Positions 1 to 64,000 of a DNA stretch of 64,000 bases are shown piece by piece. Source of the DNA: Erwinia endophytica (GTDB lineage Bacteria > Pseudomonadota > Gammaproteobacteria > Enterobacterales > Enterobacteriaceae); contig NZ_RQVV01000003.1 in NCBI RefSeq assembly GCF_009295515.1, forward strand, positions 186,001-250,000. The letters run 5' to 3'. Positions within the stretch are counted from its first letter, which is position 1. Each line of letters opens with the position of its first letter. The position numbers were made by a program, and so were the translations under genes. The notes beneath the pieces were generated by a model. The model worked only from the letters and a program-made list of their open reading frames with translations, did no database searches and was not told the origin of the DNA.

Positions 1-173
1 TTACCGGGTAGCATAATATCCAGCATCACCAGATCCGGCTCGGCGGTAGCGATGGTTGCTTCAGCACGATCGCCGCGACTTTCTACAATGACGTCAATGT
101 CATGGCGGCTCAGATAGGCCGCAATCAGTTCACCAACATCCTGGTCATCTTCAACAAATACAATTTTGTTCAT
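1..173 (-). CDS. rstA: Response regulator RstA, N-terminal part (cut by window edge)
   Basis: Only the first 57 residues are in the window; the rest lies beyond base 1. They form the start of a CheY-type receiver domain: an acidic cluster at E8-D9-D10, the usual hydrophobic beta strands, and Asp52 in the motif LDIMLPG as the phosphate acceptor. RstA is the cytoplasmic DNA-binding partner of sensor kinase RstB, a PhoP-linked two-component system. The assignment to RstA rather than another OmpR-type regulator rests on the close match of the N-terminus (MNKIVFVEDD) and on the neighbourhood, because rstA lies near ydgH and pntAB in E. coli too. Confidence 0.85.
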   Translation of the reverse strand, partial: MNKIVFVEDDQDVGELIAAYLSRHDIDVIVESRGDRAEATIATAEPDLVMLDIMLPG

Positions 174-348
174 AGCGCTATTTATCTGAATTGGAGCGGA
201 TAGATTACTATTTGTTAACCCGGTCGACTACGGCTCGTTGTGAAATAACGCTCGATGTATGGAATAAGAGCCATGAAATATGCCATTATATCTGTAGGGC
301 TGTTTCAGGCTGCCCGGGGATTTTTTTACGGTGAAAGGAGAGCGAAGG

Positions 349-762
349 GTGACTGATAAAGAACTGGTTTCAGCGGTACGCAGCGACCATATCTGCCTCA
401 ATTACACCGATTTTCTTGCAGCTTCCTGTAAAAAACGCTGGAGCTTTGTTGATGCTATCTACGGCGTGATGCCGATATTTGGTATGGTGACCCGTAAGTC
501 ACAGGATCTACCTGGCACACCCGATGAGAGGCTGAAAGCGCTGGCGTTACAGATAATCTCCACCCAAGTCAGCGATGAGATAAACATCGCCCGGTTGATA
601 ACGTTAGCTGAACAGCAGCACATCGCACAGTTCGATATTTTGCTGCCTTACCCACTTTCCGAGCAGCAACTGGCGGGGATCCGCCAGGAATACATTAAAC
701 CGTTGTCCATTGAGCAATATGATGATCGATTGGTGGTCAGCATTCCTGCCTTCTCTCATTAA
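349..762 (+). CDS. Hypothetical protein, 137 aa
   Basis: I do not recognise this family. The start is taken as GTG at 349 because AAGGAG at 335-340 sits eight bases upstream; an in-frame GTG at 331 would put that ribosome site inside the gene. The product looks soluble and cytoplasmic, with no signal peptide or membrane segment. A tryptophan/lysine-rich stretch (CKKRWSF) is followed by a hydrophobic segment and a helical, slightly acidic C-terminal half. It is divergent from rstA with about 175 bp between them and is followed by a small hairpin. Codon use looks like the neighbours, so it is probably a real single-gene unit. Confidence 0.6.
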   Translation: MTDKELVSAVRSDHICLNYTDFLAASCKKRWSFVDAIYGVMPIFGMVTRKSQDLPGTPDERLKALALQIISTQVSDEINIARLITLAEQQHIAQFDILLPYPLSEQQLAGIRQEYIKPLSIEQYDDRLVVSIPAFSH

Positions 763-765
763 CGC

Positions 766-786
766 CCCGGTAAGCATATCACCGGG
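766..786 (+). terminator. Small GC hairpin after the 349-762 gene
   Basis: Arms CCCGGT and ACCGGG are separated by nine bases, directly after the stop codon at 762. There is no T-tract, so termination strength is doubtful. Confidence 0.3.
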
Positions 787-986
787 ACAGACCCGGCCTT
801 CCAACCCTTTCAATCCATCGTCTGAGTCAAATTGTGTCTCTGGAACACCATGTCGAGCGTATAAAACGAGGCATCTCTGAATCCGGCAACAATGGCGATT
901 TTACGATGGAGCCAGACAGAGGCAATGAGAATATGGCTAAAAAGCGATAGTGTGCGGACAGACAAAGGGCGGGGGATATGTCAGTA

Positions 987-1013
987 ACGGAGACGGCGGC
1001 AAGTCGTCTCCGT
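987..1013 (-). terminator. Hairpin downstream of ydgH
   Basis: Nine-base perfect arms ACGGAGACG and CGTCTCCGT flank a nine-base loop, 14 bases after the ydgH stop. There is only a weak T-rich tail on the minus strand, so it may be a terminator or a 3'-end stabilising hairpin. Confidence 0.45.
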
Positions 1014-1026
1014 AAAGGGATTATGC

Positions 1027-1977
1027 TTATTTGAACAGGTCAGCAGAAATGGTCAGATTCCCTCCGCTCTGGTTAGACCACTGACGGGTGATATGATAAT
1101 ACTTAGCCCCTTTTTTAATGGCTGCCCGGCCTACGGCGTCAGAGATCTCGGTTGGCGTACCAAAATGACCCGTGAACGTCACGCTGTCAAACGGCTGCAT
1201 TTGCGCAGCGGTAATCGCGTTAACTTCCTGCACGCTTTTACCATCAGGGGTTTTGACCGTGTAAGGCTGACCGGATGAAGACTGCGTTTCAAAGAACCGT
1301 CCGACTTTATTGCTTGGGGTTTCAGAAGAGGCGACCCCCGGGATTTGCACCGTTTTCGCTGCGACGCCACCGGCGGCAATGGCCGCTTTCCCTGCCTGAG
1401 AATCCGCTGGGATCAAGTCTGGAGACTGCACTGTACGCTCTGGCGCATCCGCTTTGTAGATATACGCGGTGATGTATTGGTTACCGCCGCTGTTAGCATC
1501 AATCTGGCGGACAATGAAGAAGGATGCGGCGCCTTTAGATTTAGCTTGTTTAGTGATCGCATCGTTCACATCCGGCTGACTGCGGAAAAAGCCGCTGACT
1601 GAGACGGTATCGTAAGGCTCCAGTTTAAATGCTTCGCTTTTGGTCAACTCGCGTACACCGTTAATGACACGGTCATTGTTTTTAGGGGCGTCGGGCGCAT
1701 CTGCATGATACAGATCAGCGACCACGCGCCAGTTACCACCGTTGCCGTTGGTGTCATTAATGCCCTGGATATAGTAGGCCGAGGCCCCCAACTCATCGGC
1801 ACGTTTTGATATGGCATTGCTCGCATCACCAATTGCGTTAAAACGACCAGTAATGGCAATACGATCAAATGGCTTCAGTGATGCTGCTTTTTCTGGCGTC
1901 AGTTCCTGTGCCGCATGTGCAGTTAATGCTGTTAGTGATAATAGGGCTGAGGTCAGAATGGTATTCTTCAGCTTCAT
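1027..1977 (-). CDS. ydgH: DUF1471 (YhcN/YdgH family) periplasmic protein YdgH
   Basis: The 316-residue protein has a signal peptide (MKLKNTILTSALLSLTALTAHA, cleaved near residue 22) and three DUF1471 modules, each about 60-70 residues, at roughly 25-100, 125-195 and 255-316. Each carries the family pattern 'L.PFD.I.I.G.F......A...A...GA..Y.I'. Proteins of this family are small periplasmic stress or biofilm factors in enterobacteria; the exact biochemical role of YdgH is not known. The start at 1977 was chosen over a longer open frame reaching 2091 because it begins exactly at the signal peptide. It is divergent from pntA, as in E. coli, with a 504-bp intergenic region containing two palindromes. 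Confidence 0.9.
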   Translation of the reverse strand: MKLKNTILTSALLSLTALTAHAAQELTPEKAASLKPFDRIAITGRFNAIGDASNAISKRADELGASAYYIQGINDTNGNGGNWRVVADLYHADAPDAPKNNDRVINGVRELTKSEAFKLEPYDTVSVSGFFRSQPDVNDAITKQAKSKGAASFFIVRQIDANSGGNQYITAYIYKADAPERTVQSPDLIPADSQAGKAAIAAGGVAAKTVQIPGVASSETPSNKVGRFFETQSSSGQPYTVKTPDGKSVQEVNAITAAQMQPFDSVTFTGHFGTPTEISDAVGRAAIKKGAKYYHITRQWSNQSGGNLTISADLFK

Positions 1978-2481
1978 AAAAATAATCCTTCGCCTTACGC
2001 AAAAAATGAGTACGAAAACGTGCTGGACTCTTGATGTGTAACAGATTAGCTGCCGATTATTGCATGTAATAATACATCCTGTCTCAGCCATTTTGAGCGG
2101 AATGAGTACTCAGGCAAAGCAGGGGAGTTGAACATATTAAAAAAATGTTAGCTTTGGCTTTTTTTGCTTGTTTATCTGTTATAGCGATTATTGATATCAA
2201 TAATATCATTAACAACTTGTTAATTAATGCTTTTATGATGCGAAGAACGCAGGATTAGTCCTGAATTCAATTAGCAGGATATGCGCAATTATTGCGTAAA
2301 TTCAGTGCTGAAATAGCGTTTTTGTCACTTGCCTCTGAATTTTTATATGAAAAGCAGAGAAATGCGCCTGCGATAGCTGGATTGTCAGTCATAATTTCAG
2401 TAGGTTATAAACAGTTTGAAACACTTCCTGCGCAGGCTGGCGCAGTGAGGAACAATCTCATCTCTGATGAAAGGGAATATT
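1978..2481. promoter_or_regulatory. Divergent ydgH / pntA promoter region with two palindromes
   Basis: This AT-rich 504-bp region holds no convincing gene. It must contain the promoters of both ydgH and pntAB. Two perfect palindromes lie close together. ATTATTGATATCAATAAT is at 2187-2204 (18 bp, no spacer). TTAACAA-C-TTGTTAA is at 2209-2223. They look like regulator binding sites, but I cannot name the protein. The first contains TTGAT directly joined to ATCAA, which lacks the four-base spacer of an FNR box. Confidence 0.5.
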
Positions 2482-4014
2482 ATGCTAATTGGAATAACCA
2501 AAGAGCGATTGCCCAACGAAGCACGCGTAGCGGCGACACCGAAAACGGTTGAGCAGTTGCTGGCTCTGGGCTTTAGTGTCGTGGTTGAAAGTGGGGCGGG
2601 TAAACTGGCCAGTTTCGACGATGCCGCTTATGTCGCTGCTGGGGCTACACTCGCCGATACCGACAGTGTCTGGCAGTCCGATATCGTTTTGAAGGTCAAT
2701 GCGCCGACTGACGAAGAAATCGCACTGACCCGCGAAGGCGGCACATTGGTGAGCTTTATCTGGCCGGCCCAGAATCCGGATCTGCTGGAAAAACTGGCCA
2801 CCCGCAAAATGACCGTGATGTCGATGGATGCCGTGCCGCGTATTTCGCGCGCGCAGTCTCTTGATGCGCTCAGCTCAATGGCCAATATCGCAGGCTACCG
2901 TGCAATCGTGGAAGCGGCACACGAATTTGGCCGTTTCTTTACCGGTCAGATAACCGCTGCGGGCAAAGTGCCGCCCGCGAAAGTGATGGTGATTGGCGCC
3001 GGAGTGGCCGGTCTGGCCGCAATCGGTGCGGCTGGCAGCCTGGGCGCTATTGTCCGTGCATTTGATACCCGCCCGGAAGTCAAAGAGCAGGTTCAGAGTA
3101 TGGGGGCTGAATTCCTTGAATTAGATTTTGAAGAGGAAGCAGGCAGCGGTGACGGTTATGCCAAAGTGATGTCCGAGGCTTTTATTAAGGCTGAGATGGC
3201 GTTATTTGCCGCGCAAGCAGCAGAGGTTGACATTATTGTCACCACGGCGCTGATCCCCGGACGTCCGGCACCGACGCTGATTACCGCAGAAATGGTTGCG
3301 TCAATGAAGCCAGGCAGCGTCATTGTCGATCTGGCGGCACAAACGGGCGGCAACTGTGAGTTGACTGTTGCTGATCAGGTGACGACCACGGAAAACGGCG
3401 TGAAGATTATTGGCTATACCGATCTGCCAAGCCGCCTGCCAACCCAGTCATCTCAACTGTACGGCACCAATCTGGTTAATCTGCTGAAGCTGCTTTGTAA
3501 AGAGAAAAATGGCGAGATTGCCATTGATTTTGAAGACGTGGTGGTGCGTGGTGTGACGGTTATCCGCGATGGCGAAGTCACCTGGCCGGCTCCGCCTATC
3601 CAGGTTTCTGCCGCGCCGAAAGCCGCGCCAGCCGCTGCGAGTGTCGCGGAAAAAGTCGAAGAAAAACCAGCGTCTCCGTTCCGTAAATATGCGTTATTCG
3701 CGCTGGCGATAGTGCTGTTTGGCTGGTTCGCGACCGTTGCGCCGCCCGCTTTTCTTTCACACTTTACTGTATTTGCCCTGTCCTGTGTGGTGGGGTATTA
3801 CGTGGTGTGGAATGTCAGTCATGCATTGCATACTCCGCTCATGTCGGTGACCAATGCCATTTCCGGCATCATTGTTGTAGGCGCGGTACTGCAAATTGGT
3901 CACGGCGGCTGGGTCAGTTTCCTGTCCTTTATTGCCGTGATGATTGCCAGCATCAACATCTTCGGTGGTTTCACCGTGACTCAGCGCATGCTGAAAATGT
4001 TTCGTAAAAACTAA
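2482..4014 (+). CDS. pntA: NAD(P) transhydrogenase subunit alpha
   Basis: Alpha subunit of the proton-translocating transhydrogenase, which uses the proton gradient to move hydride from NADH to NADP+ and so supplies NADPH. The 510 residues equal the E. coli length. Residues 1-380 form the cytoplasmic NAD(H)-binding domain I, with the nucleotide motif [22 protein letters not shown] near 173-195 and the mobile-loop segment around [20 protein letters not shown]. An Ala/Pro-rich linker follows, then four membrane helices from about residue 400 to the end. ATG 2482 is used because the protein then starts [10 protein letters not shown] like known PntA, with AAGGGAA upstream; an ATG 15 bases earlier adds four extra residues. 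pntB follows after 10 bases. Confidence 0.98.
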
Positions 4015-4024
4015 GGGATAATCA

Positions 4025-5413
4025 ATGTCTGGCGGATTAGTGACTGCAGCATACATTGTTGCCGCAATTCTTTTTATATGCAGCCTTGCCGGGCTGTCGA
4101 AACATGAAACCTCCAAACAAGGTAACTTGTTTGGTATCTCGGGGATGGCTATTGCACTGCTGGCGACCATTTTGGGGCCGGACAGCGGCAACATTGCCTG
4201 GATATTACTGGCGATGGTCATTGGTGGCGCTATCGGGGTCCGTCTGGCGCAGAAAGTCGAGATGACCGAAATGCCGGAACTGGTCGCCGTGCTGCACAGC
4301 TTTGTAGGTCTGGCGGCGGTGCTGGTCGGTTTTAACAGTTATCTGGATCATGGTCCTGGCCTGGATGCGATACTGGAAAATATCCATCTGAGCGAAGTAT
4401 TCGTGGGGATCTTTATTGGTGCGGTGACCTTCACGGGATCGCTGGTCGCCTTTGGCAAACTGTGCGGTAAGATCTCTTCCCGTCCGCTAATGCTGCCACA
4501 TCGCCACAAGCTGAATTTGCTGGCGCTGGTCGTCTCACTGTGTCTGCTGATCATCTTTGTACGTACCAACAGTACCGGTGTTGAAGTGTTTGCGCTGCTG
4601 GTGATGACACTGATTGCACTGGCTTTCGGCTGGCATCTGGTTGCCTCTATCGGTGGTGCGGATATGCCCGTAGTGGTATCGATGCTGAATTCTTACTCGG
4701 GATGGGCGGCAGCGGCTGCGGGCTTTATGCTCAGTAACGACCTGCTGATCGTGACCGGGGCGCTGGTAGGTTCAAGCGGGGCAATCCTGTCTTACATTAT
4801 GTGTAAGGCGATGAACCGATCGTTTATCAGCGTGATTGCCGGAGGCTTCGGCACCGACAGCAGCTCAACCGGTGAAAGCGAAGAAGTAGGCGAGTATCGT
4901 GAAATTGATGTGCAGGGAACAGCGGAACTGCTGAAGAACTCTCATACCGTGATAATCACACCCGGATACGGTATGGCAGTGGCGCAGGCACAATATCCCG
5001 TGGCCGAAATCACCGAGAAGCTGCGCGCACGCGGCATTAAAGTTCGTTTTGGCATCCACCCGGTAGCCGGTCGTTTGCCGGGACATATGAACGTGTTGTT
5101 GGCAGAAGCTCGCGTACCGTACGATATTGTTCTGGAAATGGACGAGATCAATGACGACTTTGCCGATACTGATACCGTGTTGGTCATCGGTGCTAATGAT
5201 ACCGTTAACCCGGCCGCGCAAGAAGATCCACGCAGCCCGATTGCAGGCATGCCGGTACTGGAAGTGTGGAAGGCGCAGAATGTCGTGGTCTTCAAGCGTT
5301 CGATGAATACGGGCTATGCTGGGGTGCAAAATCCGCTATTCTTCAAAGAAAATACGCAAATGTTATTTGGCGATGCGAAAGCGACTGTGGATGCCATTTT
5401 GAAAGTGTTGTAA
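4025..5413 (+). CDS. pntB: NAD(P) transhydrogenase subunit beta
   Basis: Beta subunit of the same inner-membrane transhydrogenase; 462 residues, the usual length. The first 265 or so residues hold nine predicted membrane helices that complete the proton channel with the helices of PntA. The C-terminal 180 residues are the NADP(H)-binding domain III, with the motif [19 protein letters not shown] near residue 310 and [14 protein letters not shown] near 390. It is co-transcribed with pntA, starting 10 bases after the pntA stop behind AAGGGATAATCA. A strong palindrome ends the unit, convergent with uspE. Confidence 0.98.
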
Positions 5414-5456
5414 GTAAAAAACCACCGGCATAAGGTGGTGTTCAGATGTGTGTAAA

Positions 5457-5478
5457 AAGGGGACCCCGGGGTCCCCTT
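5457..5478. terminator. Bidirectional terminator between pntB and uspE
   Basis: A perfect 22-bp palindrome (arms AAGGGGACCCC and GGGGTCCCCTT) lies between the convergent genes pntB and uspE. On the minus strand it is followed by a run of five T, so it is best for uspE; on the plus strand it follows a second, weaker hairpin (ACCACC/GGTGGT at 5421-5439). Confidence 0.75.
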
Positions 5479-5500
5479 GTTCTATCCGTTCCCGGCAATT

Positions 5501-6448
5501 TCACGCCATATCCTCATCCGGCTCAATCGGTGAGGTGAAACCATCGGGTTTAATTGCCAACAGGTCACAACGCAGATGATCAATGACCTGCTCAGCGGTA
5601 TTACCAAGGAAAGCGGCTGAAAGCCCGGTGCGCCCAATCGTCCCCAATACTACCACACCGGCATCCAGTCGCTCGGCCAACTCCGGGATCACATCCTCCG
5701 GCAGCCCTTTATCTACATGAGTGAATTTCTCATCAATGCTGAATTGCTGTCGTAGCGCCTTCATTGCCAGTAAATGCTGTCCACGGATGGCATCGTTGTA
5801 CACGCTGGGATCAAAATCAGGCAGTTCAATGGCAATATTGATCGGTGTAATAGGGTAGGCGCCGACCAGATGTACCTCGGTATGGTTAACCATTTCCGCC
5901 AGTTCCAGTGTCTCCTTCACCAGTTTGGTGTTTAGCGGGTCATGGTGTGGTTCTTCGCTCGCCAGGTTAACAGCAACCAGCGCTTTACCGCCCTCCGGCC
6001 ACGGTTGGTCTTTCACCATCCATACTGGACAAGGGCATTTGCGCAGCAGGTTCCAGTCGGTCGGCGTAAACACCACTGCCTGCAGACGATCATGTTGATG
6101 AGCCATCTTTAGCACCAGGTCATAACGCCCGTTGAGCACTTCCTGAATAATCGCCTCAAAAGGGCGGCTATGCCAGACAACGTTAATATCAATATCCACA
6201 CCGGCTTCAAGATAGGCTTTGGCCTGCTCACGGATCCATTCCGTGCGCTGGCTGATGACACCTTGACGCATAGCAATACGTTCATCGGGTGACAGCAGGG
6301 TGGTCATCTCATAAGAGAAATCATAGATAGGCAGGAAGGCGGTTATCTGTCCACCCAGGCGCTGATTAAGGTAGACAGCGCGGCGGAGCGCTGGCTGATC
6401 GTCTTGCTGTGGATCGACAACCACGAGAATGTTTTGATACTTAGCCAT
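5501..6448 (-). CDS. uspE: Universal stress protein UspE
   Basis: Cytoplasmic tandem universal stress protein, 315 residues, with two Usp domains (about 1-150 and 155-310). The second carries the ATP-loop-like segment [25 protein letters not shown] near 265-290. In E. coli UspE is involved in DNA-damage resistance and cell aggregation or motility; the ligand is not settled. The start [17 protein letters not shown] is standard and has GGAGATC upstream. The position between pntAB and fnr is the conserved enterobacterial arrangement, with uspE reading in the same direction as fnr and 179 bp downstream of it. Confidence 0.95.
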
Positions 6449-6627
6449 AACGGGATCTCCATACGCTGGGTAGGTTAAAGATAGCCCAATTGCGGCAGGT
6501 TCAGAAGGGAAAAGTTATAATTGGATCAATATTATAACAAATAATGATTACACTGTTCATGGCCAGGAACCAGAAGGAAAGGCCCAGTGGAAGATGGCTG
6601 GGCTAAAGTATTAATCCGCTCTGGGGT

Positions 6628-7383
6628 TCAGGCAATCGCACGACTCTGACCGGCGAGTAGTGATAATTCGTCATGATTTTCGATGGTGATATATTTGCCT
6701 TTCACGGCCAGCATGCCACTCTTCTGGAAACGTCCCAGTAGCCGACTGATGGTTTCCACCGTCAGGCCAAGGTAGTTGCCGATATCGCCACGCGTCATGG
6801 TCAGGCGGAACTCGCGCTGGGAGAAGCCTCGTTCACCGAAGCGGCGGGACAGGCCGTATATAAAGGCGGCCAGGCGTTCTTCCGCATTTTTCTTCGACAA
6901 CAACAGGATCATCTCCTGGTCGCCTTTGATCTCGCCACTCATCAAACGCATCATCTGTTGGCGCAGACTGGGCATCTTGCCGGACAGGTCGTCGAGAGTT
7001 TCAAACGGAATTTCACACACCATGGCGGTTTCCAGCGCCTGAGAGAAGCTGGGATGTTGGCCTGCACTGATGGCATCAAAACCGACCAGATCACCCGCCA
7101 GATGGAAGCCGGTTATCTGCTCATCGCCCTGTTCGGTGATGGTATAACTTTTGATCGTTCCAGAGCGAATAGCGTATAGCGATTTAAGTTCGTCTCCGGC
7201 CTTGAACAGGGTCTGGCCTTTTTGAATCGGCTTCTTACGTTCAATAATATTATCCAACTGATCGAGTTCATGCTCGTTCAGCGTGAAGGGGATGCAAAGC
7301 TGGCTGATGCTGCAATCCTGACAGTGAATAGCACATCCGCCAGACTGAATGCGTCTGCTGATAATACGCTTTTCAGGGATCAT
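6628..7383 (-). CDS. fnr: Anaerobic global regulator FNR
   Basis: Oxygen-sensing CRP-family transcription factor, 251 residues, one more than E. coli FNR because of an extra Ser at position 9. The [4Fe-4S] ligands are present at C21, C24, C30 and C123; C17 also matches a non-ligand cysteine of E. coli. A cyclic-nucleotide-fold domain (30-150) is followed by the dimerisation helix and a winged-helix domain with the recognition helix [16 protein letters not shown] near 210-225, which reads TTGAT half-sites. A perfect FNR-type box lies 22 bp upstream of the start, consistent with autoregulation. Confidence 0.98.
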
Positions 7384-7404
7384 AATTATAGGCTCGATTG
7401 ATTA

Positions 7405-7418
7405 TTGACTGAGGTCAA
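7405..7418. promoter_or_regulatory. FNR box upstream of fnr
   Basis: TTGAC-TGAG-GTCAA is a perfect palindrome with the four-base spacer of an FNR site (consensus TTGAT-N4-ATCAA, one change per arm). It lies just upstream of fnr, matching the known negative autoregulation of fnr in E. coli. Confidence 0.75.
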
Positions 7419-7481
7419 ATTTATCATTTTTTGCTCACAAAATGAAACCGAGTAAGGTCGTTTTAGCTACCTTAAATCCAT

Positions 7482-7504
7482 GAATGTCACTTTTAGTGAC
7501 ATTC
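7482..7504. repeat. Perfect inverted repeat between fnr and frmR
   Basis: Arms GAATGTCAC and GTGACATTC (9 bp) are separated by TTTTA. It could be an RNA hairpin or a protein-binding site. It is not a matS site, because the central spacing is five rather than three and the arms point outwards. Confidence 0.5.
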
Positions 7505-7645
7505 TGTTTAAAACTCCCTTATCTCGATCTCATGATGCCTCCCTGAATATTGCTGAAAAGAGCACTTTTCAGATTTGCTTCTACACTGACAGGCTAACGC
7601 TTTCGCTTTTTTAGCGCGCAAATCCTGTTTGCACCTACATGTCCT

Positions 7646-7662
7646 ATACTGGGATATAGTAT
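7646..7662. promoter_or_regulatory. FrmR-type operator, copy 1
   Basis: ATACTGGGATATAGTAT, arms ATACT/AGTAT with a seven-base centre that starts GGG. CsoR/RcnR/FrmR-family repressors bind AT-rich inverted repeats around a short G/C tract. It sits just upstream of the -35 box. Confidence 0.65.
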
Positions 7663-7665
7663 CCA

Positions 7666-7693
7666 TTGACCAGCATCAATACTGGTGTATAGT
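7666..7693 (+). promoter_or_regulatory. frmR-frmA-gfa promoter
   Basis: A -35 box TTGACC (7666-7671) and a -10 box TATAGT (7688-7693) are separated by 16 bp. The -10 box is inside operator copy 2 and the -35 box lies just after copy 1, so bound FrmR tetramers would block RNA polymerase until formaldehyde inactivates them. Confidence 0.65.
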
Positions 7694-7695
7694 AT
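7679..7695. promoter_or_regulatory. FrmR-type operator, copy 2
   Basis: ATACTGGTGTATAGTAT, identical to copy 1 at 15 of 17 positions, with the same arms. The two copies start 33 bp apart, close to three helical turns, so they would face the same side of the DNA. Confidence 0.65.
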
Positions 7696-7724
7696 ATGAA
7701 ATCTCAATTAACAACAGGTGAGTC

Positions 7725-8000
7725 ATGCCCAGTACACCAGAAGAAAAAAAGAAAATTCTCACTCGGGTTCGCCGTATTCGGGGGCAAATTGATGCTCTGG
7801 AAAGATCGCTTGAAACTGGCGCCGAGTGTCGTGCTGTTTTACAGCAGATAGCCGCTGTCCGCGGTGCCGCAAACGGATTAATGGCGGAAGTGCTCGAAAG
7901 TCACATACGGGAAACATTCGACCAGAATGAAGTTTACAGTCTCGAAGTCAGTAAATCCGTTAACGATACCATTGAACTGGTTCGAACCTATCTCAAATAA
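7725..8000 (+). CDS. frmR: Formaldehyde-sensing repressor FrmR
   Basis: DUF156/CsoR-RcnR family all-helical repressor, 91 residues as in E. coli. It senses formaldehyde in the cytoplasm by cross-linking the N-terminal proline (Pro2) to Cys35; both residues are present, as is His60 of the metal/formaldehyde pocket. The N-terminal half ([27 protein letters not shown]) is nearly identical to E. coli FrmR. It is the first gene of frmR-frmA-gfa, behind a promoter overlapped by two operators, with RBS CAGGTGAG. frmA begins 39 bases after its stop. Confidence 0.95.
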
Positions 8001-8033
8001 CCGCGACAATCCATAGATTAAAGAAGGAGATAA

Positions 8034-9149
<1,116 letters not shown>

Positions 9150-9159
9150 TTTTCACTGT

Positions 9160-9179
9160 CGGGCAGGCCGTTCTGCCCG
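9160..9179 (+). terminator. Intercistronic hairpin frmA - gfa
   Basis: Arms CGGGCAG and CTGCCCG with a six-base loop and no T-tract. It is probably a partial attenuator or an mRNA-stability hairpin rather than a full terminator. Confidence 0.4.
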
Positions 9180-9196
9180 TAATTAATGGAGTCAAT

Positions 9197-9775
9197 ATGG
9201 ACGTCATCAAACTACACCCTGCACTTGATAATGGTATGCCCCACCAACCTGACGCTGAATTTAAAGGGGGGACGCTGACCTGCCTGTGCGAACACCACCC
9301 GGTTAAAGTCAGAGTGGATGCCCAGACGGCACATAACCATGCCTGCGGCTGTTCAAAATGCTGGAAACCGAAAGGTGCGATCTTTTCTCTGGTCGCAGTC
9401 GTATCCCGGGATAAAGTTACCGTGACTGAACATCAGGAAAAACTGGTTATTGTTGATGAAAAAGCCCCGATCCAGCGTCATGCCTGCCGGGAGTGCGGCA
9501 CCCACATGTATGGACGGATTGAGAATACGGCGCATCCTTTTTATGGTCTGGACTTCATTCACACGGAACTCTCTGATGATCAGGGCTGGAGCGCGCCAGA
9601 ATTTGCGGCGTTTGTCTCTTCCCTGATTGAAACAGGCACGCCAGTCTCACAGATGTCGGCCATTCGTCAGCAATTGAGCGATATCAGCTTACCCCCGTAT
9701 GATTGCCTTTCTCCGACGCTAATGGATGCCATCGCGGCACATAATGCCAGGGCTTTGGGGACATACAAGGAATAA
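9197..9775 (+). CDS. gfa: S-(hydroxymethyl)glutathione synthase (Gfa)
   Basis: Glutathione-dependent formaldehyde-activating enzyme family, 192 residues. Members were described as speeding the condensation of formaldehyde with glutathione, the substrate step for FrmA; some later work questions whether the reaction is catalysed. The zinc-binding cysteines of the fold are visible: CLC at 29-31, CGCSKC at 50-55 and CRECG near 97. The gene is in an operon with frmR and frmA (47 bases after frmA, RBS ATGGAG). The usual third gene frmB (S-formylglutathione hydrolase) is not in the window and would have to be elsewhere. Confidence 0.93.
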
Positions 9776-9856
9776 TTCAGCCAGCTTTTGCTAAACTAGC
9801 CCGGTGGATGCCACAACCATGCCATCATTTTTTGTTGCCACCGGGGGACCCGTATA

Positions 9857-10423
9857 ATGAGCTTTGACGATAAAGATCTGTTCAAAGAGGCGATGGAAGA
9901 TGTCACACCGCTGAAGAATTGCGCCAACATTCTTTGGTTGAAATCCCCCCCGACTCACTATCCCCGTCAGAAAATGGCAGACCTGCTGCTGGATAATCCG
10001 CTGGTCAGTGGTTTCATTAACATCGTGCCGCTGGAAACCCCGCTGGAATATAAAGCGGAAGGCATACAGCAAGGTGTGCTGGATAAACTGCGTCTTGGAA
10101 AGTACCCGCTGGATGCCAGCCTGAACCTGTTACGCCAGCCGGTGGAGACTTGCCGCCAGTCACTGTACCGCTTTATGCTGGAAGCCCGACGCGATAACCT
10201 CCGCAACGTGCTAATTATTCATGGTAAAGGCCGTGACGATGAAGCTCATGCCAATATTGTGCGTAGCTATGTGTTCCGCTGGTTGCAGCAGTTTGCAGAG
10301 GTCCAGGCTTTTTGTTGTGCTCAACCGAAGCACGGCGGCAGTGGTGCCTGTTATGTTGGCCTGAAAAAGAGTCATCAGGCCCGGCTGGATAACCGTGAAC
10401 GCCACGCCAAACGCAGCCGCTGA
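9857..10423 (+). CDS. smrA: Smr-domain DNA endonuclease SmrA
   Basis: 188 residues with an N-terminal linker region and an Smr (small MutS-related) domain from about 85 to 170, including the family's LIIHGKGRDDEAH loop (usually HGxG) near 122-134 and the C-terminal KHGGSGACYVGLKK strand. E. coli SmrA (YdaL) is a nicking endonuclease. E. coli ydaL lies not far from fnr, so the position is consistent. It starts 81 bases after gfa with its own site GGGGGACC and is convergent with the pcaQ-like gene, whose stop lies one base beyond its own. Confidence 0.9.
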   Translation: MSFDDKDLFKEAMEDVTPLKNCANILWLKSPPTHYPRQKMADLLLDNPLVSGFINIVPLETPLEYKAEGIQQGVLDKLRLGKYPLDASLNLLRQPVETCRQSLYRFMLEARRDNLRNVLIIHGKGRDDEAHANIVRSYVFRWLQQFAEVQAFCCAQPKHGGSGACYVGLKKSHQARLDNRERHAKRSR

Positions 10424-10424
10424 A

Positions 10425-11345
10425 TTAACAGGGTGATTTACGGATAGTTGCCATCAGGACCTCTGCACTGATGCTCAGAGGCTCTCCCGTGCGAGTAATC
10501 ATACCAACCGGTTCGCCGGAACCGAGTGAAGTAATCGGTAGCGCCGTCAACGACTGGTGCAGTAAATCGTCCTTGATTGCCCCGGAAGGGACAAACCATA
10601 CATAGTCATAACGTAGTGCCAGTTGTCGGGCCAGAGAGGTGGCTGACGTCTCGACCAGCGAGGCAGGGAGTTGACAACCTTGTTCCTGAAGTAAGGCATT
10701 GGCTATCCTGCGCGGCGCCGTGCCTTCGGGTGAGATGACCACCGGGAATGAAAGGGCGCGTGACAATGTGACGTTGTCACTTAGTAGTGGATGTTCGGGG
10801 CGGACGACCAGTTGTAATGATTCAAGGAACAACAACTCATAGCTTAAGCCCGTCATCATGTCGGGAGCGGCCATGCGGCCAATGCACACATCAAATTCAC
10901 CCGCTTTCAACCCCGCCAGCAGTACATTATTGTGCAGCGTCGCGACCTGAACCCGAGTCTGTGGTTGCTGCTGATGAAAACGTTGCAGAATAGCAGGCAG
11001 TATGCCCAACGCCACCGTGGTCAGAACCCCAACACTTAAGGTGGCGGGTTCCTGCCGTATCGCCGGACTGAAGGACTGACCGGCATGATTGAGAGCATCC
11101 AGGATCCGCACCGCATGGGTCAGAAACTGTTCGCCCATCGTTGTAAGCTGAGCCCCCAGCCTTCCACGTTCGAACAGGCGGGTGCCGGCCAGCGCCTCAA
11201 GTTCGTTAAGCGTTTTCGATAAGGCAGGCTGACTGAGCGACAGTTTTTCGGCGGCACGCCCCAGCGAGCCCTGTTGAGCCACGGCGACAAAGGTATGTAA
11301 ATGACGCAGGCGAATGCGCTGATTAAACAGGTAATTTTTGTCCAT
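10425..11345 (-). CDS. pcaQ: LysR-family regulator, PcaQ-like
   Basis: LysR-type activator of 306 residues. The winged-helix domain covers 10-70 (RHLHTFVAVAQQGSLGRAAEKLSLSQPALSKTLNELE) and the periplasmic-binding-like effector domain about 95-300. The sequence resembles PcaQ, the activator of protocatechuate (pca) genes that responds to beta-carboxymuconate. It is divergent from an aromatic-acid transporter gene (305 bp between), which supports an aromatic-acid role. No pca catabolic enzymes lie next to it, so the inducer here is not certain. A matS site is embedded in the coding sequence at 10768-10780. Confidence 0.75.
   Translation of the reverse strand: MDKNYLFNQRIRLRHLHTFVAVAQQGSLGRAAEKLSLSQPALSKTLNELEALAGTRLFERGRLGAQLTTMGEQFLTHAVRILDALNHAGQSFSPAIRQEPATLSVGVLTTVALGILPAILQRFHQQQPQTRVQVATLHNNVLLAGLKAGEFDVCIGRMAAPDMMTGLSYELLFLESLQLVVRPEHPLLSDNVTLSRALSFPVVISPEGTAPRRIANALLQEQGCQLPASLVETSATSLARQLALRYDYVWFVPSGAIKDDLLHQSLTALPITSLGSGEPVGMITRTGEPLSISAEVLMATIRKSPC
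10768..10780. other. matS site (MatP binding, Ter macrodomain)
   Basis: GTGACGTTGTCAC is an exact match to the matS consensus GTGACRNYGTCAC. MatP bound at such sites compacts the terminus region and links it to the divisome. It lies inside the pcaQ-like gene, as matS sites often do within coding DNA. Confidence 0.85.
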
Positions 11346-11650
11346 ACCCCAGCATAGTCAGCGTTTCTGTCAGCAGACAAGCTTGATACTACATAAATGT
11401 TACGTTTGTTGGGAATTTAATTAACACTTTCTCATTTTGTCCCGGTTTCTATCACTTTCCTGGTCATCTGCCGTGGAAATCATCATTTTTACTGATGAAA
11501 TTTCTCATTATCGCCCCTAACCACTGCCTGATCTGGCGAAGGGCGGTATTTTTGCAGGTGAAGAAGAAGACAATCCGCTATTATACTTGACACTTTTTTC
11601 AGGAATTGATGCCAGTCTGCTTACCAAACACTGGCCCATGGAGCGTTATC
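11346..11650. promoter_or_regulatory. pcaQ-like / transporter intergenic region
   Basis: 305 bp between divergent genes. It must contain both promoters. No clear PcaQ box or other perfect palindrome was seen. An open frame extends upstream from the transporter to 11606, but it has no ribosome site. Confidence 0.4.
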
Positions 11651-12982
11651 ATGGAGAGTATTGCTGCAACCGATGTACGTACCTTGATTAATGAGGGCAA
11701 CCTCAGTCGCTACCAGCAACGGATCATTGCCCTTTGTTTCGCAGTTGTGGCAATGGACGGGATGGATATCGCCCTGATGGGCTTTATTACTCCGGCACTC
11801 AAAACTGCCTGGAACGTTAGCACTCATCAGTTGGGCGTGGTCATCAGTGCTGCGCTGATTGGTCTGGCGCTGGGCGCGATGTTTGCCGGACCGTTAGCGG
11901 ATCGTTTTGGTCGCCGGGTGATCATCGTGAGCAGCGTGTTCTTCTTTGGCTTGTGGACGCTGGCTACCGCGTTTTCACACAACATCGACCAAATGATGCT
12001 GTTCCGCTTTCTTACCGGACTTGGGCTGGGGGCGGCGATGCCGAATGTCGGCACCCTGGTAGCGGAATATTCTCCTGAACGCAAACGCGCCTTTATTATC
12101 ACCGTGGTATTCTGCGGTTTTACCTTTGGTGCCGCTGGCGGCGGTTTTGCGGCTTCCTGGCTGATTCCCCATTATGGCTGGCCGTCAGTACTGATTGTCG
12201 GTGGTTTACTGCCATTATTGATCGTGCCGATGTTGCTGAAATGGCTGCCGGAGTCAGTGTGTTTTCTGCTGGCCCGCAATGCGCCGGTTGCTAAAATCCG
12301 CCGTATCATTGAGAAAATGGTGCCCGATCAGGTTCATCATGATAGCCAGTTTACTATGGTGGAAAGGGCGCAACAGCATGGGGCTGTGCGGTTGGTGATG
12401 AGTCGTCCTTATCTGCTGGGGAGCGTGTTACTGTGGGGCGGCTATTTTATGGGGCTGTTCCTGGTGTATCTCATCGGCAGCTGGCTGCCCTCACTGGTCA
12501 GGGATCTGGGGATGACGGTGACCCAGGCCGCGCTGGTGACCGCGATGTATCAGGCTGGTGGCACCATCGGCTCGCTGTTTGCCGGTTGGCTGATGGATCG
12601 GTACAACGCAAATCTGGCGCTGGCGGCAATCTACTTTGCTGGTGCGATAATCACCATGGCGATTGGTTATGCGCCTGCCGATACGCTGGTTCTCAGCCTT
12701 GTCGCCTTCTGCAGCGGCTTTTGCCTTAATGGTGCTAATACCGGGATGAACGCACTGTCGGCCAGCTATTATCCGACGCATGCGAGAGCCACTGGATCCA
12801 GCTGGATGCACGGTGTGGGGAGGATAGGCGCGATCCTTAGCGCATTTGCCGGGGCGCAGATGCTGTCAATCGGCTGGCATATCACCGAGGTCTTCACCAG
12901 TCTGGCTATCCCGGCGCTGCTGACATCACTGATGTTGCTGGTAAAGTACCGTTATGGCTACCGCCGCCCCGAGCAGGAATGA
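11651..12982 (+). CDS. MFS aromatic acid:H+ symporter, PcaK/AAHS type
   Basis: Inner-membrane transporter of the major facilitator superfamily, 443 residues and 12 predicted helices. AAHS-family marks are the DGMD segment in helix 1 (VVAMDGMDIALMGF), the loop 2-3 motif GPLADRFGRRVIIV, and the central cytoplasmic loop after LPESVCFLLAR. Such proteins import 4-hydroxybenzoate, protocatechuate or related acids with protons. ATG 11651 (GGAGCG eight bases upstream) is preferred over an in-frame ATG at 11606, which adds a polar tail with no ribosome site. Divergence from a PcaQ-like regulator fits an aromatic-acid substrate, but the exact one cannot be read from sequence. Confidence 0.85.
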   Translation: MESIAATDVRTLINEGNLSRYQQRIIALCFAVVAMDGMDIALMGFITPALKTAWNVSTHQLGVVISAALIGLALGAMFAGPLADRFGRRVIIVSSVFFFGLWTLATAFSHNIDQMMLFRFLTGLGLGAAMPNVGTLVAEYSPERKRAFIITVVFCGFTFGAAGGGFAASWLIPHYGWPSVLIVGGLLPLLIVPMLLKWLPESVCFLLARNAPVAKIRRIIEKMVPDQVHHDSQFTMVERAQQHGAVRLVMSRPYLLGSVLLWGGYFMGLFLVYLIGSWLPSLVRDLGMTVTQAALVTAMYQAGGTIGSLFAGWLMDRYNANLALAAIYFAGAIITMAIGYAPADTLVLSLVAFCSGFCLNGANTGMNALSASYYPTHARATGSSWMHGVGRIGAILSAFAGAQMLSIGWHITEVFTSLAIPALLTSLMLLVKYRYGYRRPEQE

Positions 12983-12999
12983 GCCTCCCCTGATGATAA

Positions 13000-13434
13000 T
13001 TACTGCAGGCTGGGGTTCCGGATTAAGCCGTATCTGCCAGCGCCCAGCAGCATAACGGCGCAGGCGCTGAAGAAGTAAAATGCCTCATCTTCTAATGCCC
13101 ATGCACCAGTGACCGAGCGGTGCCATACCGCGCCGGTTCTCACCAGCAATGTTGCCACGACCAGATTAACCGCGATGATAAAAGCGGCCGGACGCGTCAT
13201 CAGACCGATAATCACCATCACTGGGGCGACCACTTCGCCAAGATAGGCGCCATAAGCCACATAGCCGGGAATACCATGCGCTTTGAGGTGTGAGGCAATC
13301 CACCCCACGCCATGCAGTACTTTGAACTGACCATGAAACAGCAGAAGCGCACCGAGAGACACGCGCAGTATCAATTTACCAAAGTCCGGATGATCGCTGA
13401 GGCGGGAAAAGCCGTTATTGATGGCCGCAAACAT
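13000..13434 (-). CDS. DoxX family membrane protein
   Basis: 144-residue integral membrane protein with four predicted helices (about 22-40, 62-80, 84-104, 118-138) and the DoxX-type pattern GALLLFHGQFKVLHG in helix 1 and GEVVAPVMVIIGLMTRPAAFIIA. DoxX proteins occur with thiol and oxidative-stress functions, but the activity of most members is unknown. It stands alone, convergent with the AAHS transporter and 85 bp downstream of the LysR gene that reads in the same direction. The N-terminus MFAAINNGFSRLSDHPDFGKL looks like a cytoplasmic tail, not a signal peptide. Confidence 0.85.
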   Translation of the reverse strand: MFAAINNGFSRLSDHPDFGKLILRVSLGALLLFHGQFKVLHGVGWIASHLKAHGIPGYVAYGAYLGEVVAPVMVIIGLMTRPAAFIIAVNLVVATLLVRTGAVWHRSVTGAWALEDEAFYFFSACAVMLLGAGRYGLIRNPSLQ

Positions 13435-13519
13435 ATTCGATCCTTATTTTAAAATTTGAGGCACAGTTAAGCGTAAAGCTTCCTAAAACTCAATTTTCAT
13501 TGCTATTAAGGAAAAGAAA

Positions 13520-14365
13520 TTAAGACACTAACCAGGCTACCAGCTCCGATAACTGTGGTGGCGCATCCGCAGAGGGGCGCTGAACCAGGCTGTAGACAGC
13601 CCCCGTTTTCACGGTGGCGTTGAAGGGGGCGATCAGCCGTTTCATCGCCAGATCAGCTTCGATCAAGGTCACATCCGCCACGGTCACGCCAAACCCTTGG
13701 ATCGCCGCGCTGATGGCGAGGTCCATGGTATCGAAATGCTGGTTGCGTCTGGCGGTCACCCGTGTTTGCTGCTGGCTAAGCCACAACTGCCAGTCACGAC
13801 CATCGGCAGTAGGATGGAGGAGGGTAAAACGCGATAAATCTTCAACGAGCAAGGGAGATTCCGGCTGCAGACTGGCGGCAATAACAGGCGTTAATTCCTC
13901 ATCAAACAAACGGAAACTGCCAGAAATGGGGGCGCCATACAGGATAGCCGCATCAAAATTATCCAGTTGGCTGTTGTGATCAAGGGTGGTGGTCAGTGCC
14001 ACGTGAAGATCGGGCCGCGCCTGTTCCAGCGCGACCAGTTTCGGCACCAGCCAACGCATGGCACAGGTTGGCGCTTTCAGGCGTACTGCGGCATGTGTTT
14101 TGCTGGCCTGTTCCGCGGCCTGCACCATCTGTTCAAAGTTACTTTTCATCACCGGCAGCAAACTTGAACCCTGCGGAGTGAGACGCAGTCCCCGGGCATG
14201 GCGGTCAAAAAGCGCAAAACCCAGCCAGTTTTCCAGCGCGGCAATCTTACGGCTGACGGCCCCTTGAGTGATGCATAACTCTTTGGCGGCATGAGTCAGA
14301 TTAAGATGGCGAGCGGTGACAATAAAGGCATAAACTGCATTTAACGGGAACGGGCGCCGTGACAT
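13520..14365 (-). CDS. LysR-family regulator (GcvA-like)
   Basis: 281-residue LysR-type regulator. The winged-helix domain covers 6-65 (NAVYAFIVTARHLNLTHAAKELCITQGAVSRKIAALENWLG), and the start RRPFPLNAVYAF is typical of the GcvA subgroup, whose members often control a neighbouring transport or catabolic gene. It is divergent from the aminotransferase/binding-protein pair with 117 bp between. That gap holds a clean LysR box, so control of those two genes is the simplest reading. The ligand is unknown; an amino acid would fit the context. Confidence 0.88.
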   Translation of the reverse strand: MSRRPFPLNAVYAFIVTARHLNLTHAAKELCITQGAVSRKIAALENWLGFALFDRHARGLRLTPQGSSLLPVMKSNFEQMVQAAEQASKTHAAVRLKAPTCAMRWLVPKLVALEQARPDLHVALTTTLDHNSQLDNFDAAILYGAPISGSFRLFDEELTPVIAASLQPESPLLVEDLSRFTLLHPTADGRDWQLWLSQQQTRVTARRNQHFDTMDLAISAAIQGFGVTVADVTLIEADLAMKRLIAPFNATVKTGAVYSLVQRPSADAPPQLSELVAWLVS

Positions 14366-14377
14366 GAAATCCCTTTG

Positions 14378-14400
14378 AGCTATGTTTAAAAGTCATAGCT
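14378..14400. promoter_or_regulatory. LysR-type operator (T-N11-A)
   Basis: Perfect arms AGCTATG and CATAGCT are separated by nine bases. The repeat contains the T-N11-A core expected of LysR-type binding sites (T at 14383, A at 14395). It lies 13-35 bp upstream of the LysR start and about 85 bp upstream of the aminotransferase. Confidence 0.6.
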
Positions 14401-14482
14401 ATTATGACCACAATTCGCTTGTCGGCTCAAGCCTCCTCACGTTGAATAAGGCTCACCGCCTTACCTCTTTACTGGAGACAGT

Positions 14483-15652
14483 ATGACCATCAAATCTTCT
14501 GTAACGTCGCGATCCAAACTTCCCGATGTGGGCACCACCATTTTTTCCGTGATTGGCCAGCTTTCAGCCCAGCATAATGCGATCAACATGTCGCAAGGCG
14601 CACCTAATTTTCCTTGTGATCCAGCGCTGGTGCAGAGGGTGATGCGGGCTATGGAACAGGGGCATAACCAGTATGCGCCAATGACCGGGCTGGTCGCGTT
14701 AAAAGAGGCGCTGGCCAGCAAGGTCTTTACGCTGTATGGCCAGCAGTATGATGTGAACAGCGAAGTGCTGATTACAGGGAGCGCCAGTCAGGGTATCTAT
14801 GCGGCAATCAGTGGACTGGTACATGCGGGCGACGAAGTGATTTTCTTCGAACCCGCTTTCGACAGCTACGCGCCGGTGGTTAGATTGCAAGGGGGCGTCC
14901 CTGTTGCGCTGAAGTTGCAATTACCGGATTTTGCTATTAACTGGGATGACGTCCGGGCGGCCATTACGCCGCGGACCCGGATGATAATCATCAATACTCC
15001 GCATAATCCGAGTGCGCAGGTCTTGTCTCGCGAGGATCTGGACCAACTGGCGGCTATTATCCGTAATAGCGATATTGTGGTGTTGTCTGACGAGGTCTAT
15101 GAGCACATTTTGTTTGATGGCCGCCAACACCAGGGCATGGCCACGCATACGGAACTGGCTCAGCGTAGCGTGATCGTTTCCTCTTTTGGTAAAACGTTCC
15201 ATGTGACTGGCTGGCGGGTGGGCTATTGCCTGGCGCCGGCAGAGCTGATGGCCGAACTGGTCAAAGTGCATCAGTTTATGATGTATGCCGCCGATACGCC
15301 AATGCAGGTGGCCTTTGCCGACTATCTGCGCCAGCCGGAAAACTATCTGGGGCTGAGTGAGTTTTATCAGCGTAAGCGCGATACGTTAATCGCCTTGTTG
15401 GCCGCCTCGCCATTCCGTCTGCTGCCTTCGGCGGGATCGTTCTTTATGCTGGCCAGCTATGCGGATTTCAGTGACGAAAGCGACAGTGAAATGGTAAAAC
15501 GTCTCATTGTTGATTACGGTGTAGCAACTATCCCACTTTCGGCGTTCTACACGGATGGTACCGACAATAAATTGATCCGTCTCTCTTTTGCAAAAGACGA
15601 TGCCACACTGCGGGCAGGCGCTGAAGCGCTGTGCCGGGTGAAGCCTCGCTAA
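14483..15652 (+). CDS. PLP aminotransferase, methionine aminotransferase-like
   Basis: Fold-type I (class I/II) pyridoxal-phosphate aminotransferase, 389 residues, closest in look to YbdL/methionine aminotransferase and kynurenine aminotransferase proteins. The PLP-Lys lies in SSFGKTFHVTGWRVGY near residue 238. Substrate-contact segments are MSQGAPNFPCD near 37, QYAPMTGL near 65, NTPHNPSAQ near 172 and DEVYEHI near 203. The strong RBS CTGGAGACAGT fixes the start. A periplasmic amino-acid-binding protein gene starts 23 bases after its stop, so the pair probably imports and deaminates one amino acid. Methionine or an aromatic acid is possible but not proven. Confidence 0.88.
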   Translation: MTIKSSVTSRSKLPDVGTTIFSVIGQLSAQHNAINMSQGAPNFPCDPALVQRVMRAMEQGHNQYAPMTGLVALKEALASKVFTLYGQQYDVNSEVLITGSASQGIYAAISGLVHAGDEVIFFEPAFDSYAPVVRLQGGVPVALKLQLPDFAINWDDVRAAITPRTRMIIINTPHNPSAQVLSREDLDQLAAIIRNSDIVVLSDEVYEHILFDGRQHQGMATHTELAQRSVIVSSFGKTFHVTGWRVGYCLAPAELMAELVKVHQFMMYAADTPMQVAFADYLRQPENYLGLSEFYQRKRDTLIALLAASPFRLLPSAGSFFMLASYADFSDESDSEMVKRLIVDYGVATIPLSAFYTDGTDNKLIRLSFAKDDATLRAGAEALCRVKPR

Positions 15653-15675
15653 AATATATTCCTGAGGGGAAGTTG

Positions 15676-16452
15676 ATGAAAAAACTGAGTGTACTGTTAG
15701 TCGCGGCAGGATTGCTGTCTTCGGTATCGGCAATGGCGCAGGAAACGTTGCGTTACGGTCTGGAATCACAGTATCCACCGTTCGAAAGTCGTAACGCGTC
15801 TGGTGAGCTGGAAGGCTTTGATATCGAGTTAGGCAAAGCCATCTGCCAGGTGGGTAACTTTAAGTGCAGTTGGGTGGAGAGCAGCTTCGATGCGCTGATC
15901 CCGGCTCTGGTCGCGAAAAAATTTGATGCCATCAACTCAGCGATGAATATCACGGCAGCACGGATGAAAAGTATCGACTTCACCAAACCGATTTACCGCA
16001 TTCCCAGCCAATTGATCGTTAAAACAGGGTCAAATCTTGCGCCAACCGTTGCCGCGTTAAAAGGTAAGAATATTGGTGTATTGCAGGGTTCCGTCCAGGA
16101 AACGTTCGCCAGGAAGCATTGGGAGCCGCAGGGAGTAACAGTGACGTCTTATCAGGATCAAAACCAGGTTTATAACGATATGGTTGCCGGACGTCTTGAC
16201 GGTACGCTGGTGATGTCGGCGGCGGGGCAGTCGGGCTTCCTGGCAAAACCACAGGGTAAAGATTTTAGTTTTGCCGGTAACCCTGTTGAAGATGATCAGA
16301 TTCTCGGCGTCGGCATCGGTTTTGGCCTGCGTAAAGGCGATACTAAACTGAAGCAGGAACTGGATGCCGCAATCAGTAAAGTTCAGGCTGACGGCACGGT
16401 GACCAAACTTGCCGCTAAGTTCTTCCCGGGAATTGATGTCAGCGTTAAATAA
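15676..16452 (+). CDS. Periplasmic amino-acid-binding protein (ArgT/HisJ type)
   Basis: 258-residue solute-binding protein of the polar amino-acid family 3. It has a signal peptide (MKKLSVLLVAAGLLSSVSAMA, cleaved near 21) and the family pattern YPPFESRNASGELEGFDIELGKAIC near 31-55, with the conserved arginine for the substrate carboxylate in MNITAARMKSIDFTKPI. ATG 15676 is chosen because it begins the signal peptide behind GAGGGGAAGTTG. No permease or ATPase gene lies nearby, so it must use a transporter encoded elsewhere. It shares an operon with the aminotransferase. A GC-rich hairpin follows. Confidence 0.9.
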   Translation: MKKLSVLLVAAGLLSSVSAMAQETLRYGLESQYPPFESRNASGELEGFDIELGKAICQVGNFKCSWVESSFDALIPALVAKKFDAINSAMNITAARMKSIDFTKPIYRIPSQLIVKTGSNLAPTVAALKGKNIGVLQGSVQETFARKHWEPQGVTVTSYQDQNQVYNDMVAGRLDGTLVMSAAGQSGFLAKPQGKDFSFAGNPVEDDQILGVGIGFGLRKGDTKLKQELDAAISKVQADGTVTKLAAKFFPGIDVSVK

Positions 16453-16533
16453 GAGAGAAGTCAGTCGCTCTTCGGGGTCTCAGCCCCCTAAAGCACCGGG
16501 AAAACCGATAAAACATTGTTCCTGACAGCCAGG

Positions 16534-16555
16534 CTCGCGCCATCAATGGCGCGAG
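16534..16555. terminator. Hairpin between convergent genes
   Basis: Arms CTCGCGCC and GGCGCGAG with a six-base loop, placed between the binding-protein gene and pepT, which converge. There is no T-run on either side. It is likely a bidirectional 3'-end hairpin. Confidence 0.5.
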
Positions 16556-16568
16556 ATTATCGTTGTGG

Positions 16569-17813
16569 TTAATCGCCTAATCCCTGAGCCGCCAACAGGC
16601 AGATTTTTTCCGCCACCAGATAAGACTTCACAAACGAAGGAACCGGCAGAAACTCATATCTGGAGTGGAAGTTGTGCGCACCGGTAAAAAAGTTAGGCGT
16701 CAGCAAGCCTTTAGCGGACAATGCCGCGCCATCGGTGCCACCGCGCATTGGGGTGATCTTCGCGATGATATTCAGTTGTTCCAGCGCACGAAAGATCAGC
16801 TCGATAGCACGGCGATCTTCGCCGATCGCGTTACTGATGTTGCTGTAAATATCACTGATCTTCAGTTCAACCTTGCCGGTTGGATAGTGCGCGGCGATTT
16901 TTCCCGCCACCTCCCGTAACTGATCTTTACGCTGTTCAAATGAGGCCAGATCGAAGTCACGAATGGAGGCTTTGAGCTGCGCCTCGCTGGCATTGGCCGT
17001 CATGTCGTTAAACCAGATATACCCTTCGCGGCCTTCGGTATGCTCCGGTGTCTGCTGACGATCGAAGTGAGCGATAAAATCCCACGCCATCAGCAGTGGA
17101 TTGACCAGTACCCCTTTCCCCGACATCGGATGGGCCGTCACGCCGGTAAAGGTTATCTGGGCCGCCGCCGCGTTGAAGTTCTCGTACACCACTTCGCCCA
17201 ATTCACAGCAGTCAATGGTGTAAGCAAAATCCACGTTAAACCGCTGCTTAAGATCCAGTGCTTTCGCTCCACGCAGGCCAATCTCTTCATCCGGTACAAA
17301 CGCCACCACAATATCACCATGCGGCGTATCATGGCTGAGGTTCTCCATCAGTGTCATCACCACAGTAACGGCGGCTTTGTTATCCGCGCCCAGCACACTG
17401 GTGCCATCGCTGAAAATAATATCCTGGCCATGATAAGCATTGATTTCAGGGTGTTCAGCCGTGCGCAACCAGATGTCCTGCTGAGGGTTGAGGCACAGAT
17501 CTTTCCCTTCAAAACGCAGAATCTGTGGATGAATATGCGGGGAAAGGCCGACATCCACCGTATCAATGTGGGTGATAAAACCAATGCGCGGCGCAGCAGG
17601 ACAATTGCCCGGTTTCACGGCGGTGACGGTAGCGTACTGATCAATCACCACCTCCTGTAACCCCATTGCCTGTAATTCATCCGCCAGCATCCTCGCCATA
17701 TCATGCTGGCCTGGTGTACTCGGTAATGTGGTGGATGAAGCGTCACTCTGGCTGCTCACGGCCAGATAACGGTAAAAGCGGGTACAGAGCTGATGAGCCA
17801 ATTCCTGATTCAT
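16569..17813 (-). CDS. pepT: Peptidase T (tripeptide aminopeptidase)
   Basis: M20 family dizinc aminopeptidase that removes the N-terminal residue from tripeptides in the cytoplasm; 414 residues. Metal ligands and catalytic residues are visible: THIDTVD near 81-87, GADNKAA near 142 with the bridging Asp, DEEIGLRG near 177 with the catalytic Glu pair, DCC near 201 and the C-terminal GAHNFHSRYEF His. In Salmonella pepT is FNR-induced; no clear FNR box was seen here just upstream. The ribosome site is weak (GGACCCTATTGGC). It is a single gene, divergent from the DppA-like gene. Confidence 0.96.
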   Translation of the reverse strand: MNQELAHQLCTRFYRYLAVSSQSDASSTTLPSTPGQHDMARMLADELQAMGLQEVVIDQYATVTAVKPGNCPAAPRIGFITHIDTVDVGLSPHIHPQILRFEGKDLCLNPQQDIWLRTAEHPEINAYHGQDIIFSDGTSVLGADNKAAVTVVMTLMENLSHDTPHGDIVVAFVPDEEIGLRGAKALDLKQRFNVDFAYTIDCCELGEVVYENFNAAAAQITFTGVTAHPMSGKGVLVNPLLMAWDFIAHFDRQQTPEHTEGREGYIWFNDMTANASEAQLKASIRDFDLASFEQRKDQLREVAGKIAAHYPTGKVELKISDIYSNISNAIGEDRRAIELIFRALEQLNIIAKITPMRGGTDGAALSAKGLLTPNFFTGAHNFHSRYEFLPVPSFVKSYLVAEKICLLAAQGLGD

Positions 17814-17986
17814 GCCAATAGGGTCCTGAGTATCCTTTGAGGGGTTCTTAATTTACGGACAGAACATACTGTCTGGCAAGCCACCGTCCGGAAAAAGACC
17901 GTAAAGTTCATTCTCAATAAACAGGGAAGGATTTGATGAGCATTCATAAGCAAGGCATCGCACATTGGGAAGGCGATATCAAGCAG

Positions 17987-17994
17987 GGGAAGGG
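17987..17994 (+). other. KOPS (FtsK orienting sequence)
   Basis: GGGAAGGG on the plus strand matches GGGNAGGG and points towards dif. Confidence 0.6.
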
Positions 17995-18076
17995 CACAAT
18001 CTTTTGCTGGTTCCCCCAGCATTACGCGATTAGATTGTTACCTGGATGACAGGAACAATCAAAATGAGAGGGTGGA

Positions 18077-19669
18077 ATGAAAACATCGGTATTGAGAACG
18101 GCGGTGGCCGCTCTGACATTGGCGATAACCAGCGGCACTATGGCGAAAACGTTGGTGTATTGCTCTGAGGGATCGCCAGAAAACTTCAATCCGCAGTTGT
18201 ATACCTCGGGTACCAGCGTGGATGCCAGCGCTGTTCCCGTCTATAACCGCCTGGTCGATTTTAAAGTCGGCACGACCGAGCTGATACCCAGCCTGGCTGA
18301 AAGCTGGGATATCAGCCCTGATGGCACGGTTTATACTTTTCATTTACGTAAAGGGGTGAAGTTTCAGAGCAATAAACTGTTCAAGCCGACACGAGACTTC
18401 AATGCCGATGATGTGATCTTCTCCTTTATGCGGCAGAAAGATGCTAAAAACCCATACCATAATGTCTCGAATGGCACCTACGCCAACTTTGAGAGCCTTG
18501 AATTTGGTTCGCTGATTAAAAACATCGAAAAAGTTGACGACCATACCGTACGTTTCACGCTGGCCCATGCGGAAGCGCCATTTCTGGCTGATCTTGCCTG
18601 GTACTTTGCTTCCATTCTTTCAGCCGAATATGCCGATGCGATGCTGAAAGCAGGAACGCCTGAAAAAATTGATCAAGACCCGATAGGTACCGGTCCATTT
18701 GAACTGGTGCAATATCAAAAGGACTCGCGCATTCTGTTCCGTGCTTTCCCGCAGTACTGGCAGGGCAAAGCGCCGCTCGATCGTCTGGTGTTCTCTATCA
18801 CGCCAGACGCGTCGGTGCGCTATGCCAAGTTGGTCAAAAATGAGTGTCAGGTGATGCCATTCCCCAATCCCGCTGATCTCCGGCAAATGGGAGAAAACAA
18901 AGATTTGACGCTGATGCAAAAAGCCGGGCTGAATACGGGATTCCTCGCATTTAACACGCAAAAACCGCCGCTGGATAATGTCAAAGTGCGTCAGGCGCTG
19001 AGCATGGCCATTAATAAACCGGCCATTGTCCAGGCCATATTCCAGGGAACCGGTACAGTGGCTAAAAACCTGCTGCCGCCTGGCGTATGGAGTGCAGATC
19101 AGGACTTGAAGGATTACGACTACGATCCGCAACAGGCAAAAACATTGCTACAGCAAGCCGGGATCAAACCGGGAACCACTATTGATCTGTGGGCGATGCC
19201 GGTACAGCGCCCCTATAACCCCAATGCGCGACGGATGGCCGAAATGATCCAGGCAGACTGGGCTAAAGTGGGGATTAAGGCCAATATTGTCAGCTTTGAA
19301 TGGGGCGAATACCTTAAACGGGTGAAAAATGGCGAACACCAGGCCGCGTTGATGGGCTGGACAACGGCCACGGGTGACCCGGATAACTTCTTCGGCCCCT
19401 TGTTCAGTTGCACCTCAGCCAACGGCGGTTCTAATTCCTCAAAATGGTGCTATAAACCGTTCGACAAACTGATTACGGAAGCCCGTGGTGAGCAGGACCA
19501 TAACAAACGTATCCAGCTTTACCAGCAGGCTCAGCAAATTATGCACGATCAGGCGCCGGCGGTGATGATAGCCCACTCGACAATTTTCGAGCCTGTCCGT
19601 AAAGAAGTGACTGGCTATGAGATTGACCCGTTTGGCAAACATATCTTTTATCAGGTCTCACTGAAGTGA
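18077..19669 (+). CDS. Periplasmic oligo/dipeptide-binding protein, DppA-like
   Basis: Family 5 solute-binding protein, 530 residues, with a signal peptide (MKTSVLRTAVAALTLAITSGTMA, cleaved near 23). Typical motifs are LVYCSEGSPENFNPQLYTSGTS at the mature N-terminus, the LAESWDISPDGTVYTFHLRKGVKF signature near 78-101 and DPIGTGPFELVQY near 195. The sequence is closest to DppA, the dipeptide (and haem) binding protein. No dppBCDF permease or ATPase genes follow, and rhaT starts 246 bp later as a separate unit. It therefore probably feeds a transporter encoded elsewhere or is a second copy. Its neighbour pepT also acts on small peptides. Confidence 0.9.
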   Translation: MKTSVLRTAVAALTLAITSGTMAKTLVYCSEGSPENFNPQLYTSGTSVDASAVPVYNRLVDFKVGTTELIPSLAESWDISPDGTVYTFHLRKGVKFQSNKLFKPTRDFNADDVIFSFMRQKDAKNPYHNVSNGTYANFESLEFGSLIKNIEKVDDHTVRFTLAHAEAPFLADLAWYFASILSAEYADAMLKAGTPEKIDQDPIGTGPFELVQYQKDSRILFRAFPQYWQGKAPLDRLVFSITPDASVRYAKLVKNECQVMPFPNPADLRQMGENKDLTLMQKAGLNTGFLAFNTQKPPLDNVKVRQALSMAINKPAIVQAIFQGTGTVAKNLLPPGVWSADQDLKDYDYDPQQAKTLLQQAGIKPGTTIDLWAMPVQRPYNPNARRMAEMIQADWAKVGIKANIVSFEWGEYLKRVKNGEHQAALMGWTTATGDPDNFFGPLFSCTSANGGSNSSKWCYKPFDKLITEARGEQDHNKRIQLYQQAQQIMHDQAPAVMIAHSTIFEPVRKEVTGYEIDPFGKHIFYQVSLK

Positions 19670-19915
19670 TTAACTTGGCACATTTTCCTGACAACATGCA
19701 GAAGTCGCCCCCTGTCAGACGGGACTGTCTGTCCGGCAACGTGGCAGAATAAGCTATGGCGCATCCATCGCGGATTTGTGATCGCGATGAGCAACAGATG
19801 CTAAATTTTGCCATTTTAATCCAGAGCCGGACCGTCAGCATAAGGTGGCGGCGGAATATTCCTTCGTAGACTGCACATTATCAGGAAATCAACCCATTCA
19901 CGGAGGAAGAGAATC

Positions 19916-20950
19916 ATGAGTCAGGCAATTTTGTCAGGGATCCTCTGGCATCTGGTCGGTGCCGCCAGTGCCGCTTGCTTTTACGCCCCGTTCAAAAAGG
20001 TTCGCCACTGGTCATGGGAGACCATGTGGGCGGTGGGCGGCTTTATGTCGTGGATCGTGCTGCCATGGGCGGTCAGCGCCATTTTACTACCCGATATATG
20101 GCATTATTACCGTTCTTTTTCTCTCTCACAGTGGCTGCCGGTCTTCCTGTTCGGCGCGATGTGGGGGGTGGGTAATATCAATTATGGCCTGACCATGCGT
20201 TATCTGGGCATGTCGATGGGGATTGGCATTGCCATCGGTATCACCTTAGTGGTGGGAACGCTGATGACGCCGTTGCTGCAAGGACGGTTTGTCGAATTGT
20301 TCAGTTCTGCTGGCGGCCGGTTGACGCTGTCAGGCGTACTGGTCGCATTAGCAGGCGTGGCGATTGTCTCCCGCGCGGGATTACTGAAAGAGCGGGCGAT
20401 GGGAATTGCCGCTGAAGAGTTTAATTTGCACAAAGGGCTGCTACTGGCCGTTCTGTGCGGCATATTTTCCGCAGGAATGTCCTTTGCGATGAACGCCGCC
20501 AAACCCATGCATCATGCCGCGACGGAATCAGGCATTGATCCGCTGTACAGTGCGCTGCCAAGCTATGTGGTTATCATGGGCGGCGGAGCGGTGGTTAATC
20601 TCGGTTTCTGCTTTTTCCGCCTCGCTACCCAGGCCAACCTCTCAGTCAGGGCCGATTTTTCAGTCGTAAAATCATTGTTGATAAGCAACGTACTGTTGTC
20701 ATTGCTCGGCGGGACGATGTGGTATCTGCAATTTTTCTTCTATGCCTGGGGACACGCCCGTATTCCAGCGCAGTACGATTTCATCAGTTGGATGCTGCAC
20801 ATGAGTTTCTATGTGCTGTGCGGTGGTCTGGTCGGGCTGATGCTAAAAGAATGGAAAAACGTCGGGCGTCGTCCGGTGAGTGTACTGTGTGGCGGCTGCG
20901 TTATGATTATTATTGCCGCCAATATTGTGGGCATCGGCATGATGTTCTGA
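19916..20950 (+). CDS. rhaT: L-rhamnose-proton symporter RhaT
   Basis: Inner-membrane L-rhamnose:H+ symporter of the drug/metabolite transporter fold, 344 residues with ten predicted helices, the same length as E. coli. Diagnostic segments are [25 protein letters not shown] near 11-35 and the Gly-rich [20 protein letters not shown] near 97-116. RBS GGAGGAAGAGAATC. It is convergent with rhaS, only 82 bp stop to stop. In E. coli rhaR lies in this position. Expression is expected to depend on RhaS and CRP, but no full-length RhaS site upstream is as clear as the one at rhaB. Confidence 0.97.
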
Positions 20951-21032
20951 ATATCATCCGGGGCCATAGTGCAGATACCCTCTGAACAAAACAGTCTTAA
21001 CGTGGAATGTTATTCATTCTTCCAGACGGCCC

Positions 21033-21857
21033 CTAGAGGTCATTTTGTCTGATGGCCCGTGGCGACGTGCCGAACTCACGCTTAAACAGGGTAGAAAAGT
21101 GATTGCTGTCACCAAATCCGCAATGAAAAGCGATGTCTGTTATTCGCATCTCACTGTGTCGCAGCAGGTGCCGGGCTTGCAACAACCGCAAGCGGTTGAG
21201 GTAGCGCTGCGGCGTGCTGCCGGTTTGTTGCTTCATCTGGCGATGCAATGTGCGCAATGAAAGCGAAAAGGTATCCGCCACCACTTCCCAGTCCACTTCT
21301 TCGCTGAAATGCTCGGCCAGCCAGTCGAGCAGTCCACGCATCCGGCCATTCTGGTCGTCTCCTGGCTGTTCACTGCAGCCACGGCGTAGCAGGAGCAGCA
21401 ATTGCATAAAACGCATCTCCTGTTCAGCCTGCACTTCCAGCGTAAACGGCAAGGCGGGTTTTTCCATCTCATTAATTAACAATCTGGCTTTCTCCAGCAC
21501 TTTATTACTGACGCGCCAGTGGGAAGGGTAATAGCCCTCACATTCCTGTGGTAACAGATGATGGTAGCCAGTAATGAAACGAAACGCCTCCGGGCCGCGA
21601 AATAACACATTGGTCAGGAACAACTGGTCGGTTTTCTCGTAAAGATGCCGATCATGGTCGCGTACGAAACAGACGCACCCGCCGCAGAGTGAGCGTGGTT
21701 CACCGTTAAAAATATGAACGCCGGCCCCTTGTTCGACGATGACGATTTCATGAAAGTCATCGTGATAATGCTCCGGGAAAGCCACCTGTGGCGTCCGGGG
21801 TTCAATCGCCACCGGTCCACCGTCGGAGAAAAAATCCACACTATGCAACACGGTCAT
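21033..21857 (-). CDS. rhaS: L-rhamnose activator RhaS
   Basis: AraC/XylS family activator, 274 residues. The N-terminal cupin (1-165) binds L-rhamnose, and the start [10 protein letters not shown] with [27 protein letters not shown] matches RhaS and not RhaR. The C-terminal AraC domain carries two helix-turn-helix units ([19 protein letters not shown] near 200 and [25 protein letters not shown] near 245). RhaS activates rhaBAD and rhaT. It is divergent from rhaB with a 299-bp control region. No rhaR gene is present between rhaS and rhaT or elsewhere in the window. Confidence 0.96.
21521..21528 (+). other. KOPS (FtsK orienting sequence)
   Basis: GGGAAGGG on the plus strand, inside rhaS, pointing towards dif. 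Confidence 0.6.
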
Positions 21858-22029
21858 GATTTGCTCTCCTTGTCATTTCATTGCAGCGGTCTACTGTCAG
21901 ATCCTGCCTCTTCGTCCTAAATTCTCGACAGAAAAAGTCGCGCCGCCAACTGATTATTCAATAACTGGTCAGGTGATATACAGAATTGCGCGTCAGGTCA
22001 CATCCGCTCCCGCCACTGTTAGAAATAAA

Positions 22030-22049
22030 AACGTGAGCTACTTCACGTT
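22030..22049. promoter_or_regulatory. CRP site of rhaBAD
   Basis: AACGTGAGCTACTTCACGTT is a perfect palindrome with the CRP core GTGA-N6-TCAC. It lies immediately upstream of the RhaS site, the same order as in the E. coli rhaBAD promoter, so catabolite control of rhamnose use is retained. Confidence 0.85.
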
Positions 22050-22050
22050 C

Positions 22051-22100
22051 ATCTTTGTGGTGCTGCCAGCCCCCGGCAATGGCTGGCAGTAGCAGGAAGG
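22051..22100 (+). promoter_or_regulatory. RhaS binding site of rhaBAD (two 17-bp half-sites)
   Basis: Half-site 1 is ATCTTTGTGGTGCTGCC (22051-22067) and half-site 2 is TGGCAGTAGCAGGAAGG (22084-22100), separated by 16 bp. This is exactly the arrangement of E. coli rhaBAD. From memory of the E. coli sequence, 11 of 17 and 13 of 17 bases agree. The central part also forms a 9-bp-arm inverted repeat (CTGCCAGCC/GGCTGGCAG). A -10 candidate TACACT lies at 22120-22125 and the half-site overlaps the -35 position, as in E. coli. Confidence 0.8.
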
Positions 22101-22156
22101 TACTAAATTTGCTGACTTTTACACTGATGGTATTGAACAGACAGGAAGCCAATGCC

Positions 22157-23629
22157 ATGAGCATGCGAAATTGTATTGCCATTGATCTGGGCGCATCGAG
22201 CGGACGTGTAATGCTGGCCCGTTTTGATTCTCGCCGCGGGGAACTTCAGTTGGAGGAAGTTGCCCGCTGTAAAAACAGTCTGGTCACCGTTGATGATCAT
22301 CAGTGCTGGGATATTGAGGCGCTTGAGACGTTTATCATCGATTCGTTGAACAAGCTGGAGCCACAGGGAATGGCGGTGGACAGTATTGGCATCGATACCT
22401 GGGGGGTGGATTACATTCTGCTGGATAAGGCTGGGCAACGTATTGGTCTGCCGATCGCCTACCGCGATGATCGCACCCATGGGGTACTGGAGCGCGCTTG
22501 TCAGGAACTGGGACGTGAAACAATCTATCAGCGTACCGGTATTCAATTCTTGCCATTCAATACCCTCTATCAGCTACGCGTATTATGCGAAAGCCAGGCC
22601 CCCTGGTTGAATGAGGTGCAGTATGCGCTGATGATCCCCGACTACTTTCATTATCGGCTGACCGGAGAGGCCAACTGGGAATACACCAATGCCACCACGA
22701 CTCAGTTGCTGAATATTCACAGCGGCGAGTGGGATCCCCTGTTGTTGAAATGGACTGGCGCGAAACCGGACTGGTTCGGTAAACCTTCATCGCCGGGACG
22801 AAAAGTCGGCAACTGGCAGACCGCTGCCGGGCGGGATGTGCCGGTGATTGCGGTGGCGACACATGATACCGCCAGTGCGGTATTGGCCGCGCCGCTGGCA
22901 GGAAATGATGCCGCCTGGCTTAGTTCGGGCACCTGGTCGCTGATGGGGTTTGAGAGTTTCACGCCCTGTAACGATGAGGCCGCCCTCGCCGCCAATATTA
23001 CCAATGAAGGTGGTGCTGAAGGGCGTTATCGGGTGTTGAAAAACATTATGGGACTGTGGCTGCTCCAGCGAGTCTGCAGTGAAGAGGCCATTGAGGATCT
23101 GCGTACACTGGTAAAAGAGGCTGAAGCTCAGCCAGCCTGCCGTTCGCTGGTTAATCCTAACGACCCACGTTTTATCAATCCAGCCAGCATGGTGCGCGAA
23201 ATTCAGAAGGCATGTGACGAGCAGGGGATGCCCGTCCCCACAACCATCGCCGCCCTGGCCCGTTGTATTTTTGACAGCCTGGCGCTCTATTACCGCCAGG
23301 TGTTGGAAGAGCTGGAGACGGTACGCGGCAGGGCGTTCAATCAACTCCATATCGTTGGCGGTGGGTGCCAGAATCCGCTGTTAAACCAACTGTGTGCCGA
23401 TGTGTGCGGTATCCCGGTGGTGGCAGGCCCGGTTGAGGCTTCAACCCTGGGCAATATCGGTAGCCAGTTGATTGCCAGTGGTGATGTGCGCGACGTGACC
23501 GCATTCCGCCAATTGATCACGCAAAACTTCCGTTTACAGACTTTTACCCCACAAGCCAGTGACGTCTACCGCCAGAATTGGCCACTTTTTCAGTCACTGA
23601 CACATACCGCTAAGGAGCTATGTATATGA
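22157..23629 (+). CDS. rhaB: L-rhamnulokinase
   Basis: FGGY-family sugar kinase that phosphorylates L-rhamnulose to L-rhamnulose 1-phosphate in the cytoplasm; 490 residues against 489 in E. coli. The N-terminal phosphate-binding motif is [16 protein letters not shown] (8-23), followed by the substrate segment [16 protein letters not shown] near 80. The C-terminal ATP-binding part includes [16 protein letters not shown] near 400. ATG 22157 is chosen because AGGAAG at 22143-22148 is eight bases upstream; the long open frame before it covers the promoter. The stop codon overlaps the rhaA start (ATGA). Confidence 0.97.
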
Positions 23630-24882
23630 CCCGAGCAATCGAACAGATGTTCGAACTGGCGAAACAGCGTTTTGCTGAAGTAGGCATTGATGTCAACGCC
23701 GCAATGGCTCAGCTGGATAAGATGCCCATTTCCATGCATTGCTGGCAGGGTGATGATGTTCGTGGCTTTGAAAATCCACAGGGTTCCCTGACGGGCGGTA
23801 TCCAGGCTACCGGTAACTATCCGGGCAAGGCGCGTAATGCTGTCGAACTGCGTGCCGACCTGGATAAAGCGATGTCGCTGATCCCTGGCCCGAAAAGACT
23901 CAATCTGCATGCGATTTATCTGGAAAGCGATACGCCGGTTGCACGGAGCGATATTGAACCGAAGCACTTTGCGCACTGGGTCGAATGGGCCAAAGCCAGA
24001 CATCTCGGACTGGATTTTAATCCCTCCTGCTTCTCGCATCCGCTAAGTGAAAGTGGCTTTACGCTGTCCAGCGCCAGCAAAGAAATCCGCCAGTTCTGGA
24101 TTGAACACTGTAAAGCCAGTCGCCGGGTTTCTGCTTCATTCGGCGAACAATTGGGTACTCCTTCAGTGATGAACATCTGGGTACCGGACGGCATGAAAGA
24201 TCTGACGGTTGATCGTTTCGCGCCACGTCAGCGTCTGATGGATGCGCTGGATGAGGTGATCAGCGAAAAACTGAGCCTGGCCCATCATATTGATGCCGTT
24301 GAGAGCAAATTGTTCGGTATCGGCGCTGAAAGTTACACCGTGGGTTCTAATGAGTTTTACCTGGGCTACGCCGCCAGCCGTCAGACCGCGCTGACCCTGG
24401 ATGCCGGTCATTTCCATCCCACTGAGGTGATTTCCGACAAAATCTCCACCGTCATGCTGTATGTGCCGCGCCTGTTGTTGCACGTCAGTCGTCCGGTACG
24501 TTGGGACAGCGACCATGTGGTGTTACTGGATGATGAAACCCAGGCTATCGCCAACGAAATCGTTCGCCAGCGACTGTTTGACAAGGTGCATATCGGTCTG
24601 GACTTCTTCGATGCGTCCATCAATCGCATCGCTGCCTGGGTTATCGGTACGCGCAATGCGAAAAAAGCCTTACTCCGTGCGTTGCTGGAACCGGTGGAAC
24701 AGCTGAAAAAACTGGAACGGGAAGGCGATTACACTTCACGCCTCGCGCTGCTGGAAGAGCAGAAATGCTTGCCGTGGCAGGCGGTGTGGGAGGCTTACTG
24801 TCTGCATCACGACGTTCCGGCTGATGCCAGCTGGCTCGGTGAGGTGCGTCATTACGAACAACAAATTCTCAGTAAACGTTAA
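23626..24882 (+). CDS. rhaA: L-rhamnose isomerase
   Basis: Converts L-rhamnose to L-rhamnulose; a TIM-barrel metal-dependent aldose-ketose isomerase, 418 residues. Conserved active-site segments are [15 protein letters not shown] near 38-52, [11 protein letters not shown] near 128, the metal ligands around [19 protein letters not shown] near 226 and [15 protein letters not shown] near 258, and [16 protein letters not shown] [13 protein letters not shown] near 324. The start ATG at 23626 is eight bases after AAGGAG and overlaps the rhaB stop. An ATG at 23620 is too close to that site. It is the second gene of rhaBADM. Confidence 0.97.
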
Positions 24883-24891
24883 GGGTGCAAC

Positions 24892-25734
24892 ATGCAACAC
24901 ATTCTGACTTCATGGTTTGTCCAGGGAATGGTCAAGGCTACCAGCGATATGTGGCTGAAAGGATGGGACGAGCGCAACGGCGGTAACGTCAGTCTGCGTT
25001 TGCTGGATGAAGAGGTAAAACCCTTCGCGCAGGATTTTTATCGTGAACCCCGGACGGTTGAGTTGACGCAGCCGGCGCCAGCATTGGCAAATTGCTGGTT
25101 TTTGGTGACAGGTTCAGGAAAATTCTTTCGCAACGTCCAGCTCGATCCTGCGGATAGTCTGGCATTACTGCGGGTCAGTGACGATGGCCGTGCCTACAGT
25201 ATTTTTTGGGGGCTAAGTAACGGTGGCCTGCCGACCTCTGAGTTGGCTTCACACTTCCAGTCCCACGGCGTGAGAATGAAAGTCAGCAACGGGGCAGACC
25301 GCGTGATTATGCACTGCCATGCCACCAACTTTATGTCATTAAGTTATGTGGTGGATTTAGATTCAGCACGTTTCACCCGTCTGTTGTGGGAAGGCAGCAC
25401 CGAATGTCTGGTGGTGTTCCCGGATGGTGTCGGGATCGTGCCATGGATGGTGCCGGGTACTGATGATATTGGTGATGCAACCGCAGAGAAGATGGCTTCG
25501 CACAGTCTGGTCATGTGGCCATTTCATGGCATCTTTGGCGCGGGCCCGACGCTGGACGAAACCTTTGGCTTGATCGATACCGCCGAAAAATCCTCAGAGG
25601 TGGTGGTGAAAGTGCTGTCGATGGGCGGGATGAAGCAAAGCATTACCACTCAGGAACTGATTGCGCTGGGCAAACGTTTCAATGTCAAACCGTGGCAGGC
25701 GGCACTGGAGGCAAGGCATCCTTATGTTGCGTAA
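24892..25734 (+). CDS. rhaD: Rhamnulose-1-phosphate aldolase
   Basis: Class II zinc aldolase that splits L-rhamnulose 1-phosphate into dihydroxyacetone phosphate and L-lactaldehyde; 280 residues, a few longer than E. coli RhaD. Fold motifs are [19 protein letters not shown] at 19-37, the phosphate-binding [10 protein letters not shown] near 76, and the metal ligands in [13 protein letters not shown] near 140. The acid/base Glu lies in the segment preceding [22 protein letters not shown]. The last 11 bases overlap rhaM. The downstream fate of L-lactaldehyde (fucO or aldA) is not encoded here. Confidence 0.96.
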
Positions 25735-26038
25735 AGCGTTTGTCATGCAGGTTCATCCTGACAAACATCAGGAATACCAGCAACGGCACAATCCCATCTG
25801 GCCGGAACTGGCACAAACGCTGAAAGAGCATGGCGCGCATCATTACAGTATTTTTCTTGATGCGCAACGTAACCTGCTGTTTGCCGTGGTATCCATAGAA
25901 TCGGAAGAACGCTGGAACGCCGTGGCACAAACCGAGGTATGCCAGCGTTGGTGGCGTTCAATGTGTGAACTGATGCCATCAAACGCCGACTGTAGCCCGA
26001 TAAGCGATGAGCTGTTACCGGTGTTTTATCTGGAGTAA
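25724..26038 (+). CDS. rhaM: L-rhamnose mutarotase
   Basis: Catalyses alpha-beta anomer interconversion of L-rhamnose, giving RhaA its preferred anomer. 104 residues as in E. coli, a ferredoxin-like dimeric alpha+beta barrel. Conserved residues include [19 protein letters not shown] with the catalytic His near 22 region (RHNPIWPEL), [11 protein letters not shown] and the WRSM segment with paired Trp (QRWWRSM). ATG 25724 overlaps the rhaD coding end by 11 bases; a longer frame from 25661 lies inside rhaD and was not used. A strong terminator follows. Confidence 0.96.
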
Positions 26039-26043
26039 AAAAG

Positions 26044-26068
26044 CGGGGCGATTGTCGCCCCGTTTTTT
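26044..26068. terminator. Rho-independent terminator after rhaM (bidirectional)
   Basis: Arms CGGGGCGA and TCGCCCCG with a three-base loop are followed by six T on the plus strand. The A-run before the stem gives a T-run on the minus strand, serving sotB, whose stop codon overlaps the tail. Confidence 0.88.
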
Positions 26069-27251
26069 AACCGTTAATCCGTAACTGTGGATAACGACGC
26101 ATACTCCATGCGCACCACGCTAACGAGAGCAAACCGATACTGCCGCCAACATAACCAATATTGGCCATATTCAAATGCAGACTGACCTGATTCCCCAGAA
26201 GTGCGCCGCCGCCAATCCCGATATTATAAATCCCGGACAGTAATGACATTGCCACATCGGTAGCATCCGGTGCCAGTGCCAGCACCCGCACCTGAACGGC
26301 CAGGCCAATAATCATCATCGACATGCCCCAGATAATGCAGAGTACTGAAATGGCCATACTGTGCGTAGCCGACAGATACAATGCCAGCATACACAGCGAA
26401 ATTAGCGCAATCGCCCCGAGTAAAAATGTCGCCGGATATTTGTTGCCCAGCGAACTGAACAAAATACTGCCGACAATACCGGCTGCCCCGAATATCAGTA
26501 GCAGGAAGGTGGTGAAATTATCCCCCATTGCCGCGACCCCCTGAATAAACGGCTCAATATAGCTATAAGCGGTATAATGGGCCGTCACCACAACGGCAAT
26601 CAGCAAATAAAGTGCGACCAGAGCAGGGCGCTTAAATAATATCGGCACACTTTTCAGTGAACCAGAGTGTTCGCTTGGCAATGCCGGCAGCAATTTCGCC
26701 AAACACAGCATGGTCGCTAACGCCATTACGCCTATTACCCCGAAGGTGCTCCGCCAGCCCAGATATTGGCCGATCAGCCGTCCTATCGGTAAGCCGAGCA
26801 CCATCGCCAGTGCGGTCCCCGTTGCCAGCATACTTAACGCCTGCGTTTTTTTACCTGGCGGTGCCACACGGATCGCCAGCGAGGCGGTGATTGACCAGAA
26901 GATAGCGTGCGCCAGCGCGATGCCAATTCGCGACACCACCAGAATACTGAAGCTCCAGGCAAAAGTGGACAGCGCGTGGCTGGCAATAAACAGCAGGAAG
27001 ATAGCAATTAACAGAAAACGTCGCTCAACCTGACGGGTCAGCAGCATCATCGGCAACGACATCAGCGCCACCACCCACGCATAGATGGTCAACATCAGTC
27101 CGACCTGTGCTGTATTCATAGAAAAACTGGTGGCGATATCGGACAACAGACCAACCGGCACAAATTCGGTGGTATTAAAAATAAAAGCAGCAATGGCTAA
27201 CATGATGACACGGAGCCATGCGGTTTTGCGTGAGACGGTGGTTGATTGCAT
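26067..27251 (-). CDS. sotB: Sugar efflux transporter SotB
   Basis: 12-helix MFS exporter, 394 residues (E. coli SotB 396). The N-terminus [36 protein letters not shown] is nearly that of E. coli SotB (YdeA), which exports arabinose and similar sugars and relieves sugar stress. The MFS motif [19 protein letters not shown] [27 protein letters not shown] lies in helices 4-5. The start is uncertain: ATG 27251 matches the known N-terminus, while a TTG at 27263 gives four more residues; neither has a strong ribosome site. It is convergent with rhaM and shares its terminator, but is not known to be part of rhamnose control. Confidence 0.92.
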
Positions 27252-27657
27252 TGAAGTTAACAACTTATTAATGTTTGGTTAACTCCGCATTGGGCGGAAT
27301 TAGAGTAAAGTGCGCATATTGTGTTTTATTTATCGATCAGATGACATCCCCAAAAAACACTTTTTTGTAAATCAGATTATTTGCCCCGCAAATGGCTCTT
27401 CATCTTGTTTGACTGATGATGAGTGCGGTTTTGAAAGTAAAAAAACGGCCAGGTTGATCGCTACAATATTCTGATTTTGCTGTGACACGGACACTATCGA
27501 TCCTCATTGTCAGCTTAAGCTCGTAACACTTTCTTACCGATTCACACTGTGCAGCATCCTGCGACTCAGGCATTTCGCGGCATATTACGCTACCGTGGAT
27601 AGTTGACAGTGGCCGCCGCGCCACCCCTGTAACCTTTATTTATAAGGATGACACTTG
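27252..27657. other. sotB - dehydrogenase intergenic region
   Basis: 406 bp between divergent genes, AT-rich near sotB. It should hold both promoters. I see no clear palindrome, terminator or small gene in it. Confidence 0.4.
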
Positions 27658-28530
27658 ATGAATCAACGTCCCTCTGTCGCGGTATTGGGATTGGGCATGA
27701 TGGGTCATGCGTTTGCCGCCAACTTGCTGAAGAATGGTTTTACCACCTATGGCTGGAATCGTACCAAAGCACGAGGTGAAGACCTGAAAAGTGCGGGCAT
27801 GCAACTGACTGACAACCCGGAAGAGGCGGTTAAGCAAGCCGATGTCGTGATTACCATGTTGGCGGATGCCGCAACCACGGAAAATGTACTGAAACAGGCC
27901 TTGTCTTCATTGAAGCCAGGGGCGATTGTGACGCAAATGGGGACTATCGGTGTGGAATCGACCACCACATTGCTTGCCACATTTCGCGAACTGCGTCCTG
28001 ATGTGGTTTTTCTTGACGCGCCGGTTTCCGGTACTAAAACTCCCGCGGAAAATGCCCAGATAGTGGTGTTGGCAAGTGGTGATCGTGAACGAGCCAAAGC
28101 GATAGAGCCTGTTTTTGCCGCGATTGCTAAAGGAACAAAATGGCTGGGGGAGGCGGGGGCAGCATCACGCATGAAACTGGTAGTGAACGCGTGGTTAATG
28201 TCCATGGTACAGGGACTGTCGGAAAGTACCCAAATAGCTCATGAGTTGGGATTCACGCCGGAGGAATTCTGGAGCGTACTGGACGGTGGCCCACTGGCCG
28301 TACCTTACGTCAAAGGGAAACTCGACATGATCGGCGGAGGTGACTACGAACCGCAAATGCATCTGGCCTGGGCGTTGAAAGACGTCAAACTGGCGTTGGC
28401 GGCCGCGCCGAACAGTCAACTCCCGGGACTGAAGTTGATTTCAGACGTCTGGCAGAATGCAGTCGATAGCGGCTACGGCGAGAAAGATCTCTCGGTTATC
28501 TACCAATATTTAATGGAAAAAAAACAATAG
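27658..28530 (+). CDS. NAD(P)-dependent beta-hydroxyacid dehydrogenase family protein
   Basis: 290-residue protein of the 3-hydroxyisobutyrate / 6-phosphogluconate dehydrogenase superfamily. The Rossmann motif VAVLGLGMMGHAFAANLLKNG covers 8-28, followed by WNRTKAR with the Arg expected for NADP preference. The substrate motif DAPVSGTKTPAEN is near 119-131. The catalytic lysine of the family is replaced in its usual place by the segment ASRMKLVVNAWLMS (K near 174). Related proteins include imine reductases and glyoxylate/succinic semialdehyde reductases, so the substrate is open. ATG 27658 has AAGGA nine bases upstream. Single gene. Confidence 0.82.
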   Translation: MNQRPSVAVLGLGMMGHAFAANLLKNGFTTYGWNRTKARGEDLKSAGMQLTDNPEEAVKQADVVITMLADAATTENVLKQALSSLKPGAIVTQMGTIGVESTTTLLATFRELRPDVVFLDAPVSGTKTPAENAQIVVLASGDRERAKAIEPVFAAIAKGTKWLGEAGAASRMKLVVNAWLMSMVQGLSESTQIAHELGFTPEEFWSVLDGGPLAVPYVKGKLDMIGGGDYEPQMHLAWALKDVKLALAAAPNSQLPGLKLISDVWQNAVDSGYGEKDLSVIYQYLMEKKQ

Positions 28531-28741
28531 AGGCTGGCTGGTCGGTCATTGACCGACTGGCATAAATCATCTATTTTTCAGTGTAATAAGGGGAAAAGCA
28601 GTAATCGCTTAAGGCGAATCTTCTAAAGTGCAACTATATTTGTTATATTAATTAAACATTTTTCAATACTTTACTGATTTTTAATGCTTTTTAAGACCAC
28701 CCTGCCAAGGGTGATGCGCAGCCAAAAGCAAGGATCCGAAC

Positions 28742-29221
28742 ATGCTTGATATTCGTTTCCCTACGGCCTTACAAATGGTGCTCAGTGTGGCCTATGCGGA
28801 GCGGGAAGGTAAACGCAGCACCAGTAAAACTCTGGCAACAGGCCTTGAGGCTAACCCCAGTTTCGTCCGTAAGATGATGGTGCCGCTGACCCGTGACGGT
28901 ATCATTGTTTCAACGTTGGGCCGCAGCGGAACCATCCGACTGGGACGGCCGGCGGAAGCAATTACACTCTGTGACATCTATATGTCGGTACTGGAAGATA
29001 AACCATTGCTGGCAGGGCGGCCTGAAGTTCCGGCACGTTGTCTGGTCAGCGCCAACACCTGTTGGTTCTTTAAAGAACTGGCGCGAGAGGCTGAGCAGGC
29101 CTCGATGAATGTGCTGGCCAGGCGCACAGTAGCCGATGCGTTGAAAGAGATTTACGAGCGGGATCGCCGCTGTCCTGAAGATCGTCGCGAGACGCCAAAA
29201 GAGGCGGAAAACGCCGAATAG
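28742..29221 (+). CDS. Rrf2-family transcriptional regulator
   Basis: 159-residue Rrf2-type winged-helix protein. The DNA-binding part (1-75) includes MLDIRFPTALQMVLSVAYAEREG and LATGLEANPSFVRKMMVPLTRDGIIVSTLGRSGTIRLGRP, the typical wing. Two cysteines (PARCLVSANTCWF near 99-107) lie where Rrf2 members such as IscR carry cluster ligands, but the three-Cys IscR pattern is not complete. It may belong to the NsrR/YwnA-like group that senses thiol, nitric oxide or aldehyde stress. The target could be the dehydrogenase upstream, but the genes are separate units (211 bp apart). A Rho-independent terminator follows. Confidence 0.85.
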   Translation: MLDIRFPTALQMVLSVAYAEREGKRSTSKTLATGLEANPSFVRKMMVPLTRDGIIVSTLGRSGTIRLGRPAEAITLCDIYMSVLEDKPLLAGRPEVPARCLVSANTCWFFKELAREAEQASMNVLARRTVADALKEIYERDRRCPEDRRETPKEAENAE

Positions 29222-29242
29222 TGCTTCATTTCCTCCTGAAAG

Positions 29243-29278
29243 AAAAACCGGCTATCTGATGATGTCCCGGTTTTTTTT
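29243..29278 (+). terminator. Rho-independent terminator after the Rrf2-family gene
   Basis: Arms AAAAACCGG and CCGGTTTTT with a 15-base loop, followed by a run of T, 21 bases after the stop codon. Confidence 0.75.
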
Positions 29279-29385
29279 ATGTCCTGAAATGTCCGCCGCC
29301 TTTCTTCTATTTGAGCCATCAATAAACCACAGGTTGCGCGACCTCAGTTTCTCTGACGGTATCAATCGCGATGGTCATGAATCGC

Positions 29386-29416
29386 ATTAAATGCAACAAT
29401 TAAACTTGCATTTAAT
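29386..29416. promoter_or_regulatory. 11-bp inverted repeat upstream of the MarA-like gene
   Basis: ATTAAATGCAA and TTGCATTTAAT are perfect 11-bp arms separated by nine bases, about 114 bp before the start of the MarA-like gene. The length and spacing suggest a dimeric repressor site. The regulator is unknown; no repressor gene is adjacent except the Rrf2 gene upstream. Confidence 0.55.
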
Positions 29417-29529
29417 ACAAGGGCGTTCTACGGTAGGTAAGTGCACTTGTTAAAGTTACTTTTACTCAGCTTGCGGTAAAAGGTCAAGATAAGAAAAGGT
29501 TGTGACTATATAAGCGTTAAGGGGAAACC

Positions 29530-29871
29530 ATGAGTCATGATGATTTTATTAACGATCTTGTAACGTGGATCGACACTCATATTGAAGGGAAGATGGACCT
29601 GGATACCGTCGCCCGACGTGCTGGTTATTCAAAATGGCACCTTCAGAGAATGTTCAAGCAACATACTGGCTACGCGCTGGGTGAGTATATTCGAGCCCGG
29701 CGTCTGAAAAAATCGGCTGAACGTCTCGCTCAGGGAGGAGAACCAATTCTGGATGTTGCTATTTCTTTTGGTTTCGACTCCCAACAGTCGTTTAACCGCA
29801 GCTTTAAACGCCAGTTCGGGCAATCTCCGGGGGCCTGGCGTCGTCAGGTTCAGGTCAGCGCCTGCTCTTAA
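29530..29871 (+). CDS. AraC-family regulator of the MarA/SoxS/RamA group
   Basis: 113-residue stand-alone AraC DNA-binding domain with two helix-turn-helix motifs: LDTVARRAGYSKWHLQRMFKQHTG near 22-45 and ILDVAISFGFDSQQSFNRSFKRQFGQSP near 73-100. The GYSKWHLQRMF segment is the MarA/SoxS/RamA/Rob recognition helix. Such proteins act as monomers at marboxes of efflux, porin and oxidative-stress genes and are controlled by their own synthesis rather than by a ligand. No marR or soxR partner lies beside it, so I do not give it one of those names. RBS AAGGGGAAACC. Confidence 0.88.
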   Translation: MSHDDFINDLVTWIDTHIEGKMDLDTVARRAGYSKWHLQRMFKQHTGYALGEYIRARRLKKSAERLAQGGEPILDVAISFGFDSQQSFNRSFKRQFGQSPGAWRRQVQVSACS

Positions 29872-29880
29872 CTGTCTTAA

Positions 29881-29898
29881 AGCGGGCTAAAGCCCGCT
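29881..29898 (+). terminator. Hairpin after the MarA-like gene
   Basis: Arms AGCGGGC and GCCCGCT with loop TAAA, ten bases after the stop; no T-tract follows. Confidence 0.45.
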
Positions 29899-30070
29899 GT
29901 GAGTGATATACCGGATTCTCCACCTCACGACATTCAATCACACGACAGGTAACCCGACAGACATGCCGTCAGTAACGAAAGCCCCATAGCAATGACTCAG
30001 CATTAATTCTGATGGCGTTGTATACTGCCTGAATTGCAATAAGTTTTAAACAATTCAGGCAGGTATCGTG

Positions 30071-31090
30071 ATGGAAATATGGAAAATGAATAAGCAGGGG
30101 ATCTGCGCAGCGGTCAGCTATATGCTGATTTTACTCGCACTGTTTTTAATCTTTCCTCTGCGGCTGCTGCCTTGTTTTCTGGCAGGTTTTATTGTTTATG
30201 AAACCATTCTGGCGCTGACGCCCTGGGTGGAAAGACTGGTTAAAGGTCCACTGGCCCGCTGGATAATTATCTTATTCCTGACGGTGTTGGTATTGCTGTC
30301 GCTGGTGTTCGGCATCACCAAACTGATCGGTTTCCTACTGCATGACTTCCAGAACCCAGAAGCCTTCCATGCCACTGCCAGCAAATTGTTGGAAGATGCA
30401 CAGCGCACACTGTCACCCGTGGTGACTCGCTATTTGCCTGCAGATATTGATGAGTTACAGCATCAGGTGGTGACCTGGCTGCGTGAACATCTGGTCGTTG
30501 TACAAACCTTTGGCCGCACTGCCGCGCACACCTTCGCAACCATGCTGATTGGTATGCTGCTTGGTGCCATTATTTCGCTGCGCGGCGGCGAGGGCAACCA
30601 GACGAATATGCCGTTAACGCATGCCATGTTTGAACGGCTGGGCAGGCTGGCGGATGCCTTCCACAACGTGGTTTTTGCGCAAATTAAAGTTTCGTTGGTT
30701 AATACTGTACTAACCAGCGGTTTCCTGTTTGGTGTCTTGCCGCTGTTCGGGCTGCATTTTCCGTTTGCCAAGACAGTGGTGGTGCTGACCTTTATCGCCG
30801 GGCTGTTGCCAATCATCGGCAATCTGATTTCCAACACCGTGATTGTGTTGATTGGCTTGTCGATTTCATTGAAGGCGGCTCTGATTGCGCTGATCTTCCT
30901 GATGTTGGTGCACAAACTGGAATATTTTATTAACGCCCGCATTTTTGGTACGCGGATTAATGCCAAAACCTGGGAAATCCTGCTGGTGATGCTGGTCTTT
31001 GAATCCGCTTTTGGTCTCGCCGGCGTCGTTGCAGCCCCAGTTTATTATGCTTATCTGAAAAGCGAACTACGTTACGCGAAGTTGATCTGA
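30071..31090 (+). CDS. AI-2E family membrane protein (YdiK/PerM type)
   Basis: 339-residue integral membrane protein of the AI-2E transporter superfamily, with about seven helices: two N-terminal pairs, a soluble segment (about 100-150) and a C-terminal bundle including AGLLPIIGNLISNTVIVLIGL near 250 and the family's RIFGTRINAKTWEILLVML near 295. Members include TqsA (AI-2 export), PerM and YdiK; most have no assigned substrate, and this one is nearer to YdiK or PerM than to TqsA. ATG 30071 is taken over GTG 30068 because AGG is then seven bases away. Single gene; the RNase gene follows 109 bp downstream. Confidence 0.82.
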   Translation: MEIWKMNKQGICAAVSYMLILLALFLIFPLRLLPCFLAGFIVYETILALTPWVERLVKGPLARWIIILFLTVLVLLSLVFGITKLIGFLLHDFQNPEAFHATASKLLEDAQRTLSPVVTRYLPADIDELQHQVVTWLREHLVVVQTFGRTAAHTFATMLIGMLLGAIISLRGGEGNQTNMPLTHAMFERLGRLADAFHNVVFAQIKVSLVNTVLTSGFLFGVLPLFGLHFPFAKTVVVLTFIAGLLPIIGNLISNTVIVLIGLSISLKAALIALIFLMLVHKLEYFINARIFGTRINAKTWEILLVMLVFESAFGLAGVVAAPVYYAYLKSELRYAKLI

Positions 31091-31199
31091 GCGGCCTGAT
31101 TTGGCGCCCCGCATGCGCTGGCGTCTTTCAGACTGGGAATCAAGGGCTTTGGTCGTGAGACGCTGGACGTTAATCCAGTCCTCAGGGTAATATTCCGCG

Positions 31200-31703
31200 A
31201 TGAATAAAAAACTTATCATCGCGGCGATTTTTGCCATTGTGGCCGTCGCCGCCGGATTACGTCATCCGGCAAAACACACTTCACTTCCGCAGACTACCGG
31301 CGAGAATCGTCCCCACGATGCCGCCAGTAGTCGTATTTCCCGTCAGACGGAGACACTTTCCAACCGCGATATCAGCGTTCTCACCCAGCAGCAAAAGGTG
31401 GCTGATTATCTTCATCAGCACCAGCGTCTACCTGCTTATTACCTGCGAAAAAATGAGGCGAGAAAGCAGGGATGGGATCCAGCCAGCGGCAATCTCTGTA
31501 ATATCTTGCCTGGACGCGCTATCGGCGGTGATCATTTTTCTAACCGGGAAAACGTGCTGCCTGATCAACCAGGGCGCCGCTGGTTTGAAGCGGATGTCAA
31601 CTATCAGTGCGGTCATCGCGGCAGCGACAGAATGCTCTATTCCAGTGACGGATTGATTTACGTCACCCATGATCATTATCGTCACATGGAGCAGATTTAC
31701 TGA
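31200..31703 (+). CDS. Secreted barnase-family ribonuclease
   Basis: 167 residues: an N-terminal signal or anchor segment (MNKKLIIAAIFAIVAVAAG), a Ser/Thr-rich linker, and a barnase-type guanyl-specific RNase domain from about 58 to 167. Catalytic residues fall at exactly the barnase spacing: E130, R140, R144 and H159 (barnase E73, R83, R87, H102). The family segments LPAYYLRKNEARKQGWDP and SIGGD-like AIGGDHF are clear. It is expected to cut RNA outside the cytoplasm or in a target cell. The barstar inhibitor gene starts two bases after its last base, so the cell makes the antidote together with the enzyme. Confidence 0.92.
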   Translation: MNKKLIIAAIFAIVAVAAGLRHPAKHTSLPQTTGENRPHDAASSRISRQTETLSNRDISVLTQQQKVADYLHQHQRLPAYYLRKNEARKQGWDPASGNLCNILPGRAIGGDHFSNRENVLPDQPGRRWFEADVNYQCGHRGSDRMLYSSDGLIYVTHDHYRHMEQIY

Positions 31704-31704
31704 A

Positions 31705-31980
31705 ATGAAAACGGTCAGCTTTGATTTCAACACGATTCCCAATGTTGCGGAATTTTATCGGCAGTTCGCCCTTAAATTTGCGATCAAAATCGATTTTGGC
31801 GCTAATCTCGATGCACTCTGGGATGCGCTGACCGGCATGATTGGACTTCCTGTCCAGGTCACATTGCTTCATCTGGCTGAGCAGGACAATGCTGCGCAGT
31901 TTACCGAGGTCATTGCGGTTATGCAGCAGGCGGAACAGGAACTGAACGGCGCATTCCGCGTTATTTTCGCCCCCAAATAA
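31705..31980 (+). CDS. Barstar-family ribonuclease inhibitor
   Basis: 91-residue cytoplasmic barstar-type protein. The segment ANLDALWDALTG (33-44) contains D36 and D40, equivalents of barstar D35 and D39 that plug the RNase active site, and the rest (PVQVTLLHLAEQ, FTEVIAVMQQAEQELNGAFRVIF) follows the fold. ATG 31705 is one base after the RNase stop, so translation is coupled; an open frame from 31669 lies within the RNase gene and was not used. It protects the producer against RNase that folds before export. It resembles E. coli YhcO, which lacks a neighbouring RNase. Confidence 0.92.
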   Translation: MKTVSFDFNTIPNVAEFYRQFALKFAIKIDFGANLDALWDALTGMIGLPVQVTLLHLAEQDNAAQFTEVIAVMQQAEQELNGAFRVIFAPK

Positions 31981-32022
31981 TCCCCTGATGCCGTCTCCCG
32001 GTAGCCCCATTGCTCCCGAACA

Positions 32023-32030
32023 GGGAAGGG
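32023..32030 (+). other. KOPS (FtsK orienting sequence)
   Basis: GGGAAGGG on the plus strand, pointing towards dif. Confidence 0.6.
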
Positions 32031-32399
32031 GCTTTTTGAATCGTGCTCACACTGGCGAGCTGAACACTTGCCTGCTTTCGCCAGTAATCCGGCTGACTGA
32101 ACACCCACCGCTGTTTGCAGACGGCTGGAGTGATACGGAATAAATATCGTTAACCGCTTTCAGTCAGATCAAAATACTGGCATTGATTTCCATCCGGCCC
32201 GTTTCTCTACCGCTCGTTAGAACCCGCTATCGGTAAGGACAGTGTGTCTTTGCTGCCTCAATACAATGAATTTTCCCGATGCGGTAAAGAATAAGATTTG
32301 CTTATTTCATGACTATTTTCTCCATAATCCAGGATAATCAACGCATTTCGCCACCATAATCCATGTAGACAAAAGGTGTACAAATAGAATACAAAAACA

Positions 32400-32407
32400 G
32401 GGAAGGG
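32400..32407 (+). other. KOPS (FtsK orienting sequence)
   Basis: GGGAAGGG on the plus strand, pointing towards dif. Confidence 0.6.
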
Positions 32408-32435
32408 TAAAAAAATATGCAGTACGGGGGTGGGA

Positions 32436-33101
32436 ATGAAAGCAACGGTATTAACCCCAGCCAATGACCAGTCGTTAACGCAAAATGCTTTTGACGCCGT
32501 ACTGCAGATGATTCAGCTCGGTACGCTGGCCAATGGCGATGTGGTTAACGAACGCCGGCTGGCGGAACAACTTGGCCTGTCGCGTACGCCAGTACGTGAG
32601 GCGCTCGGACGGCTGGAAGGTCGCCATTATCTTCGCCGATCTGGCCGGACGCTGCTGGTTAACGGCGTGGAGTTGAGTGAAATTCTGGAAATTATGTCAG
32701 TACGCTGTTTGCTGGAAGCCGATGCTGCCCGTAACGCGGCAGGCAAAATGCCGCCAGCCAGGCTGGCCATTATTCGCCAACAGTTGATGGAAATGGACCA
32801 ACCTGAGCAGGTAACGGCGACCCGCCACTGGCAAATCGACGACTTTTTGCATCTCAGCATCGCGGAGACCAGCGGCAATAAGTTGTTGTTGCGTCTGATC
32901 GATGAACTGCGTACTCGCACCAGAATGTTTGGTAAAGAGACGGTGCCGGCGCGCTTTGAACCGGGACGTCACGAACACCTGGCCATCATCGACGCGATTG
33001 AGGCGGGTGACGGCGAGCGGGCAGCACAGGCGATGATCAGTCATATCGAAGCCGCGCGCCTCGCGATATTTCAGTCGGTTACCGGCGGCGCGTTGCGCTG
33101 A
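32436..33101 (+). CDS. GntR-family regulator with FCD domain
   Basis: 221-residue FadR-subfamily regulator. The winged-helix domain (15-80) shows GDVVNERRLAEQLGLSRTPVREALGRLEGRHYLRR. The helical FCD effector domain (85-215) shows the metal/ligand residues in WQIDDFLHLSIAETSGNKLLLRLIDELR and a C-terminal HEHLAIIDAIEAGDGERAAQAMISHIEAAR. It leads the seven-gene catabolic operon that follows on the same strand (31 bp to the next start) and is its likely repressor, responding to a carboxylate or amino-acid intermediate. ATG 32436 was chosen over GTG 32430, both preceded by a G-rich tract. Confidence 0.88.
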   Translation: MKATVLTPANDQSLTQNAFDAVLQMIQLGTLANGDVVNERRLAEQLGLSRTPVREALGRLEGRHYLRRSGRTLLVNGVELSEILEIMSVRCLLEADAARNAAGKMPPARLAIIRQQLMEMDQPEQVTATRHWQIDDFLHLSIAETSGNKLLLRLIDELRTRTRMFGKETVPARFEPGRHEHLAIIDAIEAGDGERAAQAMISHIEAARLAIFQSVTGGALR

Positions 33102-33131
33102 TGGCCTGTCAACCAGCACCAGGAGGTCTCG

Positions 33132-33833
33132 ATGGGGCGCAAACGTTTGCTTTATCTCCATAATGGTCGAACGCAACACACCATAGCCCGTCTGGACGAG
33201 CGTTTTGAGTCATGGGGGTTGGAGGTTGATCGTTATTGGGCTTACCAGAACCAATTTCCCGCTGACTTGACCGCTTATGACGGTATTTTTCTCTCTGGTA
33301 GCCCGCACGGTGCTTATGAGGATATTCCCTTTATTCATCGGGAGCATCAGTTAATCAACCAGGCCGCCGAATTGGGCATTCCTATCTTAGGAATCTGTTT
33401 TGGCAGCCAGATCCTCGCGTCGGCCTTGTGCGGTCGGGATCAGGTTTTCCGCCGCGCCAACTGCGAAATCGGCAATAAATGGCTACAGGCTACGCCAGCG
33501 GCGGCTGATGATGTCATTGCCTCCGGCATCGTGCCGCAGGTGTATATGTTTGTCTGGCACAACGACGAAGTGCGCGCCACTCATCCGGATATGACCGTCC
33601 TGGCTTCCAGCGATCAATGTCCCAACCAGATTTGGCGTTATAAAGACCAGCCCATTTGGGGGATCCAGGGCCATCCTGAAATTACCTTACAACAGGCACC
33701 GCTGTGGTTTGAGCAGAATCGCGCCACCATGGAACGCGATGGGGCCGATATTGATCAACTGATCGCCACGGCAGATGAAGCGGTAGCTGCCAAGTCCATG
33801 CTCAGCCGCTTTGCTGCGTTTATCTCCAGCTAG
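33132..33833 (+). CDS. Class I glutamine amidotransferase-like protein
   Basis: 233 residues with a class I GATase fold. The nucleophile Cys is in ILGICFGSQILASAL near 89-103, and the His-Glu pair is in WGIQGHPEIT near 178; an FVWHNDEV motif is near 141. It resembles the GMP-synthase-like stand-alone amidotransferases and could instead be a PuuD-like gamma-glutamyl hydrolase: no synthetase partner is next to it. In this operon (after GntR, before an uptake system) hydrolysis of a gamma-glutamyl or amide bond of the imported compound is plausible, but unproven. RBS AGGAGGTCTCG, spacing good. Confidence 0.8.
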   Translation: MGRKRLLYLHNGRTQHTIARLDERFESWGLEVDRYWAYQNQFPADLTAYDGIFLSGSPHGAYEDIPFIHREHQLINQAAELGIPILGICFGSQILASALCGRDQVFRRANCEIGNKWLQATPAAADDVIASGIVPQVYMFVWHNDEVRATHPDMTVLASSDQCPNQIWRYKDQPIWGIQGHPEITLQQAPLWFEQNRATMERDGADIDQLIATADEAVAAKSMLSRFAAFISS

Positions 33834-33895
33834 CAGTTTATCGTCCGGGCCCCCTCCGGGAACGAAGTCTGTCAATTAATGAAGGAAGAGAGGTG

Positions 33896-34951
33896 ATGGC
33901 AAGATTGCAGGTAAAATACCCCAATGTGCTGGCCGCTTGCACAGTAGTCGTCTCATTGTTACTACCGTTAAGCGCCACCGCTGATGAAATGACCTTCGCC
34001 AGTTGGGGGGGCGCTTATCAGGATGGCATCCGCGCGGCGTGGATAAAACCTTTCACGCAGGAAACCGGCATTCAGGTTGTCGAGGATACCAATCCGCTTA
34101 TCGCGCGGATCAAAGCGATGGTGGATACCCATAATGTGCAGTGGGATGTGGTCACCGCAGGGGGAGCCAGCCTGATGCAAGGGGCGAAAAGTGGTTTGTT
34201 CGAGAAAATCACCCCCGATAAGGTTGATGAAAGCAATGTCCTGCCCGCTGCGCGTAATGATTATGGCGTCCCATCGGAAATATTCTCCACGGTCATTGGC
34301 TATTCAACGAAGGCCTTTCCCAATGGCGGCCCGAAAACCTTCGCCGATTTCTGGAACGTTAAAAAATTCCCCGGTAAACGCACGCTGCCGGATAAGCCGG
34401 ATACAGTACTGGAAGCCGCATTACTGGCTGATGGCGTAGCGCCAGCCGATGTATATAAAACGCTGGATACCCCGGCGGGGATGAAACGCGCATTAGATAA
34501 GATCCGCCAGATAAGACCTTATGTCGCAATGTGGTGGTCGTCAGGCGCCCAACCCGTACAAGCGTTGGGCAGTGGTGATGTGGTCATGGCGCTGGGCTGG
34601 AATGGTCGTTTTCAGGCCGGTATCGATGACGGTCTGCCCATTGCCATGTCCTGGGGGCAGTCGGTAGCTCAGGTAGGTTATTTTATGATAGTCAAAGGCG
34701 CGCCGGATAAGGCGCAGGCGGTTAAATTCCTCAACTACATCATCCGTCCGGAAGTTCAGGCCCGCTTCAGTAAATACGTGGCTTACGGCCCGGTCACCCC
34801 CAAATCGATTCCGTTAATCGACAAATCGCGTCTTGACCGATTGCCCTCAACGCCTGAGCGTTTATCCAACGCCTTGTTTATGAATATTGACTGGTGGGCA
34901 GCCCATTCCCTGGCGGCAGGCGAAGCCTATAACACCGCGATGCAGCAATAG
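33896..34951 (+). CDS. ABC transporter periplasmic binding protein, PotD-like
   Basis: 351-residue solute-binding protein of the spermidine/putrescine (family 1, PotD/PotF) type. A signal peptide (cleaved near residue 29, LPLSATADE) is followed by MTFASWGGAYQDGIRAAWIKPFTQETGIQVV, typical of this group, and WDVVTAGGASLMQGAKSGLFEKI. A conserved MWWSSGAQPVQALGSGDVVMALGWNGR region lies near 205-230. It is the substrate receptor for the fused permease and ATPase encoded two and three genes later. Family members bind polyamines, opines or other amine compounds, so the substrate is open. ATG 33896 follows GGAAGAGAGGTG; a GTG directly before it is also possible. Confidence 0.88.
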   Translation: MARLQVKYPNVLAACTVVVSLLLPLSATADEMTFASWGGAYQDGIRAAWIKPFTQETGIQVVEDTNPLIARIKAMVDTHNVQWDVVTAGGASLMQGAKSGLFEKITPDKVDESNVLPAARNDYGVPSEIFSTVIGYSTKAFPNGGPKTFADFWNVKKFPGKRTLPDKPDTVLEAALLADGVAPADVYKTLDTPAGMKRALDKIRQIRPYVAMWWSSGAQPVQALGSGDVVMALGWNGRFQAGIDDGLPIAMSWGQSVAQVGYFMIVKGAPDKAQAVKFLNYIIRPEVQARFSKYVAYGPVTPKSIPLIDKSRLDRLPSTPERLSNALFMNIDWWAAHSLAAGEAYNTAMQQ

Positions 34952-35010
34952 TTTTATCCGTAAGCATGACCCGCCCAGCGCGTGGCCAATCAATCAAAGA
35001 GGTATCAGCG

Positions 35011-36141
35011 ATGGTGGAAACCAATTACTGGTTTGAAAAAGCCGAATATGACCAGCGACTGGCGCGGGTACAGCTGCAGTTAGTGGAAAAGGGCTATGAC
35101 GCCTTGCTGGCGTTTATGCCGGAAAGTGTGACCTGGCTGACGGGATTTTTCACCCGCGCCTACTCATCGTTTCAGTTTGCCATTATCCCGGCAAGTGGCG
35201 AGCCGACGGTTATCTGTCGCGACGTGGAAGCCTATTACCTCGACAGCACCTGCATCTATGCTGATCGGGTGATGTGGAGCGATAGCGATGATAAAACCAC
35301 CGTCGCGGTACAGGCGATCCGTTCCCGACTCGGTCATTCGCCTCGACTGGCAGTGGAAATGGGCGCATGGCCGCTGTCGGTGGCGCGATTCCATGGTATT
35401 CAGGCCGGTCTGCCCGCGGCGTTAATGATGGATGAAAGCCAACTGGTGACCCGGATGCGATTTATAAAGTCTGCGGCGGAAATCAACTATCAGCGGCGGG
35501 CCGCCCGGGCTGCAGAGGCGGGGATGACGGCGGCGATCAATGCGGCACAACCCGGTGTCAGTGAACGCGAAATGGCGGCGGAAATCTGTCGCGCCATGAT
35601 CCGTGCTGGCAGTGATCTACCAGGACCTGGCGTGATGTCGTCTGGGGAGCGGGCTTATCATTTACATGGCGGTTACAGTGATCGTGTACTGGCTCGCGGG
35701 GATATTGTGCAGATTGAAACCACGCCCAATGTGCGGCATTACCATGCCCGTTTTATGCGGCCGATCCGGGTGGCTCAGGCTAGCGAAGAAGACCTGTGGG
35801 CGGTAGAAAAACTGATTGCTATACAGGATGCGGCACTGGCGGAAGTGCGGCCCGGTGTGGCTGCTGCCGTACCGGATTCTGTCTATCGCGAGGGCATACT
35901 GGCTGCTGGATTACGTGAAACCTATACCAATAAAACCTTCTATTCTGTCGGCCTGCTGTTGGCCCCCAGCGGCGGCGAACCGCTGGAAGCGGCACCCGGT
36001 TGTAGCTGGCATTTTTCGCCGGGTATGACCTTTCATACTTATGTACTGGCGCGTGGTTTCGGGATGTCTGAAACCATTGCCATTACTCACGATGGTTACG
36101 AGCGATTAACACAATTTACGCGGCAGCTGTTTATCAGTTAA
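35011..36141 (+). CDS. M24-fold (creatinase/prolidase-like) hydrolase with degenerate metal site
   Basis: 376 residues with the two-domain pita-bread architecture: an N-terminal creatinase-type domain (10-150) and a C-terminal M24 domain (160-376). Standard M24 peptidases use five ligands (Asp, Asp, His, Glu, Glu). Here the first Asp is Glu (DIVQIETT), the second lies in YHARFMRP where Arg replaces Asp, and the Glu of the PGM segment is replaced (PGMTFHTYV); only the last Glu (MSETIAITHDGYERLT) is kept. This is like creatinase, a metal-free hydrolase, or ectoine hydrolase DoeA, so a C-N bond in a non-peptide substrate is more likely than a dipeptide. ATG 35011 follows AAAGAGG. Confidence 0.78.
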   Translation: MVETNYWFEKAEYDQRLARVQLQLVEKGYDALLAFMPESVTWLTGFFTRAYSSFQFAIIPASGEPTVICRDVEAYYLDSTCIYADRVMWSDSDDKTTVAVQAIRSRLGHSPRLAVEMGAWPLSVARFHGIQAGLPAALMMDESQLVTRMRFIKSAAEINYQRRAARAAEAGMTAAINAAQPGVSEREMAAEICRAMIRAGSDLPGPGVMSSGERAYHLHGGYSDRVLARGDIVQIETTPNVRHYHARFMRPIRVAQASEEDLWAVEKLIAIQDAALAEVRPGVAAAVPDSVYREGILAAGLRETYTNKTFYSVGLLLAPSGGEPLEAAPGCSWHFSPGMTFHTYVLARGFGMSETIAITHDGYERLTQFTRQLFIS

Positions 36142-36208
36142 CCCGCCATCATCGGGATACTCATCACATCATCGGTACGAATGCCTGAACACAACGCATG
36201 GGGAGCTT

Positions 36209-37915
36209 ATGTCGACGATAACGCTGAGTGCGGCGGAAGAGGAAAGGGGGATGCGCCGCTTTTCCCGTTTGGTACTGCTAACCCTGCCGCTGCTGATTTT
36301 CCTGGCACTGTTTTTTTTCTGGCCAATTATGGGGTTGCTTAAACAGGGCTTTTACAGTCAGGGCGCATTGTCAGCGGATAACTATCTTCGCCTGCTAAAG
36401 GTGCCTGTTTATCGGGTTGTGTTACAAAATACCTTTGTTATTGCCGCGGCGGTGACTTGCAGTTGCGTGATCATGAGCTATCCGCTGGCTTATCTGATGG
36501 CCACGGTCAGGCCCGCGTTGTCGAAACTCTTGTTTTTTGCCGTGCTACTGCCATTCTGGTCCAGCGCGCTGGTGCGAACGTCAGCCTGGGTTGCGCTGTT
36601 ACAGCAAAACGGACCACTGAATACGCTGCTTATCACGACCCGTCTGATCGATCATCCTGTCGCCTTTCTCTATAACTTTACCGGCGTCTTGATTGGTATG
36701 ACTCATGTCCTGATGCCCTTTGTGGTGTTGCCGCTGTACGCGTCATTCCGTGCGCTGGACAACTCGCTGGTGCAGGCGGCTCAGAGTCTGGGAGCCGACT
36801 CGATTGGCATTTTCACCCGGGTGATTTTACCGCTGACCCGGCCTGGCGTGGTGGCCGGCGCCATTATCGTTTTTATGAACGCGGTAGGGTATTACATCAC
36901 ACCATCACTGATGGGCGGCCCGGCACAACGCATGATTGCCGAGCTTATCTCACATAATATCAGTGATGAACTGAACTGGGGCATCGCTGCCGCACTGGCG
37001 GGGGTATTGCTGCTGACCACGCTGTTCACGCTGTGGTTGTTCAACCGTCTTTTCGGCCTGGATAAACTGATGGGCGGCCCGGCGGCGGGCAAGGGGAACC
37101 CGCCCGCCCGCATCCGACGCACCCGCGGCGGGCGGCTCAGCGCTCTGGCGGGTCTGCTGTGCGCCGCGTTCCTGCTGGTGCCGATCCTGGTGGTTATCCC
37201 AATCAGTTTCGGCACCAGTAGCTTTCCGACTTTTCCGCCTGCAGAGTACGGCATCCGCTGGTACCGCAATTTTTTTCAAGACCCCAAATGGATGGGGGCA
37301 TTGTGGCAAAGCATTGAGGTCGGCGTTGTGGTTACCCTGATCTCAACGTTGCTGGGCGCCTCTGCCGCCCTGGGTGTATACAAAATGCGTTCAGCCCGCA
37401 AGGGGATTCTGGAAATATTATTTATCATCCCGATGGCTGTGCCAGCGATTATCACCGCCGTGGCGCTGTATTATCTGTGCGGCCCATTGGGGCTTATCAA
37501 TAATTCAGTGGCGTTAATCATCGGTCATACGGTGATGGCCACGCCTTATACCTACATTACTCTGCGCGCTGCGCTACAAAGTTTTGATCCCAATCTGGAA
37601 CTGGCGGCACTCAGCCTGGGGGCCAACTGGCGACAAATGTTCAGACGAGTGATGTTTCCTGCTCTGGTGCCAGGTTTGATCGGCGGGGCGGTGTTTGCCT
37701 TTATCACCTCGTTTGACGATGTGGTAATGGCTTTATACCTGACCACACTGCGTAACCGCACATTGCCCAAATTGATGTATGAAGGATTGTCGTTAGATTT
37801 CGACCCGACGGTCATTTCCGCCTCCTGTGTGTTGATCGCCGCTACCGCGTTAATGTTAATCGCCCACAGTTTGTTCGGTCGTCATGGAGAAAAGCATGCA
37901 ACAACAACAAGGTAA
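36209..37915 (+). CDS. Fused ABC permease (PotB-PotC type, two domains)
   Basis: 568 residues that join two binding-protein-dependent permease domains in one chain: an N-terminal half (about 20-285) and a C-terminal half (about 305-565), each with six membrane helices. Each half carries the EAA-loop signature that docks on the ATPase: QAAQSLGADSIGIFTRVILPLTRPGVVAG near 187-216 and LELAALSLGANWRQMFRRVMFPALVPGLIGG near 460-490. In E. coli these are two proteins, PotB and PotC. The last 20 bases overlap the ATPase gene. It is the transmembrane part of this uptake system. Confidence 0.92.
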   Translation: MSTITLSAAEEERGMRRFSRLVLLTLPLLIFLALFFFWPIMGLLKQGFYSQGALSADNYLRLLKVPVYRVVLQNTFVIAAAVTCSCVIMSYPLAYLMATVRPALSKLLFFAVLLPFWSSALVRTSAWVALLQQNGPLNTLLITTRLIDHPVAFLYNFTGVLIGMTHVLMPFVVLPLYASFRALDNSLVQAAQSLGADSIGIFTRVILPLTRPGVVAGAIIVFMNAVGYYITPSLMGGPAQRMIAELISHNISDELNWGIAAALAGVLLLTTLFTLWLFNRLFGLDKLMGGPAAGKGNPPARIRRTRGGRLSALAGLLCAAFLLVPILVVIPISFGTSSFPTFPPAEYGIRWYRNFFQDPKWMGALWQSIEVGVVVTLISTLLGASAALGVYKMRSARKGILEILFIIPMAVPAIITAVALYYLCGPLGLINNSVALIIGHTVMATPYTYITLRAALQSFDPNLELAALSLGANWRQMFRRVMFPALVPGLIGGAVFAFITSFDDVVMALYLTTLRNRTLPKLMYEGLSLDFDPTVISASCVLIAATALMLIAHSLFGRHGEKHATTTR

Positions 37916-38903
37916 AGATGTCACGCTGGCGGGGATCCGCAAAACCTATGGTGAAGTTATCGCTCTGCCACATGTTGATCTGTCGGTACGACGCGGTGAG
38001 TTTTGCACCCTGTTGGGCGCCTCCGGCTCAGGAAAAACAACCTTGTTGAAGATTATCGCTGGGTTTGAAAAACCAGATCAGGGCAGCGTCTATATCGCCG
38101 GCAAAAATGTCAGTCGGACACCAATAGCTGAACGCAATATCGGTATGGTATTCCAGAACTACGCGCTGTTTCCGCATATGTCAGTGTTTGAAAATGTCGC
38201 TTTTCCATTGCGTATGCGGCGGCTGGCCGAAGAGGATATTAAACGTAAGGTCAGTGAAACCCTGGCGCTGGTCAGTCTGGAGCATTATCACACACGTTTA
38301 CCGGGAGAACTGTCCGGAGGCCAACAGCAACGTACCGCGCTGGCGCGGGCATTGGTCTTTAATCCCGATATTTTGCTGATGGATGAGCCATTAGGCGCCC
38401 TGGATAAAAATCTGCGTCAGTCGATCCAGTTACAAATTAAACAACTGCATCAGGAACTGGGCCTGACCGTGGTATTCGTCACGCATGATCAAGAGGAGGC
38501 GATGAATCTGTCCGATACCATTGTGATTATGGAAAACGGCAGCATCGTCGAATCCGGCGCACCGGAAACGCTGTACCGTCAGCCAGGCAGCCCGTTTGTC
38601 GCGGGTTTCCTGGGCGAGTGCAATTTTATCCGTCAGGACGGTGGCGGCATGGTGGGTATCCGACCCGAACATCTGTTGGTCGGCCGCCAGGGGCAGTTGG
38701 CGGTGCAACATCATCAGGGCGAAATCCAGCAGGCAACCTTCTGCGGTTTACACTGGAAATTGTTCATTGCTTCGTTGGGACAAACCATTATCGCTTATGC
38801 TCCGCCTGATATTTCACCGCCTGAACGTACGCCGGGACACATCGTCGACTGGGGATTTCAGCCAGCGGACACCATGGTATTTCAACCGGATATGTCTGCC
38901 TGA
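37896..38903 (+). CDS. ABC transporter ATP-binding protein, PotA-like
   Basis: 335-residue ATPase of the polyamine/maltose importer group. Walker A GASGSGKTT (45-53 region), the Q-loop FQNYALFPHMSVFENVAFPL, the signature LSGGQQQRTALARALV, Walker B ILLMDEPLGALD and the switch His THDQEEAMNLSDTI are all intact. A short C-terminal TOBE-type domain (about 245-335) includes VGIRPEHLLVG. ATG 37896 is used because GGAG lies six bases upstream; an ATG at 37884 overlaps more of the permease. It energises the fused permease upstream and may also serve the second transporter at 44.8-49 kb, which lacks its own ATPase. Confidence 0.93.
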   Translation: MQQQQGKDVTLAGIRKTYGEVIALPHVDLSVRRGEFCTLLGASGSGKTTLLKIIAGFEKPDQGSVYIAGKNVSRTPIAERNIGMVFQNYALFPHMSVFENVAFPLRMRRLAEEDIKRKVSETLALVSLEHYHTRLPGELSGGQQQRTALARALVFNPDILLMDEPLGALDKNLRQSIQLQIKQLHQELGLTVVFVTHDQEEAMNLSDTIVIMENGSIVESGAPETLYRQPGSPFVAGFLGECNFIRQDGGGMVGIRPEHLLVGRQGQLAVQHHQGEIQQATFCGLHWKLFIASLGQTIIAYAPPDISPPERTPGHIVDWGFQPADTMVFQPDMSA

Positions 38904-38947
38904 TCGGTGGACGACAATGACTCTTTTTATCACGCAGGAAGGCAGCG

Positions 38948-39889
38948 ATGACCAATAAACTCGATGAACAGGCGCGCGGCGTCTATATCATTTCAGCCAC
39001 GCCGTTTACCGATAATGGTGAACTGGATTTAGACAGTACCGATAGCCTGACCGATTTTTATCTGCAACAGGGCGTCAGCGGCATCACGATTCTCGGCATG
39101 ATGGGCGAGGCGCCCAAGCTGACGGACGAAGAGTCATTGCTTTTTATGCGCCGGGTGTTGGCACGGGTTAATGGGCAGGTGCCTGTGGTGGTGGGCGTCA
39201 GTCATGCCTCACATCGCCATGTACAGCGTCTGAGCCATACCGCGATGGAACGGGGTGCCGCAGGGGTGATGTTGGCGCCAGTGCCGGGCCTTAAAACCGA
39301 CGATCAGGTAAGCCAGTACTATCTGACGGTGGCAAAACTGTTGGGAAATGACGTACCGGTCTGTTTACAGGATTTTCCACAGTCTACGGGGGTACATACT
39401 TCCGTGGCGGTTATCCTGCGTTTGATTGAGCTTCTGCCGCAACTGGTGATGCTGAAACATGAAGATTTGCCAGGACTGCGTAAGCTCAGTCAGGTACGGC
39501 AACAAAGCACGGCGCAAGGCCTGAGGCGTATCAGCATTCTGGCGGGTAATGGCGGGTTGTTTTTGCCCCAGGAAATGCGCCGTGGCGCGGATGGCGCGAT
39601 GACCGGATTCGCTTATCCGGAAATGTTGGTGCAGGTCTGTGCGCTATTCCTGGCAGGTAAACCCGAAGAAGCCGAGGATTTATTTGATATCTACCTGCCG
39701 TTGCTGCGTCATGAATTCCAGTACGGTATCGGTTTAGCACTGCGCAAAGAAACCCTGCGTCGTCGGGGCGTGATCCGCTGTGCGACGGTACGTCAGCCTG
39801 GCCCGGTACTGGATAACGATGACCTGCGCGAACTGGAGCAACTGATCGCGCGTCTTGAACTGCGGCTACGGGAACATGAACCCGCCTGA
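38948..39889 (+). CDS. DapA-family (dihydrodipicolinate synthase/NAL) lyase or aldolase
   Basis: 313-residue TIM-barrel protein of the DHDPS/N-acetylneuraminate lyase superfamily. The Schiff-base lysine is in VMLKHEDLPGL near 170. The substrate-carboxylate motif GTTGE of the family reads GMMGEAPKLTDEE (near 50), and the usual catalytic Tyr in the YNxP motif reads LQDFPQSTG, so Tyr is lost. This marks it as a divergent member that need not make dihydrodipicolinate; related proteins cleave or dehydrate 2-keto acids. It is the last gene of the GntR-led operon, 44 bp after the ATPase gene, RBS AAGGCAG. Confidence 0.85.
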   Translation: MTNKLDEQARGVYIISATPFTDNGELDLDSTDSLTDFYLQQGVSGITILGMMGEAPKLTDEESLLFMRRVLARVNGQVPVVVGVSHASHRHVQRLSHTAMERGAAGVMLAPVPGLKTDDQVSQYYLTVAKLLGNDVPVCLQDFPQSTGVHTSVAVILRLIELLPQLVMLKHEDLPGLRKLSQVRQQSTAQGLRRISILAGNGGLFLPQEMRRGADGAMTGFAYPEMLVQVCALFLAGKPEEAEDLFDIYLPLLRHEFQYGIGLALRKETLRRRGVIRCATVRQPGPVLDNDDLRELEQLIARLELRLREHEPA

Positions 39890-40170
39890 CTTTTGATTTA
39901 ATATTTCCGCGCCGGATGGCCGCGCTTTTGCGCCGGGGCTCTTGAGAATAAGGGCCAGGCCATTGGTACAGGGAATCATACGGACTAATTCGTATCAAAA
40001 ATAGCCAAACTGTGATCAGATGAAAATACTCTCCTTAACATTGATTAAGTTATGGCTGAATTTTTCATAACAATTTATTAGCAATAAAAGCTAAAGCATG
40101 AAACATAAAAAAGGTGTTTAGTCGCTCTGTCAGTACTGATCATCAGGCTGGAATCTTCCGGAGCAACGTA

Positions 40171-40476
40171 ATGAAAAACCTGGTCAATGATATTATCTCA
40201 ATATTTTCACCTCATGCGATACAACCTGTCGTGATCCGTACAGGATTATCTCCGCGCGAGTTAGCCGCACTGCAACCAATGGGGATAACGTCGGTTAGCT
40301 GGGTGACATCAATGGAAGAATTGAACGATGCTTTTGTTAAGAAAGCGCTGGATGCTGGCGCTGTCGGCTATCACATCATCGATGTGGAATCTCACAAACC
40401 GGGTAACGATGGACAGTATCTGCTGGCTGCCAGGGCGACGTTGTACCATATCAATGACAAAGTGGCGCATGGCTGA
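40171..40476 (+). CDS. Small DUF1471 (YdgH/BhsA family) protein without clear signal peptide
   Basis: 101 residues with one DUF1471 module over about 35-100 (LSPRELAALQPMGITSVSWVTSMEELNDAFVKKALDAGAVGYHIIDVES, then AARATLYHI). BhsA/McbA/YhcN relatives begin with a periplasmic signal peptide, but this one starts MKNLVNDIISIFSPHAIQPVVIRTG, which is not a convincing one, so location is uncertain. The start at 40171 follows GGAG with seven-base spacing; the longer open frame from 40114 also has no signal sequence. Single gene with its own terminator, 281 bp after the catabolic operon. Family members respond to acid, oxidants or metals. Confidence 0.75.
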   Translation: MKNLVNDIISIFSPHAIQPVVIRTGLSPRELAALQPMGITSVSWVTSMEELNDAFVKKALDAGAVGYHIIDVESHKPGNDGQYLLAARATLYHINDKVAHG

Positions 40477-40502
40477 TGAGTCGCAGGATAATATGGAAAT
40501 CA

Positions 40503-40539
40503 AAATGCCGCAATTCAGAGAGACTTGCGGCATTTTTTT
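40503..40539 (+). terminator. Rho-independent terminator after the DUF1471 gene
   Basis: Eleven-base arms (AAATGCCGCAA / TTGCGGCATTT) with an 11-base loop are followed by seven T. This is a strong intrinsic terminator. Confidence 0.88.
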
Positions 40540-40689
40540 ATCCGTATCCTCTTGATTTTTCACCAGGTGGCCTGAAGCTTGAACATATCAACGTCATCAC
40601 TGCATCCGTGAATCAGCCTGTATCAATCCCGGCATTATCGCTGAGGTAGTCACAGTCTCTTTCTGTCACTTTTATCATGGAAAAGGCGT

Positions 40690-41823
40690 ATGTTTCATCT
40701 GATGTTCAGTCTGCCAGGTTGGTATGTTATCGTGCGCTTTATTGTCCCGTTAGCGCTGCCGTTAGGGATAAAGCTCATCCTGTCAATGCTGGTATTGCTT
40801 GCCTCACACTATCTTCTGCTTAGCAGACTGACCTCAGGCAGTATTTTCTCAGCTGAGATGCCAAAGCCCCTCATTATTCTGTTCAACTGGGCATTCAGTG
40901 CCGTGCTGTTTCTCGCCCTGATGCAATTGATGATGGATGTACTGGTCTTGATCTCGTTGCTATTCCGCCATCAGGCGGAGATTCCCCCTGGCGTTCGCTA
41001 TCTGGCCGCTTTCTTTGCGATGATCCTGGCGGCGGTGGGGGTACAACAGGGGATACGTGTCCCGCCTGTTAAAGAATTGATCCTTGAGGTCAAAAACTTG
41101 CCTCGTGAGTTCGAAGGGTATCAACTGCTTCAGTTGACTGATTTGCACATCACCCGATTGTTCAATGCTTCATGGACGACGGCGTTAGTGAAACGGGCGA
41201 TGTCGCTTAACGTTGACCTGATCGTTATCACCGGAGATATCGTTGATGGCTCGCTGCAAAACAGGTGGGCTGACGTTGAACCATTACGCGGGTTACATGC
41301 ACCAGATGGCGTATTTGCGATTACCGGCAATCACGAGTATTTCTACGGTCAGGAACAATGGACCGCGCACCTGACCTCTCTGGGGCTAATCACGTTGCTC
41401 AACAGCCATAAAGTGATTAAACGGGGAGGGGTAAGCCTGGTGATTGCCGGGCTGCCTGATGCCTCCGCCCCAAGACGAGGCTCCACAGGCCCGGATCTGG
41501 CCAAAGCGCTGGAAGGCGCGCCAGCAGATGCGCCGGTGATTTTGCTTGATCATCAACCCCGTAATGCACGAAAAAATACGGCTCATGGCATAGATATACA
41601 ATTATCCGGTCATACACACGGTGGCCTGATCATCGGTTTTGACCGACTGTTTGCCAAACCCAACGCGGGTTTTGTTTCCGGGCTCTATGACGTGGACAAC
41701 ATGCAGCTCTATGTCAACAATGGCACAGCACTCTGGCCGGGAATGGCGGTGAGGTTAGGGCGGCCATCCGAGCTGACCCGCATCACGTTGCAGCGCAAAA
41801 TTCAGATGAGTACGCCTGCCTGA
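40690..41823 (+). CDS. Membrane-anchored metallophosphoesterase (YkuE/YaeI-like)
   Basis: 377 residues: three to four N-terminal membrane helices (about 1-130) followed by a calcineurin-like phosphoesterase domain (about 145-370). Metal-binding motifs are intact: LTDLHI (DxH), ITGDIVDG (GDxxD), ITGNHEYFYG (GNHE), LLDHQP and LSGHTHGG (GHTH). Related proteins hydrolyse lipid A precursors or other phosphoester headgroups at the membrane, but the substrate here is unknown. RBS AAAAGGCGT. It is followed 34 bp later by an SDR gene that may be co-transcribed. Confidence 0.88.
   Translation: MFHLMFSLPGWYVIVRFIVPLALPLGIKLILSMLVLLASHYLLLSRLTSGSIFSAEMPKPLIILFNWAFSAVLFLALMQLMMDVLVLISLLFRHQAEIPPGVRYLAAFFAMILAAVGVQQGIRVPPVKELILEVKNLPREFEGYQLLQLTDLHITRLFNASWTTALVKRAMSLNVDLIVITGDIVDGSLQNRWADVEPLRGLHAPDGVFAITGNHEYFYGQEQWTAHLTSLGLITLLNSHKVIKRGGVSLVIAGLPDASAPRRGSTGPDLAKALEGAPADAPVILLDHQPRNARKNTAHGIDIQLSGHTHGGLIIGFDRLFAKPNAGFVSGLYDVDNMQLYVNNGTALWPGMAVRLGRPSELTRITLQRKIQMSTPA
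41423..41430 (+). other. KOPS (FtsK orienting sequence)
   Basis: GGGGAGGG on the plus strand, inside the phosphoesterase gene, 1.6 kb before dif and pointing at it. It is the last KOPS seen before the site. Confidence 0.6.
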
Positions 41824-41857
41824 AACAGGTTTTTTATTTCGGACAAAGGAAAAATTC

Positions 41858-42598
41858 ATGGGGCGGTTTAGCGGGAAAAAAGTGCTTATTACCGGTGGAA
41901 CTGGCGGAATGGGGCTGGCAGGCGCGTTAAGGATTGCGCGAGAAGGCGGGCAGGTCGCTATCACCGGGTTGAATGACGCCAGGATTAAACTTGCCCGTCA
42001 ACAGTTGCCTGAGACATCGCGGGTTATTCGCAGTGACGCTGCGGTGGTATCAGATATTGATGCTCTTGGGGCTGAAATCGAGAAATGGGGCAAGATTGAT
42101 GGCTTATGGCTTAATGCCGGTTATGCTGAGATTGCGACACCAGAATCCATCACCGCTGATGCCTTTAACCGCATGATGAACACGAATGTCAGAGGGCCAA
42201 TGTTACAACTTGCCAGACTGTCTGACTTGCTCAATCCGGGCGCTTCGGTACTTGTCACCGCCTCATCGTCGGTTTATGAAGGGGCCGCCATGACCAGCCT
42301 CTATGCCGCCACTAAAGGTGCGGTAACAGCGATGGTAAGAAGTTGGGCATCCTCGCTTGCTGAGCGAAATATTCGTGCAAATACCCTTGTTCCTGGCCCC
42401 ATTGAGACAAATTTCCGCCATTTCATGCCTGAAGATGCCCGTCAGCAGTTTGAGAATTTTGTTGTCAGCCAGGTGCCACTTAAAAGGGCTGGGACAGCTG
42501 ATGAAGCAGCCGCCGTGGCATTATTCCTGTTGTCTGATGACGCCGCATACGTCACTGGCAGCCAGTATGCCGTGGATGGTGGGCTGATCCACCACTAG
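41858..42598 (+). CDS. Short-chain dehydrogenase/reductase
   Basis: 246-residue classical SDR. The cofactor motif TGGTGGMG is at 12-19, LWLNAGYAE (NAG) near 86, the catalytic Ser in VTASSSVYEG near 133, and Tyr-Lys in YAATK near 147-151. The C-terminal VTGSQYAVDGGLIHH is typical of the family. NADP or NAD preference and substrate cannot be read with certainty. RBS AAAGGAAAAATTC. It ends only about 410 bp from dif and is the last intact gene on the left side. Confidence 0.9.
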   Translation: MGRFSGKKVLITGGTGGMGLAGALRIAREGGQVAITGLNDARIKLARQQLPETSRVIRSDAAVVSDIDALGAEIEKWGKIDGLWLNAGYAEIATPESITADAFNRMMNTNVRGPMLQLARLSDLLNPGASVLVTASSSVYEGAAMTSLYAATKGAVTAMVRSWASSLAERNIRANTLVPGPIETNFRHFMPEDARQQFENFVVSQVPLKRAGTADEAAAVALFLLSDDAAYVTGSQYAVDGGLIHH

Positions 42599-42986
42599 GC
42601 TGTGCCCCGCAATTTTGTCGCGTTGGGTAAGCCCGGAGATGATGCCAGGATATGAGCAACCAACATAACCATGAGCACCAAGCCCCAGATTTCACGTACC
42701 GCCAACTTCAGGAAACCGGATTCTTTCTGTGGCAAGAGACAAGTAAGGTTGATGAGCCATTGCATTACCACAAAATTTATCCGGTCTGTGTCGCCGTAGA
42801 CGCTTTGCCATGTCTTAGCCGGTGCCGCAGCAACATGGCCATCCGTCAGCATAATCGCGCACAGACTGCGGAAGTGATGATAAGCCATTCAGGCACGCGA
42901 CGAAATGCCGGAAATCTTTTCCGGTGTTTGTCGGGTTGGACAAGCCGGAAGCGCGTTCGTATGTGAGCAACCATGACCACAAAACC
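42599..42986. other. Non-coding, decayed stretch left of dif
   Basis: No supported gene. Short open frames on both strands have no family likeness and overlap each other. The stretch contains copy A and most of copy B of an imperfect direct repeat. Confidence 0.45.
42614..42701. repeat. Imperfect direct repeat near dif, copy A
   Basis: About 80 bp, beginning TTTGTCGCGTTGG and ending TTTCACGTACCG, with the shared core ATGAGCAACCA. It matches copy B at 42927-43003 with several small gaps, by eye roughly two thirds identical. Confidence 0.5.
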
Positions 42987-43003
42987 TCAGAATCCACGTA
43001 ACG
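42927..43003. repeat. Imperfect direct repeat near dif, copy B
   Basis: About 77 bp, beginning TTTGTCGGGTTGG and ending ATCCACGTAACG with the core GTGAGCAACCA. It ends eight bases before dif. Confidence 0.5.
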
Positions 43004-43392
43004 ACACCTTGGTGCGCATAATGTATATTATGTTAAATAATCTCCATGGGTTTATTACTTCATGGTTCTCTGGTGCAGCCACAGAAATCAGCATGTTGTG
43101 AATTTTGAGATACCTCCCTTTTATTGCATTAGGGCTGTCGTACACTCCGTTTTCTCCGTAATTTTGATGAACACCACCACTGCCACTGACAGCGACAACC
43201 GTTCCACAACGGGCACGTTCATATTTCAGCAGACAGCTGAAGACCAGAAATATATCCTCATATTCTCCCTCTGGCTCCTGCCAACGAGCAACAGATTCCG
43301 GAAGTGCGGCGTAATGAAAAGTCCCTTCCTTAATCGTCAGAGTAGTTGAGTGACAGGATGGGCATGCCCAGTTTGGACAATGGTTGATTCAT
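42987..43392 (-). pseudogene. DUF4145-type zinc-ribbon gene remnant, truncated at dif
   Basis: A 134-codon stop-free frame reads NHCPNWACPSCHSTTLTIKEG, then EGEYEDIFLVFSCLLKYERARCGTVVAVSGSGGV. This is the usual start of DUF4145 proteins (WxCPxC ribbon, GTF.Y, CxxC-like, VSGxGxV), known from defence-linked and other accessory loci. The frame has no start: an in-frame TGA lies just before it. The likely ATG at 43392 (MNQP...) is one frame away and stops after 20 codons, so there is a frameshift near the start. The C-terminal two-thirds of the usual protein are missing. The frame runs through dif and ends in repeat copy B. A non-functional remnant is the best reading. Confidence 0.55.
43011..43038 (+). 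other. dif: dif site (XerCD chromosome dimer resolution)
   Basis: The 28 bp comprise an XerC arm GGTGCGCATAA, a central TGTATA and an XerD arm TTATGTTAAAT. From memory of the E. coli site, all 28 bases match. XerC and XerD resolve chromosome dimers here at division, activated by FtsK. It marks the replication terminus. KOPS octamers on the two sides point at it, and matS sites occur on both flanks. Confidence 0.95.
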
Positions 43393-43443
43393 GGCTTTTT
43401 TGTCTGCCGTACTCGCTGGAGTATCTGCTTACTGTTATTGTGG

Positions 43444-43755
43444 TCAGTCTATTATTTCTGATGGCTTTTCATTTTCGGGTGACCAGTAGCCACCGCTACC
43501 ATGGTAGGTTTCTGCGCCAAGAACGAACTGAGTCCGGCAATAGTTACATACGAAATGATAATCAACTATATCGCCCCACACCATCTTCTCAGCACATTCG
43601 TGGAAGCTATATTGATTCCAGTCCCTCGTTGATTTGATTTCAGACAACATCCCCTCACTGAGCGCATTTATGGCAATGCGAATAGCTTTCCGCAATTGCT
43701 CTGGTGACCGGATGACATATTTAACGCACAATGCCTGGCAATGCTCACAGCTCAT
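43444..43755 (-). CDS. Small protein with two cysteine pairs, unknown function
   Basis: 103 residues. A CEHC pair at the N-terminus and a CNYC pair near 71-74 could bind one zinc ion. Between them lie a helical segment (SPEQLRKAIRIAINALSEGML) and the motif FHECAEKMVWGDIVDYHFVC. The C-terminus is acidic (GSGGYWSPENEKPSEIID). I have an impression of similar small accessory-region proteins but no function. ATG 43755 follows GAGG at eight bases; a GTG at 43764 is the alternative. It lies 51 bp upstream of the DUF4145 remnant on the same strand, so the two may be parts of one former accessory unit beside dif. Confidence 0.6.
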   Translation of the reverse strand: MSCEHCQALCVKYVIRSPEQLRKAIRIAINALSEGMLSEIKSTRDWNQYSFHECAEKMVWGDIVDYHFVCNYCRTQFVLGAETYHGSGGYWSPENEKPSEIID

Positions 43756-44083
43756 TCGAGGCACCTCATGTTAATGTGTCTATAGCCAAATGTCGAAAAA
43801 CCGACAACAGCTAAATAGCTTCGCAAAATAGTAGATCACTTAAAGGGAACTCAGCCCGGATTGTGCGATCTGATCAATCGCCAAAAAGAAACAAACCACC
43901 AACCGGACTGAGCGATGCCGATCATAGCAGCTATCAAAATAGCATCAAAACAACCTCAAAAGCAGCTATTGAGGGTTGGTTCATGAAGCAAATTTCTAAC
44001 GAAACAGTTTTGACTGATAAACAATGCATTATAAAAACTATTGTCAGTGAACCAGATTAGTCCATATTGTAAACATCGTCACC
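43756..44083. other. Non-coding stretch right of dif
   Basis: 328 bp between the small cysteine-pair gene and the aldolase gene. A 65-codon plus-strand frame from 43863 starts with GTG, has no ribosome site and no family likeness, so it is not called. No terminal repeats or transposase motifs that I can support. Confidence 0.4.
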
Positions 44084-44806
44084 TCAATCGGCATAAGATG
44101 GATCCTCATGGTCGAGGATGCGTTTCATCTCTTCAAAATGCGCGATGGAAAAATCGCTAATCCCTTCCCAATCCCGCGCGGTTTTTTCCGCAATGTCATC
44201 GCTGAGCACTTTCAGCGGCTGTTGCGTAGCATACGCCAGGCAGAGGATCTGGCAGGCGCGCTCCAGCGTATATATATCATCGAAGGCTTCTCCTGTTGTC
44301 CCGGCGGTCACCAGCACACCATGATTCCCCATCATTAATCGCGATTTATCACCCAACAACGCCACCAGACGCGCACCTTCATTTTCGCTATCAGCCATAC
44401 CATCAAAATCAGCATCGACTGCCACCCGATTAAAGTATCGCGCCGTATTTTGTTCAATCGGTTTGATGGTGGGATCAGCCAGGGTCGAGATCGCCGTAAC
44501 ATGGACCGGATGCAGATGCATCGCTACGCGGATATGTGGCGCCCGGCGGTGAATCTGTCCATGGATCGCCCATGCGGTGGGATCGATATCCCCCCTTTTC
44601 ATGCTGCCCGCATCGTCAGCATCCAATAAAATCAGGTCACTGGCGCGAATAGTTGAAAAATGTTGCCATTTGCGATTCAGCAGGAAGCGACGCCCATCGG
44701 CGGACACCGCAGCACTGAAATGGTTAGCCACCGCTTCATGCATACCAAGTCGGGCAATAATACGAAAGGCTGCCGCAAGATCGATGCGAATCTGTTCTTC
44801 GTTCAT
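44084..44806 (-). CDS. Class II aldolase/adducin family protein
   Basis: 240-residue class II aldolase fold (AraD/FucA-like). Zinc ligands are seen in VAMHLHPVHVTAIS (two His near 96-98) and MMGNHGVLVTAGTTGEAFDDIYTLERAC (His near 159). The N-terminal segment ARLGMHEAVANHFSAAVSADGRRFLLNRK replaces the usual NGNVSxR loop with ANHFSA, a variant seen in the non-sugar-phosphate members and in aldolases of unknown substrate. It is the last gene of a minus-strand cluster (binding protein, monooxygenase, permease, aldolase), 37 bp after the permease stop, so it probably acts on the product of the imported compound. RBS AAGGTGAACGTTT. Confidence 0.87.
   Translation of the reverse strand: MNEEQIRIDLAAAFRIIARLGMHEAVANHFSAAVSADGRRFLLNRKWQHFSTIRASDLILLDADDAGSMKRGDIDPTAWAIHGQIHRRAPHIRVAMHLHPVHVTAISTLADPTIKPIEQNTARYFNRVAVDADFDGMADSENEGARLVALLGDKSRLMMGNHGVLVTAGTTGEAFDDIYTLERACQILCLAYATQQPLKVLSDDIAEKTARDWEGISDFSIAHFEEMKRILDHEDPSYAD
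44162..44169 (-). other. KOPS (FtsK orienting sequence), minus strand
   Basis: CCCTTCCC on the plus strand, i.e. GGGAAGGG on the minus strand, pointing at dif 1.1 kb away. It is the first one right of dif. Confidence 0.6.
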
Positions 44807-44843
44807 AAACGTTCACCTTAAAATAACTCAGCAAATCATTGCC

Positions 44844-46622
44844 TCAGCCATTTTGGCTGTGCATATTACGTGGTCTGACGAGCTGCAGTACGCCAAATAA
44901 CGCCACCACTACCAACAAAACGACCGTGGATGCGGCTGCCAGTGTTGGGCTGATTTGCAACAGAATGTCGTCCCACATCTGTTTTGGCATGGTGGTTTTC
45001 ATACCGCCGCCAATAAACAGCGCGACGGTCAGCTCTTCAAATGAAGTGAGGAAGCCGATGATGAACGCCGCCGCCAGCCCGCCTTTGATCGAGGGCAACG
45101 TCACTTTCAGCAATACCTGCCAGCGGTTAGCCCCAAGTGTGGCGGCAGCATTATCCAGCCGCCAGTCATGGCCACGAAAAGTGGTGAGTAAAATGACAAA
45201 TACCATCGGCAGCGCAATCACGACATGACCGAGTACGATGCCGGTATTGGTGGCAACCAGTGAAATCTGAGCGCAGAAATAGAACAGCGCCATGGCGATG
45301 ACTATTGCCGGAACAATCATCGGCAGCAGGAACAGCAGGAATATCCCACCGGACAGACGACTGCTGGCTCTGGTGATGCTGTACGCCGCCAACGCGGCAA
45401 GAAAGGTGGTGATCGTCGCCACCACAAAACCAATGCCAAACGAACGCAGTGTGGCCCCAATCCACAACGGTGAATTAAAATAGACGGCAAACCACCGAAA
45501 GCTAAACCCGACCGGGGGAAAAGAGAGAAAACTGGCGCGCGTGAATGACATCGGGATCACCGCCAGCACCGGCAACAACAGTACCGCGATCAGCAGACAG
45601 GAATAGATTGCCAGCAGATTGATCTTCAGCACCCGGCGCAACGAGACATCGTAAGCATGCAGTAGAAAAGAACTAAGCCGGGCCAGCAGTGCCACGATGA
45701 CCCGTCCCAGTTTACGCAGTATTCTGTTATGCAGGCGCGGAGGCGTACTGTTTTCACTGCCCGCCAGTGATGAGAGACCAAAAATCAGATCGTAGAGAAT
45801 ACAACTGAGCAATGCGGCAACGACTAATACCACCGCCAGGGCGCTGCCTAACTGCCAGTTTTGTAGTTCGTTGATCTGCATGATGATTAACTGCCCTAAC
45901 ATCATTTCATGCGGACTGCCGAGAAACGTTGGCGTAATAAAAAAACCCAGGCTGCCGATAAAAATTAACAGACCGGCCGCCGCCACACCGCGCATTGATT
46001 GAGTAAAAAATACCTGCCAAAACGCCTGCGCGCGATTAGCCCCAAGCGTGGCGGCGGCCATTGATAAACGACGGTCAATCTGATTCATCACCGGCAGCAT
46101 AGTCACCACGGCCAAAGGCAGCAACGTATGTACCATCGCAAAAATAACAATGCCGCGATTGAACAGAAACTGTACATGATTGAAGCCGAGCGTGTGCATT
46201 ACCTGCTCGACAAATCCACCTCTGCCCAGCAAGATAAGCCAGGTAAAGTTCTTAACCAGCGTACTGCTCCAGAACGCCAGCAAGACAAACAGCGAGAGGA
46301 TTTGCTGCTGACGCTTCGACAAGCCTGACAGCCAACAGGCCAGCGGATAGCCAAATAGCAAACAGTACAGCGTGGTCCACAACGAAATAACAAAGGTATT
46401 CTCCAGCACCCGGCTGTAAACGCCAGGGGCGAAGAATCGTGCGAACGCGGCAAAAGAGAGTGTTCCATCACGACCTGTAATACTCAGCAGAAAGATTCTG
46501 AATGAAGGAAAAATAAAAAACAGCGCCAGAAATAGCACGCCCGGCAAGGCTAACCAAATGGGACCGGGCCGGAAACCAACCGCCCTGCGCTCTTTTCTGC
46601 TTACCTCTGTCAGTGTATTCAT
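44844..46622 (-). CDS. Fused ABC permease (PotB-PotC type), second copy
   Basis: 592 residues with two permease domains in one chain (about 20-290 and 330-585), twelve helices. EAA-type docking loops are LSMAAATLGANRAQAFWQVFFTQSMRGVAAAG and LDNAAATLGANRWQVLLKVTLPSIKGGLAAA. The layout is the same as the permease at 36209-37915, but the sequences are clearly different paralogues rather than a recent duplication. ATG 46622 is used (AGGG eight bases upstream). A GTG at 46652 overlaps the stop of the upstream monooxygenase gene (GTGA) and is an alternative by translational coupling. No ATPase gene lies in this cluster. Confidence 0.9.
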   Translation of the reverse strand: MNTLTEVSRKERRAVGFRPGPIWLALPGVLFLALFFIFPSFRIFLLSITGRDGTLSFAAFARFFAPGVYSRVLENTFVISLWTTLYCLLFGYPLACWLSGLSKRQQQILSLFVLLAFWSSTLVKNFTWLILLGRGGFVEQVMHTLGFNHVQFLFNRGIVIFAMVHTLLPLAVVTMLPVMNQIDRRLSMAAATLGANRAQAFWQVFFTQSMRGVAAAGLLIFIGSLGFFITPTFLGSPHEMMLGQLIIMQINELQNWQLGSALAVVLVVAALLSCILYDLIFGLSSLAGSENSTPPRLHNRILRKLGRVIVALLARLSSFLLHAYDVSLRRVLKINLLAIYSCLLIAVLLLPVLAVIPMSFTRASFLSFPPVGFSFRWFAVYFNSPLWIGATLRSFGIGFVVATITTFLAALAAYSITRASSRLSGGIFLLFLLPMIVPAIVIAMALFYFCAQISLVATNTGIVLGHVVIALPMVFVILLTTFRGHDWRLDNAAATLGANRWQVLLKVTLPSIKGGLAAAFIIGFLTSFEELTVALFIGGGMKTTMPKQMWDDILLQISPTLAAASTVVLLVVVALFGVLQLVRPRNMHSQNG

Positions 46623-46648
46623 CTGGTTTACCCTGGTGATATCAGGTA

Positions 46649-47992
46649 TCACTCGCTCACGGTGCCGACATGGCGGTTAGACGGTCGGGCCAGACCGAGA
46701 TGATCACGTAAGGTGTTGCCATGGTAATTTTTGCGATACACGCCGCGACGCTGCATCTCCGGCACCACCTTCTGCACGAAATCCGCCAGGTCATCGGGCA
46801 CCAAATGAAAACTCAGCATGAAACCATCAGCGGCATCGCTTTCGGTCCACTCAATCATATGGTCGACAATTTGCGATGGCGTGCCGCACAGCGTCACCTT
46901 GCCGCGCTCATAGCGGGAATACAGTTCTCTTAAGGTCAGCTTTTGCTCGCGGATCATGCTGGCAATCTGCTCGAAGTAGGCCTGATGGAAGTTGGCTTTG
47001 GCTGGGATCATTGATTCAGGAACCGGCTCATCCAGCGGCAAACCGCGCAGATCAGCTTCCAGATCCTGTCCCAGGCGCATCAGGCCAACATCAGGATGCA
47101 GCATACGTTGTAATTCCTGGTATTTGTCCTGCGCTTCCGCTTTGCTTTCGCCAACCACGACGGACAAACCCGCCAATATTTTCAGTGAACCCGGCAAACG
47201 GCCAAACTGCGGCAAACGCCCTTTTACATCGGCATAAAATTTTTGCGCAGCGGGCAGATTTGGATCGGAAGCAAACACCACTTCCGCCGTTTCAGCCGCG
47301 AAAGCTTTACCGGTTTCGGATGAGCCCGCCTGAATAATCACCGGGTGTCCCTGGGGCGCACGGGCAATATTCAGACCGCCATGAACGTTGAAATACTCAC
47401 CATGATGATCGGTCAGGTGATATTTTTCTGGCTGAAAATAAGTGCACTGTTGCCGGTCATAAGGAAAAGCATCATCTTCCCAGGTATCCCACAGGCTGCT
47501 CACCACCTGGAAAAATTCCCGGGCTCGCTGATAGCGTTGATCGTGTGGCGGGAGCTTATCCTGTCCATAATTACGCGCGGCATAATCATTCGCCGAGGTC
47601 ACAATATTCCATCCCGCCCGACCATGGGAAATATGATCAAGCGAAGCAAACAGCCGCGCAACGTTGTACGGCTCATAAAAGCTGGTAGATGCGGTGGCGC
47701 CAAGGCCGATATAGCGGGTGGCTCCGGCAATCGCCGAGAGTAAGGTTATGGGTTCAAAACGATCATTATATTCCGGGTTACGGCTATGAACAGACAGGTT
47801 ATCGGTGCGCGTCGCGGGAGTATCAGCAATGAAGAACAGATCGAATAATCCCTGTTCAGCTAATTTCGCGACTTCACGGTAGTAATCAATGTTGATGGCG
47901 GCATTGAGCGGCGCGCGAGATTTCAACCACGCGGCGGGATGATCACCAAAGGGTTGTGCCAGCAACCCAAGATGGATTTGTCGTGCACTCAT
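46649..47992 (-). CDS. Flavin-dependent monooxygenase, NtaA/SnaA/DmoA family
   Basis: 447-residue luciferase-like (LLM) flavin oxidoreductase of the group that includes nitrilotriacetate, dimethyl sulfide and desulfurisation monooxygenases. Family segments are HLGLLAQPFGDHPAAWLK at the start, LFDLFFIADTPATR near 52, RAGWNIVTSANDYAARNYG near 124 with the substrate loop, HPVIIQAGSSETGKAFAAETAEVVF near 216, and LCGTPSQIVDHMIEW near 365. It needs reduced FMN from a separate reductase. Its place between a binding protein and a permease suggests oxidative cleavage of a C-N or C-S bond of the imported compound. RBS AGGAGAGCAAT. Confidence 0.88.
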   Translation of the reverse strand: MSARQIHLGLLAQPFGDHPAAWLKSRAPLNAAINIDYYREVAKLAEQGLFDLFFIADTPATRTDNLSVHSRNPEYNDRFEPITLLSAIAGATRYIGLGATASTSFYEPYNVARLFASLDHISHGRAGWNIVTSANDYAARNYGQDKLPPHDQRYQRAREFFQVVSSLWDTWEDDAFPYDRQQCTYFQPEKYHLTDHHGEYFNVHGGLNIARAPQGHPVIIQAGSSETGKAFAAETAEVVFASDPNLPAAQKFYADVKGRLPQFGRLPGSLKILAGLSVVVGESKAEAQDKYQELQRMLHPDVGLMRLGQDLEADLRGLPLDEPVPESMIPAKANFHQAYFEQIASMIREQKLTLRELYSRYERGKVTLCGTPSQIVDHMIEWTESDAADGFMLSFHLVPDDLADFVQKVVPEMQRRGVYRKNYHGNTLRDHLGLARPSNRHVGTVSE

Positions 47993-48009
47993 ATTGCTCT
48001 CCTGTCGGT

Positions 48010-49077
48010 TTAGCTTTCAAGCAGCCATTCCTGGAAGCGCTCATTAGCGCTGTCATAGTTTTTTGCCCACCAGGCTTCATCGCGACGCGCCAGCCCTTCC
48101 ATGTTTTTCGGGTAGGTAGTGAGCAGTTGCGCTTTATTCTTATCAATAATATTCAACGCCTTAGCATTGCTCGGCCCATTGCTGGTCATGGCTGAATAAA
48201 CCGCCTGACGTTCCGGTTGCATACAGAAACGCACAAATGCCTGCGCTTGTTTCAGATTCGGCGTCCCCTGCACAATCGACCAGCCATCCACGCTATAGGT
48301 GCCCTGCCAGACAATATTTACCGGCGCACCGGCATTGATAGCCGCGATAGCGCGGGCATTCCAGGTATCCGCCATATCGACTTCGCCACTTTGTAGTAGC
48401 TGGGTGTTTTGCGCGCCATTAGACCACCAGACCGCTATCGACTGATGGATCCTGTCCAGTGATTTCATGGCTCGCTCGATATCTAACGGATAGAGATCTT
48501 TCGGGGCGACGCCATCAGCCAGCAGCGCCATCTCAAACGTGCCACTTGGCGAACGATAAAGCGCCCGGCGACCGGCAAATTTTTCAGTATCCCAATAGTC
48601 ATGCCAGCTCTGTGGACCGCCATTGGTGAATTTGTCGCGGCGATAAGCCATAATGGCGCCCCACACCGAGAAGCCGAACCAGTTTGACGTTACCATGCCC
48701 GGCAGAATGTCTTTGTCATCGCCTGGCGATATATCGAGTGGCGCGATGTAGTTTTTATTGGCCGTTAATCGCTGCACATTGTCTGGGGTCACCATCGCGA
48801 CATCCCAGATATGTGAACCTGCATCGACGGCCAGTTTGAACTGCGTCACCGGATCAGATTCATGCGCGACATTGGTAATACGGATCCCCGTCTCTTTCTC
48901 GAAAGGATCATAAAACGCTTTACGCAAAGCCGGCGTCAGAGCGCCGCCGTTGTCGGCGACGATTAACGAATCAGCCGCGAAGGCGCGCGGTATCCACAGC
49001 GACGGGGCAGACAGCGCGGCACCGGTAACAGCAATCGTTTTAATAAAATCTCGCCGACTGGCGGTTTTCTTAAACAT
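48010..49077 (-). CDS. ABC transporter periplasmic binding protein, PotD-like, Tat-exported
   Basis: 355-residue family 1 (PotD-type) binding protein. The leader MFKKTASRRDFIKTIAVTGAALSAPSLW has the twin-arginine motif SRRDFIK, so export in folded form by Tat is expected, with cleavage near RAFAAD (residue 34). The mature part shows DNGGALTPALRKAFYDPFEKETGIRITNV and VWWSNGAQNTQLLQSGEVDMADTWNAR, as in the first cluster's receptor. It begins the minus-strand cluster; the monooxygenase gene follows after 17 bp. The ribosome site is weak. The missing ATPase may come from the 37896-38903 gene or from elsewhere. Confidence 0.88.
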   Translation of the reverse strand: MFKKTASRRDFIKTIAVTGAALSAPSLWIPRAFAADSLIVADNGGALTPALRKAFYDPFEKETGIRITNVAHESDPVTQFKLAVDAGSHIWDVAMVTPDNVQRLTANKNYIAPLDISPGDDKDILPGMVTSNWFGFSVWGAIMAYRRDKFTNGGPQSWHDYWDTEKFAGRRALYRSPSGTFEMALLADGVAPKDLYPLDIERAMKSLDRIHQSIAVWWSNGAQNTQLLQSGEVDMADTWNARAIAAINAGAPVNIVWQGTYSVDGWSIVQGTPNLKQAQAFVRFCMQPERQAVYSAMTSNGPSNAKALNIIDKNKAQLLTTYPKNMEGLARRDEAWWAKNYDSANERFQEWLLES

Positions 49078-49979
49078 GGCTTACGGCTCCATAGCAATCA
49101 TTAAAGACGGTCCGCATGTTTATGTGCGAATGAGGTGTAGAACCTGCCGCCAGATGGGTCTCGCCTGAAAGCGAAATAACCATCTGTATATCCACTCAGG
49201 ACATTGATGTTTAATAACCTGAAATGAAACAGCGTCGTTAATCAGGACGTCTGTGTAAATAATGTCGACACCGAAAAAATCTTGCCACTTTCGCTAATGA
49301 CATCAGATAACCCTTTTCCACAACAGAAAGTGAATACTCGTTGGGAAAAATTATTTTTCCTGTTTTTAACGACATTTATCTCAAAATGACTATGCGTTTT
49401 AAATCACAAAACAATCAATAAGTTTTTATATTGCCAGTGACATTAAAAAAACTATAAACAGATATCTCATTGATATTTATTGATTTAAATGAAATAAACA
49501 AAAACAAATCCGCTGATTTAATAGTAAAGCGTTGCGAGTGATAAATATATTTTTCGTGCGCTATTTTCGACCATCCCGTGGGCAATAATGATGCAGGTGA
49601 ATTAATTAAGTGCATTTGTTTAATATAATTAAAATTTATGCCTGCTATACTTCACTCTCTCGGTGGGATAACAATGTTCAGCCACCTTAATAAATTATCA
49701 GCACCAGCGAATGGATGAGTTTCATCGGTACAGGAGTTTACACCGGAACGTGTTGTCGCTGTCGCCACTCAATGCCAACTGGCGGCAAGAATTATCCAGG
49801 GTATAGTGCCTGGTTTACCCCCTGCCATCGTTGTTAACTTTTTTGTCTGGATATGCCAATTTGTATCTCCTGTCCGTCGCTACTTACTGTTTCGGCGCAT
49901 TTTTTCACACCTCCGTAATAATTACCCATCCTCCCGGTAACACACCCATTAACACAATACCTTCAATGCACTGATTAAT

Positions 49980-50003
49980 AAGTGAAAATAACATTTTTCA
50001 CTT
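49980..50003. promoter_or_regulatory. Inverted repeat upstream of dat-ddc
   Basis: Perfect 9-bp arms AAGTGAAAA and TTTTCACTT with six bases between, about 130 bp before dat. It could be an operator for an unidentified regulator or a hairpin ending an upstream transcript. Confidence 0.45.
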
Positions 50004-50086
50004 GGAAAAATTAATGATTGAGATAGCGGGTGAAAAGCCATATATTGAGCGCGTTTTTTTGATGCCTGTTTTTTAACTCATTTATC

Positions 50087-50117
50087 CAACGCCGGCGTTA
50101 CTGATAACCCGGCGTTG
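50087..50117 (+). promoter_or_regulatory. Hairpin in the dat leader, next to the ribosome site
   Basis: Perfect 9-bp GC-rich arms CAACGCCGG and CCGGCGTTG with a 13-base loop end one base before TAGGAG, the ribosome site of dat. In the mRNA this would be a stable 5'-UTR stem right against the Shine-Dalgarno sequence. Confidence 0.6.
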
Positions 50118-50130
50118 TAGGAGAGATATG

Positions 50131-51513
50131 ATGACGGATAAAGTCCGTATTGATACTTTAGGTGCGAACTCCTCAAATGGTAACAACCAGACCTATTTAG
50201 CGCGACAAGCTGAATTTGAGTCGAATGTCAGAAGTTATCCACGTAAATTGCCGTTAGCGATTGCGAAAGCTCAGGGCGTCTGGATCACCGATGTTGAGAA
50301 CAATCAATACCTTGATTGCCTTGCCGGTGCAGGAACGCTGGCGCTTGGACATAACCATCCTGAGGTACTGCAGAGCATCCAGAGTGTCATTGCCAGCGGC
50401 TTGCCGTTACATACCCTTGACCTGACCACGCCACTGAAGGATCAGTTCTCCGAGTATCTACTCTCCTTACTGCCAGGCCAGGGCAAAGACTATTGCCTGC
50501 AGTTCACCGGTCCTTCTGGAGCGGACGCGGTTGAAGCTGCGCTGAAACTGGCGAAGAAATACACAGGCCGTTCAGGGATGATCAGTTTCTCCGGTGGCTA
50601 TCACGGCATGACCCATGGCGCGCTGGCCGTGACTGGCAACCTGGGCCCAAAAGAAGCGGTAGATGGCATGATGCCGGAAGTGCAGTTCATGCCATACCCG
50701 CACGAATACCGTTGCCCTCTGGGCATTGGCGGTGAAGCGGGCGTCAAAGCGCTGTCGTACTACTTCGAAAACCTGATCAACGATGTTGAAAGCGGCGTGC
50801 GCAAACCTGCGGCGGTAATTCTGGAAGCGCTCCAGGGTGAAGGCGGCGCTAACCCAGCTCCGGTTGAGTGGTTACAGCGTATCCGTAAAGTGACCAAAGA
50901 ACACGGTATCGTACTGATCCTTGATGAAGTTCAGGCTGGCTTCTGCCGTACCGGCAAGCAATTCGCTTATGAACACGCGGGCATTGAGCCTGATATTATC
51001 GTGATGTCCAAAGCGGTTGGCGGCAGCCTGCCTCTGGCCGTGTTGGGGATCAGAAAAGATCTGGACGTCTGGTCGCCGGGCCACCATACCGGTACCTTCC
51101 GTGGCAACCAACTGGCGATGGCTGCCGGTTTGACGACTATCAAGTATCTGAAAGAACACAATATTGCTGATAAAGTCGCGGCTCAGGGTGAGTGGTTGAA
51201 AGGCAAACTGGCTGACATGCAGAAGCGTTACCCAGTAATGGGCCATGTGCGTGGTCTGGGCCTGATGATCGGAATAGAAATCGTCAAACCTCACGAAACC
51301 CCCGATCATATGGGAAGCTACCCGGCCGATCCCGAATTGTCAGCCCTGCTACAGAAAAAATGCTTTGAAGCTGGCTTAATCCTCGAACGTGGTGGCCGTA
51401 ACGGCACCGTACTGCGTCTGCTCCCTTCCCTGTTGATCACCAATGCCGAGTTGGAGATCTTCATGGATAAGTTTGAGAACGCCCTGTTAGCCGCTGGCAT
51501 CAAACCCGTCTGA
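50131..51513 (+). CDS. dat: L-2,4-diaminobutyrate:2-oxoglutarate aminotransferase
   Basis: Class III PLP aminotransferase, 460 residues. It forms L-2,4-diaminobutyrate from aspartate 4-semialdehyde and glutamate, feeding the decarboxylase encoded next. Motifs: [18 protein letters not shown] near 50, [25 protein letters not shown] near 128, the Asp that holds PLP in [17 protein letters not shown] near 260, and the Schiff-base Lys in [16 protein letters not shown] near 291. ATG 50131 has AGGAG at seven bases; an ATG directly before it is only four bases away. It forms an operon with ddc (13 bp gap). A KOPS octamer is embedded near its end. Confidence 0.93.
51423..51430 (-). other. KOPS (FtsK orienting sequence), minus strand
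   Basis: CCCTTCCC on the plus strand, inside dat, pointing back towards dif. Confidence 0.6.
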
Positions 51514-51526
51514 ATGGAGTAAGTCG

Positions 51527-52999
51527 ATGTCCCGGTCTAATCCGATTCTGGCTGCTTCAGCGCAGAGCACTGAAGCCTACCAGCAAGCCATCGCTCAGAG
51601 TAGCGCAGCGGTGGTACAGTGGCTGCAACAGCCTGAGATGTATCAGGGGAAATCTGTTGCCGAGCTGCGTGAACACATCAAGCTGAACTTTACCGCTCAG
51701 GGCCTGGGTAACCAGGCCGCGATTGAGCGGGCGATTGAGTATTTTTTGCAAGACAGCCTGTCGGTACACCATCCGCAGTGCGTCGCACACTTACATTGCC
51801 CAAGCCTGGTGATCAGCCAGGCGGCTGAGGTGTTGATCAACGCCACTAACCAGAGCATGGACTCCTGGGATCAAAGCCCGTCAGCCACCATTATCGAGCT
51901 GAAGCTGATCGAATGGCTGCGTACTCAGGTGGGTTACCCGGCTGGCGATGCGGGCGTATTCACCAGCGGCGGCACCCAAAGTAACCTGATGGGGCTGATG
52001 CTGGCGCGTGATGCCTTCTTCGCTCGTCAGGGACATTCGGTCCAGCAGGATGGTCTGGTCGGCAACCTGAAGAAGTTGAAAGTGCTGTGTTCTGAAAACG
52101 CCCATTTCTCGGTGCAAAAGAACATGGCGTTGATGGGATTGGGTTATCAGTCGGTCACGCGGGTGAAGACCGATCAATATGCGCGGATGGATCTGCACGA
52201 CCTGGCCGAAAAAGTCGCGCAGGCTGAAGCGAATGGCGAGCAAATTCTGGCGATAGTGGCGACGGCCGGTACCACTGACGCGGGCGCTATCGATCCACTG
52301 CGGGCTATTGCCGAACTGGCGGCGAAACATCAGATCTGGCTGCACGTTGATGCCGCCTGGGGCAGTGCTCTGCTGCTGTCCGAACAGTACCGCCACTACC
52401 TGGATGGCATTGAACTGGTCGACTCGATTACCCTGGACTTCCATAAACAGTTCTTCCAGACCATCAGTTGTGGCGCATTCCTGTTGAAAGACGCCCGCCA
52501 TTACGAGTTGATGCGTTATCAGGCGGCTTATCTGAACTCCGAATTCGACGAAGCACAGGGCGTACCGAACCTGGTGTCTAAATCGTTGCAGACCACCCGC
52601 CGCTTCGATGCTCTGAAACTGTGGATGGGACTGGAAGCTCTGGGACAAAAGCAGTACGCCGAGATTATCGACCACGGCGTCACGCTGGCACAGCAGGTGG
52701 CGCAGTACGTTGCGGAACAGCCTTCACTGGAACTGGTCATGCAACCCCAGTTAGCCAGCGTGCTGTTCCGCTATCGTCCGGCGCAACTGGCTGGGAATGG
52801 TGATGCCGCCATCGCCCTGCTGAACCAGAAAATTGGCGACGCATTACTGGAGAGTGGGCGTGCCAATGTTGGCGTGACCGAGCATAACGGCGTGACCTGT
52901 CTGAAAATGACTCTGCTGAACCCAACGGTGACGCTGGACGACATCAAACGCCTGCTGTCGCTGGTCGAGACCACTGCTGAGCAATTGCTGTCGGCATAA
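51527..52999 (+). CDS. ddc: L-2,4-diaminobutyrate decarboxylase
   Basis: Group II PLP decarboxylase (glutamate/aromatic-type fold), 490 residues. With Dat it makes 1,3-diaminopropane, a polyamine found in many Gram-negatives and used in some siderophores and in norspermidine synthesis. Motifs: HPQCVAHLHCPSLVISQAAEVL near 80, GVFTSGGTQSNLMGLMLARD near 143, VATAGTTDAGAIDPL near 243, HVDAAWGSALLLSE near 271 and the Schiff-base Lys in SITLDFHKQFFQ near 307. RBS GGAGTAAGTCG. A strong terminator follows. Confidence 0.94.
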   Translation: MSRSNPILAASAQSTEAYQQAIAQSSAAVVQWLQQPEMYQGKSVAELREHIKLNFTAQGLGNQAAIERAIEYFLQDSLSVHHPQCVAHLHCPSLVISQAAEVLINATNQSMDSWDQSPSATIIELKLIEWLRTQVGYPAGDAGVFTSGGTQSNLMGLMLARDAFFARQGHSVQQDGLVGNLKKLKVLCSENAHFSVQKNMALMGLGYQSVTRVKTDQYARMDLHDLAEKVAQAEANGEQILAIVATAGTTDAGAIDPLRAIAELAAKHQIWLHVDAAWGSALLLSEQYRHYLDGIELVDSITLDFHKQFFQTISCGAFLLKDARHYELMRYQAAYLNSEFDEAQGVPNLVSKSLQTTRRFDALKLWMGLEALGQKQYAEIIDHGVTLAQQVAQYVAEQPSLELVMQPQLASVLFRYRPAQLAGNGDAAIALLNQKIGDALLESGRANVGVTEHNGVTCLKMTLLNPTVTLDDIKRLLSLVETTAEQLLSA

Positions 53000-53028
53000 G
53001 ATCCACTGGCGGTAACGCATAAAGACTT

Positions 53029-53058
53029 AAGCCCACCTGTTGGTGGGCTTGTTTTTTT
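53029..53058 (+). terminator. Rho-independent terminator of dat-ddc
   Basis: Arms AAGCCCACC and GGTGGGCTT with loop TGTT, followed by G and seven T. Confidence 0.9.
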
Positions 53059-53202
53059 ATCGTGTCGGGCTCTGGTGCACAACACTGCCACAGGAACCGG
53101 GCCATCAACAATCTGCCGATGTCTCCCCGCCAGTGAGGCTATCACGATTTGCATGGCAATCAGCATCAGTAATGGCAACGTCCATCCTGCTGTATACTCA
53201 GG

Positions 53203-53430
53203 TTATTTGCGCAGTAACGGTGGGATAGACGGCACCATTGGGGCATTATCAATATCCTGCTGGGTCATCCGAAACGCCTCAGGATAGTCCTGTCGCTGGG
53301 TACGCCGCACGGGTTCGGTTGAACGCCAGGTATAAAGACAACGCTGGCACTGGTGTACCGTCCAGACTCCCGCTATCGGTGATGTCGCCATCAATTCAAT
53401 ATGCTCACCGGCACAACGTGGACAAATCAT
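53203..53430 (-). CDS. Non-oxidative hydroxyarylic acid decarboxylase subunit D
   Basis: 75-residue zinc-ribbon-like protein: CPRC at 3-6 and CQRC near 28-31, with the family's IAGVWTVHQCQRCLYTWRSTEP core. This is the small D subunit (VdcD/EcdD type) that accompanies the UbiD-like C subunit in enzymes removing the carboxylate from 4-hydroxybenzoate, vanillate or protocatechuate. Its role in catalysis is unclear. The start overlaps the stop of the C gene (ATGA), so translation is coupled. The C-terminus MVPSIPPLLRK is typical. Confidence 0.9.
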   Translation of the reverse strand: MICPRCAGEHIELMATSPIAGVWTVHQCQRCLYTWRSTEPVRRTQRQDYPEAFRMTQQDIDNAPMVPSIPPLLRK

Positions 53431-54878
53431 AATCCCTCCTGGGTAGCACCAGGCTGACGCGCGGCCAGCAGTTGGTTTAGTTTCACGATCCAGTCTTTGG
53501 TTTCAGGCAGATCCTGCACCGGCTGGCTGTAGTGACCACGGACATCCGGCGCCACTGGCGTGGTGGCGTCAATAATCAGTTTATCGGTGATACCCGCCGG
53601 TGATGAACCAGGGTCCAGCTCCAGCACAGACATATTCGGTAGCTGAACCAGATCGCCCGCCGGATTAACCTTAGACGAAAGCGCCCACATGACTTGTGGC
53701 AGATTGAACGGGTCGACATCTTCGTCAACCATAATCACCATTTTAACGTAGCCCAGCCCATGCGGCGTAGTCATCGCCCGTAAGCCGACCGCTCGCGCAA
53801 AACCGCCATAGCGTTTTTTGGTGGAAATAATCGCCAGCAAACCATGGGTATACATGGCATTGACGGCTTGTACCTCCGGGAATTCCGCCTTCAACTGCTG
53901 ATACAGCGGTACGCAAGTTGCGGGCCCCATCAGATAGTCAATTTCAGTCCACGGCATGCCCAGATAGAGCGATTCAAAGATCGGCTGACTGCGGTAAAAG
54001 ACTTTATCAACCCGTACCACCGTCATATTGCGACCGCCAGAATAGTGGCCGGTAAACTCTCCAAATGGTCCCTCAATTTCGCGCTTACGCCCTTCTATCA
54101 CCCCTTCAAGGATCACCTCTGAGCCCCATGGCACGTCAAAACCGGTCAGCGGCGCGGTGGTGATGGGATAAGGAGAACCACGTAATGCTCCTGCCATCTC
54201 ATATTCTGATTGATCATACTTCAGCGGCGTCGCACCCATCAGAGTGATTATCGGGTCATTACCCAGGGTGATAACAATCGGCAGGTCTTCGCCCCGCTCT
54301 TCAGCTTTGTGCAGATGCAGCGCAATATCGTGCATGGGGACCGGTTGTAAGCCCAGCTTGCGCTTGCCTTTCACTTCTATGCGGTAAATCCCTACATTCT
54401 GTTTATCAAAGCTGTCTGGATCGGTAGGATCACGAGAGACCACACACGCTTTATCGAGATAAAATCCACCATCGCCGTCATTAAGCCGAAACAACGGCAA
54501 CAGATCGAAAATATTAATGTCATCGCCTTCCTGCATATTCTCGGCCCACGGCGGATTATCACGACGCTCTGGTGTCAGCGGAAAATCATCCCATCGGCGA
54601 ATAAATTCATCGATTTGGTCGCGGGTAGATGTTGTCGGCGGCAACCCAAGCGCAATAGCATGATTTTGCCAGGAACCCAGCGTATTTAGCGCGACTCTGG
54701 CAGAGGTGAACCCCGCAATATTATCGAAATAAAGCGCCGGTGCGCCTTCCCCTATCCGCCCAGTCGCATTAGCTGCCGCCGCCAGATCCGGTTCCGCCTG
54801 TACCTGCTCCGTAATTTTCAGTAACTGACCGTTTTCATCCAGTGCCTGCATGAAACTGCGTAAATCATCAAACGCCAT
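53427..54878 (-). CDS. Non-oxidative hydroxyarylic acid decarboxylase subunit C (UbiD family)
   Basis: 483-residue UbiD-family decarboxylase that depends on prenylated FMN. It starts MAFDDLRSFMQALDENGQLLKI and is very close to E. coli EcdC and Klebsiella KpdC. The catalytic region includes NVGIYRIEVKGKRKLGLQPVPMHDIALH with the Arg/Glu network and EIEGPFGEFTGHYSGGRN near 275-292. It is followed by VMVDEDVDPFNLPQVMWALSSKVNP-like segments. Substrates of this group are 4-hydroxybenzoate-type acids. ATG 54878 has GGAG seven bases upstream; a second ATG at 54881 is too close. The UbiX-like B subunit gene normally found upstream is not present in the window. Confidence 0.93.
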   Translation of the reverse strand: MAFDDLRSFMQALDENGQLLKITEQVQAEPDLAAAANATGRIGEGAPALYFDNIAGFTSARVALNTLGSWQNHAIALGLPPTTSTRDQIDEFIRRWDDFPLTPERRDNPPWAENMQEGDDINIFDLLPLFRLNDGDGGFYLDKACVVSRDPTDPDSFDKQNVGIYRIEVKGKRKLGLQPVPMHDIALHLHKAEERGEDLPIVITLGNDPIITLMGATPLKYDQSEYEMAGALRGSPYPITTAPLTGFDVPWGSEVILEGVIEGRKREIEGPFGEFTGHYSGGRNMTVVRVDKVFYRSQPIFESLYLGMPWTEIDYLMGPATCVPLYQQLKAEFPEVQAVNAMYTHGLLAIISTKKRYGGFARAVGLRAMTTPHGLGYVKMVIMVDEDVDPFNLPQVMWALSSKVNPAGDLVQLPNMSVLELDPGSSPAGITDKLIIDATTPVAPDVRGHYSQPVQDLPETKDWIVKLNQLLAARQPGATQEGL

Positions 54879-54899
54879 CATGTTTCTCCTTTTGGCTTA

Positions 54900-54917
54900 T
54901 TGTTCGTATACGAACAA
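54900..54917. promoter_or_regulatory. HosA operator
   Basis: TTGTTCGTATACGAACAA, an 18-bp perfect palindrome, contains GTTCGTATACGAAC, the site reported for E. coli HosA. It lies between the divergent decarboxylase and hosA genes, 22 bp from the decarboxylase start. Confidence 0.85.
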
Positions 54918-54998
54918 GTTACACCCTATACCTATTTTTTGTCCTGTGCAATGCCATTGTCGGTTAAGATAACTGCCCGGAAAAAAGTGAGAAAAGTG

Positions 54999-55412
54999 AT
55001 GGCTTCAACGTTTGAACAGGAAATATTCCATCTGATGCGGAAAGTTTTTCAACAACATACCGCACGCTGGCAGCAGTATTTACCTGAGCTGACCAAACCG
55101 CAGTACGCGGTACTTCGGGCTATTGCAGAACACCCGGGTATTGAACAGGTACAACTAACCGACGCCGCGTTGAGCAGCAAAGCCACACTGGCAGAACTGC
55201 TGGCAAGGCTGGAAGCACGGGGATTATTGCAGCGAGAGCAGGATCCTGCTGATAAACGCCGGCGCTTTATCACTCTGACAGCTGAAGGCGAGGCATTGCT
55301 GGATGCGTCGTTGCCAGTCGGTCATGGGGTGGATAATCAATTCCTCAGCCGTCTGTCAGTGGCGGAACAGCACAATTTGCGCATGTTGCTGCTGAAAATA
55401 ACCGAAGATTGA
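54999..55412 (+). CDS. hosA: MarR-family regulator HosA
   Basis: 137-residue MarR-type winged-helix repressor. The segment KVFQQHTARWQQYLPELTKPQYAVLRAIAEHPGIEQ is close to E. coli HosA. The DNA-binding region is LSSKATLAELLARLEARGLLQREQDPADKRRRFITLTAEGE (about 55-95). HosA represses the hydroxyarylic acid decarboxylase genes and is released by 4-hydroxybenzoate in E. coli, which fits its place beside subunits C and D with the cognate palindrome between them. ATG 54999 was chosen to match the family length (135 in E. coli). The longer frame from 54900 would run through the operator. The ribosome site is weak. Confidence 0.9.
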   Translation: MASTFEQEIFHLMRKVFQQHTARWQQYLPELTKPQYAVLRAIAEHPGIEQVQLTDAALSSKATLAELLARLEARGLLQREQDPADKRRRFITLTAEGEALLDASLPVGHGVDNQFLSRLSVAEQHNLRMLLLKITED

Positions 55413-55420
55413 CACGAAAA

Positions 55421-55442
55421 AAGGCCAGCATATGCTGGCCTT
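55421..55442 (-). terminator. Terminator of the gluconate dehydrogenase operon
   Basis: A perfect 22-bp palindrome (arms AAGGCCAGCAT and ATGCTGGCCTT), just after the cytochrome gene stop on the minus strand, has a run of T on that strand. It also ends hosA from the other side, without a T-run. Confidence 0.8.
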
Positions 55443-55458
55443 GAGATGATGTGATCGA

Positions 55459-56769
55459 TTAGTGAGCAGGCATCTGCGAAGGTTGCTTCAGTAGCTTACG
55501 TTGGTCCGCCACTTCCTTCGCGGTCACCGCCGGCGCGGCATTACCCCAACTGTTGCGCAGGTAAGTCGCTACCGCCGCCACCTGTTCATCTGACAGTTTC
55601 CAGGCAAAAGCCGGCATGGCTCCGCTGGTCGGGTTACCTTCAGTCACTGCGCCTCTCCCCCCTTCCAACACCGTCGTGATGATGGACGACGGATCGTCTG
55701 CCAGTAGCCCCGGGTTCTCTGCCAGACTGGCTGCCAGATGAGGAATGCCCTTGCCATCGCTGTTATGACAAGCGCTACAGTTAGCCGAATAGACATTCGC
55801 GCCCATTTTCATCTGTGCACTCTCCGTCGCCAGTGGCTGTGGAGGCACGTTGTCTGCGGCCGGAACAGATTTCAGATACACCGCAATAGCCCGCAGATCC
55901 ACCTCGCTCAGATGCTGAGTGGAGTTGGTCACCGCCTCGGCCATTGGGCCGGACGCGACCGCCACATGGTTACTGCCAAGCTTCAGGTAATCAACGATCT
56001 GCTGCTCATTCCAACGCCCAATCCCGGTATAGTTGTTCGGGGTAATATCCGGCGCATGCCATTCCGCCAGGTTGCTCCCCTGCAGATACGTATCTTTATC
56101 GCCACCCAGCATATTTTTCGCCGTATGGCAGGCGCTGCAGTGCTCCAGACCTTCCACCAGATAAGCGCCACGGTTCCACTCTGCTGATTTAGCCGAATCG
56201 GGTTGATAACCTTGATTCTTAAAGAACAGCAGATTCCAGCCCATCATCGCCAGACGGATATTATAAGGGAAGCCGAGGTCAGTCTCCGGCGCCTTATAAT
56301 TCACCGGTTTAACCGAGCGCATGTACATCCACAGATCATGCATATCCTGGTCGCTGACTTTGACGTAGGCGTTATACGGCATCGCCGGATAGAGATACTG
56401 ACCGCCTTTCCCTTTGCCGTGTCGTACCGCCCGGTAAAAATCACGCTCGGTCCAGTTACCGATCCCATATTCCGGATCCGGGGTTATGTTGCTGGCCACA
56501 ATACCCCCGAAAGGCGTGCTGATAGTATAACCGCCAGCAAAAGCGTCTTTACTTCCCGGCGCGGTATGGCACGCCACACAGTCGCCGGCAATCGCGACAT
56601 ATTTGCCGCGCATCACGGCATCCGCATCGGCGGCTGTCGGCGGCTGACTGGTGAGGATATTGGTGCCAGCCACATCATCTGCACGGGTATCACCATTCTG
56701 CCACAGCAACCCCACCGCGACGGCAATGGCCACGATGGCCACCCCGCCCAAAATTGTTGTTTTTTTCAT
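55459..56769 (-). CDS. Gluconate 2-dehydrogenase-type cytochrome c subunit (triheme)
   Basis: 436-residue membrane-attached cytochrome c with an N-terminal signal/anchor (MKKTTILGGVAIVAIAVAVGLLW) and three c-type haem motifs, CVACH near 63, CSACH near 207 and CSACH near 332, each followed by a distant Met ligand. It passes electrons from the flavoprotein in the periplasm to ubiquinone. The same subunit type serves gluconate, 2-ketogluconate, sorbitol and alcohol dehydrogenases, so the name depends on the partners. It starts one base after the flavoprotein stop, is last in the operon, and needs the Ccm system from elsewhere for haem attachment. Confidence 0.92.
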   Translation of the reverse strand: MKKTTILGGVAIVAIAVAVGLLWQNGDTRADDVAGTNILTSQPPTAADADAVMRGKYVAIAGDCVACHTAPGSKDAFAGGYTISTPFGGIVASNITPDPEYGIGNWTERDFYRAVRHGKGKGGQYLYPAMPYNAYVKVSDQDMHDLWMYMRSVKPVNYKAPETDLGFPYNIRLAMMGWNLLFFKNQGYQPDSAKSAEWNRGAYLVEGLEHCSACHTAKNMLGGDKDTYLQGSNLAEWHAPDITPNNYTGIGRWNEQQIVDYLKLGSNHVAVASGPMAEAVTNSTQHLSEVDLRAIAVYLKSVPAADNVPPQPLATESAQMKMGANVYSANCSACHNSDGKGIPHLAASLAENPGLLADDPSSIITTVLEGGRGAVTEGNPTSGAMPAFAWKLSDEQVAAVATYLRNSWGNAAPAVTAKEVADQRKLLKQPSQMPAH

Positions 56770-56770
56770 C

Positions 56771-58543
56771 TCACACCTTCACCAGCGGGCCAGGATTTTT
56801 CAGGTACTGTTCGATAATGGCTTTCGCCGTCCACAGACTCAGTGCGCCAATGGTTCCGGTCGGGTTGTAGCCCGCATTATTGGGAAACGAAGAGGCGCCA
56901 AGGACGAACAGGTTGTGTACATCCCAGCTCTGCTGATAGCGGTTAAGGACGCTGGTCTGTGGATCGGTACCCATCACCGCGCCACCAATGGTATGGTCGC
57001 TGGCAAAACTATAAGGAGAATAATGTCCAGCCGCCGAGTTGGTGCCAATGACGGTTTTGGCGCCCATCGCTTTGCCGATCTCCACACTTTTCTCTTCGAT
57101 AAACTTCGCGGAACGGCGGTCGTTCTCGTTGTAATCGAAGGTCACACGCAGCAACGGATTGCCATTGTCGTCGACATATTCCGGGTCCAGATCGAGATAA
57201 TAATCTTCGTGCGCATAACTGGTCCCCTGTCCGAAGATAAACGTCCCGTTCTGGAAGGCGTGAGTGTAGGCTTTTTTCCAGTCTTTGCCCCAGCGCGGGG
57301 TACCCGGTGGCAGCATATCGGCGTTACCAATCGGTCGGGCTCCACGCCCTACCACCAGAATACCGGCGCCGCCGATAAAGCCCAGACCGCTGTGGTCAAA
57401 GTTATCGCCGTTGAAATCATCCACCTGCTGAGAGAGCGCCCCGGCACCAATGAACTGGTTGAGATATTCATTCTCAAAGAACAGGTTAGCGCCCGAAACA
57501 GTCTGGAAGGTGTAAGCACGGCCCACCACCCCGGTTTTCGTCACCGGATCATATGGCTTACCGATCCTGGACAGCAGCAGCAGGCGGACGTTTTGCATCT
57601 GGAAGGCCGATAACACCACGATATCTGCCGGTTGTACCCACTCTTTTTTATTACGATCGACATAGGTTACGCCGGTCGCTGTTTTGCCATCAGCGGCTTT
57701 ATTGACACGGACCACAGCTGACTCAGTGAGGACGGTAAAATTCTCACGCTGCATCAGCGCGGGGATCACACAGGCGTTCGGGCTGGATTTTGAGAAGTTG
57801 CCACAGCCGTAATACAGGCAGTAACCGCAATAGGTACAAGGCCCCATACGTACGCCAAGCGGGTTGACATAAGCGCGGGAAGCCTGACCCGCCGGTACCA
57901 TAAATGGATGCTGACCAAGAGATTTTGCCGCGTCGCGGAACAAATCAGTCAGGCGTACCCCTTCCAGCGGCGGTAACGGATATTCACTGCTACGGTTACC
58001 TTCAAACGGGTTGCCGTCCGGAATGATTTTACCATTCAACTTGCCTGCCTTGCCGGAAACACCCGCGATCTTCTCAAACCGGTCATAGAACGGCTCCAGT
58101 TCGTCATAGGTGACGCCCCAATCTTGTAAGATCAGGCCGTTGGTAATCTGTTTTTTACCATAGCGTTGCAAGGTCTGAGTGTAAGGCTGGAAGTCAAATG
58201 GCGTAAAACGCCATGCCATTCCTGCCCAGTGAGTACCGGAACCGCCAACGTTATAACCCAACTCATTCAGGTTCCAGTCGCGGGTCGGTAACGCCTTTTG
58301 CGTACGGTTATTACGGAAAGTGGTGGTCTCTACTGCTGGCGGCAGCAACATACTGCGGCGGGTATCCCAACGCAGCTCATCCGTATCAATGGAAGGGGGA
58401 AAATCGGTCGCAGTTTCAAACCAGGGGCCACGTTCAATGGCCACCACATTTAAACCGGCTCGGGTCAGCTCTTCAGCAATAAGCGAGCCGCACCACCCCA
58501 GCCCAACGATGACGACATCAGCTTTTGGACGTACATTGTTCAT
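56771..58543 (-). CDS. Gluconate 2-dehydrogenase-type flavoprotein subunit (GMC family)
   Basis: 590-residue FAD-dependent GMC oxidoreductase. The FAD Rossmann motif VVIVGLGWCGSLIAEELTRAGLNVVAIERG is at 11-40. A cysteine-rich segment, MGPCTYCGYCLYYGCGNFSKSSPNACV, near 234-260 is characteristic of the membrane-bound polyol/aldonate enzymes and carries an iron-sulfur cluster in related fructose dehydrogenase. The active-site region is VLGASSFPNNAGYNPTGTIGALSLWTA at the C-terminus. It has no signal peptide and probably crosses by Tat bound to the small subunit. It oxidises gluconate (or 2-ketogluconate or a polyol) in the periplasm. Confidence 0.92.
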   Translation of the reverse strand: MNNVRPKADVVIVGLGWCGSLIAEELTRAGLNVVAIERGPWFETATDFPPSIDTDELRWDTRRSMLLPPAVETTTFRNNRTQKALPTRDWNLNELGYNVGGSGTHWAGMAWRFTPFDFQPYTQTLQRYGKKQITNGLILQDWGVTYDELEPFYDRFEKIAGVSGKAGKLNGKIIPDGNPFEGNRSSEYPLPPLEGVRLTDLFRDAAKSLGQHPFMVPAGQASRAYVNPLGVRMGPCTYCGYCLYYGCGNFSKSSPNACVIPALMQRENFTVLTESAVVRVNKAADGKTATGVTYVDRNKKEWVQPADIVVLSAFQMQNVRLLLLSRIGKPYDPVTKTGVVGRAYTFQTVSGANLFFENEYLNQFIGAGALSQQVDDFNGDNFDHSGLGFIGGAGILVVGRGARPIGNADMLPPGTPRWGKDWKKAYTHAFQNGTFIFGQGTSYAHEDYYLDLDPEYVDDNGNPLLRVTFDYNENDRRSAKFIEEKSVEIGKAMGAKTVIGTNSAAGHYSPYSFASDHTIGGAVMGTDPQTSVLNRYQQSWDVHNLFVLGASSFPNNAGYNPTGTIGALSLWTAKAIIEQYLKNPGPLVKV

Positions 58544-58582
58544 AGTTAAAAACTCTTAATGAAGAAATATAACGACTCAGCT

Positions 58583-59299
58583 TCAGAGAGTGTTATCAAT
58601 CAGGCTGGTTGGAATAATATTAAGCTTTTGCCCTTTCTTGCTGAGCAAATCACGGAAATCATAACGAGCACCGGGGAAACCAATCATTTTCCAACTGGTC
58701 ATGTCTTTATTTCCGCCATAAATCGGATCGGATAAAAAACCTTCCCGCACGTTTTGCAGTAATAGCTCAAAAAAAACTTTGCTGTCGACGTCCTGACCTA
58801 AATCATACTGGCCTGCTTCCATTGCCTGCAGGATATGGTCTTGCTGTTCGCCCGGAAGATCGACAAAGTTTTTACCCGACTGTTTCTGAGTGGCTTTATC
58901 GAGCGCCGCCAGGCCCTGCCGGTATTGTTCTGCCGGAGTCTGTGCCAATTGGGGGCCCTGCTCAGGGGTACCTTTGACGAAACGCCCCAGGCGATAAACG
59001 GTAACGGCATGCCCATAATCGCCCGCCAATTGTCGGTCAATAAAGACGGCACAACCCGCTTCTTTCCCACTCAGGCTCTGCTCATCCGCAGGAATAAAGC
59101 GTTCGGCAATCGCGCCAACCGTGTCGAACTCATGCTGAGTTAAATATTGCAGACCGCCTTTTCTCGGCGGTGAAGGAGGAGTATTAACTTTTCCTGCCTG
59201 CCATGGCTGTCCACCATTAACCACTTCCGCCTGAGCGCCTGGCAATGAGGATGCAACGCCCAGTGCCACCACTGACGTGAGAAACTCTCTACGTTTCAT
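58583..59299 (-). CDS. Gluconate 2-dehydrogenase subunit 3 (Tat-exported small subunit)
   Basis: 238-residue member of the gluconate 2-dehydrogenase subunit 3 family. The leader MKRREFLTSVVALGVASSLPGAQAE has the twin-arginine motif and is cleaved near residue 25. The mature part shows YLTQHEFDTVGAIAERFIPADE near 52 and the C-terminal FLSDPIYGGNKDMTSWKMIGFPGARYDFRDLL, the family hallmark. It escorts the signal-less flavoprotein through the Tat pore and stabilises it. First gene of the three-gene operon; the flavoprotein starts 39 bp later. RBS AGGAAAAT. Confidence 0.92.
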   Translation of the reverse strand: MKRREFLTSVVALGVASSLPGAQAEVVNGGQPWQAGKVNTPPSPPRKGGLQYLTQHEFDTVGAIAERFIPADEQSLSGKEAGCAVFIDRQLAGDYGHAVTVYRLGRFVKGTPEQGPQLAQTPAEQYRQGLAALDKATQKQSGKNFVDLPGEQQDHILQAMEAGQYDLGQDVDSKVFFELLLQNVREGFLSDPIYGGNKDMTSWKMIGFPGARYDFRDLLSKKGQKLNIIPTSLIDNTL

Positions 59300-59627
59300 A
59301 TTTTCCTGCCGGTTGATTGATCACATTGCGTATCGGACTATTCTTATTTGATAACCACCTAACAATTTCTTGTTGTTATTATTACCAAATTCAATCTATT
59401 TGATTTACAGAATTAATAATAAATTAACAACATGGCGATCATAATTTCTCCATCTGCCTCAGGAAAGATTTGCGTTGATGGTTTTACATCATTACAGTCT
59501 GAGTGGTTTTTAATTGTGCAAAACAGACTTGCCAGATTTATTTTGCGCTCCATAATTACGCCGGCCCTAAAAGAGTCAGCTTAGCGCGGCCCCTTTGCCC
59601 TGGCGGCAGCTGTAATGTGGAGCAATA
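59300..59627. promoter_or_regulatory. Gluconate dehydrogenase / LacI-type regulator intergenic region
   Basis: 328 bp between divergent genes, AT-rich. A 6-bp-arm repeat TAACAA-N7-TTGTTA at 59360-59378 is too weak to call an operator with confidence. No gene seen. Confidence 0.35.
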
Positions 59628-60647
59628 ATGAAAAAGTTAACCCTGCAGATGCTGGCAAAAATGGCTGGCGTCGGCGTGGCAACCGTTGACAGGGTGTTGA
59701 ACGAACGTGGCGGTGTTTCACCGGACACGGTACGTAAGGTATTACAAGTCGCCAGAGAAGCGGGACTGAAACGCCCACTGCCGGAAGCGTACCAACATCC
59801 GTGGCGCATCGAAGTTTTTCTCAGTAGTACTCCCTCTCATTTTTTCAAACGGCTGGCGAGTGAATTCAGCCGGATAGCCAGCCAACTGGGCTATCAGCGG
59901 CTGACCCTGTACCGTACGTTTGTCGCGGAATCGCAACCGGAGATCCTCGCACAGCGAATAATCGAAAGCGGCGAACAACGCGACGGACTGATTATCTTTG
60001 GGCACGATTATCCCATTATTCATCAGGCACTGGCGCATTGTTGGGCCCGGCGAGTGCCGGTTATCACTATCGCCACCGATATTCCGCAGGCGCAGCGATT
60101 GTGTCATGTCGGCATCAACCAGTATCAGGCGGGCAGAACAGCGGGACTGCTGATGAGTAAGACGCTAAAAAGAGCTGGCGATGTGATTCTGGTTAGCGGG
60201 AGAATAGATTACCGGGCGCATCGGCAACGGATTGAAGGTTTTCGCGAAGCAATGAGTCAGCGTTCACCGGAGATTAAAATACGCGAAGCGCTGGCGGGTC
60301 AGGATCAACGGGAAACCATTCGCCACCTGTTACAGAGTACCCTGACCTTCTCTCACGATGTCGCCGGTATCTATAATAGCGGGGTGGGAAATGGTGAAAT
60401 CCAGGAAATTTTGCAGCAACATCAATTGTTAGGCAAATGTACCTGGATAACTCATGAACTGTATTCAGTCACCGAAAAAATGCTGCATCAGGACTGCGTG
60501 GCGTTCACGCTCGATCAGAATGCCGACCAGCACGTCCGGCTTTCAATTGAGCTGATGCTGCGCCATCTTGAATCAGGTTATCAGCCAGAACTGTACAGCG
60601 ACGGTAAGGTGCCGCTGAAGATTATTACTGCGGAAAATCTGGACTGA
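59628..60647 (+). CDS. LacI-family transcriptional regulator
   Basis: 339-residue LacI/GalR regulator with a helix-turn-helix at 4-25 (LTLQMLAKMAGVGVATVDRVLNERGGVSPDTVRKVLQVARE). The effector domain from about 60 is periplasmic-binding-like (RIEVFLSSTPSHFFKRLASEF, VPVITIATDIPQAQRLCHVGINQYQAGRTAGLLM), a form seen in regulators of sugar or sugar-acid use that resemble ribose-binding proteins. It is divergent from the gluconate dehydrogenase operon, so a role in aldonate control is possible but only inferred from position. RBS GTGGAGCA. Confidence 0.88.
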   Translation: MKKLTLQMLAKMAGVGVATVDRVLNERGGVSPDTVRKVLQVAREAGLKRPLPEAYQHPWRIEVFLSSTPSHFFKRLASEFSRIASQLGYQRLTLYRTFVAESQPEILAQRIIESGEQRDGLIIFGHDYPIIHQALAHCWARRVPVITIATDIPQAQRLCHVGINQYQAGRTAGLLMSKTLKRAGDVILVSGRIDYRAHRQRIEGFREAMSQRSPEIKIREALAGQDQRETIRHLLQSTLTFSHDVAGIYNSGVGNGEIQEILQQHQLLGKCTWITHELYSVTEKMLHQDCVAFTLDQNADQHVRLSIELMLRHLESGYQPELYSDGKVPLKIITAENLD

Positions 60648-60792
60648 TCGCCGGGCTGGCAATTGCGTCAGCCCGCACTCAGGCGTCCCCGCGTTAGCGG
60701 GCCTCCAGGCCGCAGATACGGGCAGCGATAGAGCCGCCCACACGGATCGGCCTCCGGTAAAACATTAAGCCCGGAGTCTGTTATTCACGAAA

Positions 60793-61815
60793 TTAGCGCC
60801 AACCCAACGCCGGGGCCACATGCCTGAGGATCGCTTCCAGAACGTGGCTACAATAATCAACCCCCAGCTGATTTGGAATGGTCAACAGGAGCGTGTCAGC
60901 CTCCGCCACCGCTTCATCCTGCGCCAGTTGGGCGACCAACTGTTCCGGCTCCGCAGCATAACTGCGCCCGAAGATCGCCCGTGTTTTTTCGTCAAGATAA
61001 CCGACCTGATCACCGCCCTGCCCGCTGGCGCCAAAATAAGCCCGATCAGTATCATTCATCAGGGCAAAGATGCTGCGGCTGACAGAAACGCGCGGTTCGC
61101 GGTTGTGACCCGCCGCCTGCCAGGCATCACGGTAAGCACGGATTTGCTTCGCCTGCTGAATATGAAACGGCTCACCGGTTTCATCATCCTTCAGGGTGGA
61201 ACTTTGCAGATTCATTCCCAGCTTCGCAGCCCAGATCGCGGTGGCGTTAGAGCCGGATCCCCACCAGATACGCTCACGTAACCCTGCGGAGAAAGGTTCC
61301 GGCCTTAATAATCCTGGCGGATTAGGAAACATAGGCTGTGGATGGGGTGTGGCAAAACCTTCCCCCCGCAGTACATCCAGCAGTGCTTCGGTATGACGGC
61401 GGCCCATCTCCGCATCATTTTCCTCTTCGGCTGGCTGATAACCAAAATAACGCCAGCCGTCCACCACCTGCTCAGGAGAGCCACGGCTGATCCCCAATTG
61501 CAGACGACCGCCACTGATTAAATCTGCTGCACCAGCCTCTTCCGCCATATACAACGGATTCTCATAGCGCATATCAATCACGCCAGTACCTATTTCAATC
61601 CGTTTAGTACGGGCTGCCACGGCGGCTAATAGCGGGAAAGGCGCACTGAGCTGACGGGCAAAATGGTGCACACGGAAATAAGCGCCATCGGCCCCCAGTT
61701 CTTCGGCAGCCACCGCCAGTTCAATGGACTGTAATAATGCATCTGCAGCTGAACGGGTAGCCGACTGCGGCGACGGCGTCCAGTGACCAAATGACAGAAA
61801 CCCTATTTTTTTCAT
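60793..61815 (-). CDS. LLM-class flavin-dependent oxidoreductase (luciferase-like)
   Basis: 340-residue bacterial-luciferase-like TIM-barrel protein: MKKIGFLSFGHWTP at the start, AVAAEELGADGAYFRVHHFARQLSAPFPLLAAVAARTKRIEIGTGVIDMRYENPLYMAEEAGAADLISGGRLQLGISRGSPE over about 34-115, and WWGSGSNATAIWAAKLGMNLQ near 185. It uses reduced flavin and oxygen or F420-like chemistry on an unknown substrate. It is a single gene, convergent with the LacI-type gene. A minus-oriented KOPS lies within it. RBS AAAAGG, spacing long. Confidence 0.85.
   Translation of the reverse strand: MKKIGFLSFGHWTPSPQSATRSAADALLQSIELAVAAEELGADGAYFRVHHFARQLSAPFPLLAAVAARTKRIEIGTGVIDMRYENPLYMAEEAGAADLISGGRLQLGISRGSPEQVVDGWRYFGYQPAEEENDAEMGRRHTEALLDVLRGEGFATPHPQPMFPNPPGLLRPEPFSAGLRERIWWGSGSNATAIWAAKLGMNLQSSTLKDDETGEPFHIQQAKQIRAYRDAWQAAGHNREPRVSVSRSIFALMNDTDRAYFGASGQGGDQVGYLDEKTRAIFGRSYAAEPEQLVAQLAQDEAVAEADTLLLTIPNQLGVDYCSHVLEAILRHVAPALGWR
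61016..61023 (-). other. KOPS (FtsK orienting sequence), minus strand
   Basis: CCCTGCCC on the plus strand, i.e. GGGCAGGG on the minus strand, pointing back towards dif 18 kb away. Confidence 0.55.
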
Positions 61816-61920
61816 GGTGAATCGGCCTTTTTACTGTTGAATAATGACACTGACTCAGTATTGGCGAGCAAGGCAACGTGACGCAAGCTGTAAGCCGTTA
61901 CCAATGATGTGGCTGCCATG

Positions 61921-62136
61921 TCAGACCCGATTCGTCAGGCTTACGGAAGCAATATTTTCCTGAAGTGCATTAATCAACGTCCGTAAACCACGATTGGCCG
62001 GCTTGTCGCGGCGCAACATGGCCAGTTCGCGAGTGAGCGGAGTTTCCAACAATGTGGTGCCGCCCGTCGCCGAGAAACGACGGGTACGTGCCACGAGGCA
62101 AAATGTCTGTAGTTGATCAAGATTAAGCGCGGCCAT
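61921..62136 (-). pseudogene. LysR-family regulator remnant with internal deletion
   Basis: A 71-codon frame begins MAALNLDQLQTFCLVARTRRFSAT, the typical LysR N-terminus. It then jumps to GGTTLLETPL, the end of the winged-helix domain, and to LTRELAMLRRDKPANRGLRTLINAL, the usual C-terminal end of such proteins. The recognition helix and nearly all of the effector domain are missing compared with about 300 residues. The deletions keep the frame, but the product could not bind DNA or ligand, so it is called a pseudogene. It is divergent from the acetyltransferase gene, which it may once have controlled. Confidence 0.75.
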
Positions 62137-62233
62137 GAAAGTTTTTCTTATGTGTTGATAAGCCAGGCAATCTACCGTATCGCGCAGATTAGCGTTACGA
62201 TGATAATCAGTACTAACATTCAATGAGAAAAAA

Positions 62234-62761
62234 ATGGAAATCACCTCAGCCATTCCCGAACACCTCGTCGCAATACAACAGATTTACGCCTGGCATGTAA
62301 ACAACGGCATTGCCTCATTTGAAACCGTCCCGCCAGACCATGAAGAGATGGCGGCACGCCTGACAAAAGTTATCGCCAGTGGCGGTATCTGGCTGGTAGC
62401 CCTGAGGGATACTCAGGTCGCAGGTTATTGTTACCTGGCGCCGTATCGTCCACGCTATGCCTACCGTTATACTCTGGAAGATTCAGTGTATGTCCACCCT
62501 GATTTCTCCGGTCAGGGCATTGGTAAGGCACTGTTACAGCACGCTATTCGTCTGGCGGAGATGCGGGGCTTTCGTCAGTTGATCGCGGTTATTGGCAATA
62601 GCGAAAACCATGCGTCCCTGGGGCTGCATCGTTCACTGGGATTTGAACTCACTGGCGTGATGAAGTCGGTTGGCTTTAAGCATGGTCGCTGGGTTGATAC
62701 CGTCATCATGCAGCGAGCGCTTGGGGCGGGGTCGACAACATTTCCAGAGCCACTACGCTGA
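62234..62761 (+). CDS. GNAT-family N-acetyltransferase, phosphinothricin acetyltransferase type
   Basis: 175-residue GNAT acetyltransferase of the Pat/Bar/MnaT group. Motifs: PEHLVAIQQIYAWHVNNGIASFETVPP at the N-terminus, LAPYRPRYAYRYTLEDSVYVHPDFSGQGIGKALLQHAI near 74-111 with the acetyl-CoA loop QGIGKA, and GFKHGRWVDTVIMQRAL at the C-terminus. Chromosomal members acetylate L-amino acids such as methionine sulfone or phosphinothricin analogues. RBS GAGAAAAAA, weak. Single gene. Confidence 0.88.
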   Translation: MEITSAIPEHLVAIQQIYAWHVNNGIASFETVPPDHEEMAARLTKVIASGGIWLVALRDTQVAGYCYLAPYRPRYAYRYTLEDSVYVHPDFSGQGIGKALLQHAIRLAEMRGFRQLIAVIGNSENHASLGLHRSLGFELTGVMKSVGFKHGRWVDTVIMQRALGAGSTTFPEPLR

Positions 62762-62776
62762 AAATTAGCCCATTAA

Positions 62777-62789
62777 GTGACAATGTCAC
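62777..62789. other. matS site (MatP binding, Ter macrodomain)
   Basis: GTGACAATGTCAC matches the consensus GTGACRNYGTCAC exactly. It lies in the intergenic region after the acetyltransferase gene, on the opposite side of dif from the first matS site, 52 kb away. Confidence 0.85.
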
Positions 62790-62990
62790 GAAAAAAAACA
62801 ACATCACTGGCGGACTGAAAACGCCAACAGTGGCAATATATCATCGGCTTTTTAAGTCGACTCATCAGATATCGACCATGATACGGTCAGCAGGGATGGC
62901 CTGACTGATACGGGGCTTTTCTGGTTCACGGTTATTTGAACGACCTGAGTCCCCTATTAGCCCGGAAAAAATTATCAGGAGTGTCATTCT

Positions 62991-63932
62991 ATGAGCAAAC
63001 TAGCGGTTTACCACACTGAACCCGCACCATTTATAGTCTGTAATCAGGAGCAGACCGCCGCATTACTGGGTTTTGAGGCAATGCTTGAGGCGATTGCCAG
63101 TACGGTACTGGAATGTGAAAAAGGCGATATTAACAGCCCTGAGCGCATGGTCGTGCCATTAGGTGATGGCGGAGTATTATTAAGCATGCCAGCCACCGCG
63201 AAAGACATTGCTATTCATAAGCTGGTCAACGTACAGCCTGGAAATAAAAAAAACCAGTTACCCACTATTCACGGCACCGTAACCGTTTGTGATGCGCAAA
63301 CCGGCCAAATTATCTGCCTTCTCGATGGTCCGGAAGTTACCGGGCGGCGTACTGCGGCAGTGAGCATGCTGGGTATCCGTACGTTTTTACCCACCGAACC
63401 GTCTCGCATCCTGCTCATCGGTACGGGTGTGCAGGCCCGTTATCATTTACAGGCGATAAATGCGTTATTCCCTGCTGCTGATGTCCTGGTACGCGGCTCG
63501 TCTTTGAGTGCAGCTCAACAATTCTGCCAGCAAAATGCTGACAGACACTCTCGCCTGACGGCATGTGGCGAAACGCTGCCTACTGATTTGGATGTCGTGT
63601 TGACACTGACCACCAGCACCAAAGCCGTTTATGACCTTCCCGCCATACAGGAGCGGCTGATTATTGGCGTGGGCGCCTTTAAACCGGAAATGTGCGAGAT
63701 CGGCAAAAACACCCTGGACGGTAGCGCGCTTTACGTTGACGACCCCGATGGCGCCAGGCATGAAGCCGGTGATTTTATTCAGGCAGGCGTTGACTGGTCA
63801 GCCGTCAACTCTCTTGCCCATGCGCTGCGCTCGACTGCTGCTTTGTCGCGTCCTGTGGTGTTTAAAACCGTGGGAACCGCCGCGTGGGATCTCGCTGCGG
63901 CCCGTGTGGCGCTCCAGTCGCTAACCCGCTAA
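62991..63932 (+). CDS. Ornithine cyclodeaminase/mu-crystallin family, pyrroline/piperideine-2-carboxylate reductase-like
   Basis: 313-residue protein of the OCD/mu-crystallin superfamily. The dinucleotide motif RILLIGTGVQARYHLQAINALFP is near 134-156, the substrate-side segment VTGRRTAAVSMLGI near 115 and the closing DPDGARHEAGDFIQAGVDW near 250. The short C-terminus and the sequence resemble bifunctional delta1-pyrroline-2-carboxylate / delta1-piperideine-2-carboxylate reductases that act in trans-3-hydroxyproline or D-lysine breakdown, rather than ornithine cyclodeaminase itself. NAD(P)H use is expected. RBS AGGAG. A short hairpin follows. Confidence 0.83.
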   Translation: MSKLAVYHTEPAPFIVCNQEQTAALLGFEAMLEAIASTVLECEKGDINSPERMVVPLGDGGVLLSMPATAKDIAIHKLVNVQPGNKKNQLPTIHGTVTVCDAQTGQIICLLDGPEVTGRRTAAVSMLGIRTFLPTEPSRILLIGTGVQARYHLQAINALFPAADVLVRGSSLSAAQQFCQQNADRHSRLTACGETLPTDLDVVLTLTTSTKAVYDLPAIQERLIIGVGAFKPEMCEIGKNTLDGSALYVDDPDGARHEAGDFIQAGVDWSAVNSLAHALRSTAALSRPVVFKTVGTAAWDLAAARVALQSLTR

Positions 63933-63940
63933 AAGCGAAA

Positions 63941-63972
63941 ACGTCCAACAAACCCTCGTTTGCCGGACGTTA
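63941..63972 (+). terminator. Hairpin after the last gene
   Basis: Outer arms AACGTCC and GGACGTT with inner CAAA/TTTG pairs lie shortly after the stop codon. No T-tract is visible, so it may be only a weak terminator. Confidence 0.4.
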
Positions 63973-64000
63973 CTGAAATGACCACCAAAACTTAACTTTG

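Follow-up and report, generated by a model that had tools for sequence, protein, structure and literature searches.

The 28-bp site in the terminus region of the window (the whole stretch of DNA analyzed, 64,000 nucleotides) is very probably the working dif site. Its XerD side carries a left-end scar derived from a GInt-like island, whose integration would be carried out by its own recombinases. On the XerC side, dif is preceded by a conserved and duplicated extension. The identity of both flanks, namely the mobile-island scar and the extension, was missed by the sequence-only reading of this DNA. dif is usually viewed as a site of 28 bp, borrowed by phages and islands by way of the host XerCD recombinases, and the window dif is itself an ordinary site. 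As that reading had claimed, it matched the enterobacterial sequence; all 28 bases were identical to dif of E. coli K-12 MG1655 (read from NC_000913; 0 mismatches, + strand), and both sites share the layout of an 11-bp XerC arm, a 6-bp spacer, and an 11-bp XerD arm. The difference from the E. coli site lies in the surroundings, with an island scar to the right of the window dif and, to the left, a flank present in two copies, only one of which is followed by dif. The coordinates of the features are given in Table 1.

Table 1. Features identified around dif in the window (+ and − denote strands)
Feature	Position	Strand	Remarks
Second left-flank copy without dif	42614..42708	+	contains the extension-like stretch 42677-42708
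dif-adjacent copy of the duplicated left flank (~85-95 bp)	42927..43010	+	local alignment score 67
XerC-side extension of dif, family consensus AAAACgcCAGATTtcgcCTaattctACcTT	42979..43010	+	25.1 bits, weight matrix
133-codon stop-to-stop frame spanning the element end and dif and reaching 24 bp into the extension	42987..43388	−	no Pfam match
dif	43011..43038	+	XerC arm 43011-43021, spacer 43022-43027, XerD arm 43028-43038
Left-end scar of the GInt-like dif-homing island	43039..43147	+	E 2.5e-19, 67.9 bits, +1 to +109 after dif
First arm-type repeat TTACTTCATGG	43055-43065	+	within the left-end scar
DUF4145-domain gene fragment	43145..43388	−	3' side cut by the element end; no in-frame start codon
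106-aa ORF resembling hypothetical genes of large Pantoea plasmids	43444..43764	−	no Pfam match
~120-bp sequence	43811..43929		in 1,421 plasmid records; also in Gifsy-1

The island scar on the XerD side and its relatives

The scar was recognized with a profile of 21 of 23 island left ends from other genera and from plasmids, from which the rows of the window and of genome G025 were excluded. Across the 35 dif loci of the genus (34 fetched loci plus the window; 542,164 bases), the profile matched five loci at E < 0.01, counting the window (G000, G013, G023, G010, and G025). All five matches were on the + strand and started 1 to 16 bp after dif, no other position was matched, and the window gave the best match (E 2.5e-19). 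Among 89 dif loci from elsewhere in the family, 11 matched at the same threshold, starting 4 to 36 bp after dif. The stretch from dif to position 43144 was about 90% identical to the DNA following dif in E. coli genomes with an island at this place. In a distant search, 73 of 5426 E. coli genomes gave matches, at 63 chromosomal and 11 plasmid places, mostly at 60 to 80%. The window retains the scar only: no recombinase gene of the island kind is left in it, its own ginABCD are absent, no right junction was recognized in it, and the first recombinase gene had no match at E 1e-5 anywhere in its own genome. Another genome, G345, carried a recombinase gene fragment at dif, yet its left-end match was weak (L306, E 0.73).

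Beyond the scar, the DNA looks like cargo and plasmid debris, including the DUF4145 piece, a gene resembling those of Pantoea plasmids, and the 120-bp sequence. Positions 43443-43731 showed 76.5% identity to plasmid pEuc1 of Pantoea eucalypti, and no annotated feature lay beneath the 120-bp sequence in six listed plasmid records. Rfam (gathering scores) and ARAGORN gave nothing in the window. No gene family was generally conserved beside dif, and the commonest protein cluster occurred in 9 of the 35 genus loci (L114-L147 plus the window, at most 8 kb on each side).

An earlier claim placed dif inside an open frame that was taken to be a degraded accessory gene. A stop-to-stop frame does cross dif, and 43145-43388 is a fragment of a DUF4145 gene, but the rest of the frame is not a gene. 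The DUF4145-like portion is formed by the first 81 of the 133 codons, the remaining codons resemble no annotated gene, and a start codon appears in the minus frame 43388-42987 for the first time at 43145. In a tblastn search with 43145-43388, the best 12 of 17 matched records showed the DUF4145 annotation on plasmid genes; this likeness of the N-terminal part to plasmid genes indicates a truncated accessory gene abutting other DNA. Six of 22 protein matches of the whole frame were examined, two of which aligned with its N-terminal part (P0001 and P0002) and four with its C-terminal part (P0003, P0004, P0008, and P0022). A single whole gene across dif was rejected, as the frame had no Pfam match and these six matches were split between DUF4145-like and element-end-like parts. 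dif is not contained in a gene; in this frame, the truncated DUF4145 gene is joined to the GInt-like left end, which is followed by dif and by 24 bp of the XerC-side extension, and the continuation of the frame through dif is due to chance.

Relatives that still carry recombinase genes are mostly located at dif. Homologues of the first recombinase of the E. coli ECCHD184 island were found in 16 of 392 Enterobacteriaceae genomes (E 1e-10 or better), and in 14 of the 16, a dif site (here defined by the spacer TGTATA, an exact XerD arm, and at most two mismatches in the XerC arm) lay 52 to 178 bp before the match. Several of these 14 genes are fragments, including the two with the shortest distances. 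In G436, a recombinase fragment was found 40 kb from dif, and dif was followed by DNA that by eye resembles an island left end, while G131 had a recombinase match and no dif at two or fewer mismatches. An order-wide search of 394 genomes yielded 10 with a match at E 1e-15, seven of them outside the Enterobacteriaceae; a dif-like 11-6-11 site was present at the match in three of these seven (G585, G706, and G055) and was not found there in G488, G501, G634, and G677. Within the genus of the window, nine matches were found in 8 of 37 genomes; the strong one in G025 was alone in being at dif, and the others were weak and located elsewhere.

The ECCHD184 island begins with two genes annotated as site-specific integrases, followed by genes for proteins of 787 and 147 aa. 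Homologues of ginABCD were found, all in order, in 6 of 11 stretches from family genomes (L242-L245, L247, and L248; A is partial in L243 and in two pieces in L248), and the other five lacked one or more of them. The same order occurs on plasmids in L112, where it is interrupted by an insertion sequence, and in L214, where B and C are partial. Both recombinase proteins of L002 (GinA- and GinB-like) matched PF00589, and R233, H359, R362, H363, and Y421 were invariant in the alignment of A and were read as catalytic by eye. A GinC protein would be expected to be recombinase-like and to lack the first Arg. An hhalign comparison of the GinC-like protein with GinB aligned the RHN...HY box weakly (Prob 0.7%, E 0.082), and no recombinase was among the PDB matches of this protein. 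The label "GInt-like" is used because its kinship to recombinases could not be demonstrated. The ECCHD184 cargo weakly resembles Avs1b and restriction helicases. In the cargo of the E. coli dif island (L110:26958-36403), a helicase and a large ATPase weakly similar to Avs1b may form a defence system.

The junctions of the ECCHD184 island were compared with K-12 as the empty site. The left junction reads GGTGCGCATAA TGTATA TTATGTTAAAT, so that dif is whole, and the right junction reads CCTAGTTTTTA CTCAAC ATAAGTTAAAT, followed by the K-12 right flank. The two copies of the XerD arm are 18,439 bp apart, first base to first base, and TTATGTTAAAT and ATAAGTTAAAT form 11-nt imperfect direct repeats with 9 of 11 bases identical in this one island, the only one with a mapped right end. 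At the right junction, only 3 of the 11 XerC-arm bases are present, so it has no XerC arm. The left end also directly follows TTATGTTAAAT in five of six plasmid copies (L112, L214, L215, L216, and the more distant L217; not in L213). Other XerC-like 11-bp arms or 6-bp spacers stand ahead of TTATGTTAAAT in these five, which would fit insertion of the island into plasmid XerCD sites. Separately, a recurrent XerCD-like site with the spacer TCTATC instead of TGTATA was observed in the second contigs of G324, G246, and G328, in plasmid L217, and in L255.

We propose that the island's own tyrosine recombinases, and not host XerCD alone, would exchange strands inside the 11-bp XerD arm. The left junction would then retain the XerC arm, the spacer, and the XerD arm, so that dif remains whole, whereas the right junction would retain an imperfect XerD arm alone, so that XerCD would have no complete second site for excision of the island. 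In the genome of the window, the recombinase genes would later have been lost, with cargo-like debris left behind and dif kept.

The main alternative is an ordinary XerCD-dependent element (IMEX), that is, a phage or island with a dif mimic whose own recombinases were idle in insertion. Such an element would account for the complete XerD arm at the left end, and it has precedents: host XerCD gives gokushovirus and filamentous prophages access to dif (described in passages of PMC7062461 and PMC7307601), and a modified dif likewise forms the downstream end of LME-1 and of the gonococcal island (in a passage of PMC9765430). It is nevertheless unlikely, given the 3 of 11 XerC-arm bases at the right junction, the conserved candidate catalytic residues of the first recombinase, and the position of its gene beside dif in 14 of 16 genomes. 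It is less likely still, indeed improbable, that the right flank belonged to the dif region from the start, was inherited vertically, and was captured by islands from their hosts. The 7 bp immediately to the right of dif show mild conservation (mean 0.34 bits), and the XerC-side extension, which seems to be inherited with the dif region, offers a parallel. However, past +31 the right flank was unconserved (in family loci with 300 bp or more on this side), the left end was present in only 5 of the 35 genus loci, and the same end adjoins recombinase genes on plasmids. Insertion at dif by a recombinase-bearing GInt-like island is the reading that we prefer.

The extension and insertion sequence ends on the XerC side

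The DNA preceding the XerC arm was examined in 89 family dif loci (30 plus 59 hand-picked among the matches listed). A weight matrix was trained on 83 of these loci, all outside the genus of the window, after exclusion of five loci with insertion sequence ends and of loci with less than 45 bp of left flank. Over about 31 bp before the XerC arm, these 83 loci showed a mean of 0.435 bits per position, compared with about 0.01 beyond −100. In the window, the score of 25.1 bits was the best of all positions on both strands of the 306-kb contig. For a redundancy check, 120 loci whose left flank extended over 400 bp or more were reduced to 89 clusters and, after removal of those with insertion sequence ends, to 84 loci with unrelated outer flanks, defined as having no mutual blastn match of at least 100 bp over −101 to −600. 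The extension was conserved in these 84 loci as well (0.414 versus 0.008), thereby indicating that its conservation is not mere relatedness. The K-12 extension scored 15.6 bits. The extension is absent in many loci, including most of those with insertion sequence ends and G001, G019, G025, and G027, and so it cannot be essential everywhere.

The left flank of dif is duplicated in the window. The local alignment score of 67 compares with a maximum of 42 in 2000 shuffles and of 39 among 405 other window stretches. The second copy lies 302 bp upstream, and both copies stop at the base where dif begins or would begin. The extension-like stretch of the second copy was the second-best position of the contig, with a matrix score of 19.0 that was barely over the third (18.7).

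The extension was also scored in viral contigs that bear dif. Scores for 63 of the 65 contigs, which were scorable, ranged from 26.4 to −24.2, so that many lack it. The robinz microvirus RP_37, from robin faeces, carries at L109:1713-1764 a dif mimic with 3 mismatches and an extension-like flank (11.3 bits). It matches 42985-43036 of the window, with a tblastn E value of 4.6e-6 for the VP4 reading (1.7-kb target). A microvirus prophage remnant to the left of dif was considered and rejected, as the RP_37 match consists of dif and the extension, and the six proteins otherwise all gave E values above 1. The match is read as a dif mimic with an extension-like flank and not as an insertion.

Of 123 loci, 16 (11 in the genus and 5 in the rest of the family) had ends resembling those of ISNCY/IS1202 elements at a distance of 5 bp from the XerC arm (one of the 124 loci was too short to be counted). 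In these 16 loci, two ATGTC-like repeats lie about 23 and 47 bp away from the arm and place the start of the element 5 bp from it. By offset, ATGTC occurred at 23 bp in 17 loci, at 47 bp in 14, and at the next offset in 3. Three genus loci contain fragments of an ISNCY_2 transposase (NCBIfam), which as fragments scored below the cut-off, reading away from dif. With its double ATGTC-like end 5 bp from the XerC arm, the arrangement seen here resembles the rule described for the IS1202 family in Acinetobacter in a passage of Harmer et al. 2023 (PMC10132070). It is seen in genus and family loci and not in the window, which has no ATGTC-like end, and an exact 5-bp target duplication was found in none of the 12 loci tested. 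Displaced extensions behind the insertion sequence ends were sought, and the two candidates, G011 at −506 (14.8) and G034 at −520 (13.1), were discarded because both fell within the null tail (largest 17.6).

The terminus context of dif

The position of dif agreed with the terminus of replication, to which the window had been assigned from the sequence alone. On the 306,110-bp contig, where dif is at 229011, cumulative G-C reached its maximum at C23:228134 and fell afterwards, and the best two-segment split of the skew was at 228656. The skew switch is therefore 0.9 kb from dif. A switch at dif had been anticipated, and it was found; the extreme, however, was on this strand a cumulative G-C maximum and not the predicted minimum, as seen on this one contig. 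The KOPS motif, which we take to be GGGNAGGG, was found on the same contig 20 times on the + strand to the left of dif, twice on the + strand to the right, not at all on the − strand to the left, and seven times on the − strand to the right. Its polarity switches at dif, with 27 of 29 motifs directed toward the site (binomial P = 1.6e-6). Ten exact matches to a matS-like motif were present on the 306-kb contig, and the one pattern used for the Ter core had no exact match there. The genome also encodes the machinery, as the XerC, XerD, and FtsK-gamma models all scored above their curated cut-offs.

The site had been expected to be unique, and it was the single match at three or fewer mismatches in its own assembly of 4,227,107 bases, which is in 61 contigs and is not a closed chromosome. 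When the window was shuffled 100 times with dinucleotides preserved, no match at this level arose. From the split of the assembly over 61 contigs, one might imagine that this dif is decayed or secondary and that the working one lies in unassembled DNA, but this is very improbable in view of the 28/28 identity, the skew switch within 0.9 kb, the KOPS reversal, and the assembly completeness of 99.99. The site in the window would thus be the working dif. Its host is probably Erwinia-like, since the neighbouring class II aldolase had as its two best-placed enterobacterial matches in named genomes an Enterobacteriaceae bacterium (86%) and an uncultured Erwinia (83%). Among same-genus genomes, dif was present at two or fewer mismatches in 34 of 35. 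The exception was G026 (5.0 Mb, completeness 100), in which neither the 28-mer at three or fewer mismatches nor the 19-mer core at two or fewer was found, owing to a contig break, a divergent site, or loss. Two dif copies with shared near flanks were observed in G785 (C11:831529 and C22:42779), an assembly listed as 10% contaminated.

Comparison with known elements and significance

The islands at dif were compared with GInts (Tn6571 family, Bardaji et al. 2017, PMC5385486). Common to both are a four-gene array, in which two tyrosine recombinase genes are followed by one for a longer protein and one for a small protein, together with cargo and, at the junctions of the one mapped island, 11-nt imperfect direct repeats. 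These repeats agree with the 10- to 17-nt imperfect repeats and 6-nt staggered cuts described there for GInts. The likeness is one of gene array and junctions, judged from the published description of GInts. The targets described in passages of that paper are an ABC-transporter gene and ssb, whereas the present lineage is located at dif. No dif-like motif is reported at the target of the related SE element (PMC9345347). The IMEX LME-1 and the gonococcal island insert at dif as these islands do, and LME-1 has an intact dif upstream and a modified dif downstream that lowers excision, according to a passage of PMC9765430. IMEX depend on host Xer, while the dif islands bear their own recombinases and have a right junction nearly without an XerC arm.

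In a passage of PMC10121019, GInts are named at several E. coli defence-island hotspots. The whole word "dif" is absent from the main texts of PMC5385486 (GInt), PMC10214605 (SE host range), and PMC10121019 (defence islands). Among the matches listed from one open-licence library, no statement linking GInts to dif was found, which is not proof of absence; the supplement of PMC10121019 may list this place. The same library gave no paper on an extended dif. The reading of the dif neighbourhood as the scar of a dif-located, recombinase-bearing island beside a conserved dif extension is new.

Together, the two flanks lead us to suggest, tentatively, that dif in enterobacteria acts as a composite landing pad, about 60 bp long, with two sides hunted by different elements. 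The extension of about 31 bp would travel with dif amid the turnover of the neighbouring DNA, possibly for XerC-directed loading of topoisomerase IV. The GInt-like lineage would take the XerD arm and rebuild dif, and ISNCY/IS1202-like insertion sequences would insert at a distance of 5 bp from the XerC arm. On this view, the window shows a scar of the GInt-like lineage and an intact, duplicated extension. Cleavage by topoisomerase IV at dif reportedly needs DNA adjoining the XerC box. We infer that the conserved extension may be linked to this need, and it provides a concrete sequence to set against the reported requirement for DNA on the XerC-box side.

If the proposed insertion is correct, islands that bear their own recombinases, take the XerD arm, and leave dif whole would represent a different lifestyle at the terminus. 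Their end state, with one good and one spoilt site, nonetheless resembles what has been reported for LME-1 and the gonococcal island. Given the defence-like cargo in one E. coli copy, dif is a candidate site for defence islands.
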